Shown here in pieces: positions 1 through 64,000 of a stretch of DNA of 64,000 nucleotides; within the stretch, counting starts at the first letter, position 1, and each line of letters opens with the position of its first letter. Both the position numbers and the translations under genes were made by a program. The stretch spans positions 62,001 through 126,000 of the forward strand of contig NZ_PRLC01000008.1 in the NCBI RefSeq assembly GCF_003287455.1, read 5' to 3'. The notes beneath the pieces are model-generated. The model made no database searches. It saw only the letters and a program-made list of their open reading frames with translations, and had not been told where the DNA came from. Source of the DNA: Faecalibacterium hattorii. GTDB taxonomy: Bacteria; Bacillota; Clostridia; Oscillospirales; Ruminococcaceae.

Positions 1-444
1 GAAGGGGTCGGGCTGCGGCGCTTTTGCGATGCGTCCGCCAGAGAGTATTACACCCTCCGGCCTTATTTTTCGGATTCCCACGACCGCAGCTATATCCCCA
101 CGGAAAAGGAAGCGGCGCTGCGCCCGGTGACCCCGGCACAGCAGGCGGAAGCCGACCTTGCACGCATCAAAGCGGAGAAGCTGCCTATCCCGGCGGGGGT
201 ACAGACAGCGCTGGCAGAACACTATCAGGCACTGCTCCACACCAATGATTTTTACCAGTACCTGACCCTGTTCAAGGAGCTGGGGCAAAAGCAGACCCAG
301 CAGCAAAGCCGCGGCCGAAAGATCAACGCCATGGATGCCTACTTCTACCAGATGGTAGAGCGTGTCCTGCGAGAGGAGCTGGCGGTGACCTTCGGGGAAT
401 CGCAGCAGGAAGCCGGCAGACGGCTGCTGGAGGTTTTGCGCTGA
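1..444 (+). CDS. Unrecognised protein, C-terminal part (5' end outside window)
   Basis: The open frame runs in from the left edge and stops at 444, giving 147 visible codons, so the start is not in the window. The visible part is hydrophilic and charged, with a middle rich in Ala, Glu and Lys and a Gln-rich stretch, and no membrane segment. It looks mostly helical. I see no catalytic motif and do not recognise a family. It is followed by a 250-base regulatory region and then the iron transporter, so it is probably a separate transcription unit. The frame is clearly coding; the function is unknown. Confidence 0.6.
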   Translation, partial: EGVGLRRFCDASAREYYTLRPYFSDSHDRSYIPTEKEAALRPVTPAQQAEADLARIKAEKLPIPAGVQTALAEHYQALLHTNDFYQYLTLFKELGQKQTQQQSRGRKINAMDAYFYQMVERVLREELAVTFGESQQEAGRRLLEVLR

Positions 445-560
445 AGCCGCATGGTGATTTTTACCAACAAATGCAAAGGCTCTTTTTGTTCGGAGCAACT
501 TTGTAGGAATCAACAAAGAAGGATGGTTTGCCATGTAAAACCTTCGTGAGAGTTTGCCAC

Positions 561-590
561 TTGAAACCCATCAATGTCCTATGATATAAT
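561..590 (+). promoter_or_regulatory. Promoter of the Fec-type operon leader
   Basis: TTGAAA at 561-566 and TATAAT at 585-590 are separated by 18 bases, and a TG precedes the -10 box (extended -10). Transcription would start near 597, just before a strong hairpin, and run toward the iron transporter genes. Confidence 0.6.
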
Positions 591-599
591 CCCTCCATC

Positions 600-653
600 A
601 GAACGCGCTGTGTGTGAACACGTAAGACCAGTTTCTTCACACACAGGCGTTCT
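600..653 (+). terminator. Leader hairpin with T tract (possible attenuator)
   Basis: A long stem pairs AGAACGC plus a GTGTGTGAA stretch (600-618) with TTCACACACA plus GCGTTCT (636-653), followed by CTTTTTATTTT. It has the form of an intrinsic terminator but lies between a good promoter and the first gene of the importer operon. It may attenuate the operon or end a short leader RNA. Confidence 0.6.
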
Positions 654-670
654 CTTTTTATTTTCAAAAA

Positions 671-686
671 GTTAGTTTGTACTAAT
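671..686 (+). promoter_or_regulatory. Dyad operator, GTTAG-N6-CTAAT, upstream of the iron importer
   Basis: GTTAG at 671-675 and CTAAT at 682-686 are separated by six bases; the TTAGT/ACTAA core is a perfect inverted repeat. The same GTTAG-N6-CTAAC arrangement recurs at 10498, 18342, 41599 and 42770, each upstream of metal- or cluster-related genes. It sits five bases before the AGGAGG of the first permease gene, so a bound protein would block elongation or overlap a second promoter. A DtxR- or Fur-family metalloregulator is the likely ligand (inference). Confidence 0.6.
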
Positions 687-703
687 CTTGAGGAGGGCTT
701 TTC

Positions 704-1717
704 ATTCGTAATCATCGTTCCACCGTTTTTCTCGGCGTTCTGCTGATGATTCTTTCGGTTTGTTCTTTGTTTGTCGGGGTGCTGGACATCCGGCCTTCCG
801 ACCTGTTTACAGGCAGCGTGGAAACATGGGAGATCTTTCTGATCTCCCGCCTGCCGCGTCTGCTTGCCATCCTCTGCACAGGCATCGGCATGAGCGTGGC
901 GGGGCTTATCATGCAGCAACTCTGCATGAATAAGTTTGTTTCGCCCACCACAGGCGCAACGATCTCTTCTGCGCAGTTTGGCATTCTGCTGGCTTTGCTG
1001 TTTGCACCGGGTTCTACCCTGTGGGGACGTGCTGCCTTTTCCTTCGTTTGTGCCGTTCTCGGTACATGGGTCTTTGTCTGGTTCATCCAGCGTATCCAGT
1101 TCAAGGATGTTGTCATGGTCCCGCTGGTCGGCATCATGTTCTCCAACATCGTAATGGGCGTTACCAATTATCTTGCCTACAAATATGAGATGACACAGGC
1201 TCTTTCCAGCTGGCTGGTCGGTCATTTTTCCACTGTCATTCGTGGGCGGTATGAGCTTGTCTGGCTGACGGTACCGCTGGTGATTCTGGCATTTGTATTT
1301 GCCAACCACTTCAATATCGTTGGCATGGGAAAGGATTTTTCCCAGAACCTCGGCGTTCCGTATGATCTGGTGCTGTTTATGGGGCTGACCATTGCTGCCA
1401 TGATCACAGCATCCGTTGTCGTTGTGGTCGGCTCGATCTCCTACATCGGTCTCATCGTGCCCAATATCGTAGCAATGTTCAAGGGTGACCAGATCCGCGG
1501 AACGCTGGTGGATACCGCTCTGTTTGGTGCAGTGTTCGTGCTGGTCTGCGATATGATCGGACGGGTTGTGATCTATCCCTACGAGCTGCCCATCGAGCTG
1601 ATCGTTGGCATTATCGGCAGTATCCTGTTTGTCGGTCTGCTGCTGTATCGGCTTCGGCATGGACGCAAGGCAGTCCGGTTGGATAAAGCTGCCAAGAAAA
1701 CCGGAGGTGCAGCATGA
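704..1717 (+). CDS. Iron(III)-siderophore ABC transporter permease (FecCD family), first subunit
   Basis: About 337 residues with 8-10 hydrophobic segments and a Gly-rich region (VGSISYIGLIVPN) typical of FecCD/BtuC-type permeases, which pair with a second permease to carry ferric siderophores across the membrane. The start is odd. An AGGAGG at 691-696 sits seven bases before an ATT codon at 704, and a stop lies in frame at 689, so no ATG, GTG or TTG is available upstream of the ATG at 746. Starting at 746 would remove the first 14 residues, including the beginning of the first membrane segment, and has no RBS. ATT initiation or a recent ATG-to-ATT change is likely. The stop overlaps the next ATG by four bases (ATGA). 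Confidence 0.85.
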   Translation: MRNHRSTVFLGVLLMILSVCSLFVGVLDIRPSDLFTGSVETWEIFLISRLPRLLAILCTGIGMSVAGLIMQQLCMNKFVSPTTGATISSAQFGILLALLFAPGSTLWGRAAFSFVCAVLGTWVFVWFIQRIQFKDVVMVPLVGIMFSNIVMGVTNYLAYKYEMTQALSSWLVGHFSTVIRGRYELVWLTVPLVILAFVFANHFNIVGMGKDFSQNLGVPYDLVLFMGLTIAAMITASVVVVVGSISYIGLIVPNIVAMFKGDQIRGTLVDTALFGAVFVLVCDMIGRVVIYPYELPIELIVGIIGSILFVGLLLYRLRHGRKAVRLDKAAKKTGGAA

Positions 1718-2682
1718 AAACGCACAAAAATCATCTGCGCCTGCTGATCCTTCTGCTTCTTGTTCTGCTGGCCTGCGCGGGCTATATGACAGTGGGCGTC
1801 CATTTTGAAAACCAAAAATTATTTGCCTACGCCATGCGCATCCGCACGCCCAAGCTGATCGCCATGCTCATCACGGCCTTTGCCATTGGAAGTGCCTCCA
1901 TCGTGTTTCAGTCCATCATCAACAACACCATCGTCACGCCCTGCCTGCTGGGCATGGACCAACTTTATTCGCTGATCCACACAGCGGTGTTCTTTGTGGC
2001 GGGTTCGGGCAGCTTTCTGGCGGTCAATGCCAACGCAGCCTTTGCGGTAGACCTTGCCATTATGGGCGCTGTTGCCACCATGATTTACAGCTATCTGTTC
2101 CAGAAAACGAACCACAATGTTCTGTACGTCCTGCTTATCGGCACGGTGCTGACCTCGTTCTTTTCCAGCATCCAGACGACCTTGACCCGTGTGATGGACC
2201 CCAACGAATACGACACGCTGCTGACGGATCTGGTCGCCAGCTTTTCCAATGTCAATTCGGCGATTCTGGTACTGTCCGTTGCGGTTCTGGTGCTGGTCGC
2301 CTTTGCCTTCCGGAAAGAACTTGCGCTGCTGGACGTTCTGACACTGGGCAAAGATCAGGCCATCAATCTGGGTGTGGACTATGACCGCTGCATCCGCCGG
2401 CTGCTGCTGGGGGTCACACTGTACATTGCAACAGCCACCGCTATGGTTGGGCCGCTGGCATTTCTGGGGCTTATCATTGCCAACCTTTCCCGGCAGTTCC
2501 TGCGCACCTACCGGCACAGCCAGCTCATCACCGGCTCTGTTTTGTTCGGTATGGCTGTTCTGATCGGCGGACAGCTTCTGGTGGAGCGGGTGTTCGTTTA
2601 CTCGGTTCCGGTCAGCGTGTTCATCACCGTGGGCGGCGGCGTGTATTTCCTGTATCTGCTGCTCACCCAGAGAAAGGCATAG
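1714..2682 (+). CDS. Iron(III)-siderophore ABC transporter permease (FecCD family), second subunit
   Basis: 322 residues, strongly hydrophobic, with the FecCD-family stretch near the C-terminus (ATAMVGPLAFLGLIIAN). It is the usual partner of the preceding permease, with which it overlaps by ATGA, indicating translational coupling. Together they form the heterodimeric membrane channel. The ATPase gene follows four bases after its stop. The substrate cannot be read from sequence, but the gene order permease-permease-ATPase-lipoprotein and the metal-type operator point to a ferric chelate. Confidence 0.88.
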   Translation: MKTHKNHLRLLILLLLVLLACAGYMTVGVHFENQKLFAYAMRIRTPKLIAMLITAFAIGSASIVFQSIINNTIVTPCLLGMDQLYSLIHTAVFFVAGSGSFLAVNANAAFAVDLAIMGAVATMIYSYLFQKTNHNVLYVLLIGTVLTSFFSSIQTTLTRVMDPNEYDTLLTDLVASFSNVNSAILVLSVAVLVLVAFAFRKELALLDVLTLGKDQAINLGVDYDRCIRRLLLGVTLYIATATAMVGPLAFLGLIIANLSRQFLRTYRHSQLITGSVLFGMAVLIGGQLLVERVFVYSVPVSVFITVGGGVYFLYLLLTQRKA

Positions 2683-2686
2683 CACC

Positions 2687-3439
2687 ATGTTTGTAAAAGA
2701 GATCACCAAACGCTACGATGGCAAAGCCGTTGTCGATGGCGTGAGTTTTGAGATTCCGAAAGGCAAAGTCCTTTCCCTTATCGGCCCGAACGGTGCGGGA
2801 AAATCCACCGTGATGGGAATGCTGTCCCGGCTAATTGCACGGGACAGCGGAATTGTGGATTTTGAGGGGACGGAGATCACGCGCTGGAAAAGCCGGGAGC
2901 TGAGCAAGCGGCTCGCCATCCTGACCCAAGCCAACAATGTCCAGATGAAGCTGACCGTCCGGGAGCTGGTTGCATTTGGCCGCTTTCCGTACTCCGGCGG
3001 GCGGCTGACCCAAGAGGACAACGAGATCATTGACCGTGCCATTGCCTACATGGAACTGGGCGATTTTGAGGAGCAGTTCATCGATGAACTGTCCGGCGGT
3101 CAGCGGCAGCGTGCCTATATTGCCATGGTCATTGCGCAGGATACCGAGTATATCCTGCTGGATGAACCGACCAACAATCTGGATATTTACCACGCAACCA
3201 ACCTCATGCGCATCGTCCGCCGCCTGTGCGATGAGCTGGGCAAGACGGTGATCCTTGTTCTGCACGAGATCAACTATGCTGCGTTTTATTCCGACTACAT
3301 CTGCGCCTTTGTGAATGGAAAAATCGCAAAGTTTGGCACCGTGCAGGAAGTGATCACCAAAGAAAACCTGTCCGATATCTACAAGGTGGACTTTGAGATC
3401 ATGCAGATCGAAGGCAAGCCTTTGTCGATATATTATTGA
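2687..3439 (+). CDS. Iron(III)-siderophore ABC transporter ATP-binding protein (FecE/FepC type)
   Basis: 250 residues with a complete nucleotide-binding domain: Walker A GPNGAGKST (residues about 33-41), signature LSGGQRQRAYIAM (about 136-148), Walker B YILLDEPTNNLD and the switch His in VLHEINYA. It energises the two permeases before it. The length matches FecE/FepC/FhuC ATPases. It belongs to the same operon, with four bases separating it from the upstream gene and about 30 from the binding-protein gene downstream. Confidence 0.92.
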   Translation: MFVKEITKRYDGKAVVDGVSFEIPKGKVLSLIGPNGAGKSTVMGMLSRLIARDSGIVDFEGTEITRWKSRELSKRLAILTQANNVQMKLTVRELVAFGRFPYSGGRLTQEDNEIIDRAIAYMELGDFEEQFIDELSGGQRQRAYIAMVIAQDTEYILLDEPTNNLDIYHATNLMRIVRRLCDELGKTVILVLHEINYAAFYSDYICAFVNGKIAKFGTVQEVITKENLSDIYKVDFEIMQIEGKPLSIYY

Positions 3440-3468
3440 TTTCAGTACTTTTTAAAAGGAGCATTCTT

Positions 3469-4497
3469 ATGAAGAAAATTTCTCGTCGTTCGTTTTTGAC
3501 CGCTATGGCCGCTGTGAGTGCAGCGGGTGTTCTTACCGCCTGTGGTGCTTCCTCCTCCACGGCAAGCTCCGTGGCATCCTCTGTGGCAGCATCCAGCGAA
3601 GCTACCACTTCCTCGGAAGCGGTGCCGGAGTCGGTGACTATCAAGGCGTTCAACGGTGCAAAGGAGTTAGTGGACGTGGAAGTGCCCTTTGACCCGCAGC
3701 GCATTGCGATCCTCGACCTTGCATCTCTGGACATTCTGGATGAACTGGGCGTTGGCGACCGTGTGGTCGGCACGGCATCCACCTCTCTGGACTATCTTCA
3801 GAGCTATGTCACCAATGACAGCATTGCGAACCTTGGCAACATCAAGGAAGCCGATATGGAAGCAGTCATGGCCTGCGAGCCGGACATCATCTTTATCGGC
3901 GGACGCCTCTCCAAATCCTATGATGCCCTGTGCGAGATCGCACCCGTTGTTTTCCTTGCGACCGACGCCGAAAAGGGCGTTGTGGAAAGCACCCGTGAAA
4001 ACGCCATGACCATTGCTTCCATCTTTGGTCTGGAAGATCAGGTGGAAAGCCTGATGGCAGACTTTGACAGCCGCATTGACGCACTGAAGGCCTTTGCGGA
4101 GGGCAAGACTGCCATCGTCGGCATGACCACCAGCGGCAGCTTCAATGTTCTGGGCAACGATGGCCGCTGCTCCATCATCGGCAAGGAGATCGGCTTTGAG
4201 AATATCGGTGTGGATGCCAATATCGACACCTCGACCCACGGCAACGAGGCTTCCTTCGAGTTCATTGTGGACAAGAACCCCGACTACATCTTCGCCATGG
4301 ATCGTGATGCAGCCATTGGCACCGATGGCGCACAGATGGCGCAGGAGATCCTGGAAAACGAGCTGGTCAAGAGCACGGACGCTTACAAGAACGGCCACGT
4401 CGTTTATCTGGCACACCCGAATGTCTGGTACACCGCAGAGGGCGGCATTCAGGCACTGAGCGAAATGCTGAGTGATCTGGAAAACGCACTGCTGTGA
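3469..4497 (+). CDS. Iron-siderophore substrate-binding lipoprotein (FecB/FhuD family)
   Basis: 342 residues. The N-terminus has a twin-arginine-like SRRSFL motif, a hydrophobic core and the lipobox LTAC, then a Ser/Ala-rich linker, so the mature protein is anchored outside the membrane. The body has the periplasmic-binding fold of siderophore receptors (PQRIAILDLASLDILDELG; later EPDIIFIGG and PDYIFAMDRD). It delivers the ferric chelate to the permeases. The start at 3469 is chosen for its AAAAGGAG; a start 33 bases earlier would push the signal peptide inward. Confidence 0.9.
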   Translation: MKKISRRSFLTAMAAVSAAGVLTACGASSSTASSVASSVAASSEATTSSEAVPESVTIKAFNGAKELVDVEVPFDPQRIAILDLASLDILDELGVGDRVVGTASTSLDYLQSYVTNDSIANLGNIKEADMEAVMACEPDIIFIGGRLSKSYDALCEIAPVVFLATDAEKGVVESTRENAMTIASIFGLEDQVESLMADFDSRIDALKAFAEGKTAIVGMTTSGSFNVLGNDGRCSIIGKEIGFENIGVDANIDTSTHGNEASFEFIVDKNPDYIFAMDRDAAIGTDGAQMAQEILENELVKSTDAYKNGHVVYLAHPNVWYTAEGGIQALSEMLSDLENALL

Positions 4498-4514
4498 TTT
4501 TTTCAAAATCCTTC

Positions 4515-4543
4515 TTGCAATTTTGAAAAAACTCCGGTATAAT
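4515..4543 (+). promoter_or_regulatory. Promoter of the MATE gene
   Basis: TTGCAA at 4515-4520 and TATAAT at 4538-4543 with a 17-base spacer, located just after the stop of the binding-protein gene. It would start a leader of about 100 bases containing the hairpin at 4580-4628. Confidence 0.6.
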
Positions 4544-4579
4544 ACCTTCCGTTAAGAATACAAAAAGCCGGCTTACAAA

Positions 4580-4628
4580 GCGTGAAATCCTGAGGGAAAG
4601 CTACCCCTCAACGATTTCACGCTTTTTT
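4580..4628 (+). terminator. Intrinsic terminator or leader attenuator before the MATE gene
   Basis: GCGTGAAATC (4580-4589) pairs with GATTTCACGC (4613-4622), with a small inner GAGGG/CCCTC pairing, followed by six T. It can end the importer operon. Because a promoter lies upstream at 4515-4543, it is also in the leader of the MATE transcript and could attenuate it. I do not recognise a known riboswitch. Confidence 0.7.
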
Positions 4629-4650
4629 GTTTGCCCGAAAAGGAGGATCT

Positions 4651-5991
4651 ATGAACCCGAAAAACAAACTGGCGGAAATGCCCGTCCGCCCCCTGCTGTA
4701 CACCATGGCGGTACCGCTGATGCTGTCGCTGCTCATCCAATCGCTGTACAACATCGTGGATAGCATTTTTGTGGCACGGCTGTCGGAAACGGCCTTGACT
4801 GCCGCCTCTCTTGTATATGCCATCCAGTTTTTGATGATCGCCATTGGCGTGGGCACTGCCGTTGGTCTGAACGCCCTGCTCTCTCGCAAGCTGGGGCAGA
4901 AAAAGCCGGAGGAAGCCTGCCGTGCCGCCACCACCGGGCTGTTTCTGATGCTGGGCACCTCGCTGGTGTTTACGCTGGTGGGGCTGCTGTTCTCGAACCG
5001 GATCGCTGCCGCCTTGACCAACGATCCCGAATTGCGGCAGCTCTGCCGGGAATACCTGTCGGTGAACCTCGTGTTCTGCTGGGGCATCTTTCTGCAGACC
5101 TACGGGCAGCGGCTCTTGCAGGCCGTGGGTGACACGGTGCTGTCTATGGTCTCCCTCATCATCGGCGCAGTAGTCAACATTATTCTCGACCCCATTATGA
5201 TCTTCGGTCTGCTGGGCTGCCCGGCCATGGGCATCCGGGGCGCAGCCATTGCTACCGTCATCGGGCAGCTCATCGGTGCAGCGGCGGCGCTATGGTTCAA
5301 TCGGGTCAAAAACCCGGTCATCCATGTCCGACTGAAGGGCTATCGTTTTTTGTGGCAGGATGTGGCCGACATCTACCGGGTGGGTCTGCCCACCATCGTG
5401 ATGCAGGCCATCGGCAGCGTGATGACCTTTGCGGTCAACGGCATTCTGCTGGGGGTGTCCTCCACGGCGGTAGCGTTCTTCGGCATCTACTATAAGCTGC
5501 AAAACTTCCTGATGATGCCGGTGAATGGTCTGGGACAGGCAGCCATCCCGGTGGTAGGCTTCAACTACGGCAGTGGGCAGTCCGACCGGGTAAAGCAAGC
5601 ATGGAAGGTGTTGCTGCCCACCGGCGTGGTGTTTGCCCTGTGCGGCACGGCGGTGTTCCTGTTGTTTCCGGCGCAACTGCTGGGGCTGTTCTCTGCCAGT
5701 GACGAGATGCTGGCTTTCGGCGTGCCCGCCCTGCGCATCATCTCGGTGACCTTCCTGTTTGCGGTCCTCACGATCTTGTGCGGCTACTTCGCCTCCGGCC
5801 TTGGCAACGGCGTGGTCAATATGATCGGCGCTGCCTTGCGGCAGCTGGTGGTGCTGGTGCCCTGCCTGTGGCTTCTCATCCGCACCATGGGCATCGAAAA
5901 AGCGTGGTTTGCGTTCTGGGTGTCCGAGGTGATCGCCTGCGCTTACAGCCTGTGGGCAACGAAAAAAGAACTGCGGAATAAGGGGAAATAA
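4651..5991 (+). CDS. MATE-family multidrug/metabolite efflux protein
   Basis: 446 residues with about 12 hydrophobic segments. The N-terminal LLYTMAVPLMLSLLIQSLYN and the repeated MQAIGSV / GLGQAAIPVVGFNYG segments are typical of MATE antiporters (NorM/DinF superfamily), which export cationic compounds or metabolites using Na+ or H+ gradients. The start at 4651 has AAGGAGG; an earlier in-frame codon at 4627 lies inside the terminator stem. It sits after the siderophore importer with its own promoter and hairpin leader. It might export a processed chelate, but nothing in the sequence fixes the substrate. Confidence 0.88.
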   Translation: MNPKNKLAEMPVRPLLYTMAVPLMLSLLIQSLYNIVDSIFVARLSETALTAASLVYAIQFLMIAIGVGTAVGLNALLSRKLGQKKPEEACRAATTGLFLMLGTSLVFTLVGLLFSNRIAAALTNDPELRQLCREYLSVNLVFCWGIFLQTYGQRLLQAVGDTVLSMVSLIIGAVVNIILDPIMIFGLLGCPAMGIRGAAIATVIGQLIGAAAALWFNRVKNPVIHVRLKGYRFLWQDVADIYRVGLPTIVMQAIGSVMTFAVNGILLGVSSTAVAFFGIYYKLQNFLMMPVNGLGQAAIPVVGFNYGSGQSDRVKQAWKVLLPTGVVFALCGTAVFLLFPAQLLGLFSASDEMLAFGVPALRIISVTFLFAVLTILCGYFASGLGNGVVNMIGAALRQLVVLVPCLWLLIRTMGIEKAWFAFWVSEVIACAYSLWATKKELRNKGK

Positions 5992-6268
5992 GGCAAAAAA
6001 AAAACAGGGTGCGCCCCTGAATAGGACGCACCCTGAAAAATCCACATGCGATAGCGATATGTACAACAGGGCGTTCCCCGTCGGGAACGCTCTGTTTCTC
6101 TTTGCTGGTAGTGTGATGAGCCTGTTCCGCCTGCCATGTAGCAAACTCCCGCTGGCCTTCCTCGCTGTTCCAGCAGGCAAGGATGGCTGGGTAGAATGCC
6201 CGTGCCAGACGGTCGATAACTTCATCGGGATAGGGGAAAGTGTTTGTGGACTTTTTCTTTTTGTTCAA
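5876..6268 (-). CDS. Small hypothetical protein of the mobilisation module, 3' end probably replaced
   Basis: The reading frame starts at a TTG (6268) with AAAGGAG seven bases upstream, directly after the ParB-like gene. The first 50 or so residues (Lys-rich start, then FPYPDEVIDRLARAFYP and ACWNSEEGQREFATW) look like a genuine globular protein. From about 6100 the frame runs through repeat C and then antisense to the MATE gene, giving a low-complexity tail. The original 3' end was probably lost at the repeat junction. Function unknown. Confidence 0.4.
   Translation of the reverse strand: MNKKKKSTNTFPYPDEVIDRLARAFYPAILACWNSEEGQREFATWQAEQAHHTTSKEKQSVPDGERPVVHIAIACGFFRVRPIQGRTLFFFCLISPYSAVLFSLPTGCKRRRSPRTPRTQTTLFRCPWCG
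6004..6100. repeat. Dispersed hairpin repeat C, copy 1
   Basis: About 97 bases with two hairpins, CAGGGTGCG/CGCACCCTG (6005-6035) and GCGTTCCC/GGGAACGC (6071-6090). A near-identical inverted copy is at 44031-44126. The first hairpin may also end the MATE transcript. The two copies sit at the outer edges of the duplicated region. Confidence 0.8.
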
Positions 6269-6316
6269 ACGCACGCTCCTTTGGACATCTGTGAACAGCA
6301 TACCATGTGCCTGATG

Positions 6317-7243
6317 TTATGCTGTCTGATCTTTAACATCTGCGAGTGCGGCTTCCAGAGAAGTAAGATAGTCCTTATGCTTGTGAATGATCTCCAGAAT
6401 CACATCACGCTGTGCATTATCGGGCATCTGCTCCAACTGGTAGTTGAATGAAATACGGAAACGAGTAGTGAGTTCTTCCAACGCCACATATTCGTACCGT
6501 ACATCCTCCGGGTAAGCATCGCTGTCGTAAACCGATTCAAACTTTCGGAATGGCATGACAGGCGCTTTGCCCGGAACGCGGATCACACCGTCAGCGTCAG
6601 GTGTCGGTTCTGCCTTCAACTCCGGGTGCAGAATATCCTGCAAAGTTTGTGCACGGTCATTGTAGGCAGCCTTGGCGAGGCGGTGCATATCAGCTTTGGA
6701 CACTTTCGTCTGTCCGGACAGGATGCTCTGCTTTAAGCCCGGTATCAGTTCTTCCGCAATCTCTACGCCTCTCATATACCTCGAAGCGCGGATAACGGTG
6801 TCCTTACTCACTCTGTTTTCTTCTGCGATTCGGTCGCAGGTTTTGCTGCTGTCGATCAAGTTCGCTTTTAGCGAACTTGATTTTGCATCGGTGCTTTTGC
6901 GGTCACCGCCATGCGCAGCTTTTTCAGCTTCGTACTGTTTGCCCATCAGGTAGTACTTCTGCTCCGGTGTAAGGTTACGCCGCCCCAACTGATTCTTGCA
7001 GATCCATGCGAGGACTTCTTCTCTGCTTTCAAATGGGAGCGGCATCGTGGAGAAAGAGATTTCGGGATGCTCCTGAACGATTTCATAACGGTTGTGTCCA
7101 TCAACAAGGGTATTACCCCAGACAATCAAAGGAGAGAGCAGCTTGCCCTCTTTGAGGATATTTTCTTCAAGCTGCTTAAATTCATCATCGGTCAAAGGGG
7201 GAATCTGGGACTGAAACTCCGGGTCGATTTTCAAGTTGATCAT
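6317..7243 (-). CDS. ParB/Spo0J-type nuclease-domain protein of a mobile element
   Basis: 308 residues. The N-terminal ParB-like domain is visible (LTDDEFKQLEENI, then LSPLIVWGNTLVDGHNRYEI with the GHNRYE motif), followed by a KorB/ParB-like helix-turn-helix region (LTPEQKYYLMGKQYE, CDRIAEENRVSKDTV). Such proteins act in plasmid/element partition or gene control. The start at 7243 has AGGAG seven bases upstream; the GTG six bases earlier is too close to it. It follows the relaxase by 12 bases and is in the same operon. No ParA partner is visible, so it may be an orphan regulator. Confidence 0.75.
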   Translation of the reverse strand: MINLKIDPEFQSQIPPLTDDEFKQLEENILKEGKLLSPLIVWGNTLVDGHNRYEIVQEHPEISFSTMPLPFESREEVLAWICKNQLGRRNLTPEQKYYLMGKQYEAEKAAHGGDRKSTDAKSSSLKANLIDSSKTCDRIAEENRVSKDTVIRASRYMRGVEIAEELIPGLKQSILSGQTKVSKADMHRLAKAAYNDRAQTLQDILHPELKAEPTPDADGVIRVPGKAPVMPFRKFESVYDSDAYPEDVRYEYVALEELTTRFRISFNYQLEQMPDNAQRDVILEIIHKHKDYLTSLEAALADVKDQTA

Positions 7244-7255
7244 ATGCACACTCCT

Positions 7256-8791
7256 TTATCTCTCCTGCTGTGCCTGCTCTTCCTCCCGGAAAAAGGACGC
7301 AACATTCTGCTTTGCGGTTTTCAGTTTGAGCAGTTCCTCTTTAGCTTCCTTGTACTGCTCGTAGAACTTTGCCTTTTCGGATGCCAGCTGCGCATACTCG
7401 ACTTCCAGCTTTTTCGGGCTGGGCAGCTTGGTGATGTCGTTTGCCTTGAAATAGGCTGCTGCCACCCGGTATGCTGTCAGCTCTGCATGGTGCTGCTCCT
7501 CAAAGGCTGCGGGTCGCTTGGCGGTCTTTAACTGCTGTGTGATGTTCTTGGTGCTGGTGTAGGCTGCGACCTGATAGCGCAGCTCTTTGTTGGCCTTCAT
7601 GCGACCTTCGAGGTCTTTCACCACCGCCAGCGAGTCGTGATACTTGGTTTCCAGTTCGGTGATGCGCTGGTTCAGGGCGTCCTCGTCGGTCAAGTTCTTT
7701 TCCTGCAGAAGCTTCACGGTCTGTGCCATAACTTTGAGATTGTGTTTCGTGAGCCAACGCTTATAGCCAATGCCTTTGCCCTCGGTCGTTCTCGACTGGA
7801 TGTCGATCAGTTTCCCGATGGTATCCTGCTTGAACTGCGCCTTGGGTTTGCGCTCGACGTTTGCCTGCAATGTGGCAAGCACTGCCGCCTTGTCGTAGTT
7901 GTCACCGAGATGTTTCGCCCGGACAAACTTCGTTCTGCCAGCGGGCAGATAGCTGAGCTGCCCACGGCTTTCCTTGACGGCAATACCATACTTCTGCATG
8001 AGCCTGTCAGAAAATTCTTCAAAGCTCGTGGCACGGTACAATACAGACGAAATCTGTCTCCGTAAAGTATCCTTCACAGTTTCAAACTTCTTCTGCCGGG
8101 GCTGCTGTCCAGTTGCGGTGAGGGCTGCGTTCTCACGGTCAAGTTTCAACTGGCCGCGTCTGCGCACCCAATACTCGGCTTCGCTCACGCGCTCTTTCGA
8201 GCCGTTGAGCAGATCGATCTGGTACAGTCCAGCACCTTCGCACAACTCCATGACCTCGACACGCAAGTGCCGCATGGTCTGGGCAGTGCTGGAGTGCTTC
8301 ATGCCCTCTAGCCAGTCACGGGGCTTCTGCATATAGGGCTTGCGTTCCACCTCGCGCATTCGGATGCTGCCGATCACGATGTGGACATGGATGTTCCCCG
8401 AATGGTTGTGCCCATCCGGGTGGGTGCAGACGATGGCAGGATGACCGGGGAAGTTTTCTTCGCAGAATTTCAGGCCAAGAGTCTGTGCCGTTTCCATGGT
8501 CAAGCCGTTGTCGGCTGCATCTCTGGGGTCAAAGCTGATGATATACTGGTGGCTCTTAATATCACCATGCCGGGTGTTCTTGCCATACTTGCGGTTTGCC
8601 AGCAGACAGGCAGTTGCAAACGAGAAATCGCCACACTCAAGGGTGTCGAGCAGGTAGGATTCCCGCAGCATGGGTCGGCCTTGTTCGTCCAGAATTACCT
8701 TGCCGGAAAATTCATCGTGCTGGTAAACGAGGTACGCTTCGATGGCGGTGTAGTCCGAGTTTTTAGAGGCGATATGCTTGAGCGTTGCCAT
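7256..8791 (-). CDS. Relaxase/mobilisation nuclease (MobP-like, Mob_relaxase family)
   Basis: 511 residues. The N-terminal 200 residues form a relaxase domain with the metal-binding triad HNHSGNIHVHIVIG near residue 130 and an upstream Tyr in SDYTAIEAYLVYQ. The C-terminal half is Lys/Glu-rich and helical. It nicks oriT to start mobilisation of the element. The start at 8791 (MATLKHIA) matches the usual N-terminus; an ATG nine bases earlier is possible. It overlaps the MobC gene by about 30 bases, showing translational coupling. No coupling protein or type IV secretion genes are nearby, so transfer would need a helper. Confidence 0.85.
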   Translation of the reverse strand: MATLKHIASKNSDYTAIEAYLVYQHDEFSGKVILDEQGRPMLRESYLLDTLECGDFSFATACLLANRKYGKNTRHGDIKSHQYIISFDPRDAADNGLTMETAQTLGLKFCEENFPGHPAIVCTHPDGHNHSGNIHVHIVIGSIRMREVERKPYMQKPRDWLEGMKHSSTAQTMRHLRVEVMELCEGAGLYQIDLLNGSKERVSEAEYWVRRRGQLKLDRENAALTATGQQPRQKKFETVKDTLRRQISSVLYRATSFEEFSDRLMQKYGIAVKESRGQLSYLPAGRTKFVRAKHLGDNYDKAAVLATLQANVERKPKAQFKQDTIGKLIDIQSRTTEGKGIGYKRWLTKHNLKVMAQTVKLLQEKNLTDEDALNQRITELETKYHDSLAVVKDLEGRMKANKELRYQVAAYTSTKNITQQLKTAKRPAAFEEQHHAELTAYRVAAAYFKANDITKLPSPKKLEVEYAQLASEKAKFYEQYKEAKEELLKLKTAKQNVASFFREEEQAQQER

Positions 8792-9197
8792 ACAGTTCAC
8801 CCAGAACTTTCTCGGCGTGCAGCCGAAATGCGGTCAGGTCTGCAAGTTCGTCAAGGATTTTCGCCCGGATCTGCGCGGTGTCTGCACCGCCGGAATTGAA
8901 GTGCCTTGCAAGCTGGTTGAGGTTGGTGCCCACCTTGCTGCACTGGGCAAGCAGGGTGGAAACAGCGGTCAGGGTTTCTTCTCCGCCACCTGCAACGATG
9001 ACCGCTTTCTCGATCTTGACGTTGTGGATGGCACGGCGGATAAAAGTGGAGAGGGAGAGATTCAGGAGTTTGCAAGTGAGTTCCAGTGACGCTTTTTCCT
9101 CCGCTGTCACACGGAACTTGATGACGTGCGTTTTGCTGTTCGGCGTGTCGTGGTGCTGGGAATTGCTAGGGGTCGATTGAACATTCGTTTTGGTCAT
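8763..9197 (-). CDS. MobC-like mobilisation accessory protein
   Basis: 144 residues with a ribbon-helix-helix-like N-terminal half (THVIKFRVTAEEKASLELTC, then LSLSTFIRRAIHN) and the MobC-type helical segment TNLNQLARHFNSGG. MobC proteins bind oriT and help the relaxase melt it. The start at 9197 has a clear AGGAGG. It is the first gene of the mobC-relaxase-parB operon, and oriT is expected in the noncoding region upstream (9200-9450). Confidence 0.8.
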   Translation of the reverse strand: MTKTNVQSTPSNSQHHDTPNSKTHVIKFRVTAEEKASLELTCKLLNLSLSTFIRRAIHNVKIEKAVIVAGGGEETLTAVSTLLAQCSKVGTNLNQLARHFNSGGADTAQIRAKILDELADLTAFRLHAEKVLGELYGNAQAYRL

Positions 9198-9446
9198 TGT
9201 ACCTCCTGTCTGTTCGATAACTCCTCGGTGAAGTTATGTAAAGCACGACACGCCGTTGCTGTTCGCACCGTCAGGTGCGAACCATGAGCAGGGTTTGGGG
9301 CAGGCACGCCCCAACAAGATCACTTGGAAAACTCGCAAGAGTTTGAGAAGTGAAGTCCCGGATGGACAGAACATTTTCAAGAATTGAAAATTTGTGGCCA
9401 CGGGACGGTTCTTGCCCTCTACCGCTGCGCTCAAAACGCTTCATCA

Positions 9447-9554
9447 GCAAATGTTTCCGAATTGTTAAGACGCAAAAAATAAGTAGCGGGGCTCTGCTCA
9501 TGTAATGGTGTCGCCGTTTACTCCGAACGAAGTTCCTGCCCCTGTTTGTGCAGC
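9447..9554. repeat. Dispersed repeat B, copy 1
   Basis: About 108 bases nearly identical, in inverted orientation, to 43757-43866. It includes AATTGTTAAGACGC and GTAGCGGGGCTCTG blocks. It is noncoding in both places. Confidence 0.8.
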
Positions 9555-9932
9555 GGCGTTTTCCGGCTCGCTCACAGAAAGTGTGAGGTCGTGGCACGGT
9601 ATCACGTTCAGACGGCTTATGAAGGAATCAAGGTGCGGTATGAAGAAAGCCGGGCGCAGTGCGGACACTACGTTCTGCTTCTTTCAAGCACAAGAATAAC
9701 ACTTTGGAGTTGTATAGTCAACAACTAAAAACAAATTTCAGAGACTTGTACAACCACATAAGATTTTATTTGTGAAAAAGAAAAATACCGCCCACGCAGC
9801 GCAGCGATGGATTTTGTCGGGGGAATCGGCGGCAAAATGAATCGGGTGTGTTGCGGGGCGGTAAATTCTTCGTGGACTTTTCCTCACGGAAGTGGTGGGT
9901 CTCACGGTGATAACCAACCACTTTCTGTGGCT

Positions 9933-9949
9933 GTGTTCAAAATGAACAC
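9933..9949. promoter_or_regulatory. Palindrome of the TCAA-TTGA family
   Basis: GTGTTCA-AAA-TGAACAC is a perfect 7-bp dyad. Its core resembles the palindromes at 43989, 52919, 53317 and 53414 near other mobile-element genes. It may be a binding site for an element-encoded protein. Confidence 0.45.
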
Positions 9950-10187
9950 GACCACATCTTGTGGATGGATTTGAACCAATCCACAAAATCAATGGGATTT
10001 ACAAGAAAAATACCACGGCATGTAAAATGCGTCAAGAGGGTTTTGAAAAATTTATTGAAGTGAAGCAAGAAAAGTATGACACATCTTGTAGCTTTAGGAA
10101 AAAATACGCTATGTGAATCAGAACAAACCCCATTTTCTGTCTGCGGTAGATCTTTCTATTGCCGGCAGCAACAGGATGTTGCATTTT

Positions 10188-10345
10188 TGACCATTGTCTA
10201 ACAATCGATGCAAAAAAATGCAGGGGAAAAACCCCTCAGATGGTTAGGCAAAACAAATTCATGAAGTAAAAATAGCACTCCCACCGGGCGTTGTCAAGCA
10301 GAGACAGACAAGTTTACAGGGGCGAATTTTTTTCGATGCGGGAAA
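10188..10345. repeat. Decayed inverted copy of the 42.6-42.8 kb promoter region
   Basis: Minus-strand copy of the region upstream of the Tp47-like gene. It retains the TTGACA promoter block (about 10271-10299, minus strand) and the GGGG/CCCC hairpin (10224-10236). One arm of the GTTAG-N6-CTAAC dyad is lost and the Tp47-like gene is missing. It marks one end of the inverted duplication. Confidence 0.7.
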
Positions 10346-10423
10346 CGTTTTGCTTCCTCTATGCCGCAGGGGAGGCTCCAATAACGAAATCTTTTTCAAA
10401 ATCTCCGAAAATGGCTAAACTTC

Positions 10424-10452
10424 TTGACAGAGGAGACGGCAGGGCGTATTAT
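10424..10452 (+). promoter_or_regulatory. Promoter of the enzyme cluster
   Basis: TTGACA at 10424-10429 and TATTAT at 10447-10452 with a 17-base spacer. The inverted copy at about 41655-41690 keeps the same boxes and spacing. It is followed by a small hairpin and the dyad at 10498. Confidence 0.65.
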
Positions 10453-10465
10453 TTTGGCAGAAGGA

Positions 10466-10486
10466 CCGCTGAGAAGCGGCTTTTTA
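10466..10486 (+). terminator. Short leader hairpin with T tract
   Basis: CCGCT-GAGA-AGCGG followed by CTTTTTAT, directly after the promoter at 10424-10452 and before the dyad at 10498. The same order of promoter, hairpin with T tract and dyad is seen in the second copy (minus strand near 41625-41650). It probably attenuates transcription. Confidence 0.5.
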
Positions 10487-10497
10487 TAAGACTGAAA

Positions 10498-10513
10498 GTT
10501 AGCTTTACCTAAC
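10498..10513 (+). promoter_or_regulatory. Dyad operator GTTAG-N6-CTAAC
   Basis: A perfect 5-base inverted repeat with a six-base spacer, 79 bases before the first gene of the cluster. It is one of five such sites in the window. Confidence 0.6.
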
Positions 10514-10591
10514 TCAAAACTCTACCCTATACGAAGAAATATATCTCTTCTATTTACAGGTGGAAAATAAATAGAGAAGGAGCGTATCAGG

Positions 10592-11359
10592 ATGAAAATT
10601 TACCATTTTGGTGCAGAGGATGCCCCGGTGCTGTTGCTGCTGCCGGGCACCTGTTGCCATTGGAAAAGCAATTTCGGTGCGGTGATCCCGCTTCTGGCTG
10701 ACAGCTTCCGGGTGCTGTGCGTCAGCTACGATGGCTTTGATGAGACGGAACAGACCGAATTTCCCACCATGCTGGAGGAGACCGAAAAGATCGAGGCCTA
10801 CCTCAAGACCCACTGCGGCGGTCACATCCGGGCGGCCTACGGCTGCTCTCTGGGCGGCTCGTTTGTGGGGCTGCTGGCGGCACGGCAGAACATCCACATG
10901 GACTTTGGCATTCTGGGCAGCTCCGATCTGGATCAGGCATCGCCGCTGGCGGCAAGATTGCAGACTGATTTTCTGCTGCCATTGATCTACCCTGTGGTGC
11001 GGGACGGAAAGTTCAAGGCAAAATTTCTCCAAAAGCGTCTGGATAAGCGTGCCAGAGAGTCGGGGGATTATGTCAAAGCCTTTCTGAAAATGTTCGGTGA
11101 GGCCCGCCCTTATGTGACCATGCAGAGCTGTAAAAATCAGTTCTACTCCGATCTTAGCACTCCGCTGCCGGATAAGATCCATGTGCCCGGTACCGAGATC
11201 CATATTTTTTACGCCCTGAAAATGGGCGCAAAATATCGTGCCCGGTATCAGCAGCATTTTGCACATCCTGTTCTCCATGAGCAGAACTTGCAGCACGAGG
11301 AATTGCTGGCCTGTCACCCGGAGCAGTGGGCGCATCTGGTAAAAAGTATTGCATTGTGA
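10592..11359 (+). CDS. Alpha/beta hydrolase, first gene of the metal-type cluster
   Basis: 255 residues with the alpha/beta-hydrolase core: an early PGTCCHW strand-loop, DGFDETE, and the nucleophile elbow GCSLGG (Ser at about residue 88). No signal peptide, so it is cytoplasmic. Serine esterases of this fold open ester bonds; in siderophore systems they release iron from imported chelates, a possible role here (inference). It starts at ATG 10592 with an AGAAGGAG. The methyltransferase follows 26 bases later. In the inverted copy at 41.5 kb this gene survives only as its last 22 codons. Confidence 0.8.
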   Translation: MKIYHFGAEDAPVLLLLPGTCCHWKSNFGAVIPLLADSFRVLCVSYDGFDETEQTEFPTMLEETEKIEAYLKTHCGGHIRAAYGCSLGGSFVGLLAARQNIHMDFGILGSSDLDQASPLAARLQTDFLLPLIYPVVRDGKFKAKFLQKRLDKRARESGDYVKAFLKMFGEARPYVTMQSCKNQFYSDLSTPLPDKIHVPGTEIHIFYALKMGAKYRARYQQHFAHPVLHEQNLQHEELLACHPEQWAHLVKSIAL

Positions 11360-11385
11360 ACGGTAAATAGAAAGAGGGTGGCGTT

Positions 11386-11994
11386 ATGTCCTTTTTTGAA
11401 AACACCCGAAAGCCCGTAGGCCTTGGCGGGAAGATCATGGTTGCTATGATGAACTTTGGACACAGCGCAATGGCAGAATGGGGGCTGCGCTTTTTACAGC
11501 CTGCCCCGGATGCCATGGTGCTGGACTGCGGCTGCGGCGGTGGAGCGAACATTAAGACACTGCTGAAACTGTGCCCCAACGGCAAGGTGCAGGGCATCGA
11601 CTACTCAGCTGTCAGCGTGGAAAAAACGCGAAAGGTCAATGCCAGAGCCATTGCGGCAGGACGGTGTGCCGTGCAGCAGGCAAGTGTGGCAGAGCTGCCG
11701 TTTGAAGCGGAGCAGTTTGATGCGGTGACCGCCTTTGAAACGGTCTATTTCTGGCCGGAACTTGCGCAGAATTTCAGAGAGGTCTATCGGGTGCTGAAGT
11801 CCGGCGGGGTCTTTTTCATCTGCAATGAAGCAAACGGCGAAACGATAAAAGACGACAAATGGACGCAGATCATCGATGGCATGACCATCTATACGGACAC
11901 TGCACTGAAAGAGTATCTGGAAAAAGCAGGATTTTGTCAGATCCAGAGCCACAAAAACAAAAAGGGCTGGCTTTGCATCACAGCACAGAAATGA
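11386..11994 (+). CDS. Class I SAM-dependent methyltransferase (UbiE/Methyltransf_11 type), copy 1
   Basis: 202 residues with motif I LDCGCGGGAN (about residues 45-54), GIDYSAVSVE, the post-I segment VAELPFEAEQFDAVTAFET and LKSGGVFFI. This fold transfers a methyl group from S-adenosylmethionine to a small molecule. The start at 11386 follows AGAGGGTGG. It is nearly identical to the gene at 40889-41500, so it belongs to the duplicated block. The MBL-fold gene follows nine bases after its stop. Confidence 0.85.
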   Translation: MSFFENTRKPVGLGGKIMVAMMNFGHSAMAEWGLRFLQPAPDAMVLDCGCGGGANIKTLLKLCPNGKVQGIDYSAVSVEKTRKVNARAIAAGRCAVQQASVAELPFEAEQFDAVTAFETVYFWPELAQNFREVYRVLKSGGVFFICNEANGETIKDDKWTQIIDGMTIYTDTALKEYLEKAGFCQIQSHKNKKGWLCITAQK

Positions 11995-12003
11995 GGTGTA
12001 ATC

Positions 12004-12867
12004 ATGTCGAAAAAAGCAACGGAATTTCAAAGAAAAGCAATGAGCTGGATGTACCGGGGCAAGGAAATCTTCAAGCCTTTGAACACCGGCTGGATCGACG
12101 AGAATGTTGCCTGTGTGCGCGAATGGGTGGCGAACATCTTCTTCTACCGCAAAGGCGATACAACCATTATGGTCGATGCAGGCTATAACTACGACCGCCT
12201 TGCCGAAAAAATGAGCTGGCTTGGGATTGATCCGAAGTCGATACACCATATCCTTATCACCCATCAGGACACCGACCATGTAGGTGCGGTGGAAGCAGAC
12301 AGTCCGGGGCTGTTCCGGAATGCGAAGCTGTACATCGGCGAGATCGAGAACCGGTATCTCACCGGCGAGGTGCGGCGAAAAGTCATCTATCATCTCTATA
12401 AATTGCCGCAGGTCACGATCAACAACGAAAAGGTACTGCTGCACGATGGACAGGTACTTGACATTGACGGCGTCAGGATCGAGTGTTTTCTGGTTCCCGG
12501 TCATACATGGGGACATATGGTCTACCTCATTGACGATAAGTACCTTTTTACCGGCGACACGCTGTGGTTTGGTGCGGACGGCGGATACAGTTTTATTTCT
12601 TCGCTGGCAGAGGATAACAAGCTGGCGGTGAAGTCTTTGGCTTTGCTGGAGAAAAAGCTGAGAAAACGTGGGCTGCATCCGCTGTTCATTACCGGTCACA
12701 CAGGTTGGACGGACAACATGGAGTTTGCCTTTGCGCACAAAAATGAGCTGTGCTCGCCTTTCAAGAAAAGAGCCCACGACCCCAATGCGCTTTACGATGC
12801 CTATGATGAATCCGATGATACTGAGGAAAACTCAAAAAGCGGGTACTTGAAGGGCGTGGGAAGATAA
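12004..12867 (+). CDS. Metallo-beta-lactamase-fold hydrolase with variant metal motif
   Basis: 287 residues. The MBL fold is shown by THQDTDHVGA (the HxHxDH position), PGHTWGHMVYL, FTGDTLWF and ITGHTGW. In the first motif the second His is Asp (HQDTDH), which changes a metal ligand; several MBL subfamilies tolerate this, and the rest of the site is intact. MBL proteins hydrolyse thioesters, lactones or phosphoesters. It is in the same transcription unit as the methyltransferase before it. The Asp/Glu-rich tail looks disordered. The second copy of the cluster lacks it. Confidence 0.82.
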   Translation: MSKKATEFQRKAMSWMYRGKEIFKPLNTGWIDENVACVREWVANIFFYRKGDTTIMVDAGYNYDRLAEKMSWLGIDPKSIHHILITHQDTDHVGAVEADSPGLFRNAKLYIGEIENRYLTGEVRRKVIYHLYKLPQVTINNEKVLLHDGQVLDIDGVRIECFLVPGHTWGHMVYLIDDKYLFTGDTLWFGADGGYSFISSLAEDNKLAVKSLALLEKKLRKRGLHPLFITGHTGWTDNMEFAFAHKNELCSPFKKRAHDPNALYDAYDESDDTEENSKSGYLKGVGR

Positions 12868-12957
12868 GGAAGTGCAGGCGGCGCACCGGCACTCTTTGAC
12901 GCGATGACAGAGCGTGATCCGAAAAAATAATGCTGCAAAAACCAAGGGGCGGATGGT

Positions 12958-13755
12958 ATGAGAACTTTGGAATATGGAACAGGACATGAAAAGACGCTGC
13001 TGTTTCTGCCGTGCACGGCAGAGCCGGAGTGGGCGTTCACCGACTCGGTTGGTCTGCTTTCGCAGGATTACCATGTGATGCAGATCGTCTATGACGGTCA
13101 CGGCGAAACGGGAGAAGACTTTATCTCTGTGGAGACGACAGTAGACGAGGTAACAGATTGGCTGCAAGCGCGCGGCATTACCCACTTGAACGCGGCATAT
13201 GGCTGTTCTCTGGGCGGTGCGTGTCTGACACGCTTTCTCGCCTTGGGAAAAATCCCGGTCGAGCGCGCCGTTATTGATGCAGGCATTACGCCGTATCGGA
13301 TGCCGCTGATTTTGCGCCGTCTCGCCTGCCTGCGTGACAATCTTGGTTTCAGGCTCATAGCGAAGAGCCGCAAGGTCCTTGAGACGGTCTATCCGCCAGA
13401 GCGCTGGACGATGCCGGGGCGCGATCCAGTGAAGGAGTATGATGCGCTGGCGGCGTATCTGAAAACCTATTCAAAACGCACCGTCCGCAACATTTTCTGG
13501 TCGGCGAACAATTATACTCTGCCGACGAAGCCGGCTGAAATGGGCTGCCAAATCACATATTGGTACGGCGAAGAGGAAAAGCAGGCACGACACAGCAATA
13601 TCTGCTTTATAAAGCAATATTTTCCACGGGCGCAACTGCATGAAATTCCGAAGATGGATCACGCGGAGCTTGTGATGATGTATCCGCAGGATTTTTATCG
13701 GAGAATCATGGAGTTCCTGACACACACATCGGCAGCTCAAAACAAAAGAAGCTGA
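12958..13755 (+). CDS. Alpha/beta hydrolase, second of the cluster
   Basis: 265 residues. The nucleophile elbow GCSLGG (Ser at about residue 83) and YDGHGETG correspond to the same positions in the hydrolase at 10592, and MDHAELVMMYP near the end supplies the catalytic His. The proteins are related but clearly diverged. No signal peptide. The start at 12958 has AAGGGGCGG. A 90-base gap with no gene separates it from the MBL gene, and a membrane-protein gene follows. Substrate unknown. Confidence 0.78.
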   Translation: MRTLEYGTGHEKTLLFLPCTAEPEWAFTDSVGLLSQDYHVMQIVYDGHGETGEDFISVETTVDEVTDWLQARGITHLNAAYGCSLGGACLTRFLALGKIPVERAVIDAGITPYRMPLILRRLACLRDNLGFRLIAKSRKVLETVYPPERWTMPGRDPVKEYDALAAYLKTYSKRTVRNIFWSANNYTLPTKPAEMGCQITYWYGEEEKQARHSNICFIKQYFPRAQLHEIPKMDHAELVMMYPQDFYRRIMEFLTHTSAAQNKRS

Positions 13756-13817
13756 AAGAAAGGAAAAATCAGAATGCTCTATCCGCAGCTTTTTGGATTC
13801 AACGGAGATATAGGCTG

Positions 13818-14312
13818 ATGAAAATCATCGTTGCAATTGCTTTTTATTTTCTGTATTGGGGCGTATGTTTTCTTGGAACAGGCACGGACAAGAAAAATCT
13901 CATGGGGCTGCGTTCTTATCCCGAAGAAGTTCAAAACCGTGTGCGAAGCGACCATCAGCTTGGAAAGGCTGTTCCGAAGAGGAAATCCACCGCTGCCGTT
14001 TGGCTCAGCAATCTTTTGCTTTTCACAGTCGTGTTTTCCGCTTTAGGACTTACGCTGAGAGGCGTGCTGAACTTGGACGGTTATCTGTCGGCATTTTGGT
14101 ACTTTCTTGCGTTCAGCGAGGGGCTTGGGTTGTTCGATCTTTTGGTGATCGATCTTCTCTGGTGGCGCAACACAAAACGTACCCGCTTCTCTTTCCTGCC
14201 GGAGAAGAAATACTATCAAAATCCGAAAAAGCATATCGAATCGTTTTGGCGCGGTATCCCGTTGTTTGCCGCAGTCGCTGCACTGTCAGCCTTGATCGTC
14301 ACGGCGTTTTGA
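13818..14312 (+). CDS. Small integral membrane protein, unknown
   Basis: 164 residues with four hydrophobic segments (residues about 1-20, 60-80, 90-110 and 145-164) and a basic region between the first and second (KAVPKRKST). I do not recognise a family. It starts 62 bases after the second hydrolase. The ATG at 13818 follows a weak GGAG (13803-13806), so the start is less sure than the frame. It may anchor or export the product of the cluster, but there is no direct evidence. Confidence 0.6.
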   Translation: MKIIVAIAFYFLYWGVCFLGTGTDKKNLMGLRSYPEEVQNRVRSDHQLGKAVPKRKSTAAVWLSNLLLFTVVFSALGLTLRGVLNLDGYLSAFWYFLAFSEGLGLFDLLVIDLLWWRNTKRTRFSFLPEKKYYQNPKKHIESFWRGIPLFAAVAALSALIVTAF

Positions 14313-14326
14313 ACCATACATTGTAG

Positions 14327-14431
14327 AGGGATGGCTGTAAGTGTGATTACACCATCTGCGGCGATCAGGATCTATACTTAAAGGAACATCCCGAATACCG
14401 GGACGAAAACGGATACAGGAGGAACAAGTAA
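14327..14431 (+). pseudogene. Gene fragment, C-terminal end of an unknown protein
   Basis: After an in-frame stop at 14324-14326 the frame reads RDGCKCDYTICGDQD and then a charged tail, ending at 14431. It has no start codon or RBS. The cysteine-rich segment and the TAATG overlap with the next fragment suggest the tail of a truncated gene that was once coupled to its neighbour. Confidence 0.4.
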
Positions 14432-14538
14432 TGCTTTTACAGGTGATTTTGGAAGGTCTTGGGTTGGGTGCTTTGCTATTTCTTGTCTGTGCCGTGGGCA
14501 TCCGCAAAGGGGCTGTTGGGATGGTGCATCTTTACCCC
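14431..14538 (+). pseudogene. Gene fragment, N-terminal end of a membrane protein
   Basis: ATG with AGGAGG upstream begins MLLQVILEGLGLGALLFLVC and continues to about 14538. The DNA then switches to sequence homologous to the methyltransferase tail at about 39961-40125 in another frame. It is a translation start region cut by a recombination junction. Confidence 0.5.
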
Positions 14539-14698
14539 ATGGGACAACCGTTTGCGAGTATCCAGTCGGGGCTATATGTTAGGTTACAGCGACCTGAAAG
14601 ACCCTTCCGTCAGCGGTTTTTTCCGGTTTCTCGCCAAGGTCGGTGACAATGGAATGAAAATGCAGATCGTGAAGATCGGATTTGGAGGCAAGCTATGA
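14539..14698 (+). pseudogene. Tail of an LCM-type methyltransferase gene
   Basis: The frame WDNRLRVSSRGYMLGY through MKMQIVKIGFGG matches the last 50 or so residues of the methyltransferase at 39958-40800. Everything upstream in that gene is missing here. It ends in TGA overlapping the next ATG, as the full gene does in the other copy. Confidence 0.75.
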
Positions 14699-15621
14699 AA
14701 ATTCTGGTATATGGTGCAGGCGTTCTGGGGTGCAATCTGGCAAGAAATCTGCTGCGCGCCGGAAAGGATGTCACTCTGCTTGCGCGGGGAAACTGGGCTG
14801 CGGAGATCAAGCAGAACGGCCTGCGGATCAAGGACAAATTTTCGCTCCGCACCTCGGTCAGCCGCATTCCGGTGGTGACTGAACTTGCACCGGATGCAAT
14901 GTACGATGTGATCTTTGTGGTCCTGCGCTATACACAGCTGGATTCCGTTCTGGACACGCTGCGGGTGAACCGGACGAAGAACATCGTTTTTGTGGGCAAC
15001 AACGTACAGACAAAAGCATTGGCGGCGGCACTTCCGGAAAAGAACGTCCTGTTTGCCTTTGCGCTTTCTGCCGGGCATCGGGAGGCTGACCGGGTGGTCT
15101 CCATCGACCTGAAAAAGATCACTATCGGACAGCTGCCGGGTGCAAAGTCCAATAAACAGTTGATCGGGCGCATCTTCCACGGCACAAAATATAAGGTTGT
15201 TTACGAGCCGAACATGGAGGACTATCTGCTCTGCCATGCCGCGTTTGTGATGCCTGCGGCCTTCGCCTGCTATAAGACAGACGGTGACCTGAAAAAGCTC
15301 AGGGGAGATACCGCGTACCTGAACCGTGTGCTGGATGCCAACATCGAGGGATACCGCGCCATCCGGGATGCCGGGCACACCATTCTGCCCAAGGAGGATG
15401 CAGACTTTGAAGGGGAGAAATACCGCAAGACCTGCCTGCGCTTTTTCAAGCTGATGTGCGCCACTTCGCTGGGCAAGCTCTGCGCCTCCGACCATGCCAT
15501 GAACGCCATCGACGAAATGAGCGCACTAAACCGGGATCTCAAAAAGTTTTTCGATGAGCATGGTGCAGCCTATCCGGTGTGGCAGGTGCTGGAAGCGGAA
15601 GCCGGGAGGTATCTGCGATGA
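14695..15621 (+). CDS. Ketopantoate reductase-like (ApbA/PanE family) dehydrogenase
   Basis: 308 residues with the Rossmann motif GAGVLG (about residues 7-12) and a long LARGNWAAEIKQNGL segment typical of the ApbA/PanE family, then FVVLRYTQLDSVL and VGNNVQ. The classic enzyme reduces 2-dehydropantoate with NADPH, but in this cluster a different 2-oxo or imine substrate is likely (inference). The start has GGAGG nine bases upstream. The stop overlaps the next gene by ATGA. The second copy of the cluster lacks it. Confidence 0.78.
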   Translation: MKILVYGAGVLGCNLARNLLRAGKDVTLLARGNWAAEIKQNGLRIKDKFSLRTSVSRIPVVTELAPDAMYDVIFVVLRYTQLDSVLDTLRVNRTKNIVFVGNNVQTKALAAALPEKNVLFAFALSAGHREADRVVSIDLKKITIGQLPGAKSNKQLIGRIFHGTKYKVVYEPNMEDYLLCHAAFVMPAAFACYKTDGDLKKLRGDTAYLNRVLDANIEGYRAIRDAGHTILPKEDADFEGEKYRKTCLRFFKLMCATSLGKLCASDHAMNAIDEMSALNRDLKKFFDEHGAAYPVWQVLEAEAGRYLR

Positions 15622-16250
15622 AGTATGCCGGAATGCCCTTTGGAATGTGGGCGCTGTTTGCTGGCTCCTTTCAAAAGCAGCTGACCGCTGTGCTGGGCTA
15701 TGATGCAGCCACCGCAAGAGCCATCACAAAAAAGGCAAAGCCGCAATACCGGCAGATCATCCGCAGGCTGCCGGAGTTTGAAAAAGCGGACCGCTTCAAG
15801 ATGAACATCGTCAACTGCGCAATGCTCGGCGCGTTCATTCTCTCCATGCCGCAACGCCCAGAGGTGGACAGGCTGACGGATTACTACGCAAGATCCATGA
15901 TGACAAAGCCCATGCAGTGGTTCTGCCGCAAGAGCGGAAAAAGCAAGTTTACCGCAAAGGATATAGCCGCCATGAAAGCCACTGCCGCCCTGAAAGCCGC
16001 CGACCGCAACCCCTATTCGTGGAACATGGAGTTTTACGAATACCCGGATGGCAGCGGCTACGAGGGACGCTTTACAAAATGCGGCATCTGTGTGCTGATG
16101 AAAAAGCTGGGGCTATATGACCTGACCCCTGCTTTGTGCCGTCTGGACTACACCATGAGCGAAGCGGGCGGTGTGACAAATTTTGTGCGGCAGTATACCC
16201 TTGCCTCCGGCGGACCCTACTGCGACTGCGGGTACAAAAAGAAAGGGTAA
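15618..16250 (+). CDS. L-2-amino-thiazoline-4-carboxylate (ATC) hydrolase-family protein, copy 1
   Basis: 210 residues. The pattern MPFGMWALFAGSF, EFYEYPDGSGYEGRFTKCGI, LCRLDYTMSEAGG and a Cys-containing end (GGPYCDCGY) matches the PF14196 family, named for ATC hydrolase, which opens a thiazoline ring on the way to cysteine. Conserved Cys residues suggest metal or thiol chemistry. It overlaps the dehydrogenase gene by ATGA and is followed by a relative six bases downstream. It is about 95% like the gene at 39320-39961 but ends in a Lys-rich tail. The family assignment is from memory of the motif. Confidence 0.68.
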   Translation: MKYAGMPFGMWALFAGSFQKQLTAVLGYDAATARAITKKAKPQYRQIIRRLPEFEKADRFKMNIVNCAMLGAFILSMPQRPEVDRLTDYYARSMMTKPMQWFCRKSGKSKFTAKDIAAMKATAALKAADRNPYSWNMEFYEYPDGSGYEGRFTKCGICVLMKKLGLYDLTPALCRLDYTMSEAGGVTNFVRQYTLASGGPYCDCGYKKKG

Positions 16251-16256
16251 CGGACG

Positions 16257-16862
16257 ATGAAGAGGAAGGAAACCGATCTTTCCCGTGACTTTCGGGAGAC
16301 TGCGGCGCAACGCTTTCCCACGCAGGCAAAGCAGCTGAACGCCGCTTTTGATATGCGCCTGAATGCGCTGCTGGCTGAAAACGCGGGTGCAAGCAAGGAA
16401 AAGCAATACCACCTCAAGCGGCAGATATTGCCGGGCATTTCGGCCTACGAGACCTTGCAGCGGGTCATGCCGAAAGAAGAAGCACTGCAAACCGTTCACG
16501 GCTATGTGGAGCACTTGGCGAGAACGAGCCACAAACAGCTTGCCGCCCTGCTGCACATACCGGGGCTTTACCGCCTTGTTCCCGGCGTTTTCGTCAAATC
16601 CACCCGGAGCGTTTTTGGCCCGGCGGCGGGCTTTGCCCCAAAAGAACTGCAGACCGGTAACGGCATCTGGCGTGTGGATATGATGAAGTGTCCCTATCAC
16701 GACACCTGCGCAGAATACGGCTGCCCGGAGCTGTGCCGCTGCTTTTGCGACAGCGATGACGTCAGCTATACCGGGCTGCATCCGAAGCTGATCTGGGAGA
16801 GAAGCATGACGCTGGGACGCGGCAATGACCGATGCGATTTTTGCATGAAAACCATAAAATAG
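16257..16862 (+). CDS. ATC hydrolase-family protein, diverged second member
   Basis: 201 residues. It shares the plan of the preceding protein: a helical N-terminal half, then WRVDMMKCPYHDTCAEYGC, LCRCFCDSDDVSY and RGNDRCDFCMK. The cysteine-rich C-terminal third resembles other PF14196 members. It lies six bases after its relative, so the two are probably co-translated and may act as a pair. The second cluster copy has no equivalent. Confidence 0.62.
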   Translation: MKRKETDLSRDFRETAAQRFPTQAKQLNAAFDMRLNALLAENAGASKEKQYHLKRQILPGISAYETLQRVMPKEEALQTVHGYVEHLARTSHKQLAALLHIPGLYRLVPGVFVKSTRSVFGPAAGFAPKELQTGNGIWRVDMMKCPYHDTCAEYGCPELCRCFCDSDDVSYTGLHPKLIWERSMTLGRGNDRCDFCMKTIK

Positions 16863-16881
16863 ATGCACAGGAAGCAAAGAA

Positions 16882-17276
16882 AATGAAGAAAGAAGAAACA
16901 AAACCGTTCATCCGCTGGTGCATCGCGGCTGCGGTGTATGAGAAAAAGCACTCTGCGCACCTCGCAGGCTGACGGCGATTGCTGAATTGTCTGTGTTTTT
17001 TGCAGAAAGTGCATCCATAGCTTCCGGTGTGTATATATGCTGAAGGATTACCCGCCTTTCCAAGAAAATGATTTTGAATATCTGCGGGGGAGGATTCTGA
17101 TCCTTCTCCCGGAAAATGACATTTTCAAAAAAGAAGATCAGAAACGGTTCGCAGATCTGTTCCGGAAACTGGATGCAGAGATCCGCATGGTTCCGGGCGG
17201 TCATGTGGGCTTCGTTGTTCAGGCGGAACGGTATCTTGATTTGATGGAAACATTTTTGCAGAGAAATGGAATTTGA
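16882..17276 (+). pseudogene. Broken gene ending in an alpha/beta-hydrolase C-terminus
   Basis: A short open frame MKKEETKPFIRWCIAAAVYE ends at a stop after about 30 codons. After further stops a frame from 17037 gives LRGRILILLPENDIFKKED and VPGGHVGFVVQAERYL, which fits the last strand (Asp) and catalytic His region of an alpha/beta hydrolase. No single frame joins the pieces. It is a decayed hydrolase, the third in this cluster. Confidence 0.55.
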
Positions 17277-17327
17277 CAGTTCACGTCTGTGAATCAGTAA
17301 GAAAAATCGAATCTTCAGGAAAAGAGA

Positions 17328-18284
17328 ATGGCTATGTATAAATCATTTTTTGATCTTCCCCCGGAGCAAACTGCTTCCACGGCGATGCCCCGCACCGTCG
17401 TGTTCTCCAACGGAACGGGGAGCGGGAGTATGACCATCTGTCCACTGTTTTTGGGTGCAGAGCTGTATTATAACGATATGCACCTTGCATTCTTTGAGGA
17501 AGCCACGGCACCAATGCGGAATGTCATTGAAATCAACCACTGCCGCGTGGGGCGTTACGAGTGCAGTTTTGGGGCAAATAGCTGCTGCTATCTGGCAGCA
17601 GGGGATTTTGCGGTGTGTGCAGCAGCGCGCAAAAAGTCGTCCTCCTGCTTTCCGCTGCGGCACTACCACGGCATCACCATCCTACTGGATCTGGATGCGA
17701 TTTCGCCGGAAATGCGGAAACAAATGGAATGGTACGGCGTAGACCTTGATGTCATACGGCGGTACATCTGCACGGAAAACCGCTGCTGTATTCTGCGGTC
17801 AGAACCGACCATTGCCCATATTTTTTCAGAGCTTTACACAGCGCATTCTGTGCCGGACACCGGCTATCTTCGGCTGAAAGTGCTGGAGTTGCTGCATATT
17901 CTGACCCGGCTGAAAAACAGGGAAGATGTGCAGCAGACAGAGTATTTCAATCAGCATCAGGTGGAGTGTGTGAAGCAGGCTGCGGCTCTTCTCACGCAGG
18001 AACTGACAGTTCACCGTACAATCGAACAGCTTGCACAGGAGGTCGGCCTTTCGCCTACGGCATTAAAAAGCTGTTTCAAAGGCATTTACGGAAGCTCGGT
18101 CTATGCGTATCAGAAAGAGTACCGGCTGCAGCTGGCACAGAAACTACTACTCGAAACCGATTGCACGGTTGCTGAAATCGCCCATCGGGTCGGGTACGAA
18201 AATCCGAATAAGTTTTCTTCTGCATTTCGGGAAGCAGCCGGCATGACGCCTACGGAGTATCGGAAGATGCGTCCGATTGGATAG
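17328..18284 (+). CDS. AraC-family transcriptional regulator (YbtA-like position)
   Basis: 318 residues. The C-terminal 100 residues hold two helix-turn-helix motifs (RTIEQLAQEVGLSPTALKSC and CTVAEIAHRVGYENPNKFSS, ending GMTPTEYRK). The N-terminal 200 residues are a sensor domain with several Cys (NSCCYLAAG, CTENRCC) that could bind metal or a chelate. The ATG at 17328 follows AGGAAAAG. It lies upstream of a metal-binding lipoprotein and a pair of ABC half-transporters, the same arrangement as YbtA with YbtPQ in yersiniabactin uptake, so it may sense the imported chelate (inference). Confidence 0.85.
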   Translation: MAMYKSFFDLPPEQTASTAMPRTVVFSNGTGSGSMTICPLFLGAELYYNDMHLAFFEEATAPMRNVIEINHCRVGRYECSFGANSCCYLAAGDFAVCAAARKKSSSCFPLRHYHGITILLDLDAISPEMRKQMEWYGVDLDVIRRYICTENRCCILRSEPTIAHIFSELYTAHSVPDTGYLRLKVLELLHILTRLKNREDVQQTEYFNQHQVECVKQAAALLTQELTVHRTIEQLAQEVGLSPTALKSCFKGIYGSSVYAYQKEYRLQLAQKLLLETDCTVAEIAHRVGYENPNKFSSAFREAAGMTPTEYRKMRPIG

Positions 18285-18341
18285 ATTCTGTCGATTTGGT
18301 TCTTGCGCAGAAAGTCCGGTTCCAGTAAAATCAGTATCGTG

Positions 18342-18357
18342 ATTAGTTGAGACTAAC
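18342..18357 (+). promoter_or_regulatory. Dyad operator ATTAG-N6-CTAAC inside a longer palindrome
   Basis: The TTAGT/ACTAA core at 18343-18356 lies within nested inverted repeats: TATCG/CGATA and AAAATCAG/CTGATTTT (18328-18374). A weak promoter (TTGCGC, 17 bases, TAAAAT) may overlap upstream. The dyad matches the four other sites in arm sequence and spacing and precedes the metal-binding lipoprotein. Confidence 0.6.
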
Positions 18358-18390
18358 GCCGATATTCTGATTTTGTGGAGGAAATTGATA

Positions 18391-19167
18391 ATGCGTTTGA
18401 TGAAAAGAATTCTGAGTGCAGCTGCTGTGCTAGCTCTGTCTGCTTCTCTTCTGGTTGGCTGCAGCAGCGGCACGGCGAGCTCTGTTCCCGTTTCTGCAAG
18501 TTCTGCCGCAGGAAGCACTGTTTCTTCCGTAGAAGAGACCGCCTCTTCTGCTGCGGATGAAAACGAAGCTGCCGCTGCACAGCTGCTGAACGACCTAACA
18601 GGCAGCTATCAGGAACTGTGGCCGGTGATTCTGGCGGACGAATATAAGCAGACATGGCTGGATGATTGTACCGCTCTCGTGGGCGAGGACAATGCCGAAG
18701 CTGCTTTTGAGAAGCTGTCCTCTATGGTGACAGGTGATGTTTACGGCGAAGATGCAGTTAAAGCGTATGCCAACGGCGGCGGAGCCTATTTCTGCGGCTT
18801 TACCAATAGCCTTGCGACCTTGACCTTCGATGGTGAAACTTCTACCATTTCCGGCACCGATAAGGACGGCAATGTGCTGTTCTCCCATACCTATCACTAT
18901 ATTGGCATGGAGCCTGTGCGTGGGCTGTATGAGTTTGAAAGCGATGATGCCGATTCCGGCGAGTTCACCTACTTCTTCCTTGCGCCGGACACCAGTGCGG
19001 AAACTTACCATATTGAGTTCCGCTATGGTTCGGATGCAGAAGCTCTGAGCCAGTACGATGCAGGCGAATATGCTTACTGGCTGGCCTCCGGCATTTCCAC
19101 CGACTGTGACCAGACGATGATCAACAACTGCATTGAGCTGTTCTGCACCGAAAATCTGGCGGGTTAA
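18391..19167 (+). CDS. ZinT-like metal-binding lipoprotein
   Basis: 258 residues. Signal peptide MRLMKRILSAAAVLALS with lipobox LVGC, a Ser/Ala/Glu linker, then a domain from about residue 70 (YQELWPVILADEYKQTW, DGETSTISGTDKDGNVLF, HTYHYIGMEPVRGLYEF, TYHIEFRYGSDAEA) that follows the ZinT/YodA pattern. ZinT proteins bind Zn and other divalent metals outside the membrane. The ATG at 18391 has GGAGG nine bases upstream. It is preceded by the metal-type dyad and followed by a terminator and two ABC genes. The ZinT assignment rests on pattern, not on a search. Confidence 0.65.
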   Translation: MRLMKRILSAAAVLALSASLLVGCSSGTASSVPVSASSAAGSTVSSVEETASSAADENEAAAAQLLNDLTGSYQELWPVILADEYKQTWLDDCTALVGEDNAEAAFEKLSSMVTGDVYGEDAVKAYANGGGAYFCGFTNSLATLTFDGETSTISGTDKDGNVLFSHTYHYIGMEPVRGLYEFESDDADSGEFTYFFLAPDTSAETYHIEFRYGSDAEALSQYDAGEYAYWLASGISTDCDQTMINNCIELFCTENLAG

Positions 19168-19170
19168 AAC

Positions 19171-19212
19171 GCAGAATGTGCTGTGGAGTTGAAATACCAC
19201 AGCACATTTTTG
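19171..19212 (+). terminator. Terminator between lipoprotein and ABC genes
   Basis: AATGTGCTGTGG and CCACAGCACATT form a 12-bp stem followed by TTTTG. It probably reduces read-through from the highly expressed lipoprotein gene into the ABC pair. Confidence 0.7.
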
Positions 19213-19242
19213 CCGCAATCTGATTTGAAGGAGGTCTCTTTT

Positions 19243-21012
19243 GTGAAAAAGCAATCCGATTTATCCCGGCTGATGGGTTATGCCGGAACGTATCGGTACC
19301 TGACCTATGCCTCATGGGGATTGTCTGCGCTCAGTGCACTGATGGCACTGGTGCCATTCGTGTACATCTGGAAGATCCTGCGTGATGTGTTGAACGCCGC
19401 GCCGGACTATGCGCAGGCGGTGAACATCCCCCATTACGGCTGGATGGCAGTGCTGTTTGCGGTGCTGGCTTACCTCATTTACATTGCGGCACTGATGTGT
19501 TCCCATCTGTCGGCGTTCCGAGTGGCGACCAATCTGCGGCTGGAGGTTTCCGAACACCTTGCCACACTGCCGCTGGGCTTTACGGAGACGTTTGGCAGCG
19601 GTAAGCTGCGCAAGATCATCCACGAGAGTACTGGCGCAGCGGAGACATTTCTCGCCCATCAGCTGCCGGACAAATATAATGCAATGGCAACACCCATAGG
19701 TCTGTTGGTTCTTTTGCTTGTGTTCGACTGGCGGCTGGGTCTGCTGAGTCTCGTTCCGGTGGCACTGGGCTTCGTCATCATGTCCGCCATGACAGGAAGG
19801 CGGATGGCAGACAAAATGCGGCAATACGGTAATGCGTTGGAATCAATGTCTAACGAGGCCGTGGAGTATGTCCGCGGCATCCCGGTAGTCAAGACCTTCG
19901 GGCAATCCGTCTTTTCGTTCAAAAAATTCAAAGCGACCATTGATGAGTACGAAAAGTGGGTCATTGCCTACACCAAAGAGCTGCGGATGCCGATGATGCT
20001 CTATACTGCCGCAATCAACGGTGTGTTTGCTTTCTTGATTGTAGGTGGGCTTCTGTTCACCCGGAACGGTGTGACTTCGAAATTTCTGCTGAACCTGCTG
20101 TTCTACATCATCATTACCCCGGTAATCTCCCTGACCCTGACCCGCATCATGTACATGAGCGAAAATGAACTCGTTGTGGCAGATGCGTTGGCTCGTGTGG
20201 ATTCGGTTCTGGATGCGGAACCTGTGCCAGAAAACGATCATCCGCGGCATCCGAAAGATGCCTCTGTGTCCCTGAAGGATGTGCATTTCAGCTATGATGG
20301 CAAAACGGATGTTATCAAGGGCGTTTCGCTGAAAATTCAGCCGGGTCAGATGGTGGCTTTCGTTGGCCCCTCCGGCGGCGGCAAATCCACACTGGCAAAC
20401 CTGATTTGCCGGTTCTTTGATGTGCAGAGCGGCAGCGTCCGGGTGGGCGGAGCGGATGTGCGGGACATCCCCAAGGAAGAGTTGATGGACACCATCTCCT
20501 TTGTGTTCCAGAACAGCCGCCTGCTCAAGGGCAGCATTCTGGACAACGTCCGGCTGGGCAGAGCGCAGGCCACCGAAGCCGAGGTGCTGGCGGCGCTGAA
20601 AGCTGCACAGTGCATGGATATCGTGGAAAAGTTCCCGGAGGGCATCCATACCGTCATTGGCACAAAAGGCGTGTATCTGTCCGGCGGCGAGCAGCAGCGC
20701 ATTGCCATTGCCCGCGCCATGCTGAAAAATGCGCCCATCCTGCTGCTTGACGAGGCCACCGCTTTTGCCGACCCGGACAATGAAGCAAAGGTGCAGGCAG
20801 CCTTTGCTCAGCTTGCCAAGGGCAAAACCGTGCTGATGATCGCACACCGTCTGTCCACCGTAGCCAACGCCGACTGCATCTATGTGGTGCAGGATGGGCA
20901 GATTGTGGAATCCGGCACAAAGGACGAACTGTGCGCGCAGAACGGCCTGTTTGCCCGGATGTGGCAGGACTATCAGGCCTCGGTGCAGTGGAAGGTCGCA
21001 AAGGAGGGGTAA
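19243..21012 (+). CDS. ABC transporter, fused permease/ATPase (YbtP/IrtA-like half)
   Basis: 589 residues: six hydrophobic segments in the first 320 residues, then an ATPase domain with GPSGGGKST, LSGGEQQRIAIARAML, ILLLDEATAFADPD and the switch His in IAHRLS. The start is GTG 19243 with AAGGAGG; an earlier GTG at 19183 lies inside the terminator. The second half-transporter follows after three bases, so the two form a heterodimer. Pairs of this kind next to an AraC gene import ferric chelates in yersiniabactin and mycobactin systems although they have an exporter fold. The direction here is inferred from context. Confidence 0.85.
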   Translation: MKKQSDLSRLMGYAGTYRYLTYASWGLSALSALMALVPFVYIWKILRDVLNAAPDYAQAVNIPHYGWMAVLFAVLAYLIYIAALMCSHLSAFRVATNLRLEVSEHLATLPLGFTETFGSGKLRKIIHESTGAAETFLAHQLPDKYNAMATPIGLLVLLLVFDWRLGLLSLVPVALGFVIMSAMTGRRMADKMRQYGNALESMSNEAVEYVRGIPVVKTFGQSVFSFKKFKATIDEYEKWVIAYTKELRMPMMLYTAAINGVFAFLIVGGLLFTRNGVTSKFLLNLLFYIIITPVISLTLTRIMYMSENELVVADALARVDSVLDAEPVPENDHPRHPKDASVSLKDVHFSYDGKTDVIKGVSLKIQPGQMVAFVGPSGGGKSTLANLICRFFDVQSGSVRVGGADVRDIPKEELMDTISFVFQNSRLLKGSILDNVRLGRAQATEAEVLAALKAAQCMDIVEKFPEGIHTVIGTKGVYLSGGEQQRIAIARAMLKNAPILLLDEATAFADPDNEAKVQAAFAQLAKGKTVLMIAHRLSTVANADCIYVVQDGQIVESGTKDELCAQNGLFARMWQDYQASVQWKVAKEG

Positions 21013-21015
21013 GGA

Positions 21016-22743
21016 ATGATCGAAAAAATTCAACACGCCACAGCCAGTTCCCCGGAGGGCGCAAAGGGTCTGGTGAAGGGCGTTCTGGCCTGTGCGTTCC
21101 AGAACATGGCGTTCATGCTGCCCACCTGTCTGCTGTATTTTTTGGTAAAAGACCTGCTGAATGGCACAACTTCCGGCAAAGCCGTTTTTTATCTGCTGGG
21201 CTGTATCGTCTGCTTCGGGCTGATTCTCCTGACAACATGGTTCCAGTACAACGGAACCTATTTTACGACCTATAAAGAAAGCGGTATCCGCCGTCTGGCT
21301 CTCGCAGAACGTCTGCGTAAGCTGCCACTGTCTTTCTTTGGCAAACGAGATCTGGCCGATCTGACCAGTACCATCATGTCGGACTGTGAGGTTTTGGAAA
21401 AGACCTGCTCTCACTTTATTCCCGGCCTGTTCGGTTCCTTGATCTCCACCGTGATCATTGCGCTGAGCCTGTTTGCGTTCGACTGGCGGATGGCACTGGC
21501 AGCTCTGTGGGTCATCCCGGTGTCCATCGCCATCGTGCTTGGCAGCTATCGGGTGCAAGATCGCATTCAGGTCAGAACGATGGCGGTCAAGATGGATTGC
21601 GCCGATGGGATCCAAGAGTACATTGAAACGCTCCGGGATCTGAAAGCGAGCAATGCGGAACAAGGCTATCTTTCCGGCCTTTCCAAAAAGATTCGTGCGG
21701 TGGAAAAACAATCCGTTGCGGCAGAACTGGAAACCGCCCTGTTTGTATCTTCGGCAAGCATGGTTCTGAAACTTGGCATTTCTTCGGTTGTGCTGACTGG
21801 ATCGGTCTTGCTGGTCAATGGCAGCATTGATGTACTAACGCTGTTTCTTTTCCTGATGGCAGCTTCCCGGATGTACGATCCTATGCAGGGCGCTTTGCAG
21901 AATCTGGCAGCCGTCATTGCCATGCGCACCAACGTGGGCCGGATGAATGAGATTCTGGAATACCCAGTCCAGACCGGCAGCGAAACGATGACCAATCAGG
22001 GCTGCGACATCGTGTTTGATCATGTGGGTTTTGCCTACAACTCTGGTGAGACAGTGCTGAAAGACGTTTCCTTTACGGCAAAGCAAGGCGAGGTCACTGC
22101 ACTGGTCGGACCCTCTGGCGGCGGTAAAACTACCGTTTCCCGTCTGGCCGCTCGATTCTGGGACAATCAGAAGGGCTGTATTACCGTGGGCGGCATGGAT
22201 ATTTCCAAAATTGACCCGGAAAAGCTCATGAGCCTGTATTCCATCGTTTTTCAGGATGTGACGCTGTTTGACAACACGATTCTCGAAAACATCCGTCTGG
22301 GCCGCAAGGGAGCCACCGACGAGGAGGTTCTTGCGGCAGCAAAGCTGGCAAACTGCGAGGAATTTGCCGAAAAGCTGCCGGACAAGTGGAACACCAACAT
22401 CGGCGAGAATGGCTGCGCTCTTTCCGGCGGTGAGCGTCAGCGCATTTCCATCGCCCGCGCCTTCCTGAAGGATGCGCCCATCATCCTGCTGGACGAGGCC
22501 ACCGCCAGCTTGGATGTGGAAAACGAAACTGCCATTCAGGAGGCTCTATCCCGGCTCATAAGAAACAAAACCGTCCTCATCATCGCCCACCGGATGCGCA
22601 CCGTGGCAGGTGCAGACAAGGTTGTTGTGCTGAAGGATGGCATCGTAGCGGAGCAAGGCAGACCGGATGAGCTTTATGCTCGGAACGGATTGTATGCGCA
22701 CATGGTTGATTTGCAATCAGCAAGTCAGAATTGGACGATTTAA
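21016..22743 (+). CDS. ABC transporter, fused permease/ATPase (YbtQ/IrtB-like half)
   Basis: 575 residues with six membrane segments and a nucleotide-binding domain: GPSGGGKTT, LSGGERQRISIARAF, IILLDEATASLDVE and IAHRMRTV. It is the partner of the preceding half-transporter (three bases apart). Both halves keep complete Walker and signature motifs, so both sites should hydrolyse ATP. A strong terminator follows at 22768-22805, closing the unit. Confidence 0.87.
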   Translation: MIEKIQHATASSPEGAKGLVKGVLACAFQNMAFMLPTCLLYFLVKDLLNGTTSGKAVFYLLGCIVCFGLILLTTWFQYNGTYFTTYKESGIRRLALAERLRKLPLSFFGKRDLADLTSTIMSDCEVLEKTCSHFIPGLFGSLISTVIIALSLFAFDWRMALAALWVIPVSIAIVLGSYRVQDRIQVRTMAVKMDCADGIQEYIETLRDLKASNAEQGYLSGLSKKIRAVEKQSVAAELETALFVSSASMVLKLGISSVVLTGSVLLVNGSIDVLTLFLFLMAASRMYDPMQGALQNLAAVIAMRTNVGRMNEILEYPVQTGSETMTNQGCDIVFDHVGFAYNSGETVLKDVSFTAKQGEVTALVGPSGGGKTTVSRLAARFWDNQKGCITVGGMDISKIDPEKLMSLYSIVFQDVTLFDNTILENIRLGRKGATDEEVLAAAKLANCEEFAEKLPDKWNTNIGENGCALSGGERQRISIARAFLKDAPIILLDEATASLDVENETAIQEALSRLIRNKTVLIIAHRMRTVAGADKVVVLKDGIVAEQGRPDELYARNGLYAHMVDLQSASQNWTI

Positions 22744-22767
22744 AGCTATAATAAGAGAAAGCTGTTT

Positions 22768-22805
22768 CAAAAGGATGCTCTGTCATGGGATAGAACATCC
22801 TTTTT
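22768..22805 (+). terminator. Terminator after the ABC pair
   Basis: AAAAGGATG and CATCCTTTTT flank a 20-base loop containing further pairing, with a T run. It separates the ABC operon from the recombinase. Confidence 0.75.
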
Positions 22806-22863
22806 GAATACCGTTCAGCCGAAATTTGTACAGGAGTCCATCATAAAAATGACATTCTATAAA

Positions 22864-22877
22864 CCTATTGCAATAGG
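22864..22877. repeat. Perfect 14-base palindrome CCTATTGCAATAGG
   Basis: It lies about 90 bases before the serine recombinase start. Serine-recombinase operators or attachment sites are often dyadic, so this could be a control site or an att half-site, but I see no second copy in the window. Confidence 0.3.
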
Positions 22878-22966
22878 ATGAAAAGTATGGTATATACATT
22901 ATACGAAACATTGCTTTGAAATGAACACTCTACCGTCCATTGATGCATAAAAGAGAGGTGCTTGCC

Positions 22967-24496
22967 ATGACCGCCGTGATCTATGCCCGCTATTCATCGG
23001 ATAACCAGCGCGAAGAATCCATTGAAGGCCAGATTCGTGAATGCACTGCCTATGCGGAAAAGAATGGCATCACCATCGTCAAGCACTACATTGACCGTGC
23101 CATCTCTGCCAAAACGGACAACCGCCCGGAGTTTCAGCAGATGATAAAAGACAGCGACAAAAAGCTGTTTGATATTGTTCTGGTCTGGAAACTTGACCGC
23201 TTTGCCCGGAATCGCTACGACAGTGCCCGGTATAAGACCCAGCTGAAGAAGAACGGTGTCAAGCTCATGTCGGCTACGGAGATCATCTCCGAGGGGCCAG
23301 AGGGTATCATTCTGGAATCGGTTCTGGAGGGCTATGCAGAATACTACTCTGCCGACCTTGCCGAAAAGGTTGTCCGTGGACAGACAGAGAACATCCTGAA
23401 AGGCCGCTGCAACGGTGGTCGTGGAACGTTTGGATATACGCTGGATTCCGAGCGGAAATTTCACATCGACCCGCTTGCCTCCCCTTTCGTGCTGGAATCG
23501 TTCACGAAGTATCGGGATGGCCTCACGATGAAAGAGATTCGGGACTGGCTGAATGAAAACGGCATCAAGAACCCGGTGGGCGGTGCGTTTACCTATAACA
23601 GCGTCGAACATATGCTCAAAAACCGGCGGTACATCGGAGAACTGAAATTCCGGGATGTGGTCGTACCGGATGCTATCCCGCCCATCATTCCGCTGGAACT
23701 GTTTGAGGATGTGCAGGAGAAAATCGCCAAAAACAAGAAAGCCCCTGCCCGTAGAAAGGCAGAGGATGACTACCTGCTCACCACCAAGCTGTTCTGCGGC
23801 TACTGTGGGGCGTTGATGTTTGGCGAAAGCGGCACGAGCCGGACGGGTGAAGTCCACCGCTACTATAAATGTGCCACTGCCAAAAAGCACAAGGGCTGCA
23901 AGAAAAAGACCGTCCGTAAACAGTGGCTGGAAGATCTGGTGGTCAACCAGACGATGCAGCTTGTCAAAGACGATGCCGCCATGGAATCTATCATCGCCAA
24001 GGTGATGGAACTGCAAAACAAGGAGAACACCAACATTCCCCTCTATGAGAAACAGCTTCGGGATGCTGAATCTGGTATCCAGAATATGCTCAATGCGATT
24101 CAGGCCGGTATCCTGACCAGCTCCACCAAGGAGCGGCTGGAGCAGCTGGAAGAAACCAAGCGTGAGCTTGAAGCCCGCATTGCGGAAGAAAAGCTGGCAA
24201 AGCCCAAGGTTACAGAGGAGTTCATCCGGTTCTGGCTGCTGCGGTTCCGCAAGCTGGACATGAGCCTGAAAGACCAGCGGCAGGCATTGGTGGATACCTT
24301 CATCAATGCGATTTATCTATACGATGATAAGGTTTTAATAACCTTCAACTATAAGGAAGGTACACAGACCGTCACCTTTGGAGAAGCGACAGAAGTTGCA
24401 TCCGAGGGAAATGGTTCGGATTTGGATTGCTTTACTGCACTGAAAACACAGCACACTTTGTGTGCTGTGTTTTTTTGTGCGGATAAGGGGACTTGA
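22967..24496 (+). CDS. Large serine recombinase
   Basis: 509 residues. The N-terminal resolvase domain has YARYSSDNQREESIEGQ (catalytic Ser at about residue 10) and VWKLDRFARNRYD; then the recombinase domain (GRCNGGRGTFGYT; IRDWLNENGI), a zinc ribbon (CGYCGALMFG with a later CATAKKHKGC) and a coiled coil around residues 350-410. It integrates or excises DNA between att sites. The start at 22967 fits the family N-terminus. No other phage or element genes are adjacent, so it is an orphan of a small or decayed element. Confidence 0.9.
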   Translation: MTAVIYARYSSDNQREESIEGQIRECTAYAEKNGITIVKHYIDRAISAKTDNRPEFQQMIKDSDKKLFDIVLVWKLDRFARNRYDSARYKTQLKKNGVKLMSATEIISEGPEGIILESVLEGYAEYYSADLAEKVVRGQTENILKGRCNGGRGTFGYTLDSERKFHIDPLASPFVLESFTKYRDGLTMKEIRDWLNENGIKNPVGGAFTYNSVEHMLKNRRYIGELKFRDVVVPDAIPPIIPLELFEDVQEKIAKNKKAPARRKAEDDYLLTTKLFCGYCGALMFGESGTSRTGEVHRYYKCATAKKHKGCKKKTVRKQWLEDLVVNQTMQLVKDDAAMESIIAKVMELQNKENTNIPLYEKQLRDAESGIQNMLNAIQAGILTSSTKERLEQLEETKRELEARIAEEKLAKPKVTEEFIRFWLLRFRKLDMSLKDQRQALVDTFINAIYLYDDKVLITFNYKEGTQTVTFGEATEVASEGNGSDLDCFTALKTQHTLCAVFFCADKGT

Positions 24497-24565
24497 ACAG
24501 GGCGGCGGTGCGAAGCACCGTAAGCAATCAGCCCAGTGGGCTGCTGCGCAAGCCCCAACCAAAGA

Positions 24566-24609
24566 GACCGGAGTTGTTTGGCCAAACGGCTTTACAACTC
24601 CGGTCTTTT
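24566..24609 (+). terminator. Terminator after the recombinase
   Basis: GACCGGAGTTGT (24566-24577) pairs with ACAACTCCGGTC (24594-24605), followed by TTTTG. Confidence 0.75.
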
Positions 24610-24630
24610 GCTGCCGCACGACAAAAACAC

Positions 24631-24667
24631 AGCCCCGCTTTGGTGAAGGAGAAGCCAAAGCGGGGCT
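24631..24667 (-). terminator. Terminator of the sucrose hydrolase operon
   Basis: AGCCCCGCTTTGG pairs with CCAAAGCGGGGCT. On the minus strand it is followed by GTGTTTTTGT, so it ends the operon coming from the right. Confidence 0.75.
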
Positions 24668-24703
24668 GTATTTTAATGAAGGAGAAAGGAAGGGAAAATC
24701 AGG

Positions 24704-26179
24704 TTACAGATTCAGCTCAAACTGTTCTGCCGTGATGGTTGCTTTGCCATCGGCAGCAAAGGTGATGCCGTCGGCAGACTGGGGGGTGTAGATCCATACG
24801 GTCATGGTCTGCTCGCCATCGTTGGCGAAAACTTCGATGCTGTTTTTATCCAGCAGGATGCGGAGCTTCAGCGCACCATTCTGGCTGCGGACCTTGCAGC
24901 TGCGGCGGTGCACGATGTCGGCACGGGAACCGGCATAGCTGCGGTCCAGCGTCAGCTCGGAGGTGTGGGGGTCGTAGGTCAGGCTGGTGTGATGGTCTGC
25001 ATCGGCGGCCAGCTTCAGGGTGAAGGAGCGGTATTCGCCGGGCTGCACCGTAACGGTCAGGTCGGCCACACGGCCCTTGATGCCTTCCAGAGAAGTTTCG
25101 CTTTGCACCGTCACATTTTCGTGGAAGGTGCGCTTGCCGTGGGCGGCATCCAGCTCCCGCACGGGGGTCTGGAAAATGCGCCCGTCCTTGATGTGCAGCT
25201 CGCGGGGGCAGATGGTCTGCCCGAACCACTTGCAGCCCTTGGGCTTATCCTCGGTGTCCGACCATGTTTGCAGCCATGCGGTCATGATGCGGCGGCCATC
25301 CGGGGCAAGGGTGGTCTGGGTGGCGTAGAAGTCGATGCCGCCATCCATCAGCTGCACATTTTCTTTCGTGAAGGTGTGGGTGGCTTGGTCATAGCTGCCG
25401 ATGAAGGCAATGACGTTGTGCCCGTTGTGGAACTCGCCCTTGGGCAGCATCTCCATGGGGCCGAGCATTAAGACCTGCTTGCCGTCCAGCGGGAAGAAGT
25501 CCGGGCACTCCCACATTTTGCCGTACTGGTTGTTGCAGCGTTCCAGCACCGTGACAAAGTGCCAGTCGAAGCCGTCTGCGCTCTGGAACAGTGCTGCTGC
25601 GCCGCTGCCATCCTCGGCGAGGCAGACCGTAACGACGGAGTAGGTGCCGTCGGCCTCACGCCAGATCTTGGGGTCCCGGAAGTCGAACTTGCTGAAGCCT
25701 TCCGGCAGGTCTTTCTGGGTCAGCACCGGGTTGCAGGCGGGCTTTTCGTAGTTGAGACCGTCACCGATGGCAATGCTCTGGGTCTGGATGTCCCGCATCT
25801 CCCCATTGGGCTGCTTTTCTGCCACCACGCTGGTGTACATCAGCAGCTGCTTGCCGTCATCCATCTGGGTGGCAGAGCCGGAGAAGCAGCCGGGGCCGTT
25901 GTCCGCCGGGGAATCCGGGGCCAGCGCACAGGGCAGATACTCCCAGTGCAGCAGGTCGGTGCTGACGGCGTGGCCCCAGTGCATAGGCGCCCACCGCACA
26001 TCGTAGGGATTATACTGATAGAACTGATGGTACTGCCCCTTATAGTAGGAGAAGCCGTTGGGGTCGTTCATCCAGCCCACATAAGGAGTCAGGTGGTAGG
26101 CAGGGCGTTCCGCCGGGGAAATGGCAGCGCCGTGCTCGGCCTCGTAGGCACGGGCTTTTTGTAAGGTCAAATCGTTCAT
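24704..26179 (-). CDS. Glycoside hydrolase family 32, sucrose/fructan beta-fructosidase
   Basis: 491 residues, no signal peptide. The three GH32 signatures are present: WMNDPNG (nucleophile Asp), FRDPK (transition-state Asp) and ECPDFF (acid/base Glu). A beta-sandwich domain follows. It releases fructose from sucrose or short fructans in the cytoplasm. The start at 26179 has GGAGG. Because import is by an ABC system rather than a PTS, the substrate is probably unphosphorylated. It is the last gene of the minus-strand operon, 24 bases after the binding-protein gene. Confidence 0.92.
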   Translation of the reverse strand: MNDLTLQKARAYEAEHGAAISPAERPAYHLTPYVGWMNDPNGFSYYKGQYHQFYQYNPYDVRWAPMHWGHAVSTDLLHWEYLPCALAPDSPADNGPGCFSGSATQMDDGKQLLMYTSVVAEKQPNGEMRDIQTQSIAIGDGLNYEKPACNPVLTQKDLPEGFSKFDFRDPKIWREADGTYSVVTVCLAEDGSGAAALFQSADGFDWHFVTVLERCNNQYGKMWECPDFFPLDGKQVLMLGPMEMLPKGEFHNGHNVIAFIGSYDQATHTFTKENVQLMDGGIDFYATQTTLAPDGRRIMTAWLQTWSDTEDKPKGCKWFGQTICPRELHIKDGRIFQTPVRELDAAHGKRTFHENVTVQSETSLEGIKGRVADLTVTVQPGEYRSFTLKLAADADHHTSLTYDPHTSELTLDRSYAGSRADIVHRRSCKVRSQNGALKLRILLDKNSIEVFANDGEQTMTVWIYTPQSADGITFAADGKATITAEQFELNL

Positions 26180-26203
26180 GGAATCCTCCAAAGGAAAGAA
26201 CTC

Positions 26204-27877
26204 TTATGCGTAGTAAGCATCCAGATATTTCTGCATGATGGCCAGATAGTCGGACAGGCCGTAGGCTTCCAGCTTGCTCAGATATTCGTTCCACTCTGCA
26301 TCCGTAGTGCCGTTCATGATCCAGTCCGCTTTCTGGGTATTCATGTAGGTCTGCAGATCTGCCTGCAGATTAGAGACCTGCTCGGTGTCCTCGTTGCTCA
26401 TAAAGACATTGGGATAGACATAATCGTTGTTCATATCCGGGGTGTAGATGTCCTTGATCCAGTCCAGACGGTACTGTGCATCGTCCGGGCAGGTAACGTA
26501 TACACCATAGTACTCATCCAGAACCGCCAGAGGCCCGCTGACACACTGGGCTTCACGGACTTCCACGGGAGAAGCATCGCCCAGAGGAGCGTGCTTCAGC
26601 ATGGGCTCGCCCTTATCGTTGGTGGACAGTTCAAAAATGTTAAAGCCTTCCGCATCGCCGTAGGTGCCCCAGTTGTTCTGCGGAGACTGGAGGGGTGCGT
26701 ACATCTGATCCAGCCATGCACAAACCAATGCGGGGTTTTCCGCCTTTGCGGTGACAACGCATCTGCCGCGGGCAAAACCGCTGGTGAAAGAGCCGTTCTG
26801 CGGGGTGATATTGCGGGTATCGGCGGTCAGGGCGGGCAGCGGCTCCCAGTCGGTCAGGTTGTCAATGTTGGCAACATCCCAGCTGAAGCAGACACCATAG
26901 CGGCCAGCCTTGCCCTTGGAAACATAAGTGGACCACTCCTGCGTGAAGCACTCCGGGTCGATGAGCTTCTCGGCATACAGTTTGTGCAGCCAGTCCAGAC
27001 CATCGCGGTAGCCCTGCTGGGTGGCGGCACAGATGACTTTCCGGTCGTTGGTAACAGCGATATGGCGGTCCTTGTCTGCATCGCCGTAGCCTTCGCCAAA
27101 GCCATTGATGAGGATGCTGGGGTCCTGATCGCCGTTGTTGACGATGCAGGACATGGGGATGATGTCGCCGTCAATGCCATACTCTGCCTTGATGGAAGCG
27201 GCGTTATCACGGAATGCCATCAGCACCTGTTCAAACTCGTCCACTGTGGTGGGCATCGACAGGCCGAGGAAGTTCAGCCACTTGGTATTGATGAAGCTCA
27301 TGTTGCCAATGGTCTGGATGGCGGTCTTTTCTGAGCCGAGCTGCTCGATCCAAGGCAGTGCCCAGATGTGGCCCTCGCTGTCGGTGCACATGGTGCGGTA
27401 CTCCGGGTACTTCTCAAAGACCGTCTGGAGATAAGGCATATTGTTGTCAATGTAGTCTTCCAGATTGAGGATGACACCCTGATCTGCGTAGCGCAGCAGA
27501 TTGCTGTCGCTAAAATCAGCAGTAAAAACAAAATCCGTCAGGGTGTTGGGGTTGGACATATTCAGGGTGATCTTATCGCTCCACTGGTCGGACTGGATGG
27601 CGGTCCAGTCGATGTGCACATTGGTCTGCTCTTCCAGACGCTTGAAGATGGTGCGGTTGTTCGGTTCGGGTTCGCTGCCCACAGGGAAGCTGGTCATGCC
27701 GGTAAAGGTGACCTTTTCGGGCAGCGGAAATTCAACGGCACCGGTCGTGTCCACAGCTGCGGCAGCAGAATTGTTGCCGCCGGTGGATTTGCCGCCGCCA
27801 CAGGCAGACAGAGCAGCGGCAGAGCCCGCCAGAGCGCAGACCTTGAGGAAGTTGCGGCGAGAGATCAGCTTTTTCAT
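26204..27877 (-). CDS. Sugar ABC transporter substrate-binding lipoprotein (LplA/YtcQ type)
   Basis: 557 residues. The N-terminus has an SRRNFLK twin-arginine-like motif, a hydrophobic core and lipobox LSAC. The long body with PEKVTFTGMTSFPVG and the Trp-rich end fits the large solute-binding proteins that work with LplB/LplC-type permeases for oligosaccharides. The start at 27877 has AAGGAG. Two permease genes precede it in the operon. No ATPase is encoded, so a shared MsmK-type ATPase must come from elsewhere. Confidence 0.88.
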   Translation of the reverse strand: MKKLISRRNFLKVCALAGSAAALSACGGGKSTGGNNSAAAAVDTTGAVEFPLPEKVTFTGMTSFPVGSEPEPNNRTIFKRLEEQTNVHIDWTAIQSDQWSDKITLNMSNPNTLTDFVFTADFSDSNLLRYADQGVILNLEDYIDNNMPYLQTVFEKYPEYRTMCTDSEGHIWALPWIEQLGSEKTAIQTIGNMSFINTKWLNFLGLSMPTTVDEFEQVLMAFRDNAASIKAEYGIDGDIIPMSCIVNNGDQDPSILINGFGEGYGDADKDRHIAVTNDRKVICAATQQGYRDGLDWLHKLYAEKLIDPECFTQEWSTYVSKGKAGRYGVCFSWDVANIDNLTDWEPLPALTADTRNITPQNGSFTSGFARGRCVVTAKAENPALVCAWLDQMYAPLQSPQNNWGTYGDAEGFNIFELSTNDKGEPMLKHAPLGDASPVEVREAQCVSGPLAVLDEYYGVYVTCPDDAQYRLDWIKDIYTPDMNNDYVYPNVFMSNEDTEQVSNLQADLQTYMNTQKADWIMNGTTDAEWNEYLSKLEAYGLSDYLAIMQKYLDAYYA

Positions 27878-27953
27878 GGTATTTTCTCCTTTTTTATGTT
27901 TCTTTCTTCGTGTAACAGATGAGCGTACCGGCTCATAAAATTCTGGAGTATCC

Positions 27954-28859
27954 TCAGCCTTTGATGGAACCAGCCATGATGCCGGCATCAAAATACTTCT
28001 GGAAGAAGGGATACATCACCAGCAGCGGCAGACTGGAAATAATAATGGTCGCATATTTGAGCAGCTCTGCCATCTTCGCACGTTCGGCCGTGCTCTGGAT
28101 ATCTGCGATCATGCCGGATTCCGGCTGGCTCTGGATCAGGATGGAACGCAGCACCAGCTGCAGCGGCTGCTTCGATGCGCTGTTCAGGTAGATCATGGCG
28201 TCAAAGTAGCTGTTCCACATTGCCACGAACTGCCACAGGGCCAGAACTGCCACCACCGGCATACAGACGGGCAGCAGGATCTTGAAGAAGTAAATCATCT
28301 CGCTGGCTCCATCCACATCCGCAGCTTCACGCAGCTCACGCGGGATGCCTTGATAATAGGTACGGGCAATGATCATGTTCCACACGCTGAATGCGCCCGG
28401 CAGAATGACCGCCCACATGGAATCCAGCAGACCCAGATTGTTGATGAGCAGGTAGGTGGGGATCAGACCGCCGCTGAAAAACATCGTGATCACAAACAAG
28501 GTGTTGAAGATCGCTTTGCCTTTGAAGTCCGGCAGCGACATGGGATAAGCGGCAAGCATGGTCACAGCTACCGAGATGATGGTAAAGATGATGGAGTAAA
28601 GTACCGCGTTCTTGAAGCCGACCCAGATCTGCTTGTCCGAAACGACACGCTGGTAAGCATCCAGACTCCACTTGCTGAAATCAAAGGAGATGCCCTTGTT
28701 TTGCAGAGTGACCGGGTCCATAAAGGACGCGATGACGATGTAGATCATCGGAACGATGATCGCCAGCAGGAACAAGCCCAAAAGTGCGTAGCCGCAATAC
28801 AGGATGATCTTATCTTGTTTGGTGTAGAGGGCCATTTTTGATTTTTTCTGTTTTGCCAT
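27954..28859 (-). CDS. Sugar ABC transporter permease (LplC/YtcP type)
   Basis: 301 residues with six hydrophobic segments and the EAA loop with its Gly (REAADVDGASEMIYFFKILLP). It forms the channel with the permease gene before it (28873-29820). The start at 28859 has AGGAGGGG; an earlier in-frame codon would overlap the upstream gene. Confidence 0.9.
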   Translation of the reverse strand: MAKQKKSKMALYTKQDKIILYCGYALLGLFLLAIIVPMIYIVIASFMDPVTLQNKGISFDFSKWSLDAYQRVVSDKQIWVGFKNAVLYSIIFTIISVAVTMLAAYPMSLPDFKGKAIFNTLFVITMFFSGGLIPTYLLINNLGLLDSMWAVILPGAFSVWNMIIARTYYQGIPRELREAADVDGASEMIYFFKILLPVCMPVVAVLALWQFVAMWNSYFDAMIYLNSASKQPLQLVLRSILIQSQPESGMIADIQSTAERAKMAELLKYATIIISSLPLLVMYPFFQKYFDAGIMAGSIKG

Positions 28860-28872
28860 GGTAAACCCCTCC

Positions 28873-29820
28873 TTACAAGCCCTTGCCATCGTTCATTTTG
28901 GCAACGACCTTGTTCACTGCGATCAGCAGAATGACGTTGACAACGGTGTTGAACAGACCGACTGCCGTGGAAAAGCTGTAATCGCCGTCCAACAGGCCCT
29001 TTTTATAAACGTAGGTCGCAATGATCTCGGCAGTGTTCAGGTTCAGGTCCGTTTGCAGGGCATAGGCTTTTTCAAAACCGATGCTCATGATGTTGCCTAC
29101 CTGCAGGATAAACTGGATCACGACCATATCCTTAATGGCGGGCCACTCTACCGTCATGATCTGCTGGATCAGGTTTGCGCCGTCGATCATGGCAGCTTCC
29201 TTCAGATCTTTGCTGGCGTTAGAAAGAGATGCAGTGTACATGATGGATGCCCAGCCGGCACCCTGCCAGATGCCGCTGATGATGTAGATGGGGCGGAATG
29301 CTTCCGGCAGCGTCATGAAGTTGATGCTGGTGTGGAACAGGCCGTTCACCGGGCCGGTGACACTCAGCAGCACCCGGACGATGCCGCACAGCACGATGAC
29401 CGAGATGAAGTTGGGCATATACAGCACCAGCTGCACCTTCTGCTTGATCTTCTTGCTCTCGATACGGTTGAGCAGGAATGCCAGCAGGATGGGGATCGGG
29501 AAGCCCCACAGCAGACCGTAGACGCTCAGCTTCAGGGTGTTGATCAGATAACGCTGGAAGTCCGGCGAGGACATGAAGCGGGTAAAGTTTTTGAAGCCTA
29601 CCCACTCGCTGCCCCAGATGCCCCTGAAGGGATTGTACTTCTGGAATGCGATCAGCACACCGCCCATAGGAGCGTACTTGAACACCAGCGTCAGCGCCAC
29701 GGCAGGCAGCAGGAACAACAGGTAAAGCTGCCAATGCCGTTTGATGTAGACCCATGTGTTGTGCAGCTTGCGTTCCGCTGTCAGCACAGCCGTTTCCGGT
29801 GAGGCCGTCTTTGCTTTCAT
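28873..29820 (-). CDS. Sugar ABC transporter permease (LplB type)
   Basis: 315 residues, six membrane segments, with the EAA loop KEAAMIDGANLIQQIMTVEWP. First gene of the operon transcribed away from the LacI gene. RBS GGAGG before the ATG at 29820. With the downstream permease, binding protein and GH32 it imports and hydrolyses sucrose or fructo-oligosaccharides (inference from GH32 and fructokinase). Confidence 0.9.
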   Translation of the reverse strand: MKAKTASPETAVLTAERKLHNTWVYIKRHWQLYLLFLLPAVALTLVFKYAPMGGVLIAFQKYNPFRGIWGSEWVGFKNFTRFMSSPDFQRYLINTLKLSVYGLLWGFPIPILLAFLLNRIESKKIKQKVQLVLYMPNFISVIVLCGIVRVLLSVTGPVNGLFHTSINFMTLPEAFRPIYIISGIWQGAGWASIMYTASLSNASKDLKEAAMIDGANLIQQIMTVEWPAIKDMVVIQFILQVGNIMSIGFEKAYALQTDLNLNTAEIIATYVYKKGLLDGDYSFSTAVGLFNTVVNVILLIAVNKVVAKMNDGKGL

Positions 29821-29847
29821 GAATCATTCTCCTCCTTTTGGTTTGTG

Positions 29848-29903
29848 TTTTACATTTGCACCTTTGGATTTTACGTTTTTGCTTCGATTGTGCAAATGTA
29901 AAA
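29848..29903. promoter_or_regulatory. Paired operator sites in the sugar operon leader
   Basis: TTTTACATTTGCAC at 29848-29861 and its exact reverse complement at 29890-29903, 28 bases apart, lie downstream of the minus-strand promoter. Spacing and content suit looping or dual binding by the neighbouring LacI-family repressor. Confidence 0.65.
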
Positions 29904-29915
29904 TTCTTTAATTCA

Positions 29916-29944
29916 TTTATACCACGCAAATAAGCGAATGTCAA
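29916..29944 (-). promoter_or_regulatory. Promoter of the lplB-lplC-lplA-GH32 operon
   Basis: On the minus strand TTGACA (29944-29939), a 17-base spacer and TATAAA (29921-29916). The ATTTGCAC operator copies follow immediately. Confidence 0.7.
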
Positions 29945-30044
29945 CGATAATTCATGGGATACATAAAGGAATACTGTGCATTTGTACAGGTGCACAAATT
30001 TGAACATGTGCAAATGTGCAAAATGATGATTTGCATTTTTACGT

Positions 30045-30073
30045 TTGACTAATTTGTGCATTTGCACTATACT
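30045..30073 (+). promoter_or_regulatory. Promoter and operator of the LacI gene
   Basis: TTGACT at 30045-30050, 17 bases, TATACT at 30068-30073. The spacer contains the palindrome GTGCA-TT-TGCAC (30056-30067), the same ATTTGCAC motif as in the divergent operators, which predicts autorepression. Confidence 0.7.
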
Positions 30074-30162
30074 GGAGCCATAAAGAATAAGATCCGTCAC
30101 CAGACTTTATCTATAAAAGAAAGAACATCCGTCCCCTATACTATAAGGAAAGAGGTTGACTT

Positions 30163-31218
30163 ATGGCAACCAAAGTCACCATTCAGGATATTGCAAACGA
30201 ACTGCAGCTTTCCCGCAACACCGTTTCAAAGGCCATCAACAACACCGGTGTGCTGGCAGATGCCACACGAGAGAAGATCCTGCGCAAAGCCGCCGAAATG
30301 GGCTATAAGCAGTTCGCCTATCTGCCGCTGTTTCAGGAAGACGCTGCAAAAACAGCAGAGTCTTCTATTCTGCCGCGTGGCAAACGGGAGATCGCCATGC
30401 TGACGACCCAGTTTCTGAACAGCTCTCACTTTTCCTCCATGATGCTGGATCGTTTCCAGTCGGAAATCGACCATCTGCACAGCAGCATGACCATTCATCG
30501 CATTTCTCCCACAGAGCTGAAAGAGAAAAAACTTCCCTCTTCTCTCGACATCCAGCGCACAGCCGGCATCATCTGCTTTGAAGTATTCGACTATGACTAC
30601 GCACAGATGCTGTGCGATCTGGATGTTCCGCTGCTGTTTGTAGACACCCCTGTGATGGATATGCGTCCTCCCCTGAAAGCCGACCGCCTTTATATGGAAA
30701 ACCGCATTGAGACCCAGAATGCGGTGGCCCACATGGTCCAGCGCGGCAAAAAACGCATCAGCTTTGCGGGGGATAAAAACCACTGTCAGTCCTTCTTTGA
30801 GCGTTATATGGCTTATAAGGATGCAATGGAGTACTTTGGTCTGACAGAAGGCCTGAGCACCTGTGCGATGCCATCTGGACAGCAGAACTATCCGGTATCC
30901 CTGTACGAAACCATCCGTCGGTTCAAAACGATGCCGGAAGCCTTTGTCTGCGCCAATGACTTTGTTGCCATGGATCTGGTCAAGGCATTGAATGAGCTGG
31001 GGTATTCGGTTCCCGACGATATCTGGGTCTGCGGCTTCGATGACAGTCCGGAGGCTTCCTACTTTGCCCCCCATCTGACTTCGATCCATATCCATGAACA
31101 GATCATGGGCTACACCGCTGCCAATCTGCTTATGACCCGCATCGAAGAGCCATCGCTGAACTATCGCACCGTCTATACGGAAACCAGCCTGATCCTGCGC
31201 GAATCCACAGGAGATTGA
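30163..31218 (+). CDS. LacI-family transcriptional regulator of the sucrose locus
   Basis: 351 residues. The N-terminal HTH is VTIQDIANELQLSRNTVSKAIN, followed by a periplasmic-binding-type sensor domain (VAHMVQRGKKRISFAG; FVCANDFVAMDLVKALNELG; SVPDDIWVCGFDD). It lies between divergent operons with ATTTGCAC dyads in both promoters, so it probably represses both until a sugar binds. The start at 30163 follows AAAGAGG. The next gene begins 17 bases after its stop. Confidence 0.9.
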   Translation: MATKVTIQDIANELQLSRNTVSKAINNTGVLADATREKILRKAAEMGYKQFAYLPLFQEDAAKTAESSILPRGKREIAMLTTQFLNSSHFSSMMLDRFQSEIDHLHSSMTIHRISPTELKEKKLPSSLDIQRTAGIICFEVFDYDYAQMLCDLDVPLLFVDTPVMDMRPPLKADRLYMENRIETQNAVAHMVQRGKKRISFAGDKNHCQSFFERYMAYKDAMEYFGLTEGLSTCAMPSGQQNYPVSLYETIRRFKTMPEAFVCANDFVAMDLVKALNELGYSVPDDIWVCGFDDSPEASYFAPHLTSIHIHEQIMGYTAANLLMTRIEEPSLNYRTVYTETSLILRESTGD

Positions 31219-31235
31219 GCGAAAGGAGAACCCCC

Positions 31236-31886
31236 ATGCGTGACCTGTTCAATACGGACAAGCCGCTGTTTGCTGTGCTGACGAAATTGACTTACAGTGC
31301 TTACCTGAACATCTTATGGCTCGTGTGCAGTCTGCCCATCGTTACCATAGGAGCTTCTACCACCGCATTGTTCTACGTCACCCTCAAAATGGCGGAAGAT
31401 CGGGACGATGGTCTGACCCGGATGTTTTTTAAGGCGTTCCGGGAAAATTTTAAGCCGGCCACAAAACTCTGGCTTATCCTGCTGGCTGTCGGCAGTTTCC
31501 TAGCTGCGGATGGCTTTGTGCTGCGCCGAATGTGGAGCGAAAACATTTTCTGGACGCTGCTCACTGCAGTGCTGATTGGTGCGGCAGTTCTGTACGGCAT
31601 CGTTGTGCTGTATGCCTTTCCTCTGCTGGCACGGTTTGAAAACACCACCTTCGGCATCCTGAAAACAGCGTTTCTCGTGGGTGTCCGGTATCTGTTTTGC
31701 ACCCTGCTGATGGCGGCGATCTATGGCATCATGGGGTACGTCATCGTGTTTGTGTTCACACCTGCCTTCCTGCTGGGCATGGGCTTCTGCGCCATGCTCT
31801 GCTCCTTTCTGATGCTTCGGATCCTCTATCTGATCGGTGGAGACCCTGATGCAGTACACGAGGAATCCGACCATGACGAAAACTGA
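31236..31886 (+). CDS. YesL-family (DUF624) membrane protein
   Basis: 216 residues with about five hydrophobic segments and the family N-terminus (MRDLFNTDKPLFAVLTKLTY; SLPIVTIGASTTALFYVTLKM). DUF624 proteins accompany LplABC-type sugar transporters in Firmicutes; their function is unknown. The start at 31236 has AAAGGAG. It overlaps the next gene by 14 bases. Confidence 0.82.
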   Translation: MRDLFNTDKPLFAVLTKLTYSAYLNILWLVCSLPIVTIGASTTALFYVTLKMAEDRDDGLTRMFFKAFRENFKPATKLWLILLAVGSFLAADGFVLRRMWSENIFWTLLTAVLIGAAVLYGIVVLYAFPLLARFENTTFGILKTAFLVGVRYLFCTLLMAAIYGIMGYVIVFVFTPAFLLGMGFCAMLCSFLMLRILYLIGGDPDAVHEESDHDEN

Positions 31887-32490
31887 CCGGGATACGCTCC
31901 GCTCCCTCCATGGGCGCAAAAAGTGGGAGCACATCTGGGCATATTACAAGCTGCCCATTGCGATCGTGCTCATCGTCGTCTATATTCTCGGCTATGCAGC
32001 CTACCGCCATGTGACGAAAAAAGAGGATGTGCTTTACCTTGGTCTGGTAAATATCACTGCCGGGTCTGATCTGACGGAACAGCTTACCACCGGCTTTGCC
32101 GAGGCACAGGGTCTGACCAAAAAGCAACGGGTCGATCTGCTGTCCGGCTTGCTGCTCAGCGAGAGCGAAAGCGCAGAGGAGCAGTATGTATATGCTTCGG
32201 AGATGAAGCTGCTGGGTGCAGTCAGTGCCCAGCGGTTAGATGTTGTTCTGATGGACGAATATGCACGGGATCGGCTGTTGGCAGATGATTATTTTCTCGA
32301 TCTGCGGACGCTGGATGCGTCTTTCCATGCACTGCCGGGTCTGAACGCCGGTGGAACCGTGCTGGATATTTCGGACACGCCGTTTGTCAGGCAGGCAGGT
32401 TTTTCGGGCAGGGTCTATCTTGGGGTGGTACAGAATGCACCGCACCCGGAGCGTGCAGCCGCTTACATTCATTATCTGTTCCAGCGGTGA
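31873..32490 (+). CDS. Single-pass membrane protein, unknown
   Basis: 205 residues: a basic N-terminus, one membrane segment (LPIAIVLIVVYILGYAAY, about residues 26-43), then an extracytoplasmic domain of about 150 residues that I do not recognise. The start at 31873 has GAGG within the end of the YesL gene. The coupling with YesL suggests the two work together, perhaps on the sugar transporter. Starts at 31837 or 31849 are possible. Confidence 0.65.
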   Translation: MTKTDRDTLRSLHGRKKWEHIWAYYKLPIAIVLIVVYILGYAAYRHVTKKEDVLYLGLVNITAGSDLTEQLTTGFAEAQGLTKKQRVDLLSGLLLSESESAEEQYVYASEMKLLGAVSAQRLDVVLMDEYARDRLLADDYFLDLRTLDASFHALPGLNAGGTVLDISDTPFVRQAGFSGRVYLGVVQNAPHPERAAAYIHYLFQR

Positions 32491-32526
32491 TCGTTGGGTT
32501 TCACATCAAGAATAAGGAGAATTATC

Positions 32527-33459
32527 ATGGACATTGTAACGATTGGTGAAGTTTTGATCGACCTGACCCAGACCGGCAAGGATGCCCGCGGCATCCCTCA
32601 GTTTGCCGCAAACCCCGGCGGTGCTCCGGCCAATCTGGCGGTGGCTGCTTCCAGACTGGGCGCACAGACCGCCTTTATCGGCAAGGTGGGTGCGGATGCC
32701 TTTGGCCGCTACCTGAAAGAGGTTCTGGCGGAAAACAAGGTAGACGTTTCCGGCATGGCGGTGGATGCAGACCACCCCACCACCATGGCGGTGGTCTCGG
32801 TGGATGCCACCGGCGAGCGGGATTTCAGCTTCTACCGCAGCGCCAACGCTGACGTGATGCTGAGCAAAGAGGATATTTCGGACGAGGCTCTGAAAGCTGC
32901 CAAAATCGTCCACTTCGGCTCTGTCAGCCTGACCGCTGACCCCTCCCGCACTGCCACGCTGGATGCTGCCGCCCGTGCCAAAAAGCTGGGTGCTACCATC
33001 ACCTACGACCCCAACTACCGTGCAAACCTCTGGAAGAACAAAGAGGACGCCATTGCTCAGATGAAAGCTCCCCTGCCGCTGGTGGATATTCTGAAAGTGT
33101 CCGATGAGGAGCTGCCCCTGCTCACCGGCACCACCGACTGCGAAAGCGGCACGGCACAGCTTGCCCAGAACGGCATCCGGCTGATTTTCGTCACCTTGGG
33201 TGCAAACGGCGTGTTCTACCGCTTTGGGGACAAGACCGGCCATGTGGCTGGCGTTCCCTGCAAGGTGGGCGACACCAACGGCGCAGGGGACACCTTCTTT
33301 GGGGCTGCCCTGTCCAAGCTCTGCAAGGAGGAGCTGGACACCCTGACGGTGGACAAGCTGGAAGGCATTCTGGCCTTTGCCAACAAAGCGGCCAGCATCA
33401 CCACCAGCCGGCATGGTGCCATCCCTGCCATGCCCACCCTTGCAGAAGTGGAGGGCTGA
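32527..33459 (+). CDS. PfkB-family fructokinase
   Basis: 310 residues with both PfkB signatures: GGAPANLAVAASRLGAQTAFI (split around residue 35) and the active site DTNGAGDTFFGA (catalytic Asp). It phosphorylates the fructose set free by GH32 or by the amylosucrase-like enzyme that follows four bases later. The start at 32527 has AAGGAG. Confidence 0.9.
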   Translation: MDIVTIGEVLIDLTQTGKDARGIPQFAANPGGAPANLAVAASRLGAQTAFIGKVGADAFGRYLKEVLAENKVDVSGMAVDADHPTTMAVVSVDATGERDFSFYRSANADVMLSKEDISDEALKAAKIVHFGSVSLTADPSRTATLDAAARAKKLGATITYDPNYRANLWKNKEDAIAQMKAPLPLVDILKVSDEELPLLTGTTDCESGTAQLAQNGIRLIFVTLGANGVFYRFGDKTGHVAGVPCKVGDTNGAGDTFFGAALSKLCKEELDTLTVDKLEGILAFANKAASITTSRHGAIPAMPTLAEVEG

Positions 33460-33462
33460 ACC

Positions 33463-35292
33463 ATGGCAGCAAAACAGGAATTTGCGTCCCGGTTTGCCAA
33501 GCACAAGGACGAGCTGGAATGGCTGTTCATGGAGCTGTACCACAACCGGGAAGGGCTGGAAGTTCTGGAGCGGGAGATGGCAGAAGCCTACAACGCCCGC
33601 AGCGCCGAGCTGAAAGCACTGGACAAGGCACGCTCTGCCGACCCGGAGTGGTACAAGCGGGGCAATATGTTCGGCATGACCATGTACACCGACCTCTTTG
33701 CCGGAAATTTGAAAGAGCTGGCAAAGAAACTGCCCTACCTCAAGGAGCAGAAGCTGACCTATCTGCACCTGATGCCCCTGCTGCAGATGCCCCATCCCCA
33801 CAACGACGGCGGCTACGCAGTGGAGGATTTCGATACCGTAGACCCGGCCCTTGGCACCAACAAAGATCTGGAAAACCTGACCCGTGAACTGCGGAAAGCC
33901 GGCATCAGCCTGTGTCTGGATTTTGTCATGAACCACACCGCCAGCACCCACCGCTGGGCCATGGCGGCAAAGGCGGGCGACCCGTGGTTTCAGGCCTATT
34001 ACCATCTCTATGACGACCGCACCATTCCCGACCAGTACGAGCAGACGGTGCCGCAGGTGTTCCCCAACACCGCGCCCGGCAACTTTACATGGTGCGAGGA
34101 AATGCACAAGTGGGTGCTGACCACCTTCCACGACTACCAGTGGGACCTGAACTACGGAAACCCGGCAGTGTTCGTGGACATGACCAAGAGCATCCTGCAC
34201 CTCGCCAACCTTGGCGTAGAGGTGTTCCGCATTGACGCCGTGCCCTACATCTGGAAGCAGTTGGGCACCACCTGCCGCAACCTGCCGCAGGTGCACACCA
34301 TCGTGCGGATGCTCCGCATGGTGCTGGAATGCGTCTGCCCGGCGGTCATCCTCAAGGGCGAGGTGGTCATGGCGCCCAAGGAGCTGGCCGCCTATTTCGG
34401 CACCCCGGAAAAGCCGGAATGCCACATGCTCTACAACGTATCCACCATGGTCAACCTGTGGGGTGCCCTTGCCAGCCGGGACACCCGGCTGCTGAAGGCC
34501 CAACTGGATGCCCTGCACGCCCTGCCGGACAACTGCTGGTTCGTGAACTATCTGCGCTGCCACGATGACATCGGCTGGGGTCTGGACGAGGCGGTGGAAA
34601 ACCGGCTGGGCATGGACCCCCAGAAGCACAAGGAATACCTGTACCACTTCTACGAGGGCAATTTCCCCGGCAGCTGGGCAAAAGGCGAGCTGTACAACTA
34701 CGACCCCGCCACCGGCGATGCCCGGAGCTGCGGCACCACCGCCAGCCTGTGCGGTATCGAACAGGCACTGGACAAAAACGATAAAATTGCGCTGGATTAT
34801 GCCGTGAAGCGTGATCTGCTGCTGCACACTGCTATGGCGTTTTTGCAGGGCTTCCCCATGCTGAACTGCGGCGATGAGATCGCTCAGCTCAATGGCTGGG
34901 ACTACAAAAACGACCCCGACCGTGTGGAGGACAGCCGCAATTTACACCGCAGCAAATTCAACTGGGAGGACGCAAAGCAGCGCACCCGGAAGGGCACGCT
35001 GCAAAACGCCCTGTGGCAGGGCATGGAGCAGCTGCGCCAAATGCGGGCAGACCCCTGCTTTGCCCCGGATGCGTGGGTGACCACATGGGACAGCCACAAC
35101 CCCGGCGTGCTGGCACTGGTACGCAAGCGCGGCGAGGAGACACTGGTGGGACTGTTCAACTTTACCGAGTACCCGGCAGGGGCCAGTCTGGACGCTCTGG
35201 GTGGCGAGTATCACACCCCGGAGAGCACTTCCGTCTGGCTGGCAGATGTGGAGCTGGAGCCCTATCAGGCGCTGCTGGTAAAAAATAAATAA
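33463..35292 (+). CDS. Amylosucrase-like GH13 enzyme
   Basis: 609 residues without signal peptide. The pattern follows amylosucrase (GH13_4): LTYLHLMPLLQMP, DGGYAVEDFDTVDPALGT, FVMNHTASTH, VFRIDAVPYIWKQLGT (nucleophile Asp), ILKGEVVM (acid/base Glu), LRCHDDIGW and an end like PYQALLV. Amylosucrase splits sucrose, transferring glucose to alpha-1,4-glucan and freeing fructose. Sucrose phosphorylase is shorter and lacks the helical N-terminal extension seen here (about 75 residues). It pairs with the fructokinase gene before it, and the glucan formed could feed the glycogen phosphorylase at 36779. Confidence 0.85.
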   Translation: MAAKQEFASRFAKHKDELEWLFMELYHNREGLEVLEREMAEAYNARSAELKALDKARSADPEWYKRGNMFGMTMYTDLFAGNLKELAKKLPYLKEQKLTYLHLMPLLQMPHPHNDGGYAVEDFDTVDPALGTNKDLENLTRELRKAGISLCLDFVMNHTASTHRWAMAAKAGDPWFQAYYHLYDDRTIPDQYEQTVPQVFPNTAPGNFTWCEEMHKWVLTTFHDYQWDLNYGNPAVFVDMTKSILHLANLGVEVFRIDAVPYIWKQLGTTCRNLPQVHTIVRMLRMVLECVCPAVILKGEVVMAPKELAAYFGTPEKPECHMLYNVSTMVNLWGALASRDTRLLKAQLDALHALPDNCWFVNYLRCHDDIGWGLDEAVENRLGMDPQKHKEYLYHFYEGNFPGSWAKGELYNYDPATGDARSCGTTASLCGIEQALDKNDKIALDYAVKRDLLLHTAMAFLQGFPMLNCGDEIAQLNGWDYKNDPDRVEDSRNLHRSKFNWEDAKQRTRKGTLQNALWQGMEQLRQMRADPCFAPDAWVTTWDSHNPGVLALVRKRGEETLVGLFNFTEYPAGASLDALGGEYHTPESTSVWLADVELEPYQALLVKNK

Positions 35293-35432
35293 GGAAAACG
35301 AGAACCACCCCGAACAGCAACGACCAAAGGCAGGGTATCATCATGGCGATGGTATCCTGTCTTTTGCTATTTTTAACTGCGTATGGTATACTCGGCTTAG
35401 TTCAACCAATCGGAATTCAAGGAGGTTCTGTT

Positions 35433-35636
35433 ATGCACACGGAGAAGAAATCCCACCGGTCTAGGATGGATCCTATTGTTGCTTTAGTTTTGATTTTTGC
35501 TGTACTAAAAGTAACAGGATTGATTTCGTGGTCATGGCTATGGGTATTCAGCCCAATTTGGATCACCCTTTTGTTTTTCGCTGCTATTTTTTTTTCCATT
35601 TTGGTCGGTGGACGAATCGTTAAAGGAAAGTGGTAA
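35433..35636 (+). CDS. Small two-segment membrane protein
   Basis: 67 residues with two hydrophobic segments (about 18-33 and 42-60) and basic ends. The start at 35433 has AAGGAGG eight bases upstream, so it is expressed, whereas the longer frame from 35343 lacks an RBS. Function unknown; similar small proteins in Firmicutes are annotated only as hypothetical membrane proteins. Confidence 0.6.
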   Translation: MHTEKKSHRSRMDPIVALVLIFAVLKVTGLISWSWLWVFSPIWITLLFFAAIFFSILVGGRIVKGKW

Positions 35637-35640
35637 CTTC

Positions 35641-35716
35641 CAGTTTGCGCAGCGCAGCAATGAAAGCCCCAGTGGGGCTTTTACGCGACAGACCAGTCTG
35701 CGACAGCAGATGGACA
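35641..35716. repeat. Dispersed repeat A, copy 1 (inverted)
   Basis: It contains the hairpin AAAGCCCC-AGT-GGGGCTTTT with flanking GCGCAGCGCAGCAATG and GACAGCAGATGGA blocks. It matches 43870-43953 and 47207-47288 in the opposite orientation. Confidence 0.75.
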
Positions 35717-35744
35717 ACTTCGCGGATGTATATCCCCTAAACGC

Positions 35745-35800
35745 AAAGCGGCCGTTTCCTCTCCTGCGCGGAGAGGCGAAACGACCGCTCTTTATTTTTT
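35745..35800. terminator. Hairpin between convergent genes
   Basis: AAGCGGCCGTTT and AAACGACCGCTC pair around an inner CTCTCC/GGAGAG stem, followed by TTTATTTTTT. It ends the rightward transcript and overlaps the stop of the AraC gene. Confidence 0.65.
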
Positions 35801-36649
35801 CCGGTATTCCCGTGGTGTCATGCCGAAGTGTTTCTTGAACGCCCGGTTGAAATAGGATAAATTTTCAAACCCGCACCGGGAAGCGATGGTCAGCACGGTT
35901 TCGTCTGTAGTATGCAGCGCTTCGGCGGCGGCGTTCAGGCGGTACTCGTTCAAAAACGTGACGAAACTTTGTCCCGTCATCTGCCGGAACCACCGCATGA
36001 AATGGCTGGCGCTGCAGGAGCAGACCCCTGCAGCATCCGCGACCCGGAGTTCTTCGGCATAGTGGACAGAAAGCCATTGCAGAACCGTTTTTAACCGCTG
36101 GGTGTCGGCGGTCTCCGTGGGGAGCTGCTGTTTTCCCTGCGCAATGAGCAGGGCCAGAAAGTGTAGCAGCTCCCCTTTTACGACCAGTTCATAGCCGGGG
36201 CGTTTGGTGTGGTTGGCATCTTCCACCTCCCGCAGACAGGCCGCAGCGGGAAGATAGCACAGATCATTCGGCGTCAGATGCCCGGTCAGCGCCAGCCGCC
36301 CGCTTTGCAGCGGAAAAATATACTTTTCTGCGCACAGGTCTCCCGCACCGCCCAAAAGTTCCAGCTCAAAGATGATGTTTTCGTACTCCATGGACTGCCC
36401 CTCGGCTTGCCGCAGCGCATGAAGGGTGCCGGGCGTAAAAATAAAAATATCCCCCATGCGGGCCGGGTAGATCACAGCTCCCATCTGCACCAGCCCCGCA
36501 CCTCGCTTGACAAAGACCAGCTCCATGCTGTCGTGCCAGTGGAGCGCCACCTGCGGGAAATCCCCCGGAATGGTACAGGGATAAAGGTTGAACGGGAACC
36601 GCACGGCTCCGTGCTGCTTTGTTTCCTGCAAAGATGCCTGATTTTGCAT
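35792..36649 (-). CDS. AraC-family regulator with cupin sensor
   Basis: 285 residues. The N-terminal cupin-type domain (VALHWHDSMELVFVKRG; FTPGTLHALRQAEG) senses a ligand, probably a sugar. The C-terminal double HTH (LRVADAAGVCSCSASHFMRW; TVLTIASRCGFENLSYFNRA; MTPREYRKK) binds DNA. The ATG at 36649 has GGGAGG upstream. It is divergent from glycogen phosphorylase with 129 bases between them, so it is the likely regulator of that gene. Confidence 0.87.
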   Translation of the reverse strand: MQNQASLQETKQHGAVRFPFNLYPCTIPGDFPQVALHWHDSMELVFVKRGAGLVQMGAVIYPARMGDIFIFTPGTLHALRQAEGQSMEYENIIFELELLGGAGDLCAEKYIFPLQSGRLALTGHLTPNDLCYLPAAACLREVEDANHTKRPGYELVVKGELLHFLALLIAQGKQQLPTETADTQRLKTVLQWLSVHYAEELRVADAAGVCSCSASHFMRWFRQMTGQSFVTFLNEYRLNAAAEALHTTDETVLTIASRCGFENLSYFNRAFKKHFGMTPREYRKK

Positions 36650-36778
36650 CGTCTCACCTCCCGATGATCGGATTGTACCACAATTTGCACCGATTCGGCA
36701 AGATTTTGATTGTTTTCTGTGGTATATCTTGTGGCAGAGATGTCAAACCTGCTTTCCGTATCAAAGGAGGATCTGTTT

Positions 36779-39040
36779 ATGAACTTCACCGAAACGTTAC
36801 AGAATCTCACCGGCAAGCCGCTGGCCGACTGCACGAATCAGGAACTGTACCTTGCTCTGCTGGAAGTCGTCCGGCAGAAGAGCGCAAACCGGATTCAGCC
36901 GGTCACCGGCCGCAAGCTGTACTATATCAGCGCCGAGTTCCTCATCGGCAAGCTGCTTTCCAATAACCTCATCAATCTGGGGCTGTACGATGAAGCCCGG
37001 AATGCACTGGCCGCCGCTGGCAAGAGCCTGTCCGACATTGAAGAATTGGAGCCGGAACCCTCTCTGGGCAACGGCGGTCTGGGCCGTCTGGCCGCCTGTT
37101 TCCTTGATTCGCTGGCAACCCTGAATCTGCCCGGGGACGGTGTGGGTCTGCGGTATCACTTCGGCCTGTTCCATCAATCCTTTGAAAACGGCATGCAGAA
37201 TGAGAAGCCGGATCCGTGGCTGACCGCCCACAGCTGGGCAGAAAAGACCGACGTCACCTATCCAGTGGAGCTGGCCGGCAAGGAATACACGGCACGCCTG
37301 TACAAGCTGGCCGTTACCGGCTACGAGGGCCGTACCAACACCCTGAACCTGTTCGACCTCGACACCATCGACGAGAGCATCGTCCACGACGGCATCGCTT
37401 TCGACAAAACCGCCATCGATAAGAACCTGACCCTGTTCCTCTACCCAGATGACTCCGACGAGGCGGGCCGCCGCCTACGGGTGTACCAGCAGTATCTGAT
37501 GGTCTCCGCCGGTGCCCAGCTGATCCTTGCCGAATGCGCCGCCCGCGGCTGCAATTATCACGACCTTGCCGACTATGCCGCCATCCAGATCAACGACACC
37601 CACCCCAGCATGGTCATCCCGGAGCTGATCCGGCTGCTGGGCAAAAAGGGCATCGAATTTGAGGAAGCCGTAGAGATCGTCACCAAGACCTGCGCCTACA
37701 CCAACCACACCATTCTGGCCGAAGCGCTGGAAAAGTGGCCCCGCGCCTATCTGGATGCCGTGGTGCCCCAGCTGATGTCCATTATCGAAAAGCTGGATAA
37801 ACTGGCCCGCACCCGTACCAAAGACGAGAGCCTTGCCATCATCGACAAGGACGACCGGGTACACATGGCTCACATGGACATCCACTTCACCCACTCCACC
37901 AACGGCGTGGCGGCGCTGCACACTGAAATTTTGAAAAACTCCGAGCTGCACGGCTTCTATGAACTGTACCCGGAAAAGTTCAACAACAAGACCAACGGCA
38001 TCACGTTCCGCCGCTGGCTGCTGGAGTGCGACCCCCGCCTGACCGCTGAGCTGGAACAGCGCATCGGCTCCGGCTTCCGTAAGGATGCCGCCGAGTTGGA
38101 AAAGCTGCTCGCCTTTGCAGACGACGAGACCGTGCTCAACGAGCTGACCGCCGTGAAAAAAGCCAACAAGGAAGCCCTTGCCGACTGGCTGCTGCGCACC
38201 CAGAACGTAAAAGTAAACACCGAAGCCATGTTCGACATCCAGTCCAAGCGTCTGCATGAGTACAAGCGCCAGCAGCTGAATCTGCTGTACCTCATCCACC
38301 AGTATTACGAGATCAAGGCAGGACACCTGCCCGCCGTACCGCTTGTGAGCATCTTCGGTGCCAAGGCTGCCCCGGCCTACACCATCGCAAAGGACATCAT
38401 CCACGCCCTGCTGACCCTCTCGAAGGTCATTGCCGCTGATCCGGAAGTATCCCGGTGGCTTCAGGTGGTGTTCGTGGAAAACTACAATGTCACCGCCGCC
38501 GAAAAGCTTATCCCGGCCTGCGACCTGTCTGAGCAGATCAGCCTTGCCTCCAAGGAAGCCTCCGGCACCGGCAACATGAAATTCATGCTGAACGGTGCGC
38601 TGACGCTGGGCACTATGGACGGCGCCAATGTGGAGATCAGCCAGCAGGTGGGCGAAGAAAACATCTATATCTTCGGCCAGACCTCGGATCAGGTCATCCA
38701 CCGTTACGCCGTCGGCGATTATGTCGCTGCCCAGTGGTACGAGGGCGATCCCAATCTCCGCCGCGCCATCGACTTTCTCACCGGGCCGGAGATGCTGGCC
38801 GCCGGTCATGCCGAAAATCTGACCCGCCTGCATGACGAACTGATCCACAAAGACTGGTTCCAGACCCTGCCAGACTTCAACGCCTACGTGGTGCGCAAAG
38901 GGCAGGTTCTCAGCGATTACGCCTGCGACCCAATGGGCTGGCGCAAAAAGTGTCTGGTAAACATCGCCAAAGCCGGCATGTTCTCCTCCGACCGCACCAT
39001 TGCCGAGTACAACCGCGACATCTGGCATCTGGGCAAATAA
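36779..39040 (+). CDS. Glycogen/maltodextrin phosphorylase
   Basis: 753 residues with [13 protein letters not shown], the [19 protein letters not shown] substrate loop, [10 protein letters not shown] and the PLP site [15 protein letters not shown] (Lys). It releases glucose 1-phosphate from alpha-1,4-glucans. The start at 36779 has AAAGGAGG; an upstream in-frame ATG at 36710 lies in the promoter area. The length is slightly under that of E. coli MalP but all motifs are present. Its position beside a sucrose locus with an amylosucrase-like enzyme suggests it mobilises the glucan made there. Confidence 0.94.
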
Positions 39041-39319
39041 TTCTCCTATCTGAACCCACGTTATCAGGAACTATGCCAAGACCCGCCCGGTCTATGATGT
39101 CTGCCGCAGGTCAGGGCACAGCCCAGCAAGCATTTTGCAATGCAAAATAGACTGGGATACTTGACCGGAGCGGATATTTTGTGCGCTGGCGGATGTATTG
39201 CAGGTGGAACAAGCACAATCAAACGCCAAAACGAAATTCTGATATCGGCCAACTCTGCAAGTTCTATCCACAGCTACATCATTGACATTGGTGCCGGTGG
39301 CTCCTGTGATGATAAGTCC
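39041..39319. other. Intergenic region without a recognised gene
   Basis: About 280 bases between convergent genes. No frame has an RBS. The only structure I see is the short palindrome ATTTTGCAATGCAAAAT at 39131-39147. It marks the edge of the inverted duplicated block. Confidence 0.5.
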
Positions 39320-39961
39320 CTAATGGCAAGTGCCTGTGCACAGGTACCCGCAGTCGCAGTAGGGCCCGCCGGAGGCAAGGGTGTACTGCCGCACAAAGTC
39401 GGTCACACCGCCCGCTTCGCTCATGGTGTAGTCCAGATGGCACAAAGCGGGGGTCAGGTCGTACAGCCCCAGCTCCTTCATCAGCACACAGATGCCGCAT
39501 TTGGTAAAGCGTCCCTCGTAGCCGCTGCCATCCGGGTATTCGTAAAACTCCATGTTCCACGAGTATGGGTTGCGGTCGGCGGCTTTCAGAGCAGCGGTGG
39601 CCTTCATGGCGGCTATGTCCTTTGGGGTAAACTTGCTTTTTCCGCTCTTGCGGCAGAACCACTGCATGGGCTTTGTCATCATGGACTTTGCGTAGTAATC
39701 CGTCAGCCTGTCCACCTCCGGGCGTTGCGGCATGGAGAGAATGAACGCGCCGACCATGGCGCAGTTGACCAGATTCATTTTGAACCGGTCGGCCTTTTCA
39801 AACTCCGGCAGACTGCGGATGATCTGCCGGTATTGCGGCTTTGCCTTTTTCGTGATGGCTCTTGCGGTGGCTGCATCATAGCCCAGCACAGTGGTCAGCT
39901 GCTTTTGAAAGGAGCCAGCAAACAGCACCCACATTCCAAAGGGCATTCCGGCATATTTCAT
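39320..39961 (-). CDS. ATC hydrolase-family protein, copy 2
   Basis: 213 residues, close to 95% identical to the protein at 15618-16250, with the same EFYEYPDGSGYEGRFTKCGI and MSEAGGVTDFVRQYTL segments. The last residues differ (YLCTGTCH instead of YKKKG), showing where the duplication ends. It overlaps the methyltransferase gene by ATGA, whereas in the other copy a dehydrogenase gene lies between. Confidence 0.68.
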   Translation of the reverse strand: MKYAGMPFGMWVLFAGSFQKQLTTVLGYDAATARAITKKAKPQYRQIIRSLPEFEKADRFKMNLVNCAMVGAFILSMPQRPEVDRLTDYYAKSMMTKPMQWFCRKSGKSKFTPKDIAAMKATAALKAADRNPYSWNMEFYEYPDGSGYEGRFTKCGICVLMKELGLYDLTPALCHLDYTMSEAGGVTDFVRQYTLASGGPYCDCGYLCTGTCH

Positions 39962-40800
39962 TGTCTGTCTCCAAATCCGATCTTCACGATCTGCATTTTC
40001 ATCCCGTTGTCCCCGACCCTTGCAAGAAACCGGAAAAAGCCGCTGACGGATGGGTCTTTCAAATTGTTGTACCCCAACATATAGCCCCGGCTGGACACTT
40101 GTAAGCGATTGTCCCACGGGGAAAGCTCCCTTTCAGCGTCAGAAACCGCGAAATATGCCCCTACATCCTTGATTTTTGCCGTTCTGAGCCACGTTTTGGC
40201 GATCATCTTTACCGCCGTGCGGTTTGCGGCGTCAAATACCAACACGCCGCCGGGAAAAGCATCTGCCATCCCCTGCACCAGCGTCTTGACCTGCCGGGTC
40301 AGGAAGTAATAGAACACTCCGGAGGCAAAGAATACCGCCCCGCCAGAGGCATCGATCTTGTCAAACCATGCGGGTTCTTTCAGGTCGCAGGGGATATTTT
40401 GTTCCCGCTCCCCGGCGGGCAGAAGCTGCTGCCGCAGGGCGATCACATCCGGGAAGTCCAGATTGTAGATCTTGCATCTGCCGTTGTCACAGGCTCTGCC
40501 GGTGTTATCCAGCCCGCAGCCCAGATTGACCACTGCCGCACAGGGGTGGTTTTTCAGGTACGCCCGCACCTCAAAGGCAAGGTCATTCTGCCGCATGGCG
40601 ACCTCCAGCGCACCGAAACGCTGCATCAGGCTGCGGGAATTTTTCTCTGCCTCTGAAAAGTCGTAGTCGATCTGGTCGAGCAGATGCACCGCCGTTTCGT
40701 CCCGGTAAAGGTTCGGGTACAGCTCCGTACACAGCTTCCGGGAATACAGCGGGAGGATCAGCGTCTCCTGCACGGTGTTTTTCTCGATTTTGTATTTCAT
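39958..40800 (-). CDS. LCM/TcmP-type SAM-dependent O-methyltransferase
   Basis: 280 residues: PLYSRKLCTELYPNLYRDETA at the start, motif I VVNLGCGLDNTG, YNLDFPDVIALRQQLL and VLVFDAANRTAVK. This family (leucine carboxyl methyltransferase / TcmP) methylates carboxyl or hydroxyl groups of small molecules. The start at 40800 has GGGGAGG. In the 14.5 kb copy only the last 50 residues remain. It lies between the UbiE-type methyltransferase and the ATC-family gene. Confidence 0.8.
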   Translation of the reverse strand: MKYKIEKNTVQETLILPLYSRKLCTELYPNLYRDETAVHLLDQIDYDFSEAEKNSRSLMQRFGALEVAMRQNDLAFEVRAYLKNHPCAAVVNLGCGLDNTGRACDNGRCKIYNLDFPDVIALRQQLLPAGEREQNIPCDLKEPAWFDKIDASGGAVFFASGVFYYFLTRQVKTLVQGMADAFPGGVLVFDAANRTAVKMIAKTWLRTAKIKDVGAYFAVSDAERELSPWDNRLQVSSRGYMLGYNNLKDPSVSGFFRFLARVGDNGMKMQIVKIGFGDRQ

Positions 40801-40888
40801 AGGTTCCTCCCCGTTCTCCTTATTCTGCTTTCCGGCAGACAAACCATGCCATACTCTTCACGGTTCCAAGTGTTACGGTTACACTACT

Positions 40889-41500
40889 TCACCGCTTTTG
40901 CGCCGTAACGCACAGCCAGCCCTTTTTGTTTTTGTGGCTCTTGAGCTTACAAAATCCTGCTTGTTCCAGATACTCTTTCAGTGCAGTATCCGTATAGATG
41001 GTCATGCCATCGATGATCTGCGTCCATTTGTCGTCTTTTGTCGTTTCGCCGTTTGCTTCGTTACAGATGAAAAAGACCCCGCCGGGCTTCAGCACCCGAT
41101 AGACCTCTCTGAAATTCTGCGCAAGCTCCGGCCAGAAATAGACCGTTTCAAAGGCGGTCACCACATCAAACTGTTCCGCTTCAAACGGCAGCTCTGCCAC
41201 ACTTGCCTGTTGCACGGTACACCGTCCTGCCGCAATGGCTCTGGCATTGACTTTTCGCGCTTTTTCCACGCTGACGGCTGAGTAGTCGATGCCCTGCACC
41301 TTGCCGTTGGGGCACAGTTTCAACAGCGTTTTCATGTTCGCTCCACCGCCGCAGCCGCAGTCCAGCACCATGGCGTTCGGGGCAAGCTGTAAAAAGCGCA
41401 GTCCCCATTCTGCCATTGCGCTGTGTCCAAAGTTCATCATGGCGACCATGATCTTCCCGCCAAGGCCTACGGGCTTTCGGGTGTTTTCAAAAAAGGACAT
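40889..41500 (-). CDS. Class I SAM-dependent methyltransferase, copy 2
   Basis: 203 residues, nearly identical to the protein at 11386-11994 (same LDCGCGGGAN, AELPFEAEQFDVVTAFET and LKPGGVFFI). The identity extends into the upstream RBS and the end of the preceding hydrolase remnant. The downstream gene differs from the other copy: here an LCM-type methyltransferase, there an MBL-fold protein. Confidence 0.85.
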   Translation of the reverse strand: MSFFENTRKPVGLGGKIMVAMMNFGHSAMAEWGLRFLQLAPNAMVLDCGCGGGANMKTLLKLCPNGKVQGIDYSAVSVEKARKVNARAIAAGRCTVQQASVAELPFEAEQFDVVTAFETVYFWPELAQNFREVYRVLKPGGVFFICNEANGETTKDDKWTQIIDGMTIYTDTALKEYLEQAGFCKLKSHKNKKGWLCVTAQKR

Positions 41501-41526
41501 AACGCCACCCTCTTTCTATTTGCCGT

Positions 41527-41594
41527 TCACATTGCAATGCTTTTTACCAGATGCGCCCACTGCACCGGATGACAGGCCAGCAATTCCTCGTGCC
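41527..41594 (-). pseudogene. Last 22 codons of the alpha/beta hydrolase
   Basis: This matches the final codons of the hydrolase at 10592-11359 (ending LVKSIAM and a TGA). Directly upstream the sequence jumps to the promoter-proximal dyad at 41599-41614, so the rest of the gene has been deleted. It has no start codon. Confidence 0.8.
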
Positions 41595-41598
41595 GAAA

Positions 41599-41614
41599 GT
41601 TAGATAATGCTAAC
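41599..41614 (-). promoter_or_regulatory. Dyad operator GTTAG-N6-CTAAC, second cluster
   Basis: Perfect arms with a six-base spacer. The deletion of the hydrolase left it about 100 bases before the methyltransferase. The hairpin and TTGACA-17-TATTAT promoter upstream (41630-41690, minus strand) match the 10.4 kb copy. Confidence 0.6.
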
Positions 41615-41746
41615 TTTTCATTCTATAAAAAGCCGCTTCTCGGCGGTCCTTCTGCCAAAATAATACGCCCTGCTGTTGCCTCTGTCAAGGAGTTTAGGCA
41701 TTTTCGGAGATTCCGAAAGAGATTTCGCTTTCGGGGACTCCAACCA

Positions 41747-42529
41747 TCACCCCAGTGCCACATCCAGCACCATCATCACGCTGAAGCCCACCGCAAAAAA
41801 TACCGTGCCAACGTTGGAGTGCTGTCCCTGCGACATTTCCGGGATCAGTTCCTCCACCACCACATACAGCATGGCTCCGGCGGCAAAGCTGAGCAGATAG
41901 GGCAAAGCGGGCACCACGATGCCTGCCGCCAGAATCGTTAGCACTGCCCCGATGGGCTCTACGATGCCGGACAGTACGCCGCCCCAAAACGCCCGGCCTT
42001 TTTTCATTCCTTCCGCCCGCAGTGGCATGGAGATGATGGCACCCTCCGGGAAGTTCTGGATGGCAATGCCAAGGGAAAGTGCCAGCGCCCCGGCGGCGGT
42101 GATCTGAGCAGTTCCGGCAAGGTATCCGGCATAGACCACGCCCACTGCCATACCCTCCGGGATGTTGTGCAGCGTCACCGCCAGAACCATCATGGTGGTG
42201 CGCTGGAGCTGGCTTTTTGGCCCTTCGGCCTGCAAACTGTTCTGGTGCAGATGGGGGATGAGATGGTCCAGCAGCAGCAAAAACAGGATACCCAGCCAGA
42301 ACCCCACTGCCGCCGGGAAAAACGCCAGCTTGCCCAGATCTGCGGCCTGCTCCATGGCCGGGATCAACAGACTCCATACCGATGCCGCCACCATCACTCC
42401 GGCAGCAAAGCCGGTCAACGCCCGCTGAATGCCGTCGCTCAGGGACTTTTTTAAAAAGAACACACAGCCCGCCCCAAGGCTTGTGCCCAGAAAGGGGATC
42501 AAAATCCCCCAGAATGCGTCTTGTATCAT
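41747..42529 (-). CDS. ZIP-family divalent metal transporter
   Basis: 260 residues with eight hydrophobic segments and the ZIP core motifs: LAVTLHNIPEGMAVGV (His/Pro/Glu metal site in segment IV) and IAIQNFPEGAIISMPL (segment V). A short His-containing loop (DHLIPHLHQN) links segments III and IV. ZIP proteins import Zn, Fe or Mn. The start at 42529 has AAGGAGG. It lies divergent to the Tp47-like gene and upstream of the second enzyme cluster; the first cluster has lost it. Confidence 0.88.
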   Translation of the reverse strand: MIQDAFWGILIPFLGTSLGAGCVFFLKKSLSDGIQRALTGFAAGVMVAASVWSLLIPAMEQAADLGKLAFFPAAVGFWLGILFLLLLDHLIPHLHQNSLQAEGPKSQLQRTTMMVLAVTLHNIPEGMAVGVVYAGYLAGTAQITAAGALALSLGIAIQNFPEGAIISMPLRAEGMKKGRAFWGGVLSGIVEPIGAVLTILAAGIVVPALPYLLSFAAGAMLYVVVEELIPEMSQGQHSNVGTVFFAVGFSVMMVLDVALG

Positions 42530-42674
42530 GTAGTACCTCCTTGTGGTTAAACATAACTAACCATACAGGCAGTATACTGCGCTCCGGCAAAAAGGTCAAG
42601 GGCTTTGCGGTATAGAGGATGCAGATCATTTCCTGCACCGAAAAATTCACCTCTGTAAACTTTCCGGTTTCTAC

Positions 42675-42703
42675 TTGACAACGCCCGGTGGGAGTGCTAT
42701 TTT
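42675..42703 (+). promoter_or_regulatory. Promoter of the Tp47-like gene
   Basis: TTGACA at 42675-42680, 17 bases, TATTTT at 42698-42703, followed by a small hairpin with T tract (42736-42759) and the dyad at 42770. Confidence 0.6.
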
Positions 42704-42769
42704 TACTTCGCGAATTCGTTTTGCCTAACCATCTGAGGGGTTTTTCCCCTGCATTTTTTTGCGTCAATT

Positions 42770-42785
42770 GTTAGGTAAAGCTAAC
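42770..42785 (+). promoter_or_regulatory. Dyad operator GTTAG-N6-CTAAC before the Tp47-like gene
   Basis: Perfect 5-base arms, six-base spacer, 34 bases before the start codon. The spacer differs from those of the other sites while the arms are constant, as expected for a protein-binding site. Confidence 0.6.
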
Positions 42786-42819
42786 TGTTTTTTCAAAACT
42801 GAGATAGAGGTGTGTTATC

Positions 42820-43656
42820 ATGAGATTAAAAAAAGTATTTGCAGGTGCACTTGCGGCCGCTATGCTGGTATGCGCTGTGGCAGTCCCGGCCTTCGCTGCG
42901 GAAGAGGTGGAACAGGAGAACTGCCTGACCTCCAGCTATGTCCAGATGAACATCCCCTACGCCGACTTCTACAAGGCTGCCGGTGTGGACAACGCATCTA
43001 AGATCGACGCTGTGACCAGCGCCACCAAGAACAAGACCCGTGCGGGCAACCTTGCCGGCGGTTCCTACCACGTCAACGCGGACGGCACCGACATCACCGG
43101 CGTTTCCTTCCCGGTCAAGGTGCTGACCCCGTGGGCGCTGAAGAATGCAAAGCAGGTCACCGATGCCGACAGCTACGACATTACCGTTACCCTGAAGGGC
43201 AAGGAATCCACCACCACCTACACCGGCGCAGATGCCTTGTTTGAGAACGAGAGCTACGCTTACTACAAGCTCAGCGAGACCCCTGCCTACTACATCACCG
43301 CATGGTATAACCTGCTGAGCGGCAAGTGGGAGTTTGGCAAGGTCCACGCCACCGAGACCACCGTAGAGGGCACCACTGTGGAGCTGAATACCAACGGTCA
43401 CCACACCACCTACGAGATGAAAATCTCCGGTTTTGATCTGGACTACAAGGCCAACAAGGTCTACGGCGTAGTTCTGACCACCGCCGATGGCAGTGAGTAC
43501 GGCCTGCATCATGTGACCAACATCTGGCATGGTACCAAGCTGGGCTTCAATGCCGATGATCCTTACTTTGCATCCATCATCGGCAAGACGATTACTCAGA
43601 TCACCTTCTACGCCGCCGACGGCGTGTATGTCCTGCCGGTCAGCGTGGCACTGTGA
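42820..43656 (+). CDS. Secreted Tp47-domain-like protein
   Basis: 278 residues with a clear signal peptide (MRLKKVFAGALAAAMLVCAV, cleavage after AFA). The mature part (VQMNIPYADFYKAAGVDNAS, KIDAVTSATKNKTRAG, then a beta-rich half ending in ITFYAADGVYVLPVSVAL) resembles proteins annotated with the penicillin-binding Tp47 C domain in Clostridia. No lipobox. Its regulation by the same dyad as the iron importer suggests an extracytoplasmic role in metal handling (inference). A terminator follows. The family call is moderate. Confidence 0.6.
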   Translation: MRLKKVFAGALAAAMLVCAVAVPAFAAEEVEQENCLTSSYVQMNIPYADFYKAAGVDNASKIDAVTSATKNKTRAGNLAGGSYHVNADGTDITGVSFPVKVLTPWALKNAKQVTDADSYDITVTLKGKESTTTYTGADALFENESYAYYKLSETPAYYITAWYNLLSGKWEFGKVHATETTVEGTTVELNTNGHHTTYEMKISGFDLDYKANKVYGVVLTTADGSEYGLHHVTNIWHGTKLGFNADDPYFASIIGKTITQITFYAADGVYVLPVSVAL

Positions 43657-43699
43657 ATACACGGGAAGCTGCCTAATTTATTGTAAAATATAACACAAG

Positions 43700-43739
43700 A
43701 CGGCAAGGTTTCTTGATTGCGAGAGACCTTGCCGTTTTA
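43700..43739 (+). terminator. Terminator of the Tp47-like gene
   Basis: ACGGCAAGGT (43700-43709) pairs with ACCTTGCCGT (43726-43735), followed by TTTT. Confidence 0.8.
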
Positions 43740-43756
43740 TAGCAGTCTGCGTCTTT

Positions 43757-43866
43757 AATGCACAAACAGAGGCACGAACTTCGTTCAGAGCGAACGGTGA
43801 CCCCATTACATGAGCAGAGCCCCGCTACTTATTTTTTGCGTCTTAACAATTCGGAAACATTTGTGG
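43757..43866. repeat. Dispersed repeat B, copy 2
   Basis: Inverted copy of 9447-9554; noncoding. Confidence 0.8.
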
Positions 43867-43869
43867 GCG

Positions 43870-43953
43870 AGGCCCCTCCATCTGCTGTCGCAGACCGCGC
43901 TGCCGCTTAAAAGCCCCACTGGGGCTTTCATTGCTCCGCTGCGCTGCGCAAAC
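43870..43953. repeat. Dispersed repeat A, copy 2
   Basis: It has the GCCGCTTAAAAGCCCC / GGGGCTTTCATTGC hairpin core and the CTCCATCTGCTGTCGCAGAC block. It matches 47207-47288 directly and 35641-35716 inverted. Confidence 0.75.
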
Positions 43954-43988
43954 GCGGTCCAACCCCAAAACCTGCTTAGAACGGACGA

Positions 43989-44021
43989 GGAGGAATTGTG
44001 TCAATTTGACATAATTCCTCC
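43989..44021. repeat. Near-perfect 33-base palindrome
   Basis: Two 16-base arms around one base with a single mismatch; the core is GTCAA-T-TTGAC. It belongs with the palindromes at 52919 and 53414, which share the same core, and stands beside repeat C. Confidence 0.6.
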
Positions 44022-44030
44022 CACTACAGA

Positions 44031-44126
44031 GAGAAACAGAGCGTTCCCGACGGGGAACGCCCTGTTGTACATATTGCTATCGTATGTGGATTTTTCAGGG
44101 TGCGTCCGCAGGGGCGCACCCTATTT
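44031..44126. repeat. Dispersed hairpin repeat C, copy 2
   Basis: Inverted copy of 6004-6100 with both hairpins conserved (GCGTTCCC/GGGAACGC at 44041-44060 and CAGGGTGCG with CGCACCCT near 44097-44122). Confidence 0.8.
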
Positions 44127-44162
44127 TTGTTTCATCATGGTTGGGTATCCGTCAAAACGCAT

Positions 44163-45050
44163 TTACCAGTTCTTTTTCTCCTTGGCTGCAACGTGGTTGG
44201 TTTTGCGCTGTTCCACCATCTGGGCGAACCATTCCACCATTGCAGGGTCGTCGTGAGCAAAGAAGGCACTGGTTTTGGTATCCAGTGCGGCGATCCTTTC
44301 CATGTCCTCAGAGGACAGCGTAAAGTCGAACACTTCCAGATTTTCCTGCATCCGCTCCCTGTGGGTGGATTTGGGGATGACCACCACGCCCCGCTGCAAA
44401 TGCCAGCGGAGAATGACCTGTGCCACGGTTTTGCCGTATTTTGCGCCGATTTCTGCCAGCACAGGGTTTGTGAACATCTGACTCCGACCTTCGCCAAAGG
44501 GAGCCCATGCCTCCATCTGAACGCCGTACTTTTCCATCCATTCCTTTGCCTTGCCCTGCTGGTGCAGCGGATGCACCTCTATCTGATTCACCATGGGTTT
44601 GATACGAGCAAAGCTGCACAGATCAACGAGGCGGTCAGGATAAAAATTGGACACGCCAATGGCCCGAATCTTGCCTACCTCATATAGCTCCTCCAAAGCG
44701 TGCCATGCGCCGTAGTAATCAGCAAACGGCTGGTGCAACAAACAAAGGTCCAGATAATCCGTTCGCAGCTTACGCAGGGATTCTAGCACAGATGCCTTGG
44801 CCTCCTTATAACCGTAATGCTCGACCCAAACCTTGGTGGTCAGAAAAATATCTTTGCGATCCACACGGGATTTTTCGATTGCTGTGCCCACCTGCTCTTC
44901 GTTGAAGTAGGCTTGTGCCGTGTCGATGGAGCGGTAGCCCACCTGCAAAGCATCCAGTACACAGCGCTCGCATTCCTCCTGTGAGACCTGATAGACCCCA
45001 TAGCCAAGCTGGGGCATTTTTACGCCGTTATTCAATGTGATATAGTTCAT
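44163..45050 (-). CDS. Aldo/keto reductase
   Basis: 295 residues with the AKR pattern: GYRSIDTAQAYFNEEQVG (Asp, Tyr), TKVW with the catalytic Lys, LLHQPFADYYG (His), GVSNF, and the NADPH loop VIPKSTHRERMQEN. It reduces carbonyl groups with NADPH in the cytoplasm. The start at 45050 has GGAGG. It is the last gene of the MerR-controlled operon, 35 bases after the CMD-cupin gene. Confidence 0.92.
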   Translation of the reverse strand: MNYITLNNGVKMPQLGYGVYQVSQEECERCVLDALQVGYRSIDTAQAYFNEEQVGTAIEKSRVDRKDIFLTTKVWVEHYGYKEAKASVLESLRKLRTDYLDLCLLHQPFADYYGAWHALEELYEVGKIRAIGVSNFYPDRLVDLCSFARIKPMVNQIEVHPLHQQGKAKEWMEKYGVQMEAWAPFGEGRSQMFTNPVLAEIGAKYGKTVAQVILRWHLQRGVVVIPKSTHRERMQENLEVFDFTLSSEDMERIAALDTKTSAFFAHDDPAMVEWFAQMVEQRKTNHVAAKEKKNW

Positions 45051-45085
45051 ATAAAAGCCTCCCTGCTGAGATGATCCTGTGTTTA

Positions 45086-45838
45086 TCACCGCAACTCCTT
45101 ATAGGTTTCTTCCGCCACCGGCTCGCACCACTCGTTAGAGGTGCCTTCGCCGGGCACTCCCACTGCCAGATGAGAGAACCAGCAATCGGGTGCAGCACCG
45201 TGCCAGTGCTTGACCTCCGGGGGAATATTCACCACATCGCCCGGATGCAGCTCCTGCGGCTCCTTGTCCCATTCCTGATAGTAGCCCCGGCCTGCCACGC
45301 AGACAAGGATCTGTCCGCCGCCCTTTGCGGCATGATGGATGTGCCAGTTGTTCCGGCAGCCCGGCTCAAAGGTGACGTTGTAAATGCCAACCTGTGCGGT
45401 GGACAAGGGTGCCAGATAGCTTTTTCCGCTGAAATATTGTGCAAAACCGTCGTTGGATGCACCGATGGGGAACACCATTTCGCTCTGGTGCTTTGCCTTG
45501 GCATCCTCTGCAGCGTCCTCTGCCCAGACCTCCTTTGCCATGCGGAAAGCCGCCCACGCCTTGGGCCAGCCTGCATAAAATGCCGCATGGGTCAGGATCT
45601 CTGCAATCTCAGTCCGGGTAATACCGTTGTTTTTCGCTGCCGTCAGGTGATACCGAAACGAGGAGTCCGTCAGTCCCTGCGCCATCAGTGCTACCACCGT
45701 CACAAGGCTGCGGTCCCGGAGGGAGAGTTTATCCTCTCGGCTCCACACCTGCCCGAATAGTACCTCATCGTTAAGTTCTGCAAATTTTGGTGCAAATTCG
45801 CCCAGAGCATCCCGCCCTGCTGTTTGTTTCACTGCCAT
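45086..45838 (-). CDS. Carboxymuconolactone decarboxylase-like protein fused to a cupin
   Basis: 250 residues. The first half is an AhpD/CMD-type helical domain (SLVTVVALMAQGLTDSSFRY; EIAEILTHAAFYAGWPKAW) without the CxxC of peroxidases. The second half is a cupin with metal-binding His (WHIHHAAKGGGQ and PPEVKHWHGAAP). Fusions of this kind usually sit beside flavin reductases and aldo/keto reductases in redox-stress operons. The ATG overlaps the stop of the flavin reductase gene (TAATG). Confidence 0.87.
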   Translation of the reverse strand: MAVKQTAGRDALGEFAPKFAELNDEVLFGQVWSREDKLSLRDRSLVTVVALMAQGLTDSSFRYHLTAAKNNGITRTEIAEILTHAAFYAGWPKAWAAFRMAKEVWAEDAAEDAKAKHQSEMVFPIGASNDGFAQYFSGKSYLAPLSTAQVGIYNVTFEPGCRNNWHIHHAAKGGGQILVCVAGRGYYQEWDKEPQELHPGDVVNIPPEVKHWHGAAPDCWFSHLAVGVPGEGTSNEWCEPVAEETYKELR

Positions 45839-46218
45839 TATACGTTCCTCCCCATCTCGTAAGCCTGTGCCATGGCAGAGGTGTTTCGCACTGCACCCGG
45901 CTCGTAAACGCCACCTGCTACAAGGACTCCCTTTTCCACGGCACCTTCCACACAGTCTGCATAGCCCCGGAAGCAGGCCAGCGTAGTGTCCGCAGAGGCT
46001 TTTTTCTCGTCTGCCATATCATCCTTGTGGACGCAGGCTCCGCCGTGGGTGCTACAGTAGTAGCAGCCGGAACAGGGAGCCACCTTTTTCTCAGCGACCC
46101 GGATCTTTTCTGCTTTGTGCCCGGCATCCTGCGCTCCACGCAGAAATTCATCGCATAGAATATCAGAGTTACCGCCCTTCCGGGGACTGCCAGACAAAAT
46201 CAATACCTTCTTGCTCAT
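45838..46218 (-). pseudogene. NADPH-dependent FMN reductase-type flavoprotein with internal deletion
   Basis: 126 residues starting MSKKVLILSGSPRKGGNSD (FMN phosphate loop) with CSGCYYC. The sequence then jumps from HKDDMAD straight to EKKASADTTLACFRGYADC. Members of the family are about 180 residues and carry between these points a helix-strand segment with the flavin-ring loop (typically a TPVYF-like motif). That segment is missing in frame, so the product is probably inactive. RBS AAGGAGG and TAATG coupling to the next gene are intact, so translation may still be needed for the operon. Confidence 0.65.
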
Positions 46219-46276
46219 AGGAACCTCCTTGACAGCAGAGTGCATCCGCATTATGATGTTGATAAAGTTTGATTTT

Positions 46277-46307
46277 ATCATACAACTTAAAGCGCACTTT
46301 AAGTCAA
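46277..46307 (-). promoter_or_regulatory. MerR-type promoter with 19-base spacer and operator dyad
   Basis: On the minus strand TTGACT (46307-46302) and TATGAT (46282-46277) are 19 bases apart, the overlong spacing typical of MerR-activated promoters. The dyad ACTTAAAG-CGCA-CTTTAAGT (46285-46304) fills the spacer. Confidence 0.85.
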
Positions 46308-46335
46308 GGGCTTTTTGAAAAAACGGAGGTTTCAG

Positions 46336-46803
46336 ATGATCTATACCGTAGGCGAAATGGCACAAAAGCTGGGCGTACCTGCCTCCACCCTGCGCTACTA
46401 CGACAAAGAAGGGTTACTTCCCTTTGTGGAGCGTTCCTCCGGCGGCATCCGGATGTTCCGGGAAAACGACTTCGAGTGGCTGCAGGTCATCCGCTGCATG
46501 AAAAAAGCCGGAATGTCCATCAAGGATATCCGGCAGTATATTGAGCTTTCCATGCAGGGAGACGACACCATTGACACCCGGCTGGAAATGTTCCGGCATC
46601 AGCGCGAGGTGCTCACCCAGCAGATCCAGCAGTTACAGCACACGCTGGAGACCGTGGAGTATAAATGCTGGTTCTATGAAGCCGCCAAAGCCGCTGGGAC
46701 AGTGGATGTCCCCAGTGCGATGACCGATGCGGATGTGCCGGAGCAGTTCCGTGCCATCCGGCAGGAGCTGCGGGGACAGAAGATGCCGAATGGCGAAAAA
46801 TAA
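46336..46803 (+). CDS. MerR-family transcriptional regulator
   Basis: 155 residues: N-terminal winged HTH (YTVGEMAQKLGVPASTLRYY, then DKEGLLPFVERSSGGIRMF), a second motif (VIRCMKKAGMSIKDIRQYI) and a coiled coil (about 85-120). No conserved metal-binding Cys at the C-terminus, so it resembles MerR proteins sensing organic or oxidative signals. The start at 46336 has GGAGG. It is divergent from the flavin reductase operon and should activate it through the 19-base-spacer promoter. Confidence 0.9.
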   Translation: MIYTVGEMAQKLGVPASTLRYYDKEGLLPFVERSSGGIRMFRENDFEWLQVIRCMKKAGMSIKDIRQYIELSMQGDDTIDTRLEMFRHQREVLTQQIQQLQHTLETVEYKCWFYEAAKAAGTVDVPSAMTDADVPEQFRAIRQELRGQKMPNGEK

Positions 46804-46805
46804 GA

Positions 46806-46841
46806 AATGCCGTTCCAGTTGCTTTTGGAACGGCATTTTTC
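46806..46841. terminator. Bidirectional terminator
   Basis: AAATGCCGTTCCA pairs with TGGAACGGCATTT, with a T run on the plus strand and an A run on the other side. It serves the MerR gene and the convergent small gene. Confidence 0.8.
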
Positions 46842-47093
46842 TTAATCTTCTAACCCATGGCTCCCGGTTACAGTTTTCAAGTATTTCTCCGGGGCGCCAT
46901 TCAGAATCAGCTCGGCATACGCCAGCGGATCATTGTAGATGAGATAGTCCAGTTCCGTCTGCTGCGCCATAGTCATGTCCAGTGCATCCTCGACCCCGGT
47001 GCAGTCGATGGAAATTTTTCTCCCATCCCGGAGCAGCAGTTCCACGCAGTCGGTGTCCATGTTGAATTTGCAGGTTCTTTCATCGTACTTCAT
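46842..47093 (-). CDS. Small conserved hypothetical protein (DUF6061-like)
   Basis: 83 residues: CKFNMDTDCVELLLRDG, ISIDCTGVED and ELDYLIYNDPLAYAELILNG. I recall such proteins from Faecalibacterium and relatives as DUF6061, but the assignment is from memory. It is acidic, without membrane segment. ATG at 47093 follows AAAGGACACGAG. Confidence 0.6.
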   Translation of the reverse strand: MKYDERTCKFNMDTDCVELLLRDGRKISIDCTGVEDALDMTMAQQTELDYLIYNDPLAYAELILNGAPEKYLKTVTGSHGLED

Positions 47094-47206
47094 ACTCGTG
47101 TCCTTTCTGCCTTACGGCACCTTTACAGTTGTGACTTTTGTGATACGTCTTTTTTGATAAGGTTTTGGACACACAGCCGCCGGGAAGGAGCCGGAGCTTG
47201 TCGGGG

Positions 47207-47288
47207 CAAGGCCCCTCCATCTTGCTGGCGCAAGACCACTCTGCCGCTTAAAAGCCCCACTGGGATTTCATTGCTGCGCAACCGCGGC
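47207..47288. repeat. Dispersed repeat A, copy 3
   Basis: It keeps CCCCTCCATCTTGCTG, GCCGCTTAAAAGCCCC and CATTGCTGCGCAACCGCGG. It lies just outside the integrated element. Confidence 0.7.
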
Positions 47289-47317
47289 ATCCTGCTTTCC
47301 GAAGAACACAAAAATCC

Positions 47318-47352
47318 GAACCCTTCTCCTATCGGAAAAAAGTTCGGATTTT
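47318..47352 (-). terminator. Terminator associated with the tRNA-Lys fragment
   Basis: AAATCCGAAC pairs with GTTCGGATTT; on the minus strand it is followed by a T run and lies just after the tRNA fragment's 3' end, as a tRNA terminator would. Confidence 0.6.
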
Positions 47353-47359
47353 GTTGTTG

Positions 47360-47405
47360 TGGTGCACCTCCAGGGACTCGAACCCTTGGCCTACTGATTA
47401 AGAGA
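47360..47405 (-). tRNA. tRNA-Lys(CTT) 3' half, displaced fragment (att site)
   Basis: On the minus strand it begins in the anticodon loop (TCTCTTAATCAG), has the T-arm GGGTTCGAGTCCC and ends in the acceptor strand and ACCA. The 5' half of a tRNA is absent. It is a direct repeat of 58423-58468 (46 bases, three mismatches), so it marks one end of the integrated element. Confidence 0.8.
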
Positions 47406-47780
47406 AACCAACGTGCAACAATCGTCAATTTTCAGAATTGCGTAAATTTGTGTTTTGTATCCGCTGCATTCTTTGCACCTATTATCCCCTCTTGCATCCG
47501 TCATCCAGCTGTTCCGGTGTGCAAAAAGTGTGCAAAAATGTGCAGAGCCAAAATCAGCCCCTTAAAACAGGGATCGGATTTTTATGCAAAGCTGGGAAAA
47601 TGGGCTGGTTTGGCTCGAAAATGGCATCCGCAATTTCACCTGTTTAAACCAAGCATCAAATGTACATCAACAATTACGATTCATGGCAGGGATTTGGACA
47701 ACTGCGATCTCTTATAAATCCAAAGCAGCTCTCTCTATGTGGACTTTTCTGGGTGGAAACACCTAAAAGGTTCACATTTT
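47406..47780. other. Element end region without a gene
   Basis: About 375 bases. Near 47516-47545 there are three GTGCA-A/G repeats (GTGCAAAAAGTGTGCAAAAA), like those near 58300-58360 at the opposite end, consistent with integrase arm sites. No convincing frame. Confidence 0.5.
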
Positions 47781-49145
47781 TTATTTTACCGGCAACCAGA
47801 CCGTTGCTTTTGCTCCGCAGGGGGTGTTCTGCCCGAACACTGCCGTGCCGCCATGGGCGGCGGCGATCTGCTGCACTACATACAGACCAAGGATATGAGG
47901 CGCATTTTCGGTAGGCTCCGCAGCGTTCAGCGCCGCCAGAACGGCAGCCGGATAGCCGATGCCGTCATCCGCCACGGTCAGGCAGAAGCGCTCCCCTACC
48001 TGCCGGGTGTGCACGGTAATGTTCACCGGCTTTGGGTTATGCCGGACGCTGTTGTTCAGCAGGTTTTCCAGCAGCCGTGCCAGCAGCGCCTCATCCACCG
48101 AAAGCACGGTCTGCTCTGCTGGTTCTTCCTGTTCCAGTGTGATCTCGCAGCGCTCTGCCAGTGGGCTTTCGCAGAACTGCGCCACCAGCTGCCGGAACAG
48201 CGGCCCTGCCCGGAGGTCTTTCCGGCGCAGGGGTTGGGCACCGTATTCCAGCTTACTGGTCAGGTTCAGGTCATCAATGAGGGTGCGGAGCTTTTCGCAC
48301 TGGGTGCGGATGCCGGTCGCTTTCTGCCGGGAGCTGTCCGGCAAAAGTGCATCCTGTTCCAGCTGCTCCGCCCAGCCTAAGATCAGCGCCAGCGGGGTGC
48401 GCACGTCATGGCTGACCCCTGCGATCCACTGGGTGCGGGCGTTGTCCCGCCGGGAAAGCATCTCATTTTTGGCTTGCAGCTGCGCCCCGGTCTGGTTCAG
48501 CTTTTCTGCCAGTTCCCCGGCAAAACCGTCGGTAGGCAGCCGGACGGTCTGCCCCTGCGCCAGTGCATCCAGACCGTTTGTCACGGTCTCCAGCCGCTTT
48601 GCCCCCCTCCAACTCAGCCAGAAGCAGAGAACCAGACCCAGCAGCAGCATTCCCAGCGCTGCTGCCGGGAGCACCCGCACCATGCTCAGGGCAAAGTCCG
48701 GTGAGCTGTAAATGCTGTACTTCCACAGGCTCCCCTTTGGCAGCCCGATGACGAACAGTCCGTAGGGTTCTGTCCAGCAGAACACCGGGTAATCCGCCAG
48801 ATACCAGCGGGCAAATTTGGCGATATCGCCGGGAGTGTAGACATGGTTCAGATCCTGCGGCAGACCGTAGCTCCAGCGGATGTTTCCCACATCGTCCAGC
48901 ACCATCGCCCACTCGTAGCCATTCATCCACTCCTGCGGGGTGCGTTCTGCCCCAAAGGCAAGCCCTTCGGCGGTCTCCACCATGGAATCCGCGATCTCGC
49001 TGGATGAATACTCCCGCTGCGGCAGGCGGCAGCCCTCCTGCCAGCCCAGCCAGCCCAGCACCGCAACACCGGAAAACAACAACAGCAGAACGATGCCCAC
49101 CGCCGCCAGCACATACCGCCGAATCAGGCGCACAAAGGTTTTCAT
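47781..49145 (-). CDS. Sensor histidine kinase
   Basis: 454 residues: membrane segments at about 12-34 and 160-182 flank an extracytoplasmic domain, then a HAMP-like linker, the dimerisation helix with ARTQWIAGVSHDVRTPLALI (phospho-His) and an ATPase domain (LLENLLNNSVRHN; VADDGIGYP; GLYVVQQIAAAHGG). It overlaps the response regulator by ATGA. Two-component systems next to lantibiotic-protection ABC genes sense antimicrobial peptides, the probable role here. Confidence 0.9.
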   Translation of the reverse strand: MKTFVRLIRRYVLAAVGIVLLLLFSGVAVLGWLGWQEGCRLPQREYSSSEIADSMVETAEGLAFGAERTPQEWMNGYEWAMVLDDVGNIRWSYGLPQDLNHVYTPGDIAKFARWYLADYPVFCWTEPYGLFVIGLPKGSLWKYSIYSSPDFALSMVRVLPAAALGMLLLGLVLCFWLSWRGAKRLETVTNGLDALAQGQTVRLPTDGFAGELAEKLNQTGAQLQAKNEMLSRRDNARTQWIAGVSHDVRTPLALILGWAEQLEQDALLPDSSRQKATGIRTQCEKLRTLIDDLNLTSKLEYGAQPLRRKDLRAGPLFRQLVAQFCESPLAERCEITLEQEEPAEQTVLSVDEALLARLLENLLNNSVRHNPKPVNITVHTRQVGERFCLTVADDGIGYPAAVLAALNAAEPTENAPHILGLYVVQQIAAAHGGTAVFGQNTPCGAKATVWLPVK

Positions 49146-49861
49146 GCTTCTTCCCCCTTTGTCAGCTTATAGCCAATACCCCGCACCGTCCGCAGAAACT
49201 GCGGCGCACCGGGTTTGGCTTCCAGCTTCTCCCGCAGATGCCGGATATGTACCCCCAGACTGTTCTCGTAGCCATAGTAATCTGCGCCCCAGACCGCCGC
49301 ACAAAGGGCATCGTAGGTAACGATGTGTCCCCGGTTCTCTGCCAATTTCCGCAGCAGCGCCAGCTCGGTAGCGGTCAGCGTCAGTGTTTTGCCCTCTGGC
49401 AGGGTAACAATGGCATCATTCAGGTCTACGCACCGCTCCCCCAGCTGCAAAGGTGCCGGCTTTGTACGGGACAGCTCTGCCCGGTACGCCCGCTGCAAAA
49501 TATGCTGCACCCGCAGCAGTAGCTCCTGCATCAGAAAGGGCTTGGTCAGGTAGTCATCTGCGCCAAGACCCAGCCCGAACAGACGGTCGGCATCCGCATC
49601 CCGTGCGGAGAGGAACAGTGCCGGAACGTCCGCTTTTGCCCGCAACGCCCGGAACAGCGAAAAGCCATCCCCATCCGGCAGGTTGATATCCAAGATCATC
49701 AGCTCTGGCTGCTCTGCCGCAAAACAGGCGCGGGCAGCGGCGCAGCTTTGGGCGGTTTTCAGGCGGCAGTAGCCTGCGCCCCGCAGCTGCTCACACAGCA
49801 GTGCCAGCAGCTCGGCGTTGTCGTCCACAAGCAGGAGCTTTGCATCATAAACGGTATCCAT
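49142..49861 (-). CDS. OmpR-family response regulator
   Basis: 239 residues: receiver domain with DDN near the start, the phospho-acceptor in LMILDINLPDGDG, and YLTKPF; the C-terminal winged helix (LTATELALLRKLAENRGHIV; YENSLGVHIRHLREKL; VRGIGYKL) binds DNA. It is divergent from the ABC genes with 165 bases between, in which TTTAAGG-like repeats (49930-49970) could be its sites. RBS AGGAG. Confidence 0.92.
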   Translation of the reverse strand: MDTVYDAKLLLVDDNAELLALLCEQLRGAGYCRLKTAQSCAAARACFAAEQPELMILDINLPDGDGFSLFRALRAKADVPALFLSARDADADRLFGLGLGADDYLTKPFLMQELLLRVQHILQRAYRAELSRTKPAPLQLGERCVDLNDAIVTLPEGKTLTLTATELALLRKLAENRGHIVTYDALCAAVWGADYYGYENSLGVHIRHLREKLEAKPGAPQFLRTVRGIGYKLTKGEEA

Positions 49862-50026
49862 AAGGGCAGTTCTCCTTTCCCGCCTTTACTATACCACACT
49901 TTTTGCGCCGCAGCGGAAAACACCTGCAAATTTAAGGGTAAATTAAGCTGCGCTTCCGGTCAGTTTAAGGCAGCGGGTGTATTCTGGCATCGTTCCGAAA
50001 ACCATGAATGCGAAAGGAGACCATTT

Positions 50027-50953
50027 ATGAAACCTGTGATCGAGACCCATGCCCTTTGCAAAAACTACCATGGCCGTCCGGTGGTGGATCATTTGAACCT
50101 GACCGTCCCGGAGGGATGTGTTTACGGCTTTTTAGGCCCCAACGGTGCGGGCAAATCCACCACCATGAAGATGCTGCTGGGGCTTGTACACCCCACCGGC
50201 GGCAGCGTGGAACTGCTGGGGCACACCCTAAACGAAGCAAACCGCATTGCCCTGCTGCGGCAGACCGGCAGTCTGATCGAATCCCCCTCCGGTTACCTGC
50301 ACCTGACTGCCCGGGAAAACCTTTCCATCGTGGCTGACTTGAAAGATGTGGACCGGAAGGACATCAGCCGGGTGCTGGAGATCGTGCACCTGACCAAAGA
50401 CGCTGACCGGAAGGTGGGGCAGTATTCCCTTGGCATGAAGCAGCGGCTGGGCATTGCCATGGCGCTGCTGGGCAGCCCCAAACTGCTGATTTTAGATGAA
50501 CCCACCAACGGTCTGGACCCGGCAGGTATTCAGGAGATGCGCAGCCTGATTGCTTCCATGCCCCAGACCACCGGAGCCACCGTGCTGATCTCCAGCCACC
50601 TGCTGGGCGAGATCGAGCAGATGGTGGATCAGGTGGGCATCCTGAACCACGGCAAACTGCTGTTCGAGGGTTCTCTGCAGCAACTGCAAAAGCACAGCCG
50701 GGGCGGCATTCTGCTGCGGGTGCTGGACGCACCCAAAGCCGCAGCCGTCCTGCAGCAGCAGGGAGTAAAAGCCGCTGCACCGGCAAATCAGCCGGGCACC
50801 CTACAGCTTCCCCCGCTGCCGGACGAAGCGTTGGCGGCACTGGTCTGTACCCTTGCCGAAAGCGGCGTGGGCGTAGTTGGACTGACTGCACAGACAAAGA
50901 GCCTTGAGGACATCTTCCTCAGCCTGACCCAGACCAGCGGGGAGGTGGCGTAA
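50027..50953 (+). CDS. ABC transporter ATP-binding protein (lantibiotic-protection type)
   Basis: 308 residues: GPNGAGKSTTMKM, signature YSLGMKQRLGIAMAL, LLILDEPTNGLDP and the His loop ISSHLLGE. A C-terminal extension of about 90 residues follows, as in BcrA/SpaF/NisF-like proteins. With two permeases it would remove a peptide antibiotic from the membrane. The start at 50027 has AAAGGAG. The permease gene starts one base after the stop. Confidence 0.9.
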   Translation: MKPVIETHALCKNYHGRPVVDHLNLTVPEGCVYGFLGPNGAGKSTTMKMLLGLVHPTGGSVELLGHTLNEANRIALLRQTGSLIESPSGYLHLTARENLSIVADLKDVDRKDISRVLEIVHLTKDADRKVGQYSLGMKQRLGIAMALLGSPKLLILDEPTNGLDPAGIQEMRSLIASMPQTTGATVLISSHLLGEIEQMVDQVGILNHGKLLFEGSLQQLQKHSRGGILLRVLDAPKAAAVLQQQGVKAAAPANQPGTLQLPPLPDEALAALVCTLAESGVGVVGLTAQTKSLEDIFLSLTQTSGEVA

Positions 50954-50954
50954 G

Positions 50955-51704
50955 ATGGCAGCTTTCCATGCAGAACTGCAAAAAGCCCACCGTAGGCACG
51001 ATCTTGCTCTCTGCCTACTCATCCCCGGCATTGTCGTGCTATGGGTGGGCGGCCTTGCCCCGGCAGACCCGGAGGAGCTTGCCAACGGTTACAGCGCTCT
51101 GCTTTACAGCCTGCCCGTCATTGAAGCCATTCTGATGCCGGTGATGATGGCAGTGCTGGCCTCCCGGCTGTGGGATATGGAGATCAAAGGCAACACCTCC
51201 AAGCTGCTCTACACCCTGCAGAGCCGCCGAAGCCTGTTTGCAGGCAAGGCGGTCTTTGGAGTGCTGGAGGTGCTGTTGGTCACGGTGCTGGAGCTGGCCT
51301 GTGTTCCGATGCTGGGGCGTGTCCATGGTTATACCGAAGCCTTTCCCACTGGACAGCTGGTCTATCTGTTCGTCTGCACGCTGGCGGTGGACGCAATGCT
51401 CTTCTTTGGAGAATTTCTGCTGATGCTGTGGGTAGGCAATCCCCTGCCGGCGCTCTGCGTGGGCATCGTAGGGGCACTGGTGGGGCTGTTTTCTGCTTTT
51501 ATGCCGCCGCTTGCCAGTTATTTTGTGCCCTTTGGGTACTACATCCCTCTGAGCGCCTACGAAGTGGCGAACTGGGACAAGGCCACCCACACCGTCACCT
51601 ACGGCACCCGCCCCTTCAACTGGGGACTGCTGGCCTTCACCCTTGCGCTGGGCGCAGTGCTGTTTGCCCTTGCGTGGCGCAAGGTACAGGACGAGGAGGT
51701 ATAA
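50955..51704 (+). CDS. ABC transporter permease (lantibiotic-immunity family), first
   Basis: 249 residues, six hydrophobic segments, starting MAAFHAELQKAHRRHDLALC with a basic first turn, typical of the SpaE/MutE type permeases. Co-transcribed with the ATPase and a second permease four bases downstream. Confidence 0.83.
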   Translation: MAAFHAELQKAHRRHDLALCLLIPGIVVLWVGGLAPADPEELANGYSALLYSLPVIEAILMPVMMAVLASRLWDMEIKGNTSKLLYTLQSRRSLFAGKAVFGVLEVLLVTVLELACVPMLGRVHGYTEAFPTGQLVYLFVCTLAVDAMLFFGEFLLMLWVGNPLPALCVGIVGALVGLFSAFMPPLASYFVPFGYYIPLSAYEVANWDKATHTVTYGTRPFNWGLLAFTLALGAVLFALAWRKVQDEEV

Positions 51705-51708
51705 AACC

Positions 51709-52443
51709 ATGCTGAAACGCTGTATTCTTGCGGAGGACCGCAAACTCCACGCATCCCCCATCTGGGCAATGTTCTTTGTGCTGCCCATTCTTTCGGCCAC
51801 CTATGGCACGTTCAATTATCTGCAAAATCTTGAGATCCTCACCGACGGCTGGTATAGCCTGTGGACCCAGCACACCCTGTTTTATTCCATGCTCTTCTTC
51901 CCTGCCATGGTAGCCACCTATGCTGCCTACTTGTGGCGGCTGGAACATCTGGGGCACAACTGGAACCTGATCATGGCAAGCCCTGTACCGCCGCTGGACC
52001 TGTTTGCCGCAAAGTTTGCGGTGGTGACAAAGCTGGCGCTGCTGACCCACGGCTTTGTATTTGCGCTGTTCGTGTTCTGTGGCAAGGTATTTGCCCATCT
52101 GCCCGGGCTGCCGCCGGTCACCTTACCGCTGTTTTTACTGCGGGGACTGCTGGGCGCGTTGGCTGTCATTGCCGCACAGCTGGTGCTGGCCATGGTCATC
52201 CGCAGCTTTGCCGTGCCCATTTTTCTGGGGCTGCTGGGCGGCATTACCGGCATCTTTATTAGTTCCAAAGGCTTTGGAATCCTGTGGCCCTATTCCCTGA
52301 TGCAGCTCGGAATGAACTCCAACAAAAGTGCGGATGCTCTGGCGGGCAGCTACGGGCTGTTTGCCTTCAGCTGCATCTTCTGGCTGGGGACACTGTTCCT
52401 TCTGGCATGGCTGCTTTTGCGCCGGGAAGATGTGCGGGCATAA
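51709..52443 (+). CDS. ABC transporter permease (lantibiotic-immunity family), second
   Basis: 244 residues, six membrane segments, starting MLKRCILAEDRKLHASPIW. It resembles SpaG/MutG-type permeases that pair with the preceding subunit. The start at 51709 has AGGAGG; an earlier in-frame ATG lies inside the upstream gene. It ends the cargo operon. Confidence 0.83.
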   Translation: MLKRCILAEDRKLHASPIWAMFFVLPILSATYGTFNYLQNLEILTDGWYSLWTQHTLFYSMLFFPAMVATYAAYLWRLEHLGHNWNLIMASPVPPLDLFAAKFAVVTKLALLTHGFVFALFVFCGKVFAHLPGLPPVTLPLFLLRGLLGALAVIAAQLVLAMVIRSFAVPIFLGLLGGITGIFISSKGFGILWPYSLMQLGMNSNKSADALAGSYGLFAFSCIFWLGTLFLLAWLLLRREDVRA

Positions 52444-52680
52444 AATAGAAATCTGCGTATCTGCTCCTGTCAAGAGGGCTGGCAGCATCCAGCCCTCTCT
52501 CTTTTTGCCAAAGTTTTCATTGTTTTTTCTTGCAAGCTGCCGAAATCAGCACATCATCAAAGTTTTTTATTGACACATTGCGATTTTTGTGGTAATCTAT
52601 CCCAACAATTTAATATAACATATTTACTTAGAGTTCCAGCTCGGCTCCCAAAGGAACCGGAGCAAGTTTTTAACTTTCTT

Positions 52681-52762
52681 ATCGCTACATAGCAAACCCG
52701 AACCAAGGCCATCCCGGAAGGGATGGTCAGGTTCAGGTTGTTGTGTGGCGATTTTTTATTGC
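52681..52762 (+). ncRNA. Large hairpin with T tract, possible terminator or small RNA
   Basis: ATCGCTACA (52681-52689) pairs with TGTGTGGCGAT (52742-52752); inside are GAACC/GGTTC and GGCCATCCC/GGGATGGTC stems. TTTTTTATT follows. It separates the cargo from the replication module and may end the ABC transcript or form a stable RNA. Confidence 0.5.
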
Positions 52763-52905
52763 AAAATCAGCAACGAACCTTGAAAACCGCATGACCGTCT
52801 GCATGGGATACCCGGCGATGACCCCCAAGTGGGAGAGCCGGAAAACGCCGCCGGAAGGGGGGCAGGAAAGCCATGCAGGGAGAACGGCTAAACGTTGGTT
52901 CCTCA
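52763..52905. other. GC-rich structured region before the replication module
   Basis: No gene. Several possible stems (CCCGGC with GCCGG, GACCCCC with GGGAG, CGCCG/CGGAAGG) suggest a folded RNA or replication origin. I do not recognise a family. Confidence 0.35.
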
Positions 52906-52955
52906 GTTACCAGAAAATAATGTGGTCAAATTGACCACATTGTTTTTCCGTAACG
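52906..52955. repeat. Element palindrome, copy 1
   Basis: GTTAC at 52906 and GTAACG at 52950-52955 frame the perfect 23-base palindrome AATGTGGTCAA-A-TTGACCACATT split at 52930. It is just upstream of the zinc-finger gene. Confidence 0.65.
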
Positions 52956-52976
52956 CCAGTGAAAGGAGGGGGTTCT

Positions 52977-53366
52977 ATGAGCAGCTATAACGAACGCCTT
53001 GAATGGGAGTATCAGGACTACTTGAAACAGCGATACGAAGAACAGCAAGCCGCTGGATATGACGGTGTCCGCAAAATCGTCTGCGGCGGCTGCGGTCGGG
53101 TGTTCTACACCACCATCTACACCAAGAAATACTGTCACAGTTACTGGTGCGGCAATCAGGCCAACAATCGGCGGCAGCGGGAATACCGCCAAATACACCG
53201 TCAGGATTTGGTCTGTCAGTGCTGCGGCGAGAAATTCACGCCCAAACGTGCAGGTGCCCGCTATTGCAGCAATGCCTGTCGGCAAAAAGACTATCGAAAA
53301 CGTGTTACAGATGCTGCAAGTGCTCAAAATGAGCACTTGGATAAGCGTAACGTATCCACCAAATAA
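52977..53366 (+). CDS. Small protein with two zinc-ribbon-like Cys clusters
   Basis: 129 residues. CGGCGRVFYTT with KYCHSYWCGN forms one four-Cys set, and CQCCGEKFTPKR with RYCSNACRQKDYRKR a second; both resemble zinc ribbons. The rest is basic and charged. The ATG at 52977 has AAAGGAGG. It lies between palindromes of one family (52919 upstream, 53317 inside its 3' end, 53414 downstream), so it may bind them as replication or control protein (inference). Confidence 0.65.
   Translation: MSSYNERLEWEYQDYLKQRYEEQQAAGYDGVRKIVCGGCGRVFYTTIYTKKYCHSYWCGNQANNRRQREYRQIHRQDLVCQCCGEKFTPKRAGARYCSNACRQKDYRKRVTDAASAQNEHLDKRNVSTK
53304..53352. repeat. Element palindrome, copy 2
   Basis: GTTACAG (53304) and GTAACG (53347) frame the perfect 23-base palindrome CAAGTGCTCA-AAA-TGAGCACTTG (53317-53339). 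It lies within the 3' end of the zinc-finger gene. Confidence 0.65.
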
Positions 53367-53413
53367 AGTTCTCTCCCCTTCATGGATGAGAGATACCGGA
53401 AGTTCATCAACCT

Positions 53414-53460
53414 GTTACAGTTATTCAAGTGGTCAAATTGACCACTTGAATAACTGTAAC
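53414..53460. repeat. Element palindrome, copy 3: perfect 47-base palindrome
   Basis: Two exact 23-base arms around one A (53437). The arms begin GTTACAGTTATTC and have the core GTGGTCAA. It lies in the gap between the zinc-finger gene and the primase gene, and could extrude as a cruciform, serve as origin or be an operator. Confidence 0.85.
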
Positions 53461-53477
53461 GCAACCGAAAGGACGGT

Positions 53478-54800
53478 ATGCCTATGGGAAAAAGTTCTCC
53501 TCGTAATCCGCTATGGCCGGACTGGTTTGACGGCGAAAAAATCGACGAAGTGACGTTCTGTCACGAACTTATCCGCAATCACCCTATGAAGTGCATCGAG
53601 AACCGCTTCTTTACCCCGGACGGCCCGGTGGAAGATGAAGCCGAGCTGAAGCAGCTCATCCTGAAAGAGATTCAGGCATTTATCATTCATGGGCTTTCCA
53701 AGAGGGTGGCCAATCTGCTGGAAAGTCTGCGTATCATTGCTTATTCAGCTCCGCTGGACATTGAGGTGGATTGCATCCACCTCAAAAATGGCATCTACCA
53801 CCTTGCAGACGGTACGTTTCAGGAAAGCCGCCTGTTCTGCCGAAACCGCCTGCCTGTGGCCTATAACCCGAAAGCTGCCAAGCCAGAACGCTGGCTGGCC
53901 TTTCTGAATGAGCTGCTGGAGCCAGAGGACATTCCTACCTTGCAGGAATACCTCGGCTACTGCCTTATCCCCTGCACCAAAGGGCAGAAGATGATGTTCC
54001 TGCTCGGCAAAGGCGGTGAAGGCAAATCCCGCATCGGTCTGGTGCTGAAAAAACTGATGGGCGATGCGGTCAGCAATAGCAGCATCCAGAAAGTCGAAAC
54101 CAGCCGCTTTGCTCGTGCCGACCTTGAGAATCGACTGCTCATGGTAGATGATGATCTGAACATGAACGCCCTGCCCAAGACAAACTATATCAAATCCATC
54201 GTGACCGCAGAAGCCAAGATGGACGTTGAACGCAAGGGCATCCAAAGCTACCAGAGCGACATCTACGCCCGGTTTCTCTGCTTTGGCAATGGTGCGTTGA
54301 CCGCTCTGTACGACCACTCGGACGGCTTCTGGCGGCGGCAGCTCGTCCTGACCACCAAAGACCGCCCTGCCAACCGGGAAGATGACCCATTCCTTGTAGA
54401 AGCCCTGTCCGCAGAATTGGAAGGCATCCTGCTGTGGTGTCTGGATGGCTTGCAGCGATTGCTGCGGAACAGCTACAAGTTCACGGTCAGTCCCAAAGCT
54501 GCCGCCAATCTGGAGACTATCAAACGGAGCAGCAACAATGTCCTCGACTTTCTGGACTCGGAGGGGTACTTCCGCTATAAGGCAGACTTCTCCATCAGCT
54601 CCAGAGACCTCTATGAAATCTACAAGCTGTGGTGTGAGGACAATGCCTGTCACCCGGTATCGGCAGCACGGCTCAGTTCGGAGGTCAGCCAGAACGCTGT
54701 CCGACTGGATCTCGAACCAACCAACAACATTTATCTGCCCGGTGGCCGCAGGGTACGCGGATTCATGGGCATCGAAGCTCTTGTCTACCCGGCAGCATAA
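53478..54800 (+). CDS. Phage/plasmid primase-helicase (P4/D5 type, SF3)
   Basis: 440 residues. An N-terminal part with YLGYCLIPCTKGQKMMFL precedes the SF3 helicase: Walker A GKGGEGKSRIG (about residues 176-186), Walker B LLMVDDDLN and sensor ARFLCFGNG. The C-terminal part is a D5-like winged helix (SSRDLYEIYKLWCEDN). It would drive replication of the excised element. Two ATGs (53478, 53484) fit AAAGGA. The classic N-terminal primase Cys/Asp motifs are not evident, so it may be helicase only. Confidence 0.82.
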   Translation: MPMGKSSPRNPLWPDWFDGEKIDEVTFCHELIRNHPMKCIENRFFTPDGPVEDEAELKQLILKEIQAFIIHGLSKRVANLLESLRIIAYSAPLDIEVDCIHLKNGIYHLADGTFQESRLFCRNRLPVAYNPKAAKPERWLAFLNELLEPEDIPTLQEYLGYCLIPCTKGQKMMFLLGKGGEGKSRIGLVLKKLMGDAVSNSSIQKVETSRFARADLENRLLMVDDDLNMNALPKTNYIKSIVTAEAKMDVERKGIQSYQSDIYARFLCFGNGALTALYDHSDGFWRRQLVLTTKDRPANREDDPFLVEALSAELEGILLWCLDGLQRLLRNSYKFTVSPKAAANLETIKRSSNNVLDFLDSEGYFRYKADFSISSRDLYEIYKLWCEDNACHPVSAARLSSEVSQNAVRLDLEPTNNIYLPGGRRVRGFMGIEALVYPAA

Positions 54801-54824
54801 AAGCGATTTTTGCAAAATAATGCC

Positions 54825-54960
54825 GTACGGTCTGTACGTACTGTACGCCGTATGGCAAAGTCTTGCAATCTTTCGATTCATCGTCATGTTTTGTTTTCTG
54901 CGTACAGCGTACACCTCGTACGGCACTTTTTTCTCCGTACACAACTTTTTCACCGTGTAC
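54825..54960. repeat. Array of nine GTAC-centred repeats
   Basis: GTAC occurs at 54825, 54834, 54838, 54843, 54902, 54909, 54918, 54937 and 54957, mostly as CGTACGG/TGTACGC/CGTACAC. Half a copy would be expected by chance. It lies between the primase gene and oriT and is a candidate iteron or regulator array. Confidence 0.6.
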
Positions 54961-54968
54961 GGAGCCGA

Positions 54969-54996
54969 CACCGTTCCAACGGCAAGAACGGTGTCT
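54969..54996 (+). terminator. Hairpin after the primase gene
   Basis: ACACCGTT and AACGGTGT pair around a short loop; only a weak T stretch follows (CTTAAC). Likely structural or terminator. Confidence 0.4.
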
Positions 54997-55085
54997 TAAC
55001 TCTCCCGCAGGAGACGTTCCCCCGAGGGGTAGATTCCCCCGCATTGCGGGGGAAATGTCGCAAAGCGACAAAGGGGGAGCCGGTC

Positions 55086-55162
55086 CGGCAGGACCCCACT
55101 ACACTTTGCAGACCGCAGGGATGAAAGTGTCATAGTGGGTTATTACACTTCCGCAGAAGTGC
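55086..55162 (+). other. Candidate oriT of the MobV relaxase
   Basis: AAGTGT (55125-55130) and ACACTT (55145-55150) flank CATAGTGGG-TTATT, the same layout as the MobV oriT of pMV158 (inverted repeat around TAGTGTG-TTA). A longer arm CCCACTACACTTT (55095-55107) pairs with the left side, and CACTTCCGCAGAAGTG follows. The nick is expected after 55139. It lies 66 bases before the relaxase gene. Confidence 0.7.
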
Positions 55163-55205
55163 ATCTCTGCTCCCCGTCACCTCCCGATGAACCTTGAAAG
55201 GACGG

Positions 55206-56432
55206 ATGCCCTTGGCAAGAAATGATGGTATTGACCGCACCAGTGTCCGAAATCTCGCCGTTTCGGACAAGGCCGTTGGCAACACCCAGCAGCACAACGA
55301 ACGCGAAAAAGACAGCTATCGAAACCCCGACATTATCCCCCAGCGCGTTGCATGGAACGTCCATTTCAAGAAGCCTGCCGCCAGTTATACCGACCTGTTC
55401 GCCCAGATGGAAGCCAACGGCACGATCTCCACCCGTGGTTTGAAGCCGGATGCCACCCACTACTGTGAGCTGATTTTTGATGTCAACTCTGCCTATTTCG
55501 ACAACTACGGCGGCTACGAGTTCGCCAAGCAGTTCTATGAGGATGCCTACAAAGCAGCCGTTCAAATCGTGGGCGGTGAGCAGTATATCCTCTCGGCAGT
55601 CATGCACGCCGATGAGATCAACCACGCCATGACCGAAGCACTGGGCCGAGAGGTCTACCACTACCATCTCCATGTGGTCTATGTGCCTGTGGTGGAAAGG
55701 CAGATCCTCTGGTCGAAACGCTGCAAGGACAAGGCACTGGTCGGCACAGTCAAGGAGACCGTCATGCAGGTCAGCCGAAGCAAGAAATGGGCATCCAAGC
55801 CCCTGCTGGACGATGCCGGAAAGCCTATCATGCAAAAGAACGGCAAGCCAGTCCTGAAGAAGTCGTACAGTGTCCTGCAAGATGATTTCTTCAACTATAT
55901 GCGCAATGCCGGGTACACGGATGTGGAGCGCGGTGAGCGTGGCAGCACTGAAGAACACCTGACCGTCACCCAATTCAAAGTCCGGCGGGAGCAGGAGCGA
56001 CTAGATACCCTGACCGCCCAAGCCGACCAGCAGAAGCAGTCGCTTGCCGCTATTCAGAAAAAGTCCACTCTTACCAAAAACGCTCTTATCCATGCACAGG
56101 ATGTTGCCACTTTGGGCAAAAAGACCTTGCTTGGCAACTATTCGCTGACCGAAGAAGAATTTTCCCAACTGAAAAGCCAAGCCGCCCACGGTTTTATGGT
56201 GGACGTGGAAAACCGTCAGCTCAAACAGCAGTTGTCCGCTGCACAACAAAATTCTATCAACTGGCAAACCCGCTACCGTAACCTGCGGAACGAAGTTCAG
56301 CCTTATCTGGACGCTATGCGCCACGCCCCGGAGCGTGTACGCTATTTTTTTGAGAATCTTCTGGCACAGAAACCGGAACGGACAGCAGATGCACCGTCCA
56401 AAGCTAGCCACCAGAAGAGCGCCGAACTTTAA
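55206..56432 (+). CDS. MobV-family relaxase (Mob_Pre)
   Basis: 408 residues. Motif I region HNEREKDSYRNPDI, motif III VMHADEINHAM with HYHLHVVYVPVV, and a helical C-terminal half with a coiled coil (about 260-350) are typical of pMV158-type MobV enzymes, which nick oriT. Start options are ATG 55206 and TTG 55212; the latter (MARNDG) has better spacing to AAAGGA. A matching oriT lies upstream. Confidence 0.88.
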   Translation: MPLARNDGIDRTSVRNLAVSDKAVGNTQQHNEREKDSYRNPDIIPQRVAWNVHFKKPAASYTDLFAQMEANGTISTRGLKPDATHYCELIFDVNSAYFDNYGGYEFAKQFYEDAYKAAVQIVGGEQYILSAVMHADEINHAMTEALGREVYHYHLHVVYVPVVERQILWSKRCKDKALVGTVKETVMQVSRSKKWASKPLLDDAGKPIMQKNGKPVLKKSYSVLQDDFFNYMRNAGYTDVERGERGSTEEHLTVTQFKVRREQERLDTLTAQADQQKQSLAAIQKKSTLTKNALIHAQDVATLGKKTLLGNYSLTEEEFSQLKSQAAHGFMVDVENRQLKQQLSAAQQNSINWQTRYRNLRNEVQPYLDAMRHAPERVRYFFENLLAQKPERTADAPSKASHQKSAEL

Positions 56433-56464
56433 TGTTATCTGGATGTAAAAAAGGAGACTTGCCT

Positions 56465-56857
56465 ATGGTGAATGACCGCACTTTCCCTATTTCCAGCAAT
56501 ACCACCTCTGTGAAATCTGAAGATTATACGAATAAGTCCTTGCAAATGGACTCGAACCTCGCTACAATGGAGATGTCAGGAGCATCCTGCTCCATGCGAA
56601 TTTTCTGTCAGAAATCTCAAGCGATTTCTGACGAAACTTCGGACAAATCCCCTGCCATTGAATCTTCTGACCAGACCAAAGCAGCCAAACTCGAACCCCT
56701 TGTTTACCGGGTTGAAGAGATTGCCCAGCTTTTGGCGATTTCTCCCCGCGCTGCGTACAACCTGTGCAACACCACGAAGGATTTCCGGGTGCTGCGCATC
56801 GGCACCAGCATCCGGGTGAACAAGCAGAGCTTCGACAACTGGTTTGCAGCGGTCTGA
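56465..56857 (+). CDS. Excisionase-like helix-turn-helix protein
   Basis: 130 residues. The first 75 are Ser/Thr-rich and probably disordered; the last 55 form a MerR-like excisionase HTH (YRVEEIAQLLAISPRAAYNL, then LRIGTSIRVNKQSFDNWFA). It should direct the integrase toward excision. The start at 56465 has AGGAG. The integrase starts 12 bases after its stop. Confidence 0.78.
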   Translation: MVNDRTFPISSNTTSVKSEDYTNKSLQMDSNLATMEMSGASCSMRIFCQKSQAISDETSDKSPAIESSDQTKAAKLEPLVYRVEEIAQLLAISPRAAYNLCNTTKDFRVLRIGTSIRVNKQSFDNWFAAV

Positions 56858-56869
56858 GGGAGGTAATCT

Positions 56870-58267
56870 ATGGCATCTATCATGAAGCGCGGAGATTCCT
56901 ACTCCGTCCGTTACAAGTACAAAGACCATTCCGGCAAGCCATGCGAGGGATGGGAAAGTTTCAAGACCAAGAAGGAGGTGCAGGAGCGAAAGATCACGGT
57001 CGAGAAAGAACTGCTGGACGGCACATTCCTCGTCCCCGACACCATGACGGTGGAGGAAATGCTGTACAAGTGGATTCCGATCCAGTCCACAAAGCACAAG
57101 TGGTCCCCCAAGACCTACACGCAGTCCGTAGCGATGGTGCAGAACCTTATCGTGCCGTATATCGGGAAGCGGAAAGTGCAGGAGCTGCGCACCTACGACA
57201 TTGAGAAGTTCTATGCCACCCTTGCCAAGACCTCCTGCGGGCAGTATGTGCACAGTGTGAAGCAGGACCTGTCCAAGAAGCAGAAGAAGCGGCTGCTGTC
57301 CAGCACCTCTATCCACGAAGTCCACACGCTGCTCAAGACCGCATTTTCCTATGCAGTGGAGTGGGACCTCATCCACAAGATTCCCCTGCCCCGTGATGCC
57401 CCCAAGGTCAACATCGAGGAACGCACCATCTGGGACGAGAAAACCATGCTGGCAGCCTTACAGACCATCCAGAACCCTGCCCTGAATCTGGCGGTGCACA
57501 TGAGCATGATCCTTTCGCTCCGTGAGGGCGAAATTCTCGGCTTACAGCCGAGTGATCTGGACTTTGATGCAGCCGATGGGCGTGGCACCATCTCAGTCAG
57601 CAAGACCATGCAGCGAGCCAATAAGGACGCTTTGGAAAAGCTCGACCCCAATCAGGTCTACCACACCTTCCCGGACAGGCGTGAGGGCAGCAAGTCCTCT
57701 CTCATCCTGAAAAGGCCCAAGACCAAGAAGTCCAACCGCGTCCTGTATATGACGAAGCCCTTGAAGGAAGAACTTCTGGCATGGTTGGAAAAGCTCAAGC
57801 AGGACGAGCAAAACGCCCCGGAAAAGTACAGCAACTGCGGGCAGCTATTCCGGCTCCCGGACGGCTTGCCCATCGCACCGGAGCTGCTGACAAAGTGGTA
57901 TCGTCTGTGGAGAGCGGAGCATCCGGAGTTTGAGCAGATCGTGTTCCATGGTCTACGGCATTCCAGTGCCACCTACCAGCTCTTGCAGTCGGATGGCGAC
58001 TTCAAGTCGGTACAGGGCAACACCGGTCATGCAACTGCTGCTGTCCTGATGGACACCTACGCCCATACGCAGGACAAGCCCCGGCTGGAACTGACCGAAA
58101 AGATCGAGGCAAACTTCTATTCCCAAGATCTGGCCCCGGCAGCACCTGAGCCCCGGCAAAACGAAAAGCCGGCGGCAACAAAAATCTCCGGCAAGGAGAT
58201 CCTTGAAGCCATCCGGCTAATGGATGCAGACGAACGCAGAGAATTGACGAGAGCCTTGTTCGCCTAA
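56870..58267 (+). CDS. Tyrosine recombinase (phage-type integrase)
   Basis: 465 residues: an N-terminal arm-binding domain (RGDSYSVRYKYKDHSGKP), a SAM-like core-binding domain (VEEMLYKWIP) and a catalytic domain with Arg in LREGEILGL, HGLRHSSAT (His, Arg), GNTGHAT and the nucleophile in MDTYAHT. It integrates the element at the anticodon loop of tRNA-Lys. A GGGAGG precedes ATG 56870. It is 155 bases from the right att repeat. Confidence 0.94.
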   Translation: MASIMKRGDSYSVRYKYKDHSGKPCEGWESFKTKKEVQERKITVEKELLDGTFLVPDTMTVEEMLYKWIPIQSTKHKWSPKTYTQSVAMVQNLIVPYIGKRKVQELRTYDIEKFYATLAKTSCGQYVHSVKQDLSKKQKKRLLSSTSIHEVHTLLKTAFSYAVEWDLIHKIPLPRDAPKVNIEERTIWDEKTMLAALQTIQNPALNLAVHMSMILSLREGEILGLQPSDLDFDAADGRGTISVSKTMQRANKDALEKLDPNQVYHTFPDRREGSKSSLILKRPKTKKSNRVLYMTKPLKEELLAWLEKLKQDEQNAPEKYSNCGQLFRLPDGLPIAPELLTKWYRLWRAEHPEFEQIVFHGLRHSSATYQLLQSDGDFKSVQGNTGHATAAVLMDTYAHTQDKPRLELTEKIEANFYSQDLAPAAPEPRQNEKPAATKISGKEILEAIRLMDADERRELTRALFA

Positions 58268-58389
58268 AATTTCTTCTTTTTATGCAAAGGAAAGCAGGCT
58301 GTGCAAACCTTGCGCAGAAAAGCCCCTGATTCGGGCAAATGTGCAAACGGTGTGCAGAAAGTGTGTAGCTGCTTTCCTACACAAAAAAG

Positions 58390-58415
58390 AACGCCAAATC
58401 TTACGATTTGACGTT
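58390..58415 (-). terminator. Terminator associated with the right tRNA-Lys fragment
   Basis: AACG-CAAATC and GATTTG-CGTT pair; a T run follows on the minus strand. It is the counterpart of 47318-47352. Confidence 0.6.
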
Positions 58416-58422
58416 CAATATC

Positions 58423-58468
58423 TGGTGAACCTCCAGGGACTCGAACCCTGGGCCCACTGATTAAGAGA
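58423..58468 (-). tRNA. tRNA-Lys(CTT) 3' half, second fragment (att site)
   Basis: Minus-strand TCTCTTAATCAG, T-arm CAGGG-TTCGAGT-CCCTG and acceptor GAGGTTCACCA. The sequence 5' of the anticodon loop is not tRNA, so this is a fragment, not a gene. Its T-arm is perfect, unlike that of the 47.4 kb copy. Confidence 0.82.
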
Positions 58469-58884
58469 GCAAGTCGCCGGTTCGTCTCAGTTTCTGGAAG
58501 TTTCGAGTTATCGTTATTTTTAATCAAAGCAATGTGATTTTTTACCCGGTAATTTCTGCACCCTTTGTCCGATTTTGCAACGATTTGCACCCTTTGCACG
58601 TTTTGAAACCGTGCAAAAACCGTGCAGAAACCGTGCACTTACTCCCAGACAAACTAAAATCCACTTCATCCGACAACGACTTGACGGCATTGGTTTGGGT
58701 GGCCATTCTCTTATTTTTAGTACTTGCTGCATCACAAGCCGATTGGAAAGCATCTGACCTCATTCTCAGTATAACCCGTCGTTTTGTGTTAGAAAAAAGC
58801 AACACAGCACGATATGGTCTGTATGGCCTTGTAGTGGTATCCTTTTGCCAACAAGAAAACAACATAAAACGAAAGGAAAAACAA
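58469..58884. other. Region between att site and peptide gene
   Basis: No supported gene. GTGCA repeats at 58576-58640 (TTTGCACCCTTTGCAC, CCGTGCAAAAACCGTGCAGAAACCGTGCAC) resemble integrase arm sites but lie outside the right att core, as expected if another element adjoins. Confidence 0.5.
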
Positions 58885-59100
58885 ATGATGAAACGTATCT
58901 TTACCCTGATTGCCTCTATTGTTCTGGCCACCAGTCTACTGGCTGTCCCCTGCTTTGCCGCTGAGCCTGAAGACTTGCCAGCACCGCAGCCTGGTGTGAC
59001 CGAAACGGAACAACCTGACGGTTCTGATCAGCCTGAGAATCCGGACAGACCTTCTATCCAGCCATGTGATGCTATGCCGGGCGTTGGAGACATGGGTTAA
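58885..59100 (+). CDS. Small secreted peptide (candidate pheromone or RiPP precursor)
   Basis: 71 residues: signal peptide MMKRIFTLIASIVLATSLLA ending in VPCFAA, then an acidic Pro/Glu/Gln-rich linker and the C-terminal segment SIQPCDAMPGVGDMG. AAAGGAAAA precedes ATG 58885 (58888 is also possible). It is convergent with the regulator gene, and their stop codons share TTAA. It may be the propeptide of a signal read by the RRNPP-type regulator, as PapR is for PlcR, or the substrate of the nearby radical SAM enzyme. Confidence 0.55.
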   Translation: MMKRIFTLIASIVLATSLLAVPCFAAEPEDLPAPQPGVTETEQPDGSDQPENPDRPSIQPCDAMPGVGDMG

Positions 59101-60014
59101 CTCATAAAATCGATGTTCAAGTATTCTTTCGCTTCTTTTTTGACAACCTCTAACCCGATTTGATATCCAATGACTTTGCAGAGATAATACGATTGGTAGT
59201 ACAATTCTTTGCTGATTTCGTCATCGTCCATAAAATGTCGGCATTCCGCTTCAATTTCCAGACATCGGGGCAATACTTGGTAATGTCCATATTGAATACA
59301 GGCTTCTCGTCCTTCTTTAGCGAGTGCAGCTCCTTCCTCATAGCGACCGCACAAATCCAGTACCCGAGCATAATTATAAAGGACCAAAGGCAACACCCCT
59401 ATAGATGTTATGGTTTCCTTAAAATGCTTACGCACATACTTAAGCAGCTGATAGTAGATTTCAGCTGCTTTTTTATTTTGGCCAGCATCAGAGTAAGCAA
59501 GCCCAATCTGATTGATAATTGTGATTTCATCTTTTGTATAAAGGAAACTTTCTATACTCTCCAGGTCAAAGCGGGGCACAGTCAGCTGAATTGCCTGCAT
59601 TAGCAGATCGATTTGTTCCAGCGGCGTGTAGCGTCCATCTAAGCGTCCCAGAAGTACCCTTGAACGCAGGGCAAATTGCTGCGCAATTTGATCATCCGGA
59701 TCTGCCAGCTTTTCAAATTGTGCAAGCTTCTCAAAGCCCTCCGGCACCTTTTCGGTCACATTGCAGGCAACAATTTCTTTCTGAAGAGCTTCCATCTCCA
59801 GTTCATTTTTACTCAGCAGAGCAAAATAGCGGTCATCCGGCAGGCCCAGACGCTGCAAAAGGGCATTGATCCGGTTGCGGCTGGGGGTCTGTTTCCCATT
59901 TTCCAGTCGGGAAAGAGTCATAGGCTCACAGATTCCATCGCAGAGCTGCTCCTGCGTCAAACCCAGATCCAGCCGTCGCTGTTTAATGTATTCTCCCAGA
60001 AAGACATTTTTCAT
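59097..60014 (-). CDS. RRNPP-type (PlcR/Rgg-like) transcriptional regulator
   Basis: 305 residues: an XRE helix-turn-helix at the N-terminus (LGEYIKQRRLDLGLTQEQLC, then EPMTLSRLENGKQTPSRNRI) followed by about 230 residues of TPR-like helices (TIINQIGLAYSDAGQNKKAA; LYNYARVLDLCGRYEEGAAL). Such regulators bind small imported peptides. The start at 60014 has GGAGAG. It is divergent from the radical SAM gene with 109 bases between them and convergent with the peptide gene. Confidence 0.82.
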   Translation of the reverse strand: MKNVFLGEYIKQRRLDLGLTQEQLCDGICEPMTLSRLENGKQTPSRNRINALLQRLGLPDDRYFALLSKNELEMEALQKEIVACNVTEKVPEGFEKLAQFEKLADPDDQIAQQFALRSRVLLGRLDGRYTPLEQIDLLMQAIQLTVPRFDLESIESFLYTKDEITIINQIGLAYSDAGQNKKAAEIYYQLLKYVRKHFKETITSIGVLPLVLYNYARVLDLCGRYEEGAALAKEGREACIQYGHYQVLPRCLEIEAECRHFMDDDEISKELYYQSYYLCKVIGYQIGLEVVKKEAKEYLNIDFMS

Positions 60015-60123
60015 TGCTGAGTCTCTCCTCATTATAGCTGCCGCGCTCCTGTAGTTTAAAGCTGGCACTGTGTGTCAACCAATATCAATATTCTAAGGAC
60101 ATTATACCATATCCGGCAGCGGG

Positions 60124-61368
60124 ATGGTACCCAGCTATGTGACCTATCGCACGGAAGAAGATGCTATTTATATTACATCAGAATTGTATCGCAATACCGT
60201 CCGGCTGACCGATCATGGCCTGCAGAAGGAGTTCATCAATCTCACCCGTTGCGGCGGCTGTGCGGAACTGAATACGCCGTTGACACGCTATCTGCATGAG
60301 CAAGAGCTTCTGGTAACCGAGGAAGAACTGGACCATGCGCTGCACCAGGTGAGATCTTTGCTGGATAATATCTTCATGGTAACATTGATGCCGACGGAAG
60401 GCTGCAATTTCCGCTGCCCATATTGCTATGAAGATCACCATGCGGTCAGTATGACTCGTGACACACTGGACCGAATTGAGGAGTATATAACTGCACAAGC
60501 GCCGCGCTATAAACAGGTCATACTTGCATGGTTTGGAGGTGAACCTACTCTTTGCAAAGACACTGTGCTGGAAGTGTCCAACATTGTGCAAAATCTGCAG
60601 AAACAGTATGGCTTTCACTATGCTGCCAATATGACCACCAATGGTTATCTGCTGAATGACAAGCTATTTCGGCAGTTCTATCAGGCAGGGATCACCAGCT
60701 ATCAAATTACAATTGATGGTTGGAATCACGACAAGACTCGGCCCCATGTATCCGGCAAAGGAACCCTGCAGACCATCATTAACAATCTGGCCTCTCTTTC
60801 CAAGTTGCCGCCGGCAGAGTATTCCTTTCATATCACGCTGCGCCACAATATTCTGGCCGACGATGAGGACTACAGTTGGTATGATTATCTGTACCGTCTG
60901 TTTGGGCATGACAAACGCTTCGCCGTACTTGTTCGTGCTGTTGGTGACTGGGGTGGTGAAGGCGTCCACAGTCTATCCATCCTTCATCAGGATACAAAAG
61001 ATGTGTTGGTAGCAAAACATGTTGCATATCTGGATAAGATCGGGATGTCGTGTCATAACCACAGAAACGGAGCCCTTGCACAGGTGTGCTACGCTTCCTA
61101 TCCACATAGCATGGTATTCCGGGCCAATGGAAAAATTGGCAAATGCACTGTGGCGCTTGACCACCCGCAAAACCAGTTAGGTTGGGTTGATCCCGAAAAA
61201 GGTATTGTGATCGACCCGGAGGTTAACTGCCGGTGGAGCTTTTCTGATCTGAAGCCCGAGTGTCGTAGCTGCCGGAATGTTTTGCGCTGCATGAATATGC
61301 AGTGCAAAAAGTCTGAAATTATTGATGGAAAGACAGTTTGCCTCTATAGAAAATCAGAATGTGTGTAA
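60124..61368 (+). CDS. Radical SAM/SPASM peptide-modifying enzyme
   Basis: 414 residues. An N-terminal domain of about 90 residues (SYVTYRTEEDAIYITS; LLVTEEELDHALHQV) is followed by the radical SAM motif MPTEGCNFRCPYCYED (CxxxCxxC, about residues 100-107), GGEP near 140, and a C-terminal SPASM region with at least seven Cys (ending CRSCRNVLRCMNMQC). Enzymes of this type crosslink or epimerise peptides. The start at 60124 has only a weak RBS; a stop at 60094 limits the N-terminus. Confidence 0.88.
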   Translation: MVPSYVTYRTEEDAIYITSELYRNTVRLTDHGLQKEFINLTRCGGCAELNTPLTRYLHEQELLVTEEELDHALHQVRSLLDNIFMVTLMPTEGCNFRCPYCYEDHHAVSMTRDTLDRIEEYITAQAPRYKQVILAWFGGEPTLCKDTVLEVSNIVQNLQKQYGFHYAANMTTNGYLLNDKLFRQFYQAGITSYQITIDGWNHDKTRPHVSGKGTLQTIINNLASLSKLPPAEYSFHITLRHNILADDEDYSWYDYLYRLFGHDKRFAVLVRAVGDWGGEGVHSLSILHQDTKDVLVAKHVAYLDKIGMSCHNHRNGALAQVCYASYPHSMVFRANGKIGKCTVALDHPQNQLGWVDPEKGIVIDPEVNCRWSFSDLKPECRSCRNVLRCMNMQCKKSEIIDGKTVCLYRKSECV

Positions 61369-61497
61369 TCAGTTAACTAACGCAAAACGATATGTTTATT
61401 CCTCATCCTGTGTGCTACAATTTGAATCAGAAAGAGCAAAGCACACAATCCACTGTTCATAGAGACAGATGGAACGATCACAGAAGAGGTGGAAATC

Positions 61498-63111
61498 ATG
61501 AAGTATTATCTCAAAAAGTGCTGGCCCACTGTTACAGCGGCCTCCATCTGTATGGTTGTTGCCTATGGTTTGCAGGTCTGCACCAGTCTGGTACAGATTC
61601 AGATCACCCAGGGACTGCTGGACGGTGATCTGCGGGCTTTCACCATTCGGATCATTCTTCTTCTGCTGACCTGGCTGGCCGTGGTCCTTTGCCTGATTGC
61701 AGAGACCTTCTTCCATGGCCGGGCCGTGCGCCGGATGAACAACGCTCTGCGCCGGGATATGGCAGCGGGCCTGTTGCACAAGACCCATCAGGAGTATCAT
61801 AAGCAGGAGAGCGGCGAGTACCTCTCCCAGTTTACCAACGACGTGAACCAGATTGAGCAGATGGCCTGGACTCCGTTTTTCACCATCATGGGTTCTGCGG
61901 CACAGGTGGTGTTCGGCATCGTTGCACTGGCATCCATTCATTGGCTGCTTCTGGTGATTTCTCTGGTCATCGCATTGGTTATGATCTTCGTTCCTCGTCT
62001 GTTCAGCAAACGGTTGGGAACCGTTGGCACAGCCTGTGCCGCCAGCCAGGCTGACAGCGTCAGTAAAATCAAGGATCTGCTGGCAGGTTACGATGTGCTT
62101 CGCTTCTTTGGCAAGGATGAACGGTTTACCAGCGGAGTCGATGCAGCCAGCGACAGCATGGAGCAGGCCAAGTACAAACTGACCATCAACAAGGACGGCA
62201 TCGGCTGTGGTCTGGCCTATGTCAGCGCCGTCTGCCAAGTGGCCGTTGTCATCCTGCTGGGTGTCCTGATCCTCAATGATATGATTTCTCTGGCCACCTT
62301 TATGGGCACCGGTACCATCTGCGCCGGCGTGTATAATGGACTGAACCAGGTGTCCAAACTTGCAGTGTCCTTCTCGGCCAGCAAGCCCTATTTCGATAAG
62401 ATTACCATCCATGCCGGCGAGGCGCAGCTTCCTGATTTCGGTCTGCCTACCCTGCAGGAAGGCATTACGGTCAAGGATGTCTCTTTCGGCTACGATGAAA
62501 AGAAGCCGATCCTGGTCCACATGAACGCGGAATTCAAGAAAGGCGGCAAATACGCCCTCACCGGTCCCTCCGGCTGCGGCAAGAGCACCCTGCTGAAGAT
62601 TCTTCTGGGCTGGCTGCCCGGCTACCAGGGCAAGGTCCTTTATGACGAGAGAGACGTGCGGGATTACACGCCCGAGCAGCTCCAGCAGAAAATGAGCTAC
62701 ATCGAACAGAATGTGTTCCTGTTCAATACCACCATCCGTGAGAACATTACCCTGGGTGAGCACTTTACCGACGAGCAGATGGAAAAGGCACTGCGTGACA
62801 GCGCCCTGGCAGGCGACCTTGCCAATATGCCCAAGGGTCTGGATACGCCGGTGGGCGAGGAAGGCAACGCCCTCTCGGGCGGCCAGAAGCAGCGCGTGGC
62901 CATCGCCCGTGCTCTGATCCATAACCGCAGCATCCTGCTGGTGGATGAGGGCACCAGCGCCCTGGACCAGAAGAACGCCGACATCGTGGAGAAGAGCCTG
63001 CTGTCCAACCCTGACCTGACCCTGATCCTGATTAGCCATCACCTGAGCGACGAACGTAAAGCCCAGTTCGATCATGTGTACGAGTTGACGCCCGCATCTT
63101 CTATTGTCTGA
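61498..63111 (+). CDS. ABC transporter, fused permease/ATPase (peptide export type)
   Basis: 537 residues: six membrane segments in the first 300, then an ATPase domain with GPSGCGKSTLLKI, LSGGQKQRVAIARAL, ILLVDEGTSALDQ and ISHHLSDE. No N-terminal peptidase C39 domain, so leader removal must be done elsewhere. The start at 61498 has GAGGTGG. It follows the radical SAM gene by 129 bases and is probably the exporter of the modified peptide. Confidence 0.85.
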   Translation: MKYYLKKCWPTVTAASICMVVAYGLQVCTSLVQIQITQGLLDGDLRAFTIRIILLLLTWLAVVLCLIAETFFHGRAVRRMNNALRRDMAAGLLHKTHQEYHKQESGEYLSQFTNDVNQIEQMAWTPFFTIMGSAAQVVFGIVALASIHWLLLVISLVIALVMIFVPRLFSKRLGTVGTACAASQADSVSKIKDLLAGYDVLRFFGKDERFTSGVDAASDSMEQAKYKLTINKDGIGCGLAYVSAVCQVAVVILLGVLILNDMISLATFMGTGTICAGVYNGLNQVSKLAVSFSASKPYFDKITIHAGEAQLPDFGLPTLQEGITVKDVSFGYDEKKPILVHMNAEFKKGGKYALTGPSGCGKSTLLKILLGWLPGYQGKVLYDERDVRDYTPEQLQQKMSYIEQNVFLFNTTIRENITLGEHFTDEQMEKALRDSALAGDLANMPKGLDTPVGEEGNALSGGQKQRVAIARALIHNRSILLVDEGTSALDQKNADIVEKSLLSNPDLTLILISHHLSDERKAQFDHVYELTPASSIV

Positions 63112-63401
63112 AACCGGGAAGCAACGCAATAGCCGGAAGAATCCAAAGAAACCGTGCCGGGGTTTCGTGACACACGACTTTGTTTGCAAAGTCTAGTGTG
63201 TTACACCTTGGTTCCGGCTGATGCGGAAAAGGGACTGTGAGCAGCTCCGGCAAGCACCTATTCTGCGGCAGAAGGATGCGCGGATGGGGATGGCAGCTAA
63301 TGGTTTCTGCCCACCCAGCGCAGGCTTGCAGAGGAACCAATGGTGTACGTTCTCCTTCCTGCCGCAGCAGCGTTTTTCCCTATAAGCCGCAAGGTAAATA
63401 A
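63112..63401. other. Intergenic region without a gene
   Basis: About 290 bases. A stem of ACACAC-GACTTTG with CAAAGTC-GTGTGT (63166-63203) lies just after the ABC gene; it lacks a T tract. Nothing else recognised. Confidence 0.45.
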
Positions 63402-64000
63402 TCAGCGTCTGTATTTGCCCCGCATCCCGGCCTTTGTGCGGTGCTTTAACATAGAGGATTTATTGAACACTCGCAGCAAGGTCATCTGTTCTTCTTTCGT
63501 CAGCTTGGAATAGTCGATGCCGATCTGTCCCATCAGGACATTCATCTTCTTTTCCAACGGAGAACCTTCAAACTTCTGTGCATTTTCAAGCTGCTTCCTC
63601 GCTTGCTCGACCGCTGCGCCGTCCGACGTGGTCTTATCGGTCCCATGTGCCGCTTTGATCTGCTTCAGGATCGCCGCCAGCTCATCATAGAGGATCTGCC
63701 CGAAATATTCGTCCTCGTTGATCTGCGCCGCCTTCAGCGTCCGCATGGTCAGGTCCTCTGCATCGGCATGGTATCGCTTTTCCAGTTCCTGCCGGGTGGC
63801 TTCCACCATGGCATTCATATCCCGGATGCGGTCACTGACCAGACCGTCCACACAGATCTCAAGGTCGGTCATCCACCGGGAAAAATCGGGATGTTCCAAA
63901 AGTTCACACAGCAGCCGATGATTGAAATTCCCATTCCTTAATACGTCCACTGCGCCATCGCTCAGATGCAAGTCCGAAAGGACTGCATCTGGGCGTTTTT
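63402..64000 (-). CDS. Unrecognised protein, C-terminal part (5' end outside window)
   Basis: The frame is open to the right edge (199 codons), so the TTG at 63971 is not a real start. The visible part is charged and helical (RLLCELLEHPDFSRWM; IDYSKLTKEEQMTLLRVF) and ends in a basic tail (KHRTKAGMRGKYRR). No motif recognised. Its position beyond the peptide cluster and the basic tail would suit a mobile-element protein. Confidence 0.55.
   Translation of the reverse strand, partial: KRPDAVLSDLHLSDGAVDVLRNGNFNHRLLCELLEHPDFSRWMTDLEICVDGLVSDRIRDMNAMVEATRQELEKRYHADAEDLTMRTLKAAQINEDEYFGQILYDELAAILKQIKAAHGTDKTTSDGAAVEQARKQLENAQKFEGSPLEKKMNVLMGQIGIDYSKLTKEEQMTLLRVFNKSSMLKHRTKAGMRGKYRR

Follow-up and report, generated by a model that had tools for sequence, protein, structure and literature searches.

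Quorum-sensing systems of the Rgg/SHP type control radical-SAM RiPPs in streptococci, among them streptide, streptosactin, NxxC and ryptide, and the group III SHPs are, like the candidate signal described here, encoded convergently with their receptor. In Streptococcus thermophilus the ryptide target operon consists of the transporter alone in 264 of 265 strains (PMC12445099), a state resembling that of the transporter-only loci reported below.

The locus analysed here lies in a stretch of 64,000 nucleotides from Faecalibacterium hattorii (the window; its genome is referred to as G000). A preliminary description had recognised four neighbouring genes, for a secreted peptide, a regulator, a radical SAM enzyme and an ABC exporter, and all four open reading frames are indeed present at 58885-63111. 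It had also proposed a peptide-signalled radical-SAM RiPP system of Rgg-like design, of which the overall design stands, whilst our sequence and structure searches placed the receptor nearer to PlcR, with Rgg further away. The system would thus work like the Rgg/SHP-controlled ones but with a receptor closest to PlcR and with different precursors; the pheromone there is an SHP, whereas here it would be a Sec-type propeptide (51-83 aa across the regulator loci) encoded convergently with the receptor gene; and the hosts there are streptococci, whereas here they are Faecalibacterium, genomes of its family and one Eubacteriales MAG. In the PlcR-PapR system of the Bacillus cereus group a secreted propeptide carries the signal at its C terminus, as is proposed for this locus. 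That system has the same HTH plus TPR-type receptor, and PlcR is the best match of the window receptor in both sequence and structure, but here the propeptide gene is convergent with the receptor gene and overlaps it at the stop, and the presumed target is a RiPP operon. The radical SAM/SPASM maturase families TIGR04463, Clo7bot and PapB are related to the window enzyme, which falls below all of the listed curated cut-offs. A literature search that covered mostly papers outside subscription journals returned none joining Faecalibacterium with RRNPP, none joining it with precursor peptide, radical SAM and SPASM together, and none joining it with quorum sensing, signal peptide, pheromone and transcriptional regulator together; an editorial combined it with radical SAM, RiPP and quorum sensing, and three papers combined F. 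prausnitzii with radical SAM, bacteriocin and sactipeptide. We consider it probable, with good confidence, that a quorum-sensing switch here fronts a radical-SAM RiPP operon from which, in this strain, the substrate gene has been lost.

Putative maturase, linked candidate precursor and deletion

The putative peptide maturase, now orphaned, is encoded at 60124-61368 (+ strand; 414 aa). Its earlier annotation as a radical SAM/SPASM enzyme holds for the radical SAM part (Pfam Radical_SAM, 1.4e-18), whilst no Pfam SPASM domain was found at E 0.01 and that part rests on NCBIfam SPASM-maturase models, all matched below cut-off, together with six Cys that follow the radical-SAM core and are the same in all six aligned sequences, the window included, a pattern that we take to be the SPASM motif. 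The best NCBIfam match was TIGR04463, where the score of 134.7 bits falls short of the required 525, so that the enzyme passes no named maturase model among those listed; the same model is the best match for the enzymes of loci L024, L006 and L023. The only solved relative found by sequence at E 0.001 was 5wgg/5why, 5wgg being the structure of CteB. At E <= 1e-40 the enzyme was found in 5 of 31 genomes of the genus and 6 of 396 of the family (its own genome counted both times), and an enzyme profile at E <= 1e-60 gave 6 of 394 genomes of the order and 2 of 391 of the class, those beyond G000 and G015 being distant enzymes. The genus of G171 was positive in 1 of 11 genomes, G171 itself, and close relatives of the enzyme were seen in seven genomes only. 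Plasmid records held 93 enzyme relatives, all under 60% identity, and phage records 18, of which 17 were under 60% identity and one was a fragment at 74%, in MT837704.1. That record, a 6.3-kb faecal ‘Bacteriophage sp.’ sequence, carries the enzyme fragment at MT837704.1:495-1286, with a query range like that of the remnant at the second locus of G000 described below. Neither the enzyme nor the regulator, the junction or precursor DNA turned up in scans of viral contigs.

Five other loci (L019, L005, L024, L006 and L023) carry a full-length close enzyme, at 44% identity or more, and in all five a separate ORF of 24-32 aa, beginning MEV and carrying a C-terminal Cys, lies upstream of the enzyme. 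These ORFs comprise four distinct sequences: MEVLAEKKPIEEQVDCNIDINIFC in both L019 and L005, MEVVVKKQAIDEIALCAVTNHCNIC in L024, MEVVATKLPLAINSRFFDTIVNNVAGCGCKK in L006 and MEVISEKRELETVLENAHPSAYNTNGGAGCGC in L023, which could also start further upstream. An SD-like sequence accompanies each ORF, least clearly in L005, and at each locus a hairpin stands between precursor and enzyme; the four hairpins folded separately gave z of -3.2 to -8.0, with 0 of 200 shuffles as stable in each case. Mononucleotide-shuffled upstream DNA yielded an ORF of the precursor pattern, which was defined post hoc after some of the loci had been seen, in 2 of 20000 trials for L006 and in 0 of 20000 for each of L023 and L024. 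None of the four precursors matched an NCBIfam model at E 1, and the Asn-x-x-Cys trait of the NxxC subfamily occurs in the L019/L005 precursor (NIFC) and not in those of L024, L006 and L023. Amongst small ORFs with an SD-like sequence at eight distant enzyme loci (27-32% identity) no MEV-type ORF was found. Judged by this linkage, the MEV-type gene of 24-32 aa is likely to encode the substrate of the enzyme.

The window has no such gene beside its maturase. That no separate precursor is visible had been noted before, and the cause is a deletion of 385 bp relative to L005 (for example L005:5616-6000), from F. prausnitzii APC923/61-1, the DNA of which is 99.8% identical to the window over 3.9 kb. 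The junction lies at 60127-60129 within a GTA microhomology and was mapped to the base, from one assembly. Lost with the 385 bp were the precursor gene, its operator and promoter, the intergenic hairpin, the ribosome-binding site of the enzyme and its codons 1-3 (MYT); the enzyme frame now opens at an ATG that the upstream flank supplies in frame, and the 20 nt before this ATG contain nothing resembling a Shine-Dalgarno sequence. The corresponding region is retained in L019 and in three more distant loci, and since these three more diverged loci keep both precursor and enzyme start, the shorter form found in the window is derived; the loss also looks recent, because over window residues 2-414 the enzyme shows 100% identity to that of L019. 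The locus in this strain is thus most likely a precursor-less derivative. The suggestion that a precursor might be encoded elsewhere found no support and was rejected for G000, in which there was neither a copy within 3 mismatches of the first 27 nt of the precursor nor a match to a four-precursor profile at E <= 10. The same profile recovered the precursor loci of four genomes known to have one, at E <= 6e-11, which is a check of sensitivity and not independent evidence, as three of these genomes had supplied rows of the profile and G015 has the same precursor.

PlcR-like receptor and putative common operator

The regulator is encoded at 59097-60014 (- strand), in an ORF that is open back to a GTG at 60068 and has its likely start at the ATG at 60014, as in L019. 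Its description as an RRNPP-type regulator was borne out by an N-terminal HTH combined with a C-terminal TPR-like domain and by matches to PlcR in both profile and fold. The regulator profile matched positions 4-290 of the 305 of PlcR (E 1e-12), the only protein matched over its full length, and a fold search with the predicted model (mean pLDDT 85.3, from an alignment of three sequences) placed PlcR with PapR7 first (TM 0.60), followed by ComR and Rgg2. Pfam reported HTH domains, with RNPP_C at 23.8 bits, below its cut-off of 26.5. Membership of the Rgg subfamily with an SHP does not fit, PlcR and ComR outranking Rgg2 and the propeptide not being a short hydrophobic peptide.

Upstream of the putative pheromone gene stands an operator-like element, TTTTGTGTTA-N17-ACGATATG (58782-58816, + strand), the sequence and spacing of which recur in relatives, where it precedes both the peptide and the precursor genes at the same spacing; by these sequence matches it is a predicted operator common to the pheromone and RiPP precursor genes. 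Allowing no more than one mismatch, all 11 matches in 11 genomes lay at these loci (G002 4, G000 3, G014 2, G015 2), a count for the forward pattern, which was defined after some loci had been seen. With up to 3 mismatches the 11 genomes gave 34 matches against 29 for the reversed control, so that the loose pattern is no evidence. G171 has both sites at 2 mismatches, with two more such matches elsewhere in the genome, and at the loci of the regulator-bearing G004, G016 and G025 there was no match at up to 3 mismatches. By eye, a box could be made out ahead of the peptide gene in both L056 and L006 and ahead of the L006 precursor. The precursor of L023 has none in front of it; this locus is without the regulator, which was found nowhere in its genome (G003) at E 1e-20. 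The precursor-side site is missing from G000.

The ABC exporter gene (61489-63111, + strand; 540 aa) has Pfam ABC_membrane and ABC_tran domains and no listed peptidase domain, in agreement with its initial reading as a peptidase-less exporter, and its product may serve in export, in self-protection or in both. An operator half-like element, TTAACTAACGCAAAACGATATG (61373-61394, + strand), and a -10-like TGTGCTACAAT at 61411 lie upstream of it, and by eye the ABC gene of L055 is preceded in much the same way.

Related regulators also occur in other settings. G174, of another genus, has five regulators of the PlcR-like family (loci L102-L106), with a clear secreted propeptide at L106, a close ABC relative at L103 and the enzyme at none of the five. 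At L054 and L057 the regulators are 86% and 62% identical, and the adjoining ABC-like proteins only 23-24% identical to the window exporter. Just upstream of the peptide gene the window contains a probable integrative mobilizable element (approximately 47366-58471), with a Mob_Pre relaxase (55194-56432), an HTH_17 protein (56432-56857) and a tyrosine integrase (56870-58267), and direct repeats of ~40 bp, which by eye differ from each other at two positions, flank it at 47366 and 58429. An integrase 86% identical to that of the window (L018:11814-12956) adjoins a second peptide-regulator locus of G000. Searches for tRNA genes found none in the window and none in six loci.

Variant contents between receptor and transporter

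At L022 (G014) the flanks match the window at 98.6 and 99.1% and enclose a different cassette, in the order of an ORF ending HRLY, a ryptide-maturase-like enzyme, an MFS-like protein, a window-type enzyme truncated by its first 83 residues, and an intact ABC gene. The precursor-like ORF is read as its last 34 codons, from an internal ATG, and the best NCBIfam match of the cassette enzyme is NF040899 (ryptide maturase), at 349.4 of 600 bits (E 2.7e-104), below the cut-off. The same two cassette proteins occur at L018, the second locus of G000, and at the near-identical L020 (G002), where window-type enzyme and ABC gene survive only as remnants. L055, L103 and L107 carry the regulator and an ABC relative (97, 53 and 54% identity) and no enzyme.

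We tentatively suggest that in intestinal Faecalibacterium and related genomes one PlcR-type switch drives exchangeable radical-SAM RiPP cassettes at a single chromosomal slot, the deletion strain being a signal-responsive, protected non-producer among producers; under this somewhat doubtful reading the slot would hold an MEV-type Cys peptide in G002 and G015, a ryptide-like one in G014 and no precursor in the present strain. An unlikely alternative makes the ABC transporter the ancestral target of the switch, for efflux or immunity, with RiPP cassettes inserted later between regulator and transporter. The three loci with regulator and ABC relative but no enzyme would fit such a history, as would the ryptide-like cassette filling the same gap in L022, but the transporter-only loci could equally be decayed clusters, and L023 combines precursor, enzyme and ABC gene without a regulator, so that cassette and ABC gene also travel together. 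It is improbable that the strain continues to produce the window enzyme and that this works in trans on a peptide encoded at another place, for example by the precursor-like ORF of L018: the enzyme ORF is intact with the in-frame ATG kept, and the second locus does offer a short precursor-like ORF, but the operon promoter and ribosome-binding site went with the deletion, an enzyme of its own already accompanies the second locus (best match NF040899, scored on the L022 copy), and the genome yielded no MEV-type precursor.

Secreted peptide and proposed circuit

The peptide gene (58885-59100, + strand) encodes 71 residues with a Sec-type signal, an acidic Pro-rich linker and the Cys-containing tail SIQPCDAMPGVGDMG, as originally described; the signal was called by our own rule for signal-peptide-like starts and by reading of the sequence. 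We scanned 26 regulator loci, namely those from the regulator searches plus L006, with a rule written after several of them had been seen; among these loci, L018 and L020 represent almost the same sequence in two genomes, and the window is closely related to L019, L005 and L022. A convergent, signal-peptide-like small ORF ending at or near the regulator stop was found at 18 of the 26 loci by rule and accepted at 17, the window included, that of L105 being rejected as spurious, and 8 of 301 other long frames of the same loci passed the rule. By rule it was absent at eight: L054, L055, L057, L058, L059 (at a contig end), L102, L103 and L104.

The tail motif DAxPGxG is found in close homologues (window CDAMPGVGD, L005 CDAMPGDGN, L018 YDAFPGGGE, L056 FDACPGRGD) and not in the tails of L024 and L006. 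Peptide and regulator occur without an enzyme relative (E 1e-5, in the available stretch) at nine loci, L056 and L106-L113, the call for L112 being limited by a stretch that stops 0.2 kb past the regulator. By eye, a Cys near the same tail position is common, in the window type and in L107, L108, L109, L112 and L113, which have no enzyme, and Y, F or L replaces it in L018, L056, L106, L110 and L111; this distribution of the Cys is easier to reconcile with a pheromone than with a RiPP core. The earlier idea that the enzyme modifies the tail of the secreted peptide, which would then be the RiPP precursor, is highly improbable, even though the peptide adjoins the enzyme, bears a tail Cys shared by many homologues and has no rival precursor in the window. 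A separate precursor is linked to the enzyme at all five other full-length loci, the peptide occurs without the enzyme at nine, several of them with the Cys, Y or F replaces that Cys in L018 and L056, at L023 precursor, enzyme and exporter are present although peptide and regulator are missing, and a Sec-exported peptide would need to be modified before export. Both observations that the preliminary description had set as grounds for refutation, a consistently linked other precursor and a locus with enzyme and exporter but no peptide, were thus made. Most likely it is the pheromone of the adjacent receptor and not the substrate of the enzyme.

In the circuit that we propose, the 71-aa peptide would leave the cell through Sec and be cut down to its C-terminal end, a short pheromone that would re-enter the cell and bind the PlcR-like receptor, and the receptor would act at the operator that the pheromone gene shares with the RiPP operon. 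In relatives with an intact locus, this operon would then yield the precursor (MEVxxxK..., with its C-terminal Cys), the radical-SAM enzyme would cross-link it, probably via a Cys thioether, and the ABC protein would export the modified peptide or confer protection. As the deletion took the precursor, the operator-promoter and the start of the enzyme, the window strain should still signal, perhaps expressing the ABC protein, but make no peptide, and is probably a responding, perhaps protected, non-producer.

If this is correct, quorum-controlled radical-SAM RiPPs would be found, beyond streptococci and Rgg receptors, in one of the main commensals of the human gut and under receptors of the PlcR type, with a new precursor family for laboratory testing, and natural strain variants of the one locus, whether producer-type, cassette-swapped or precursor-less, may help to reveal which gut bacteria produce, perceive and withstand such peptides.
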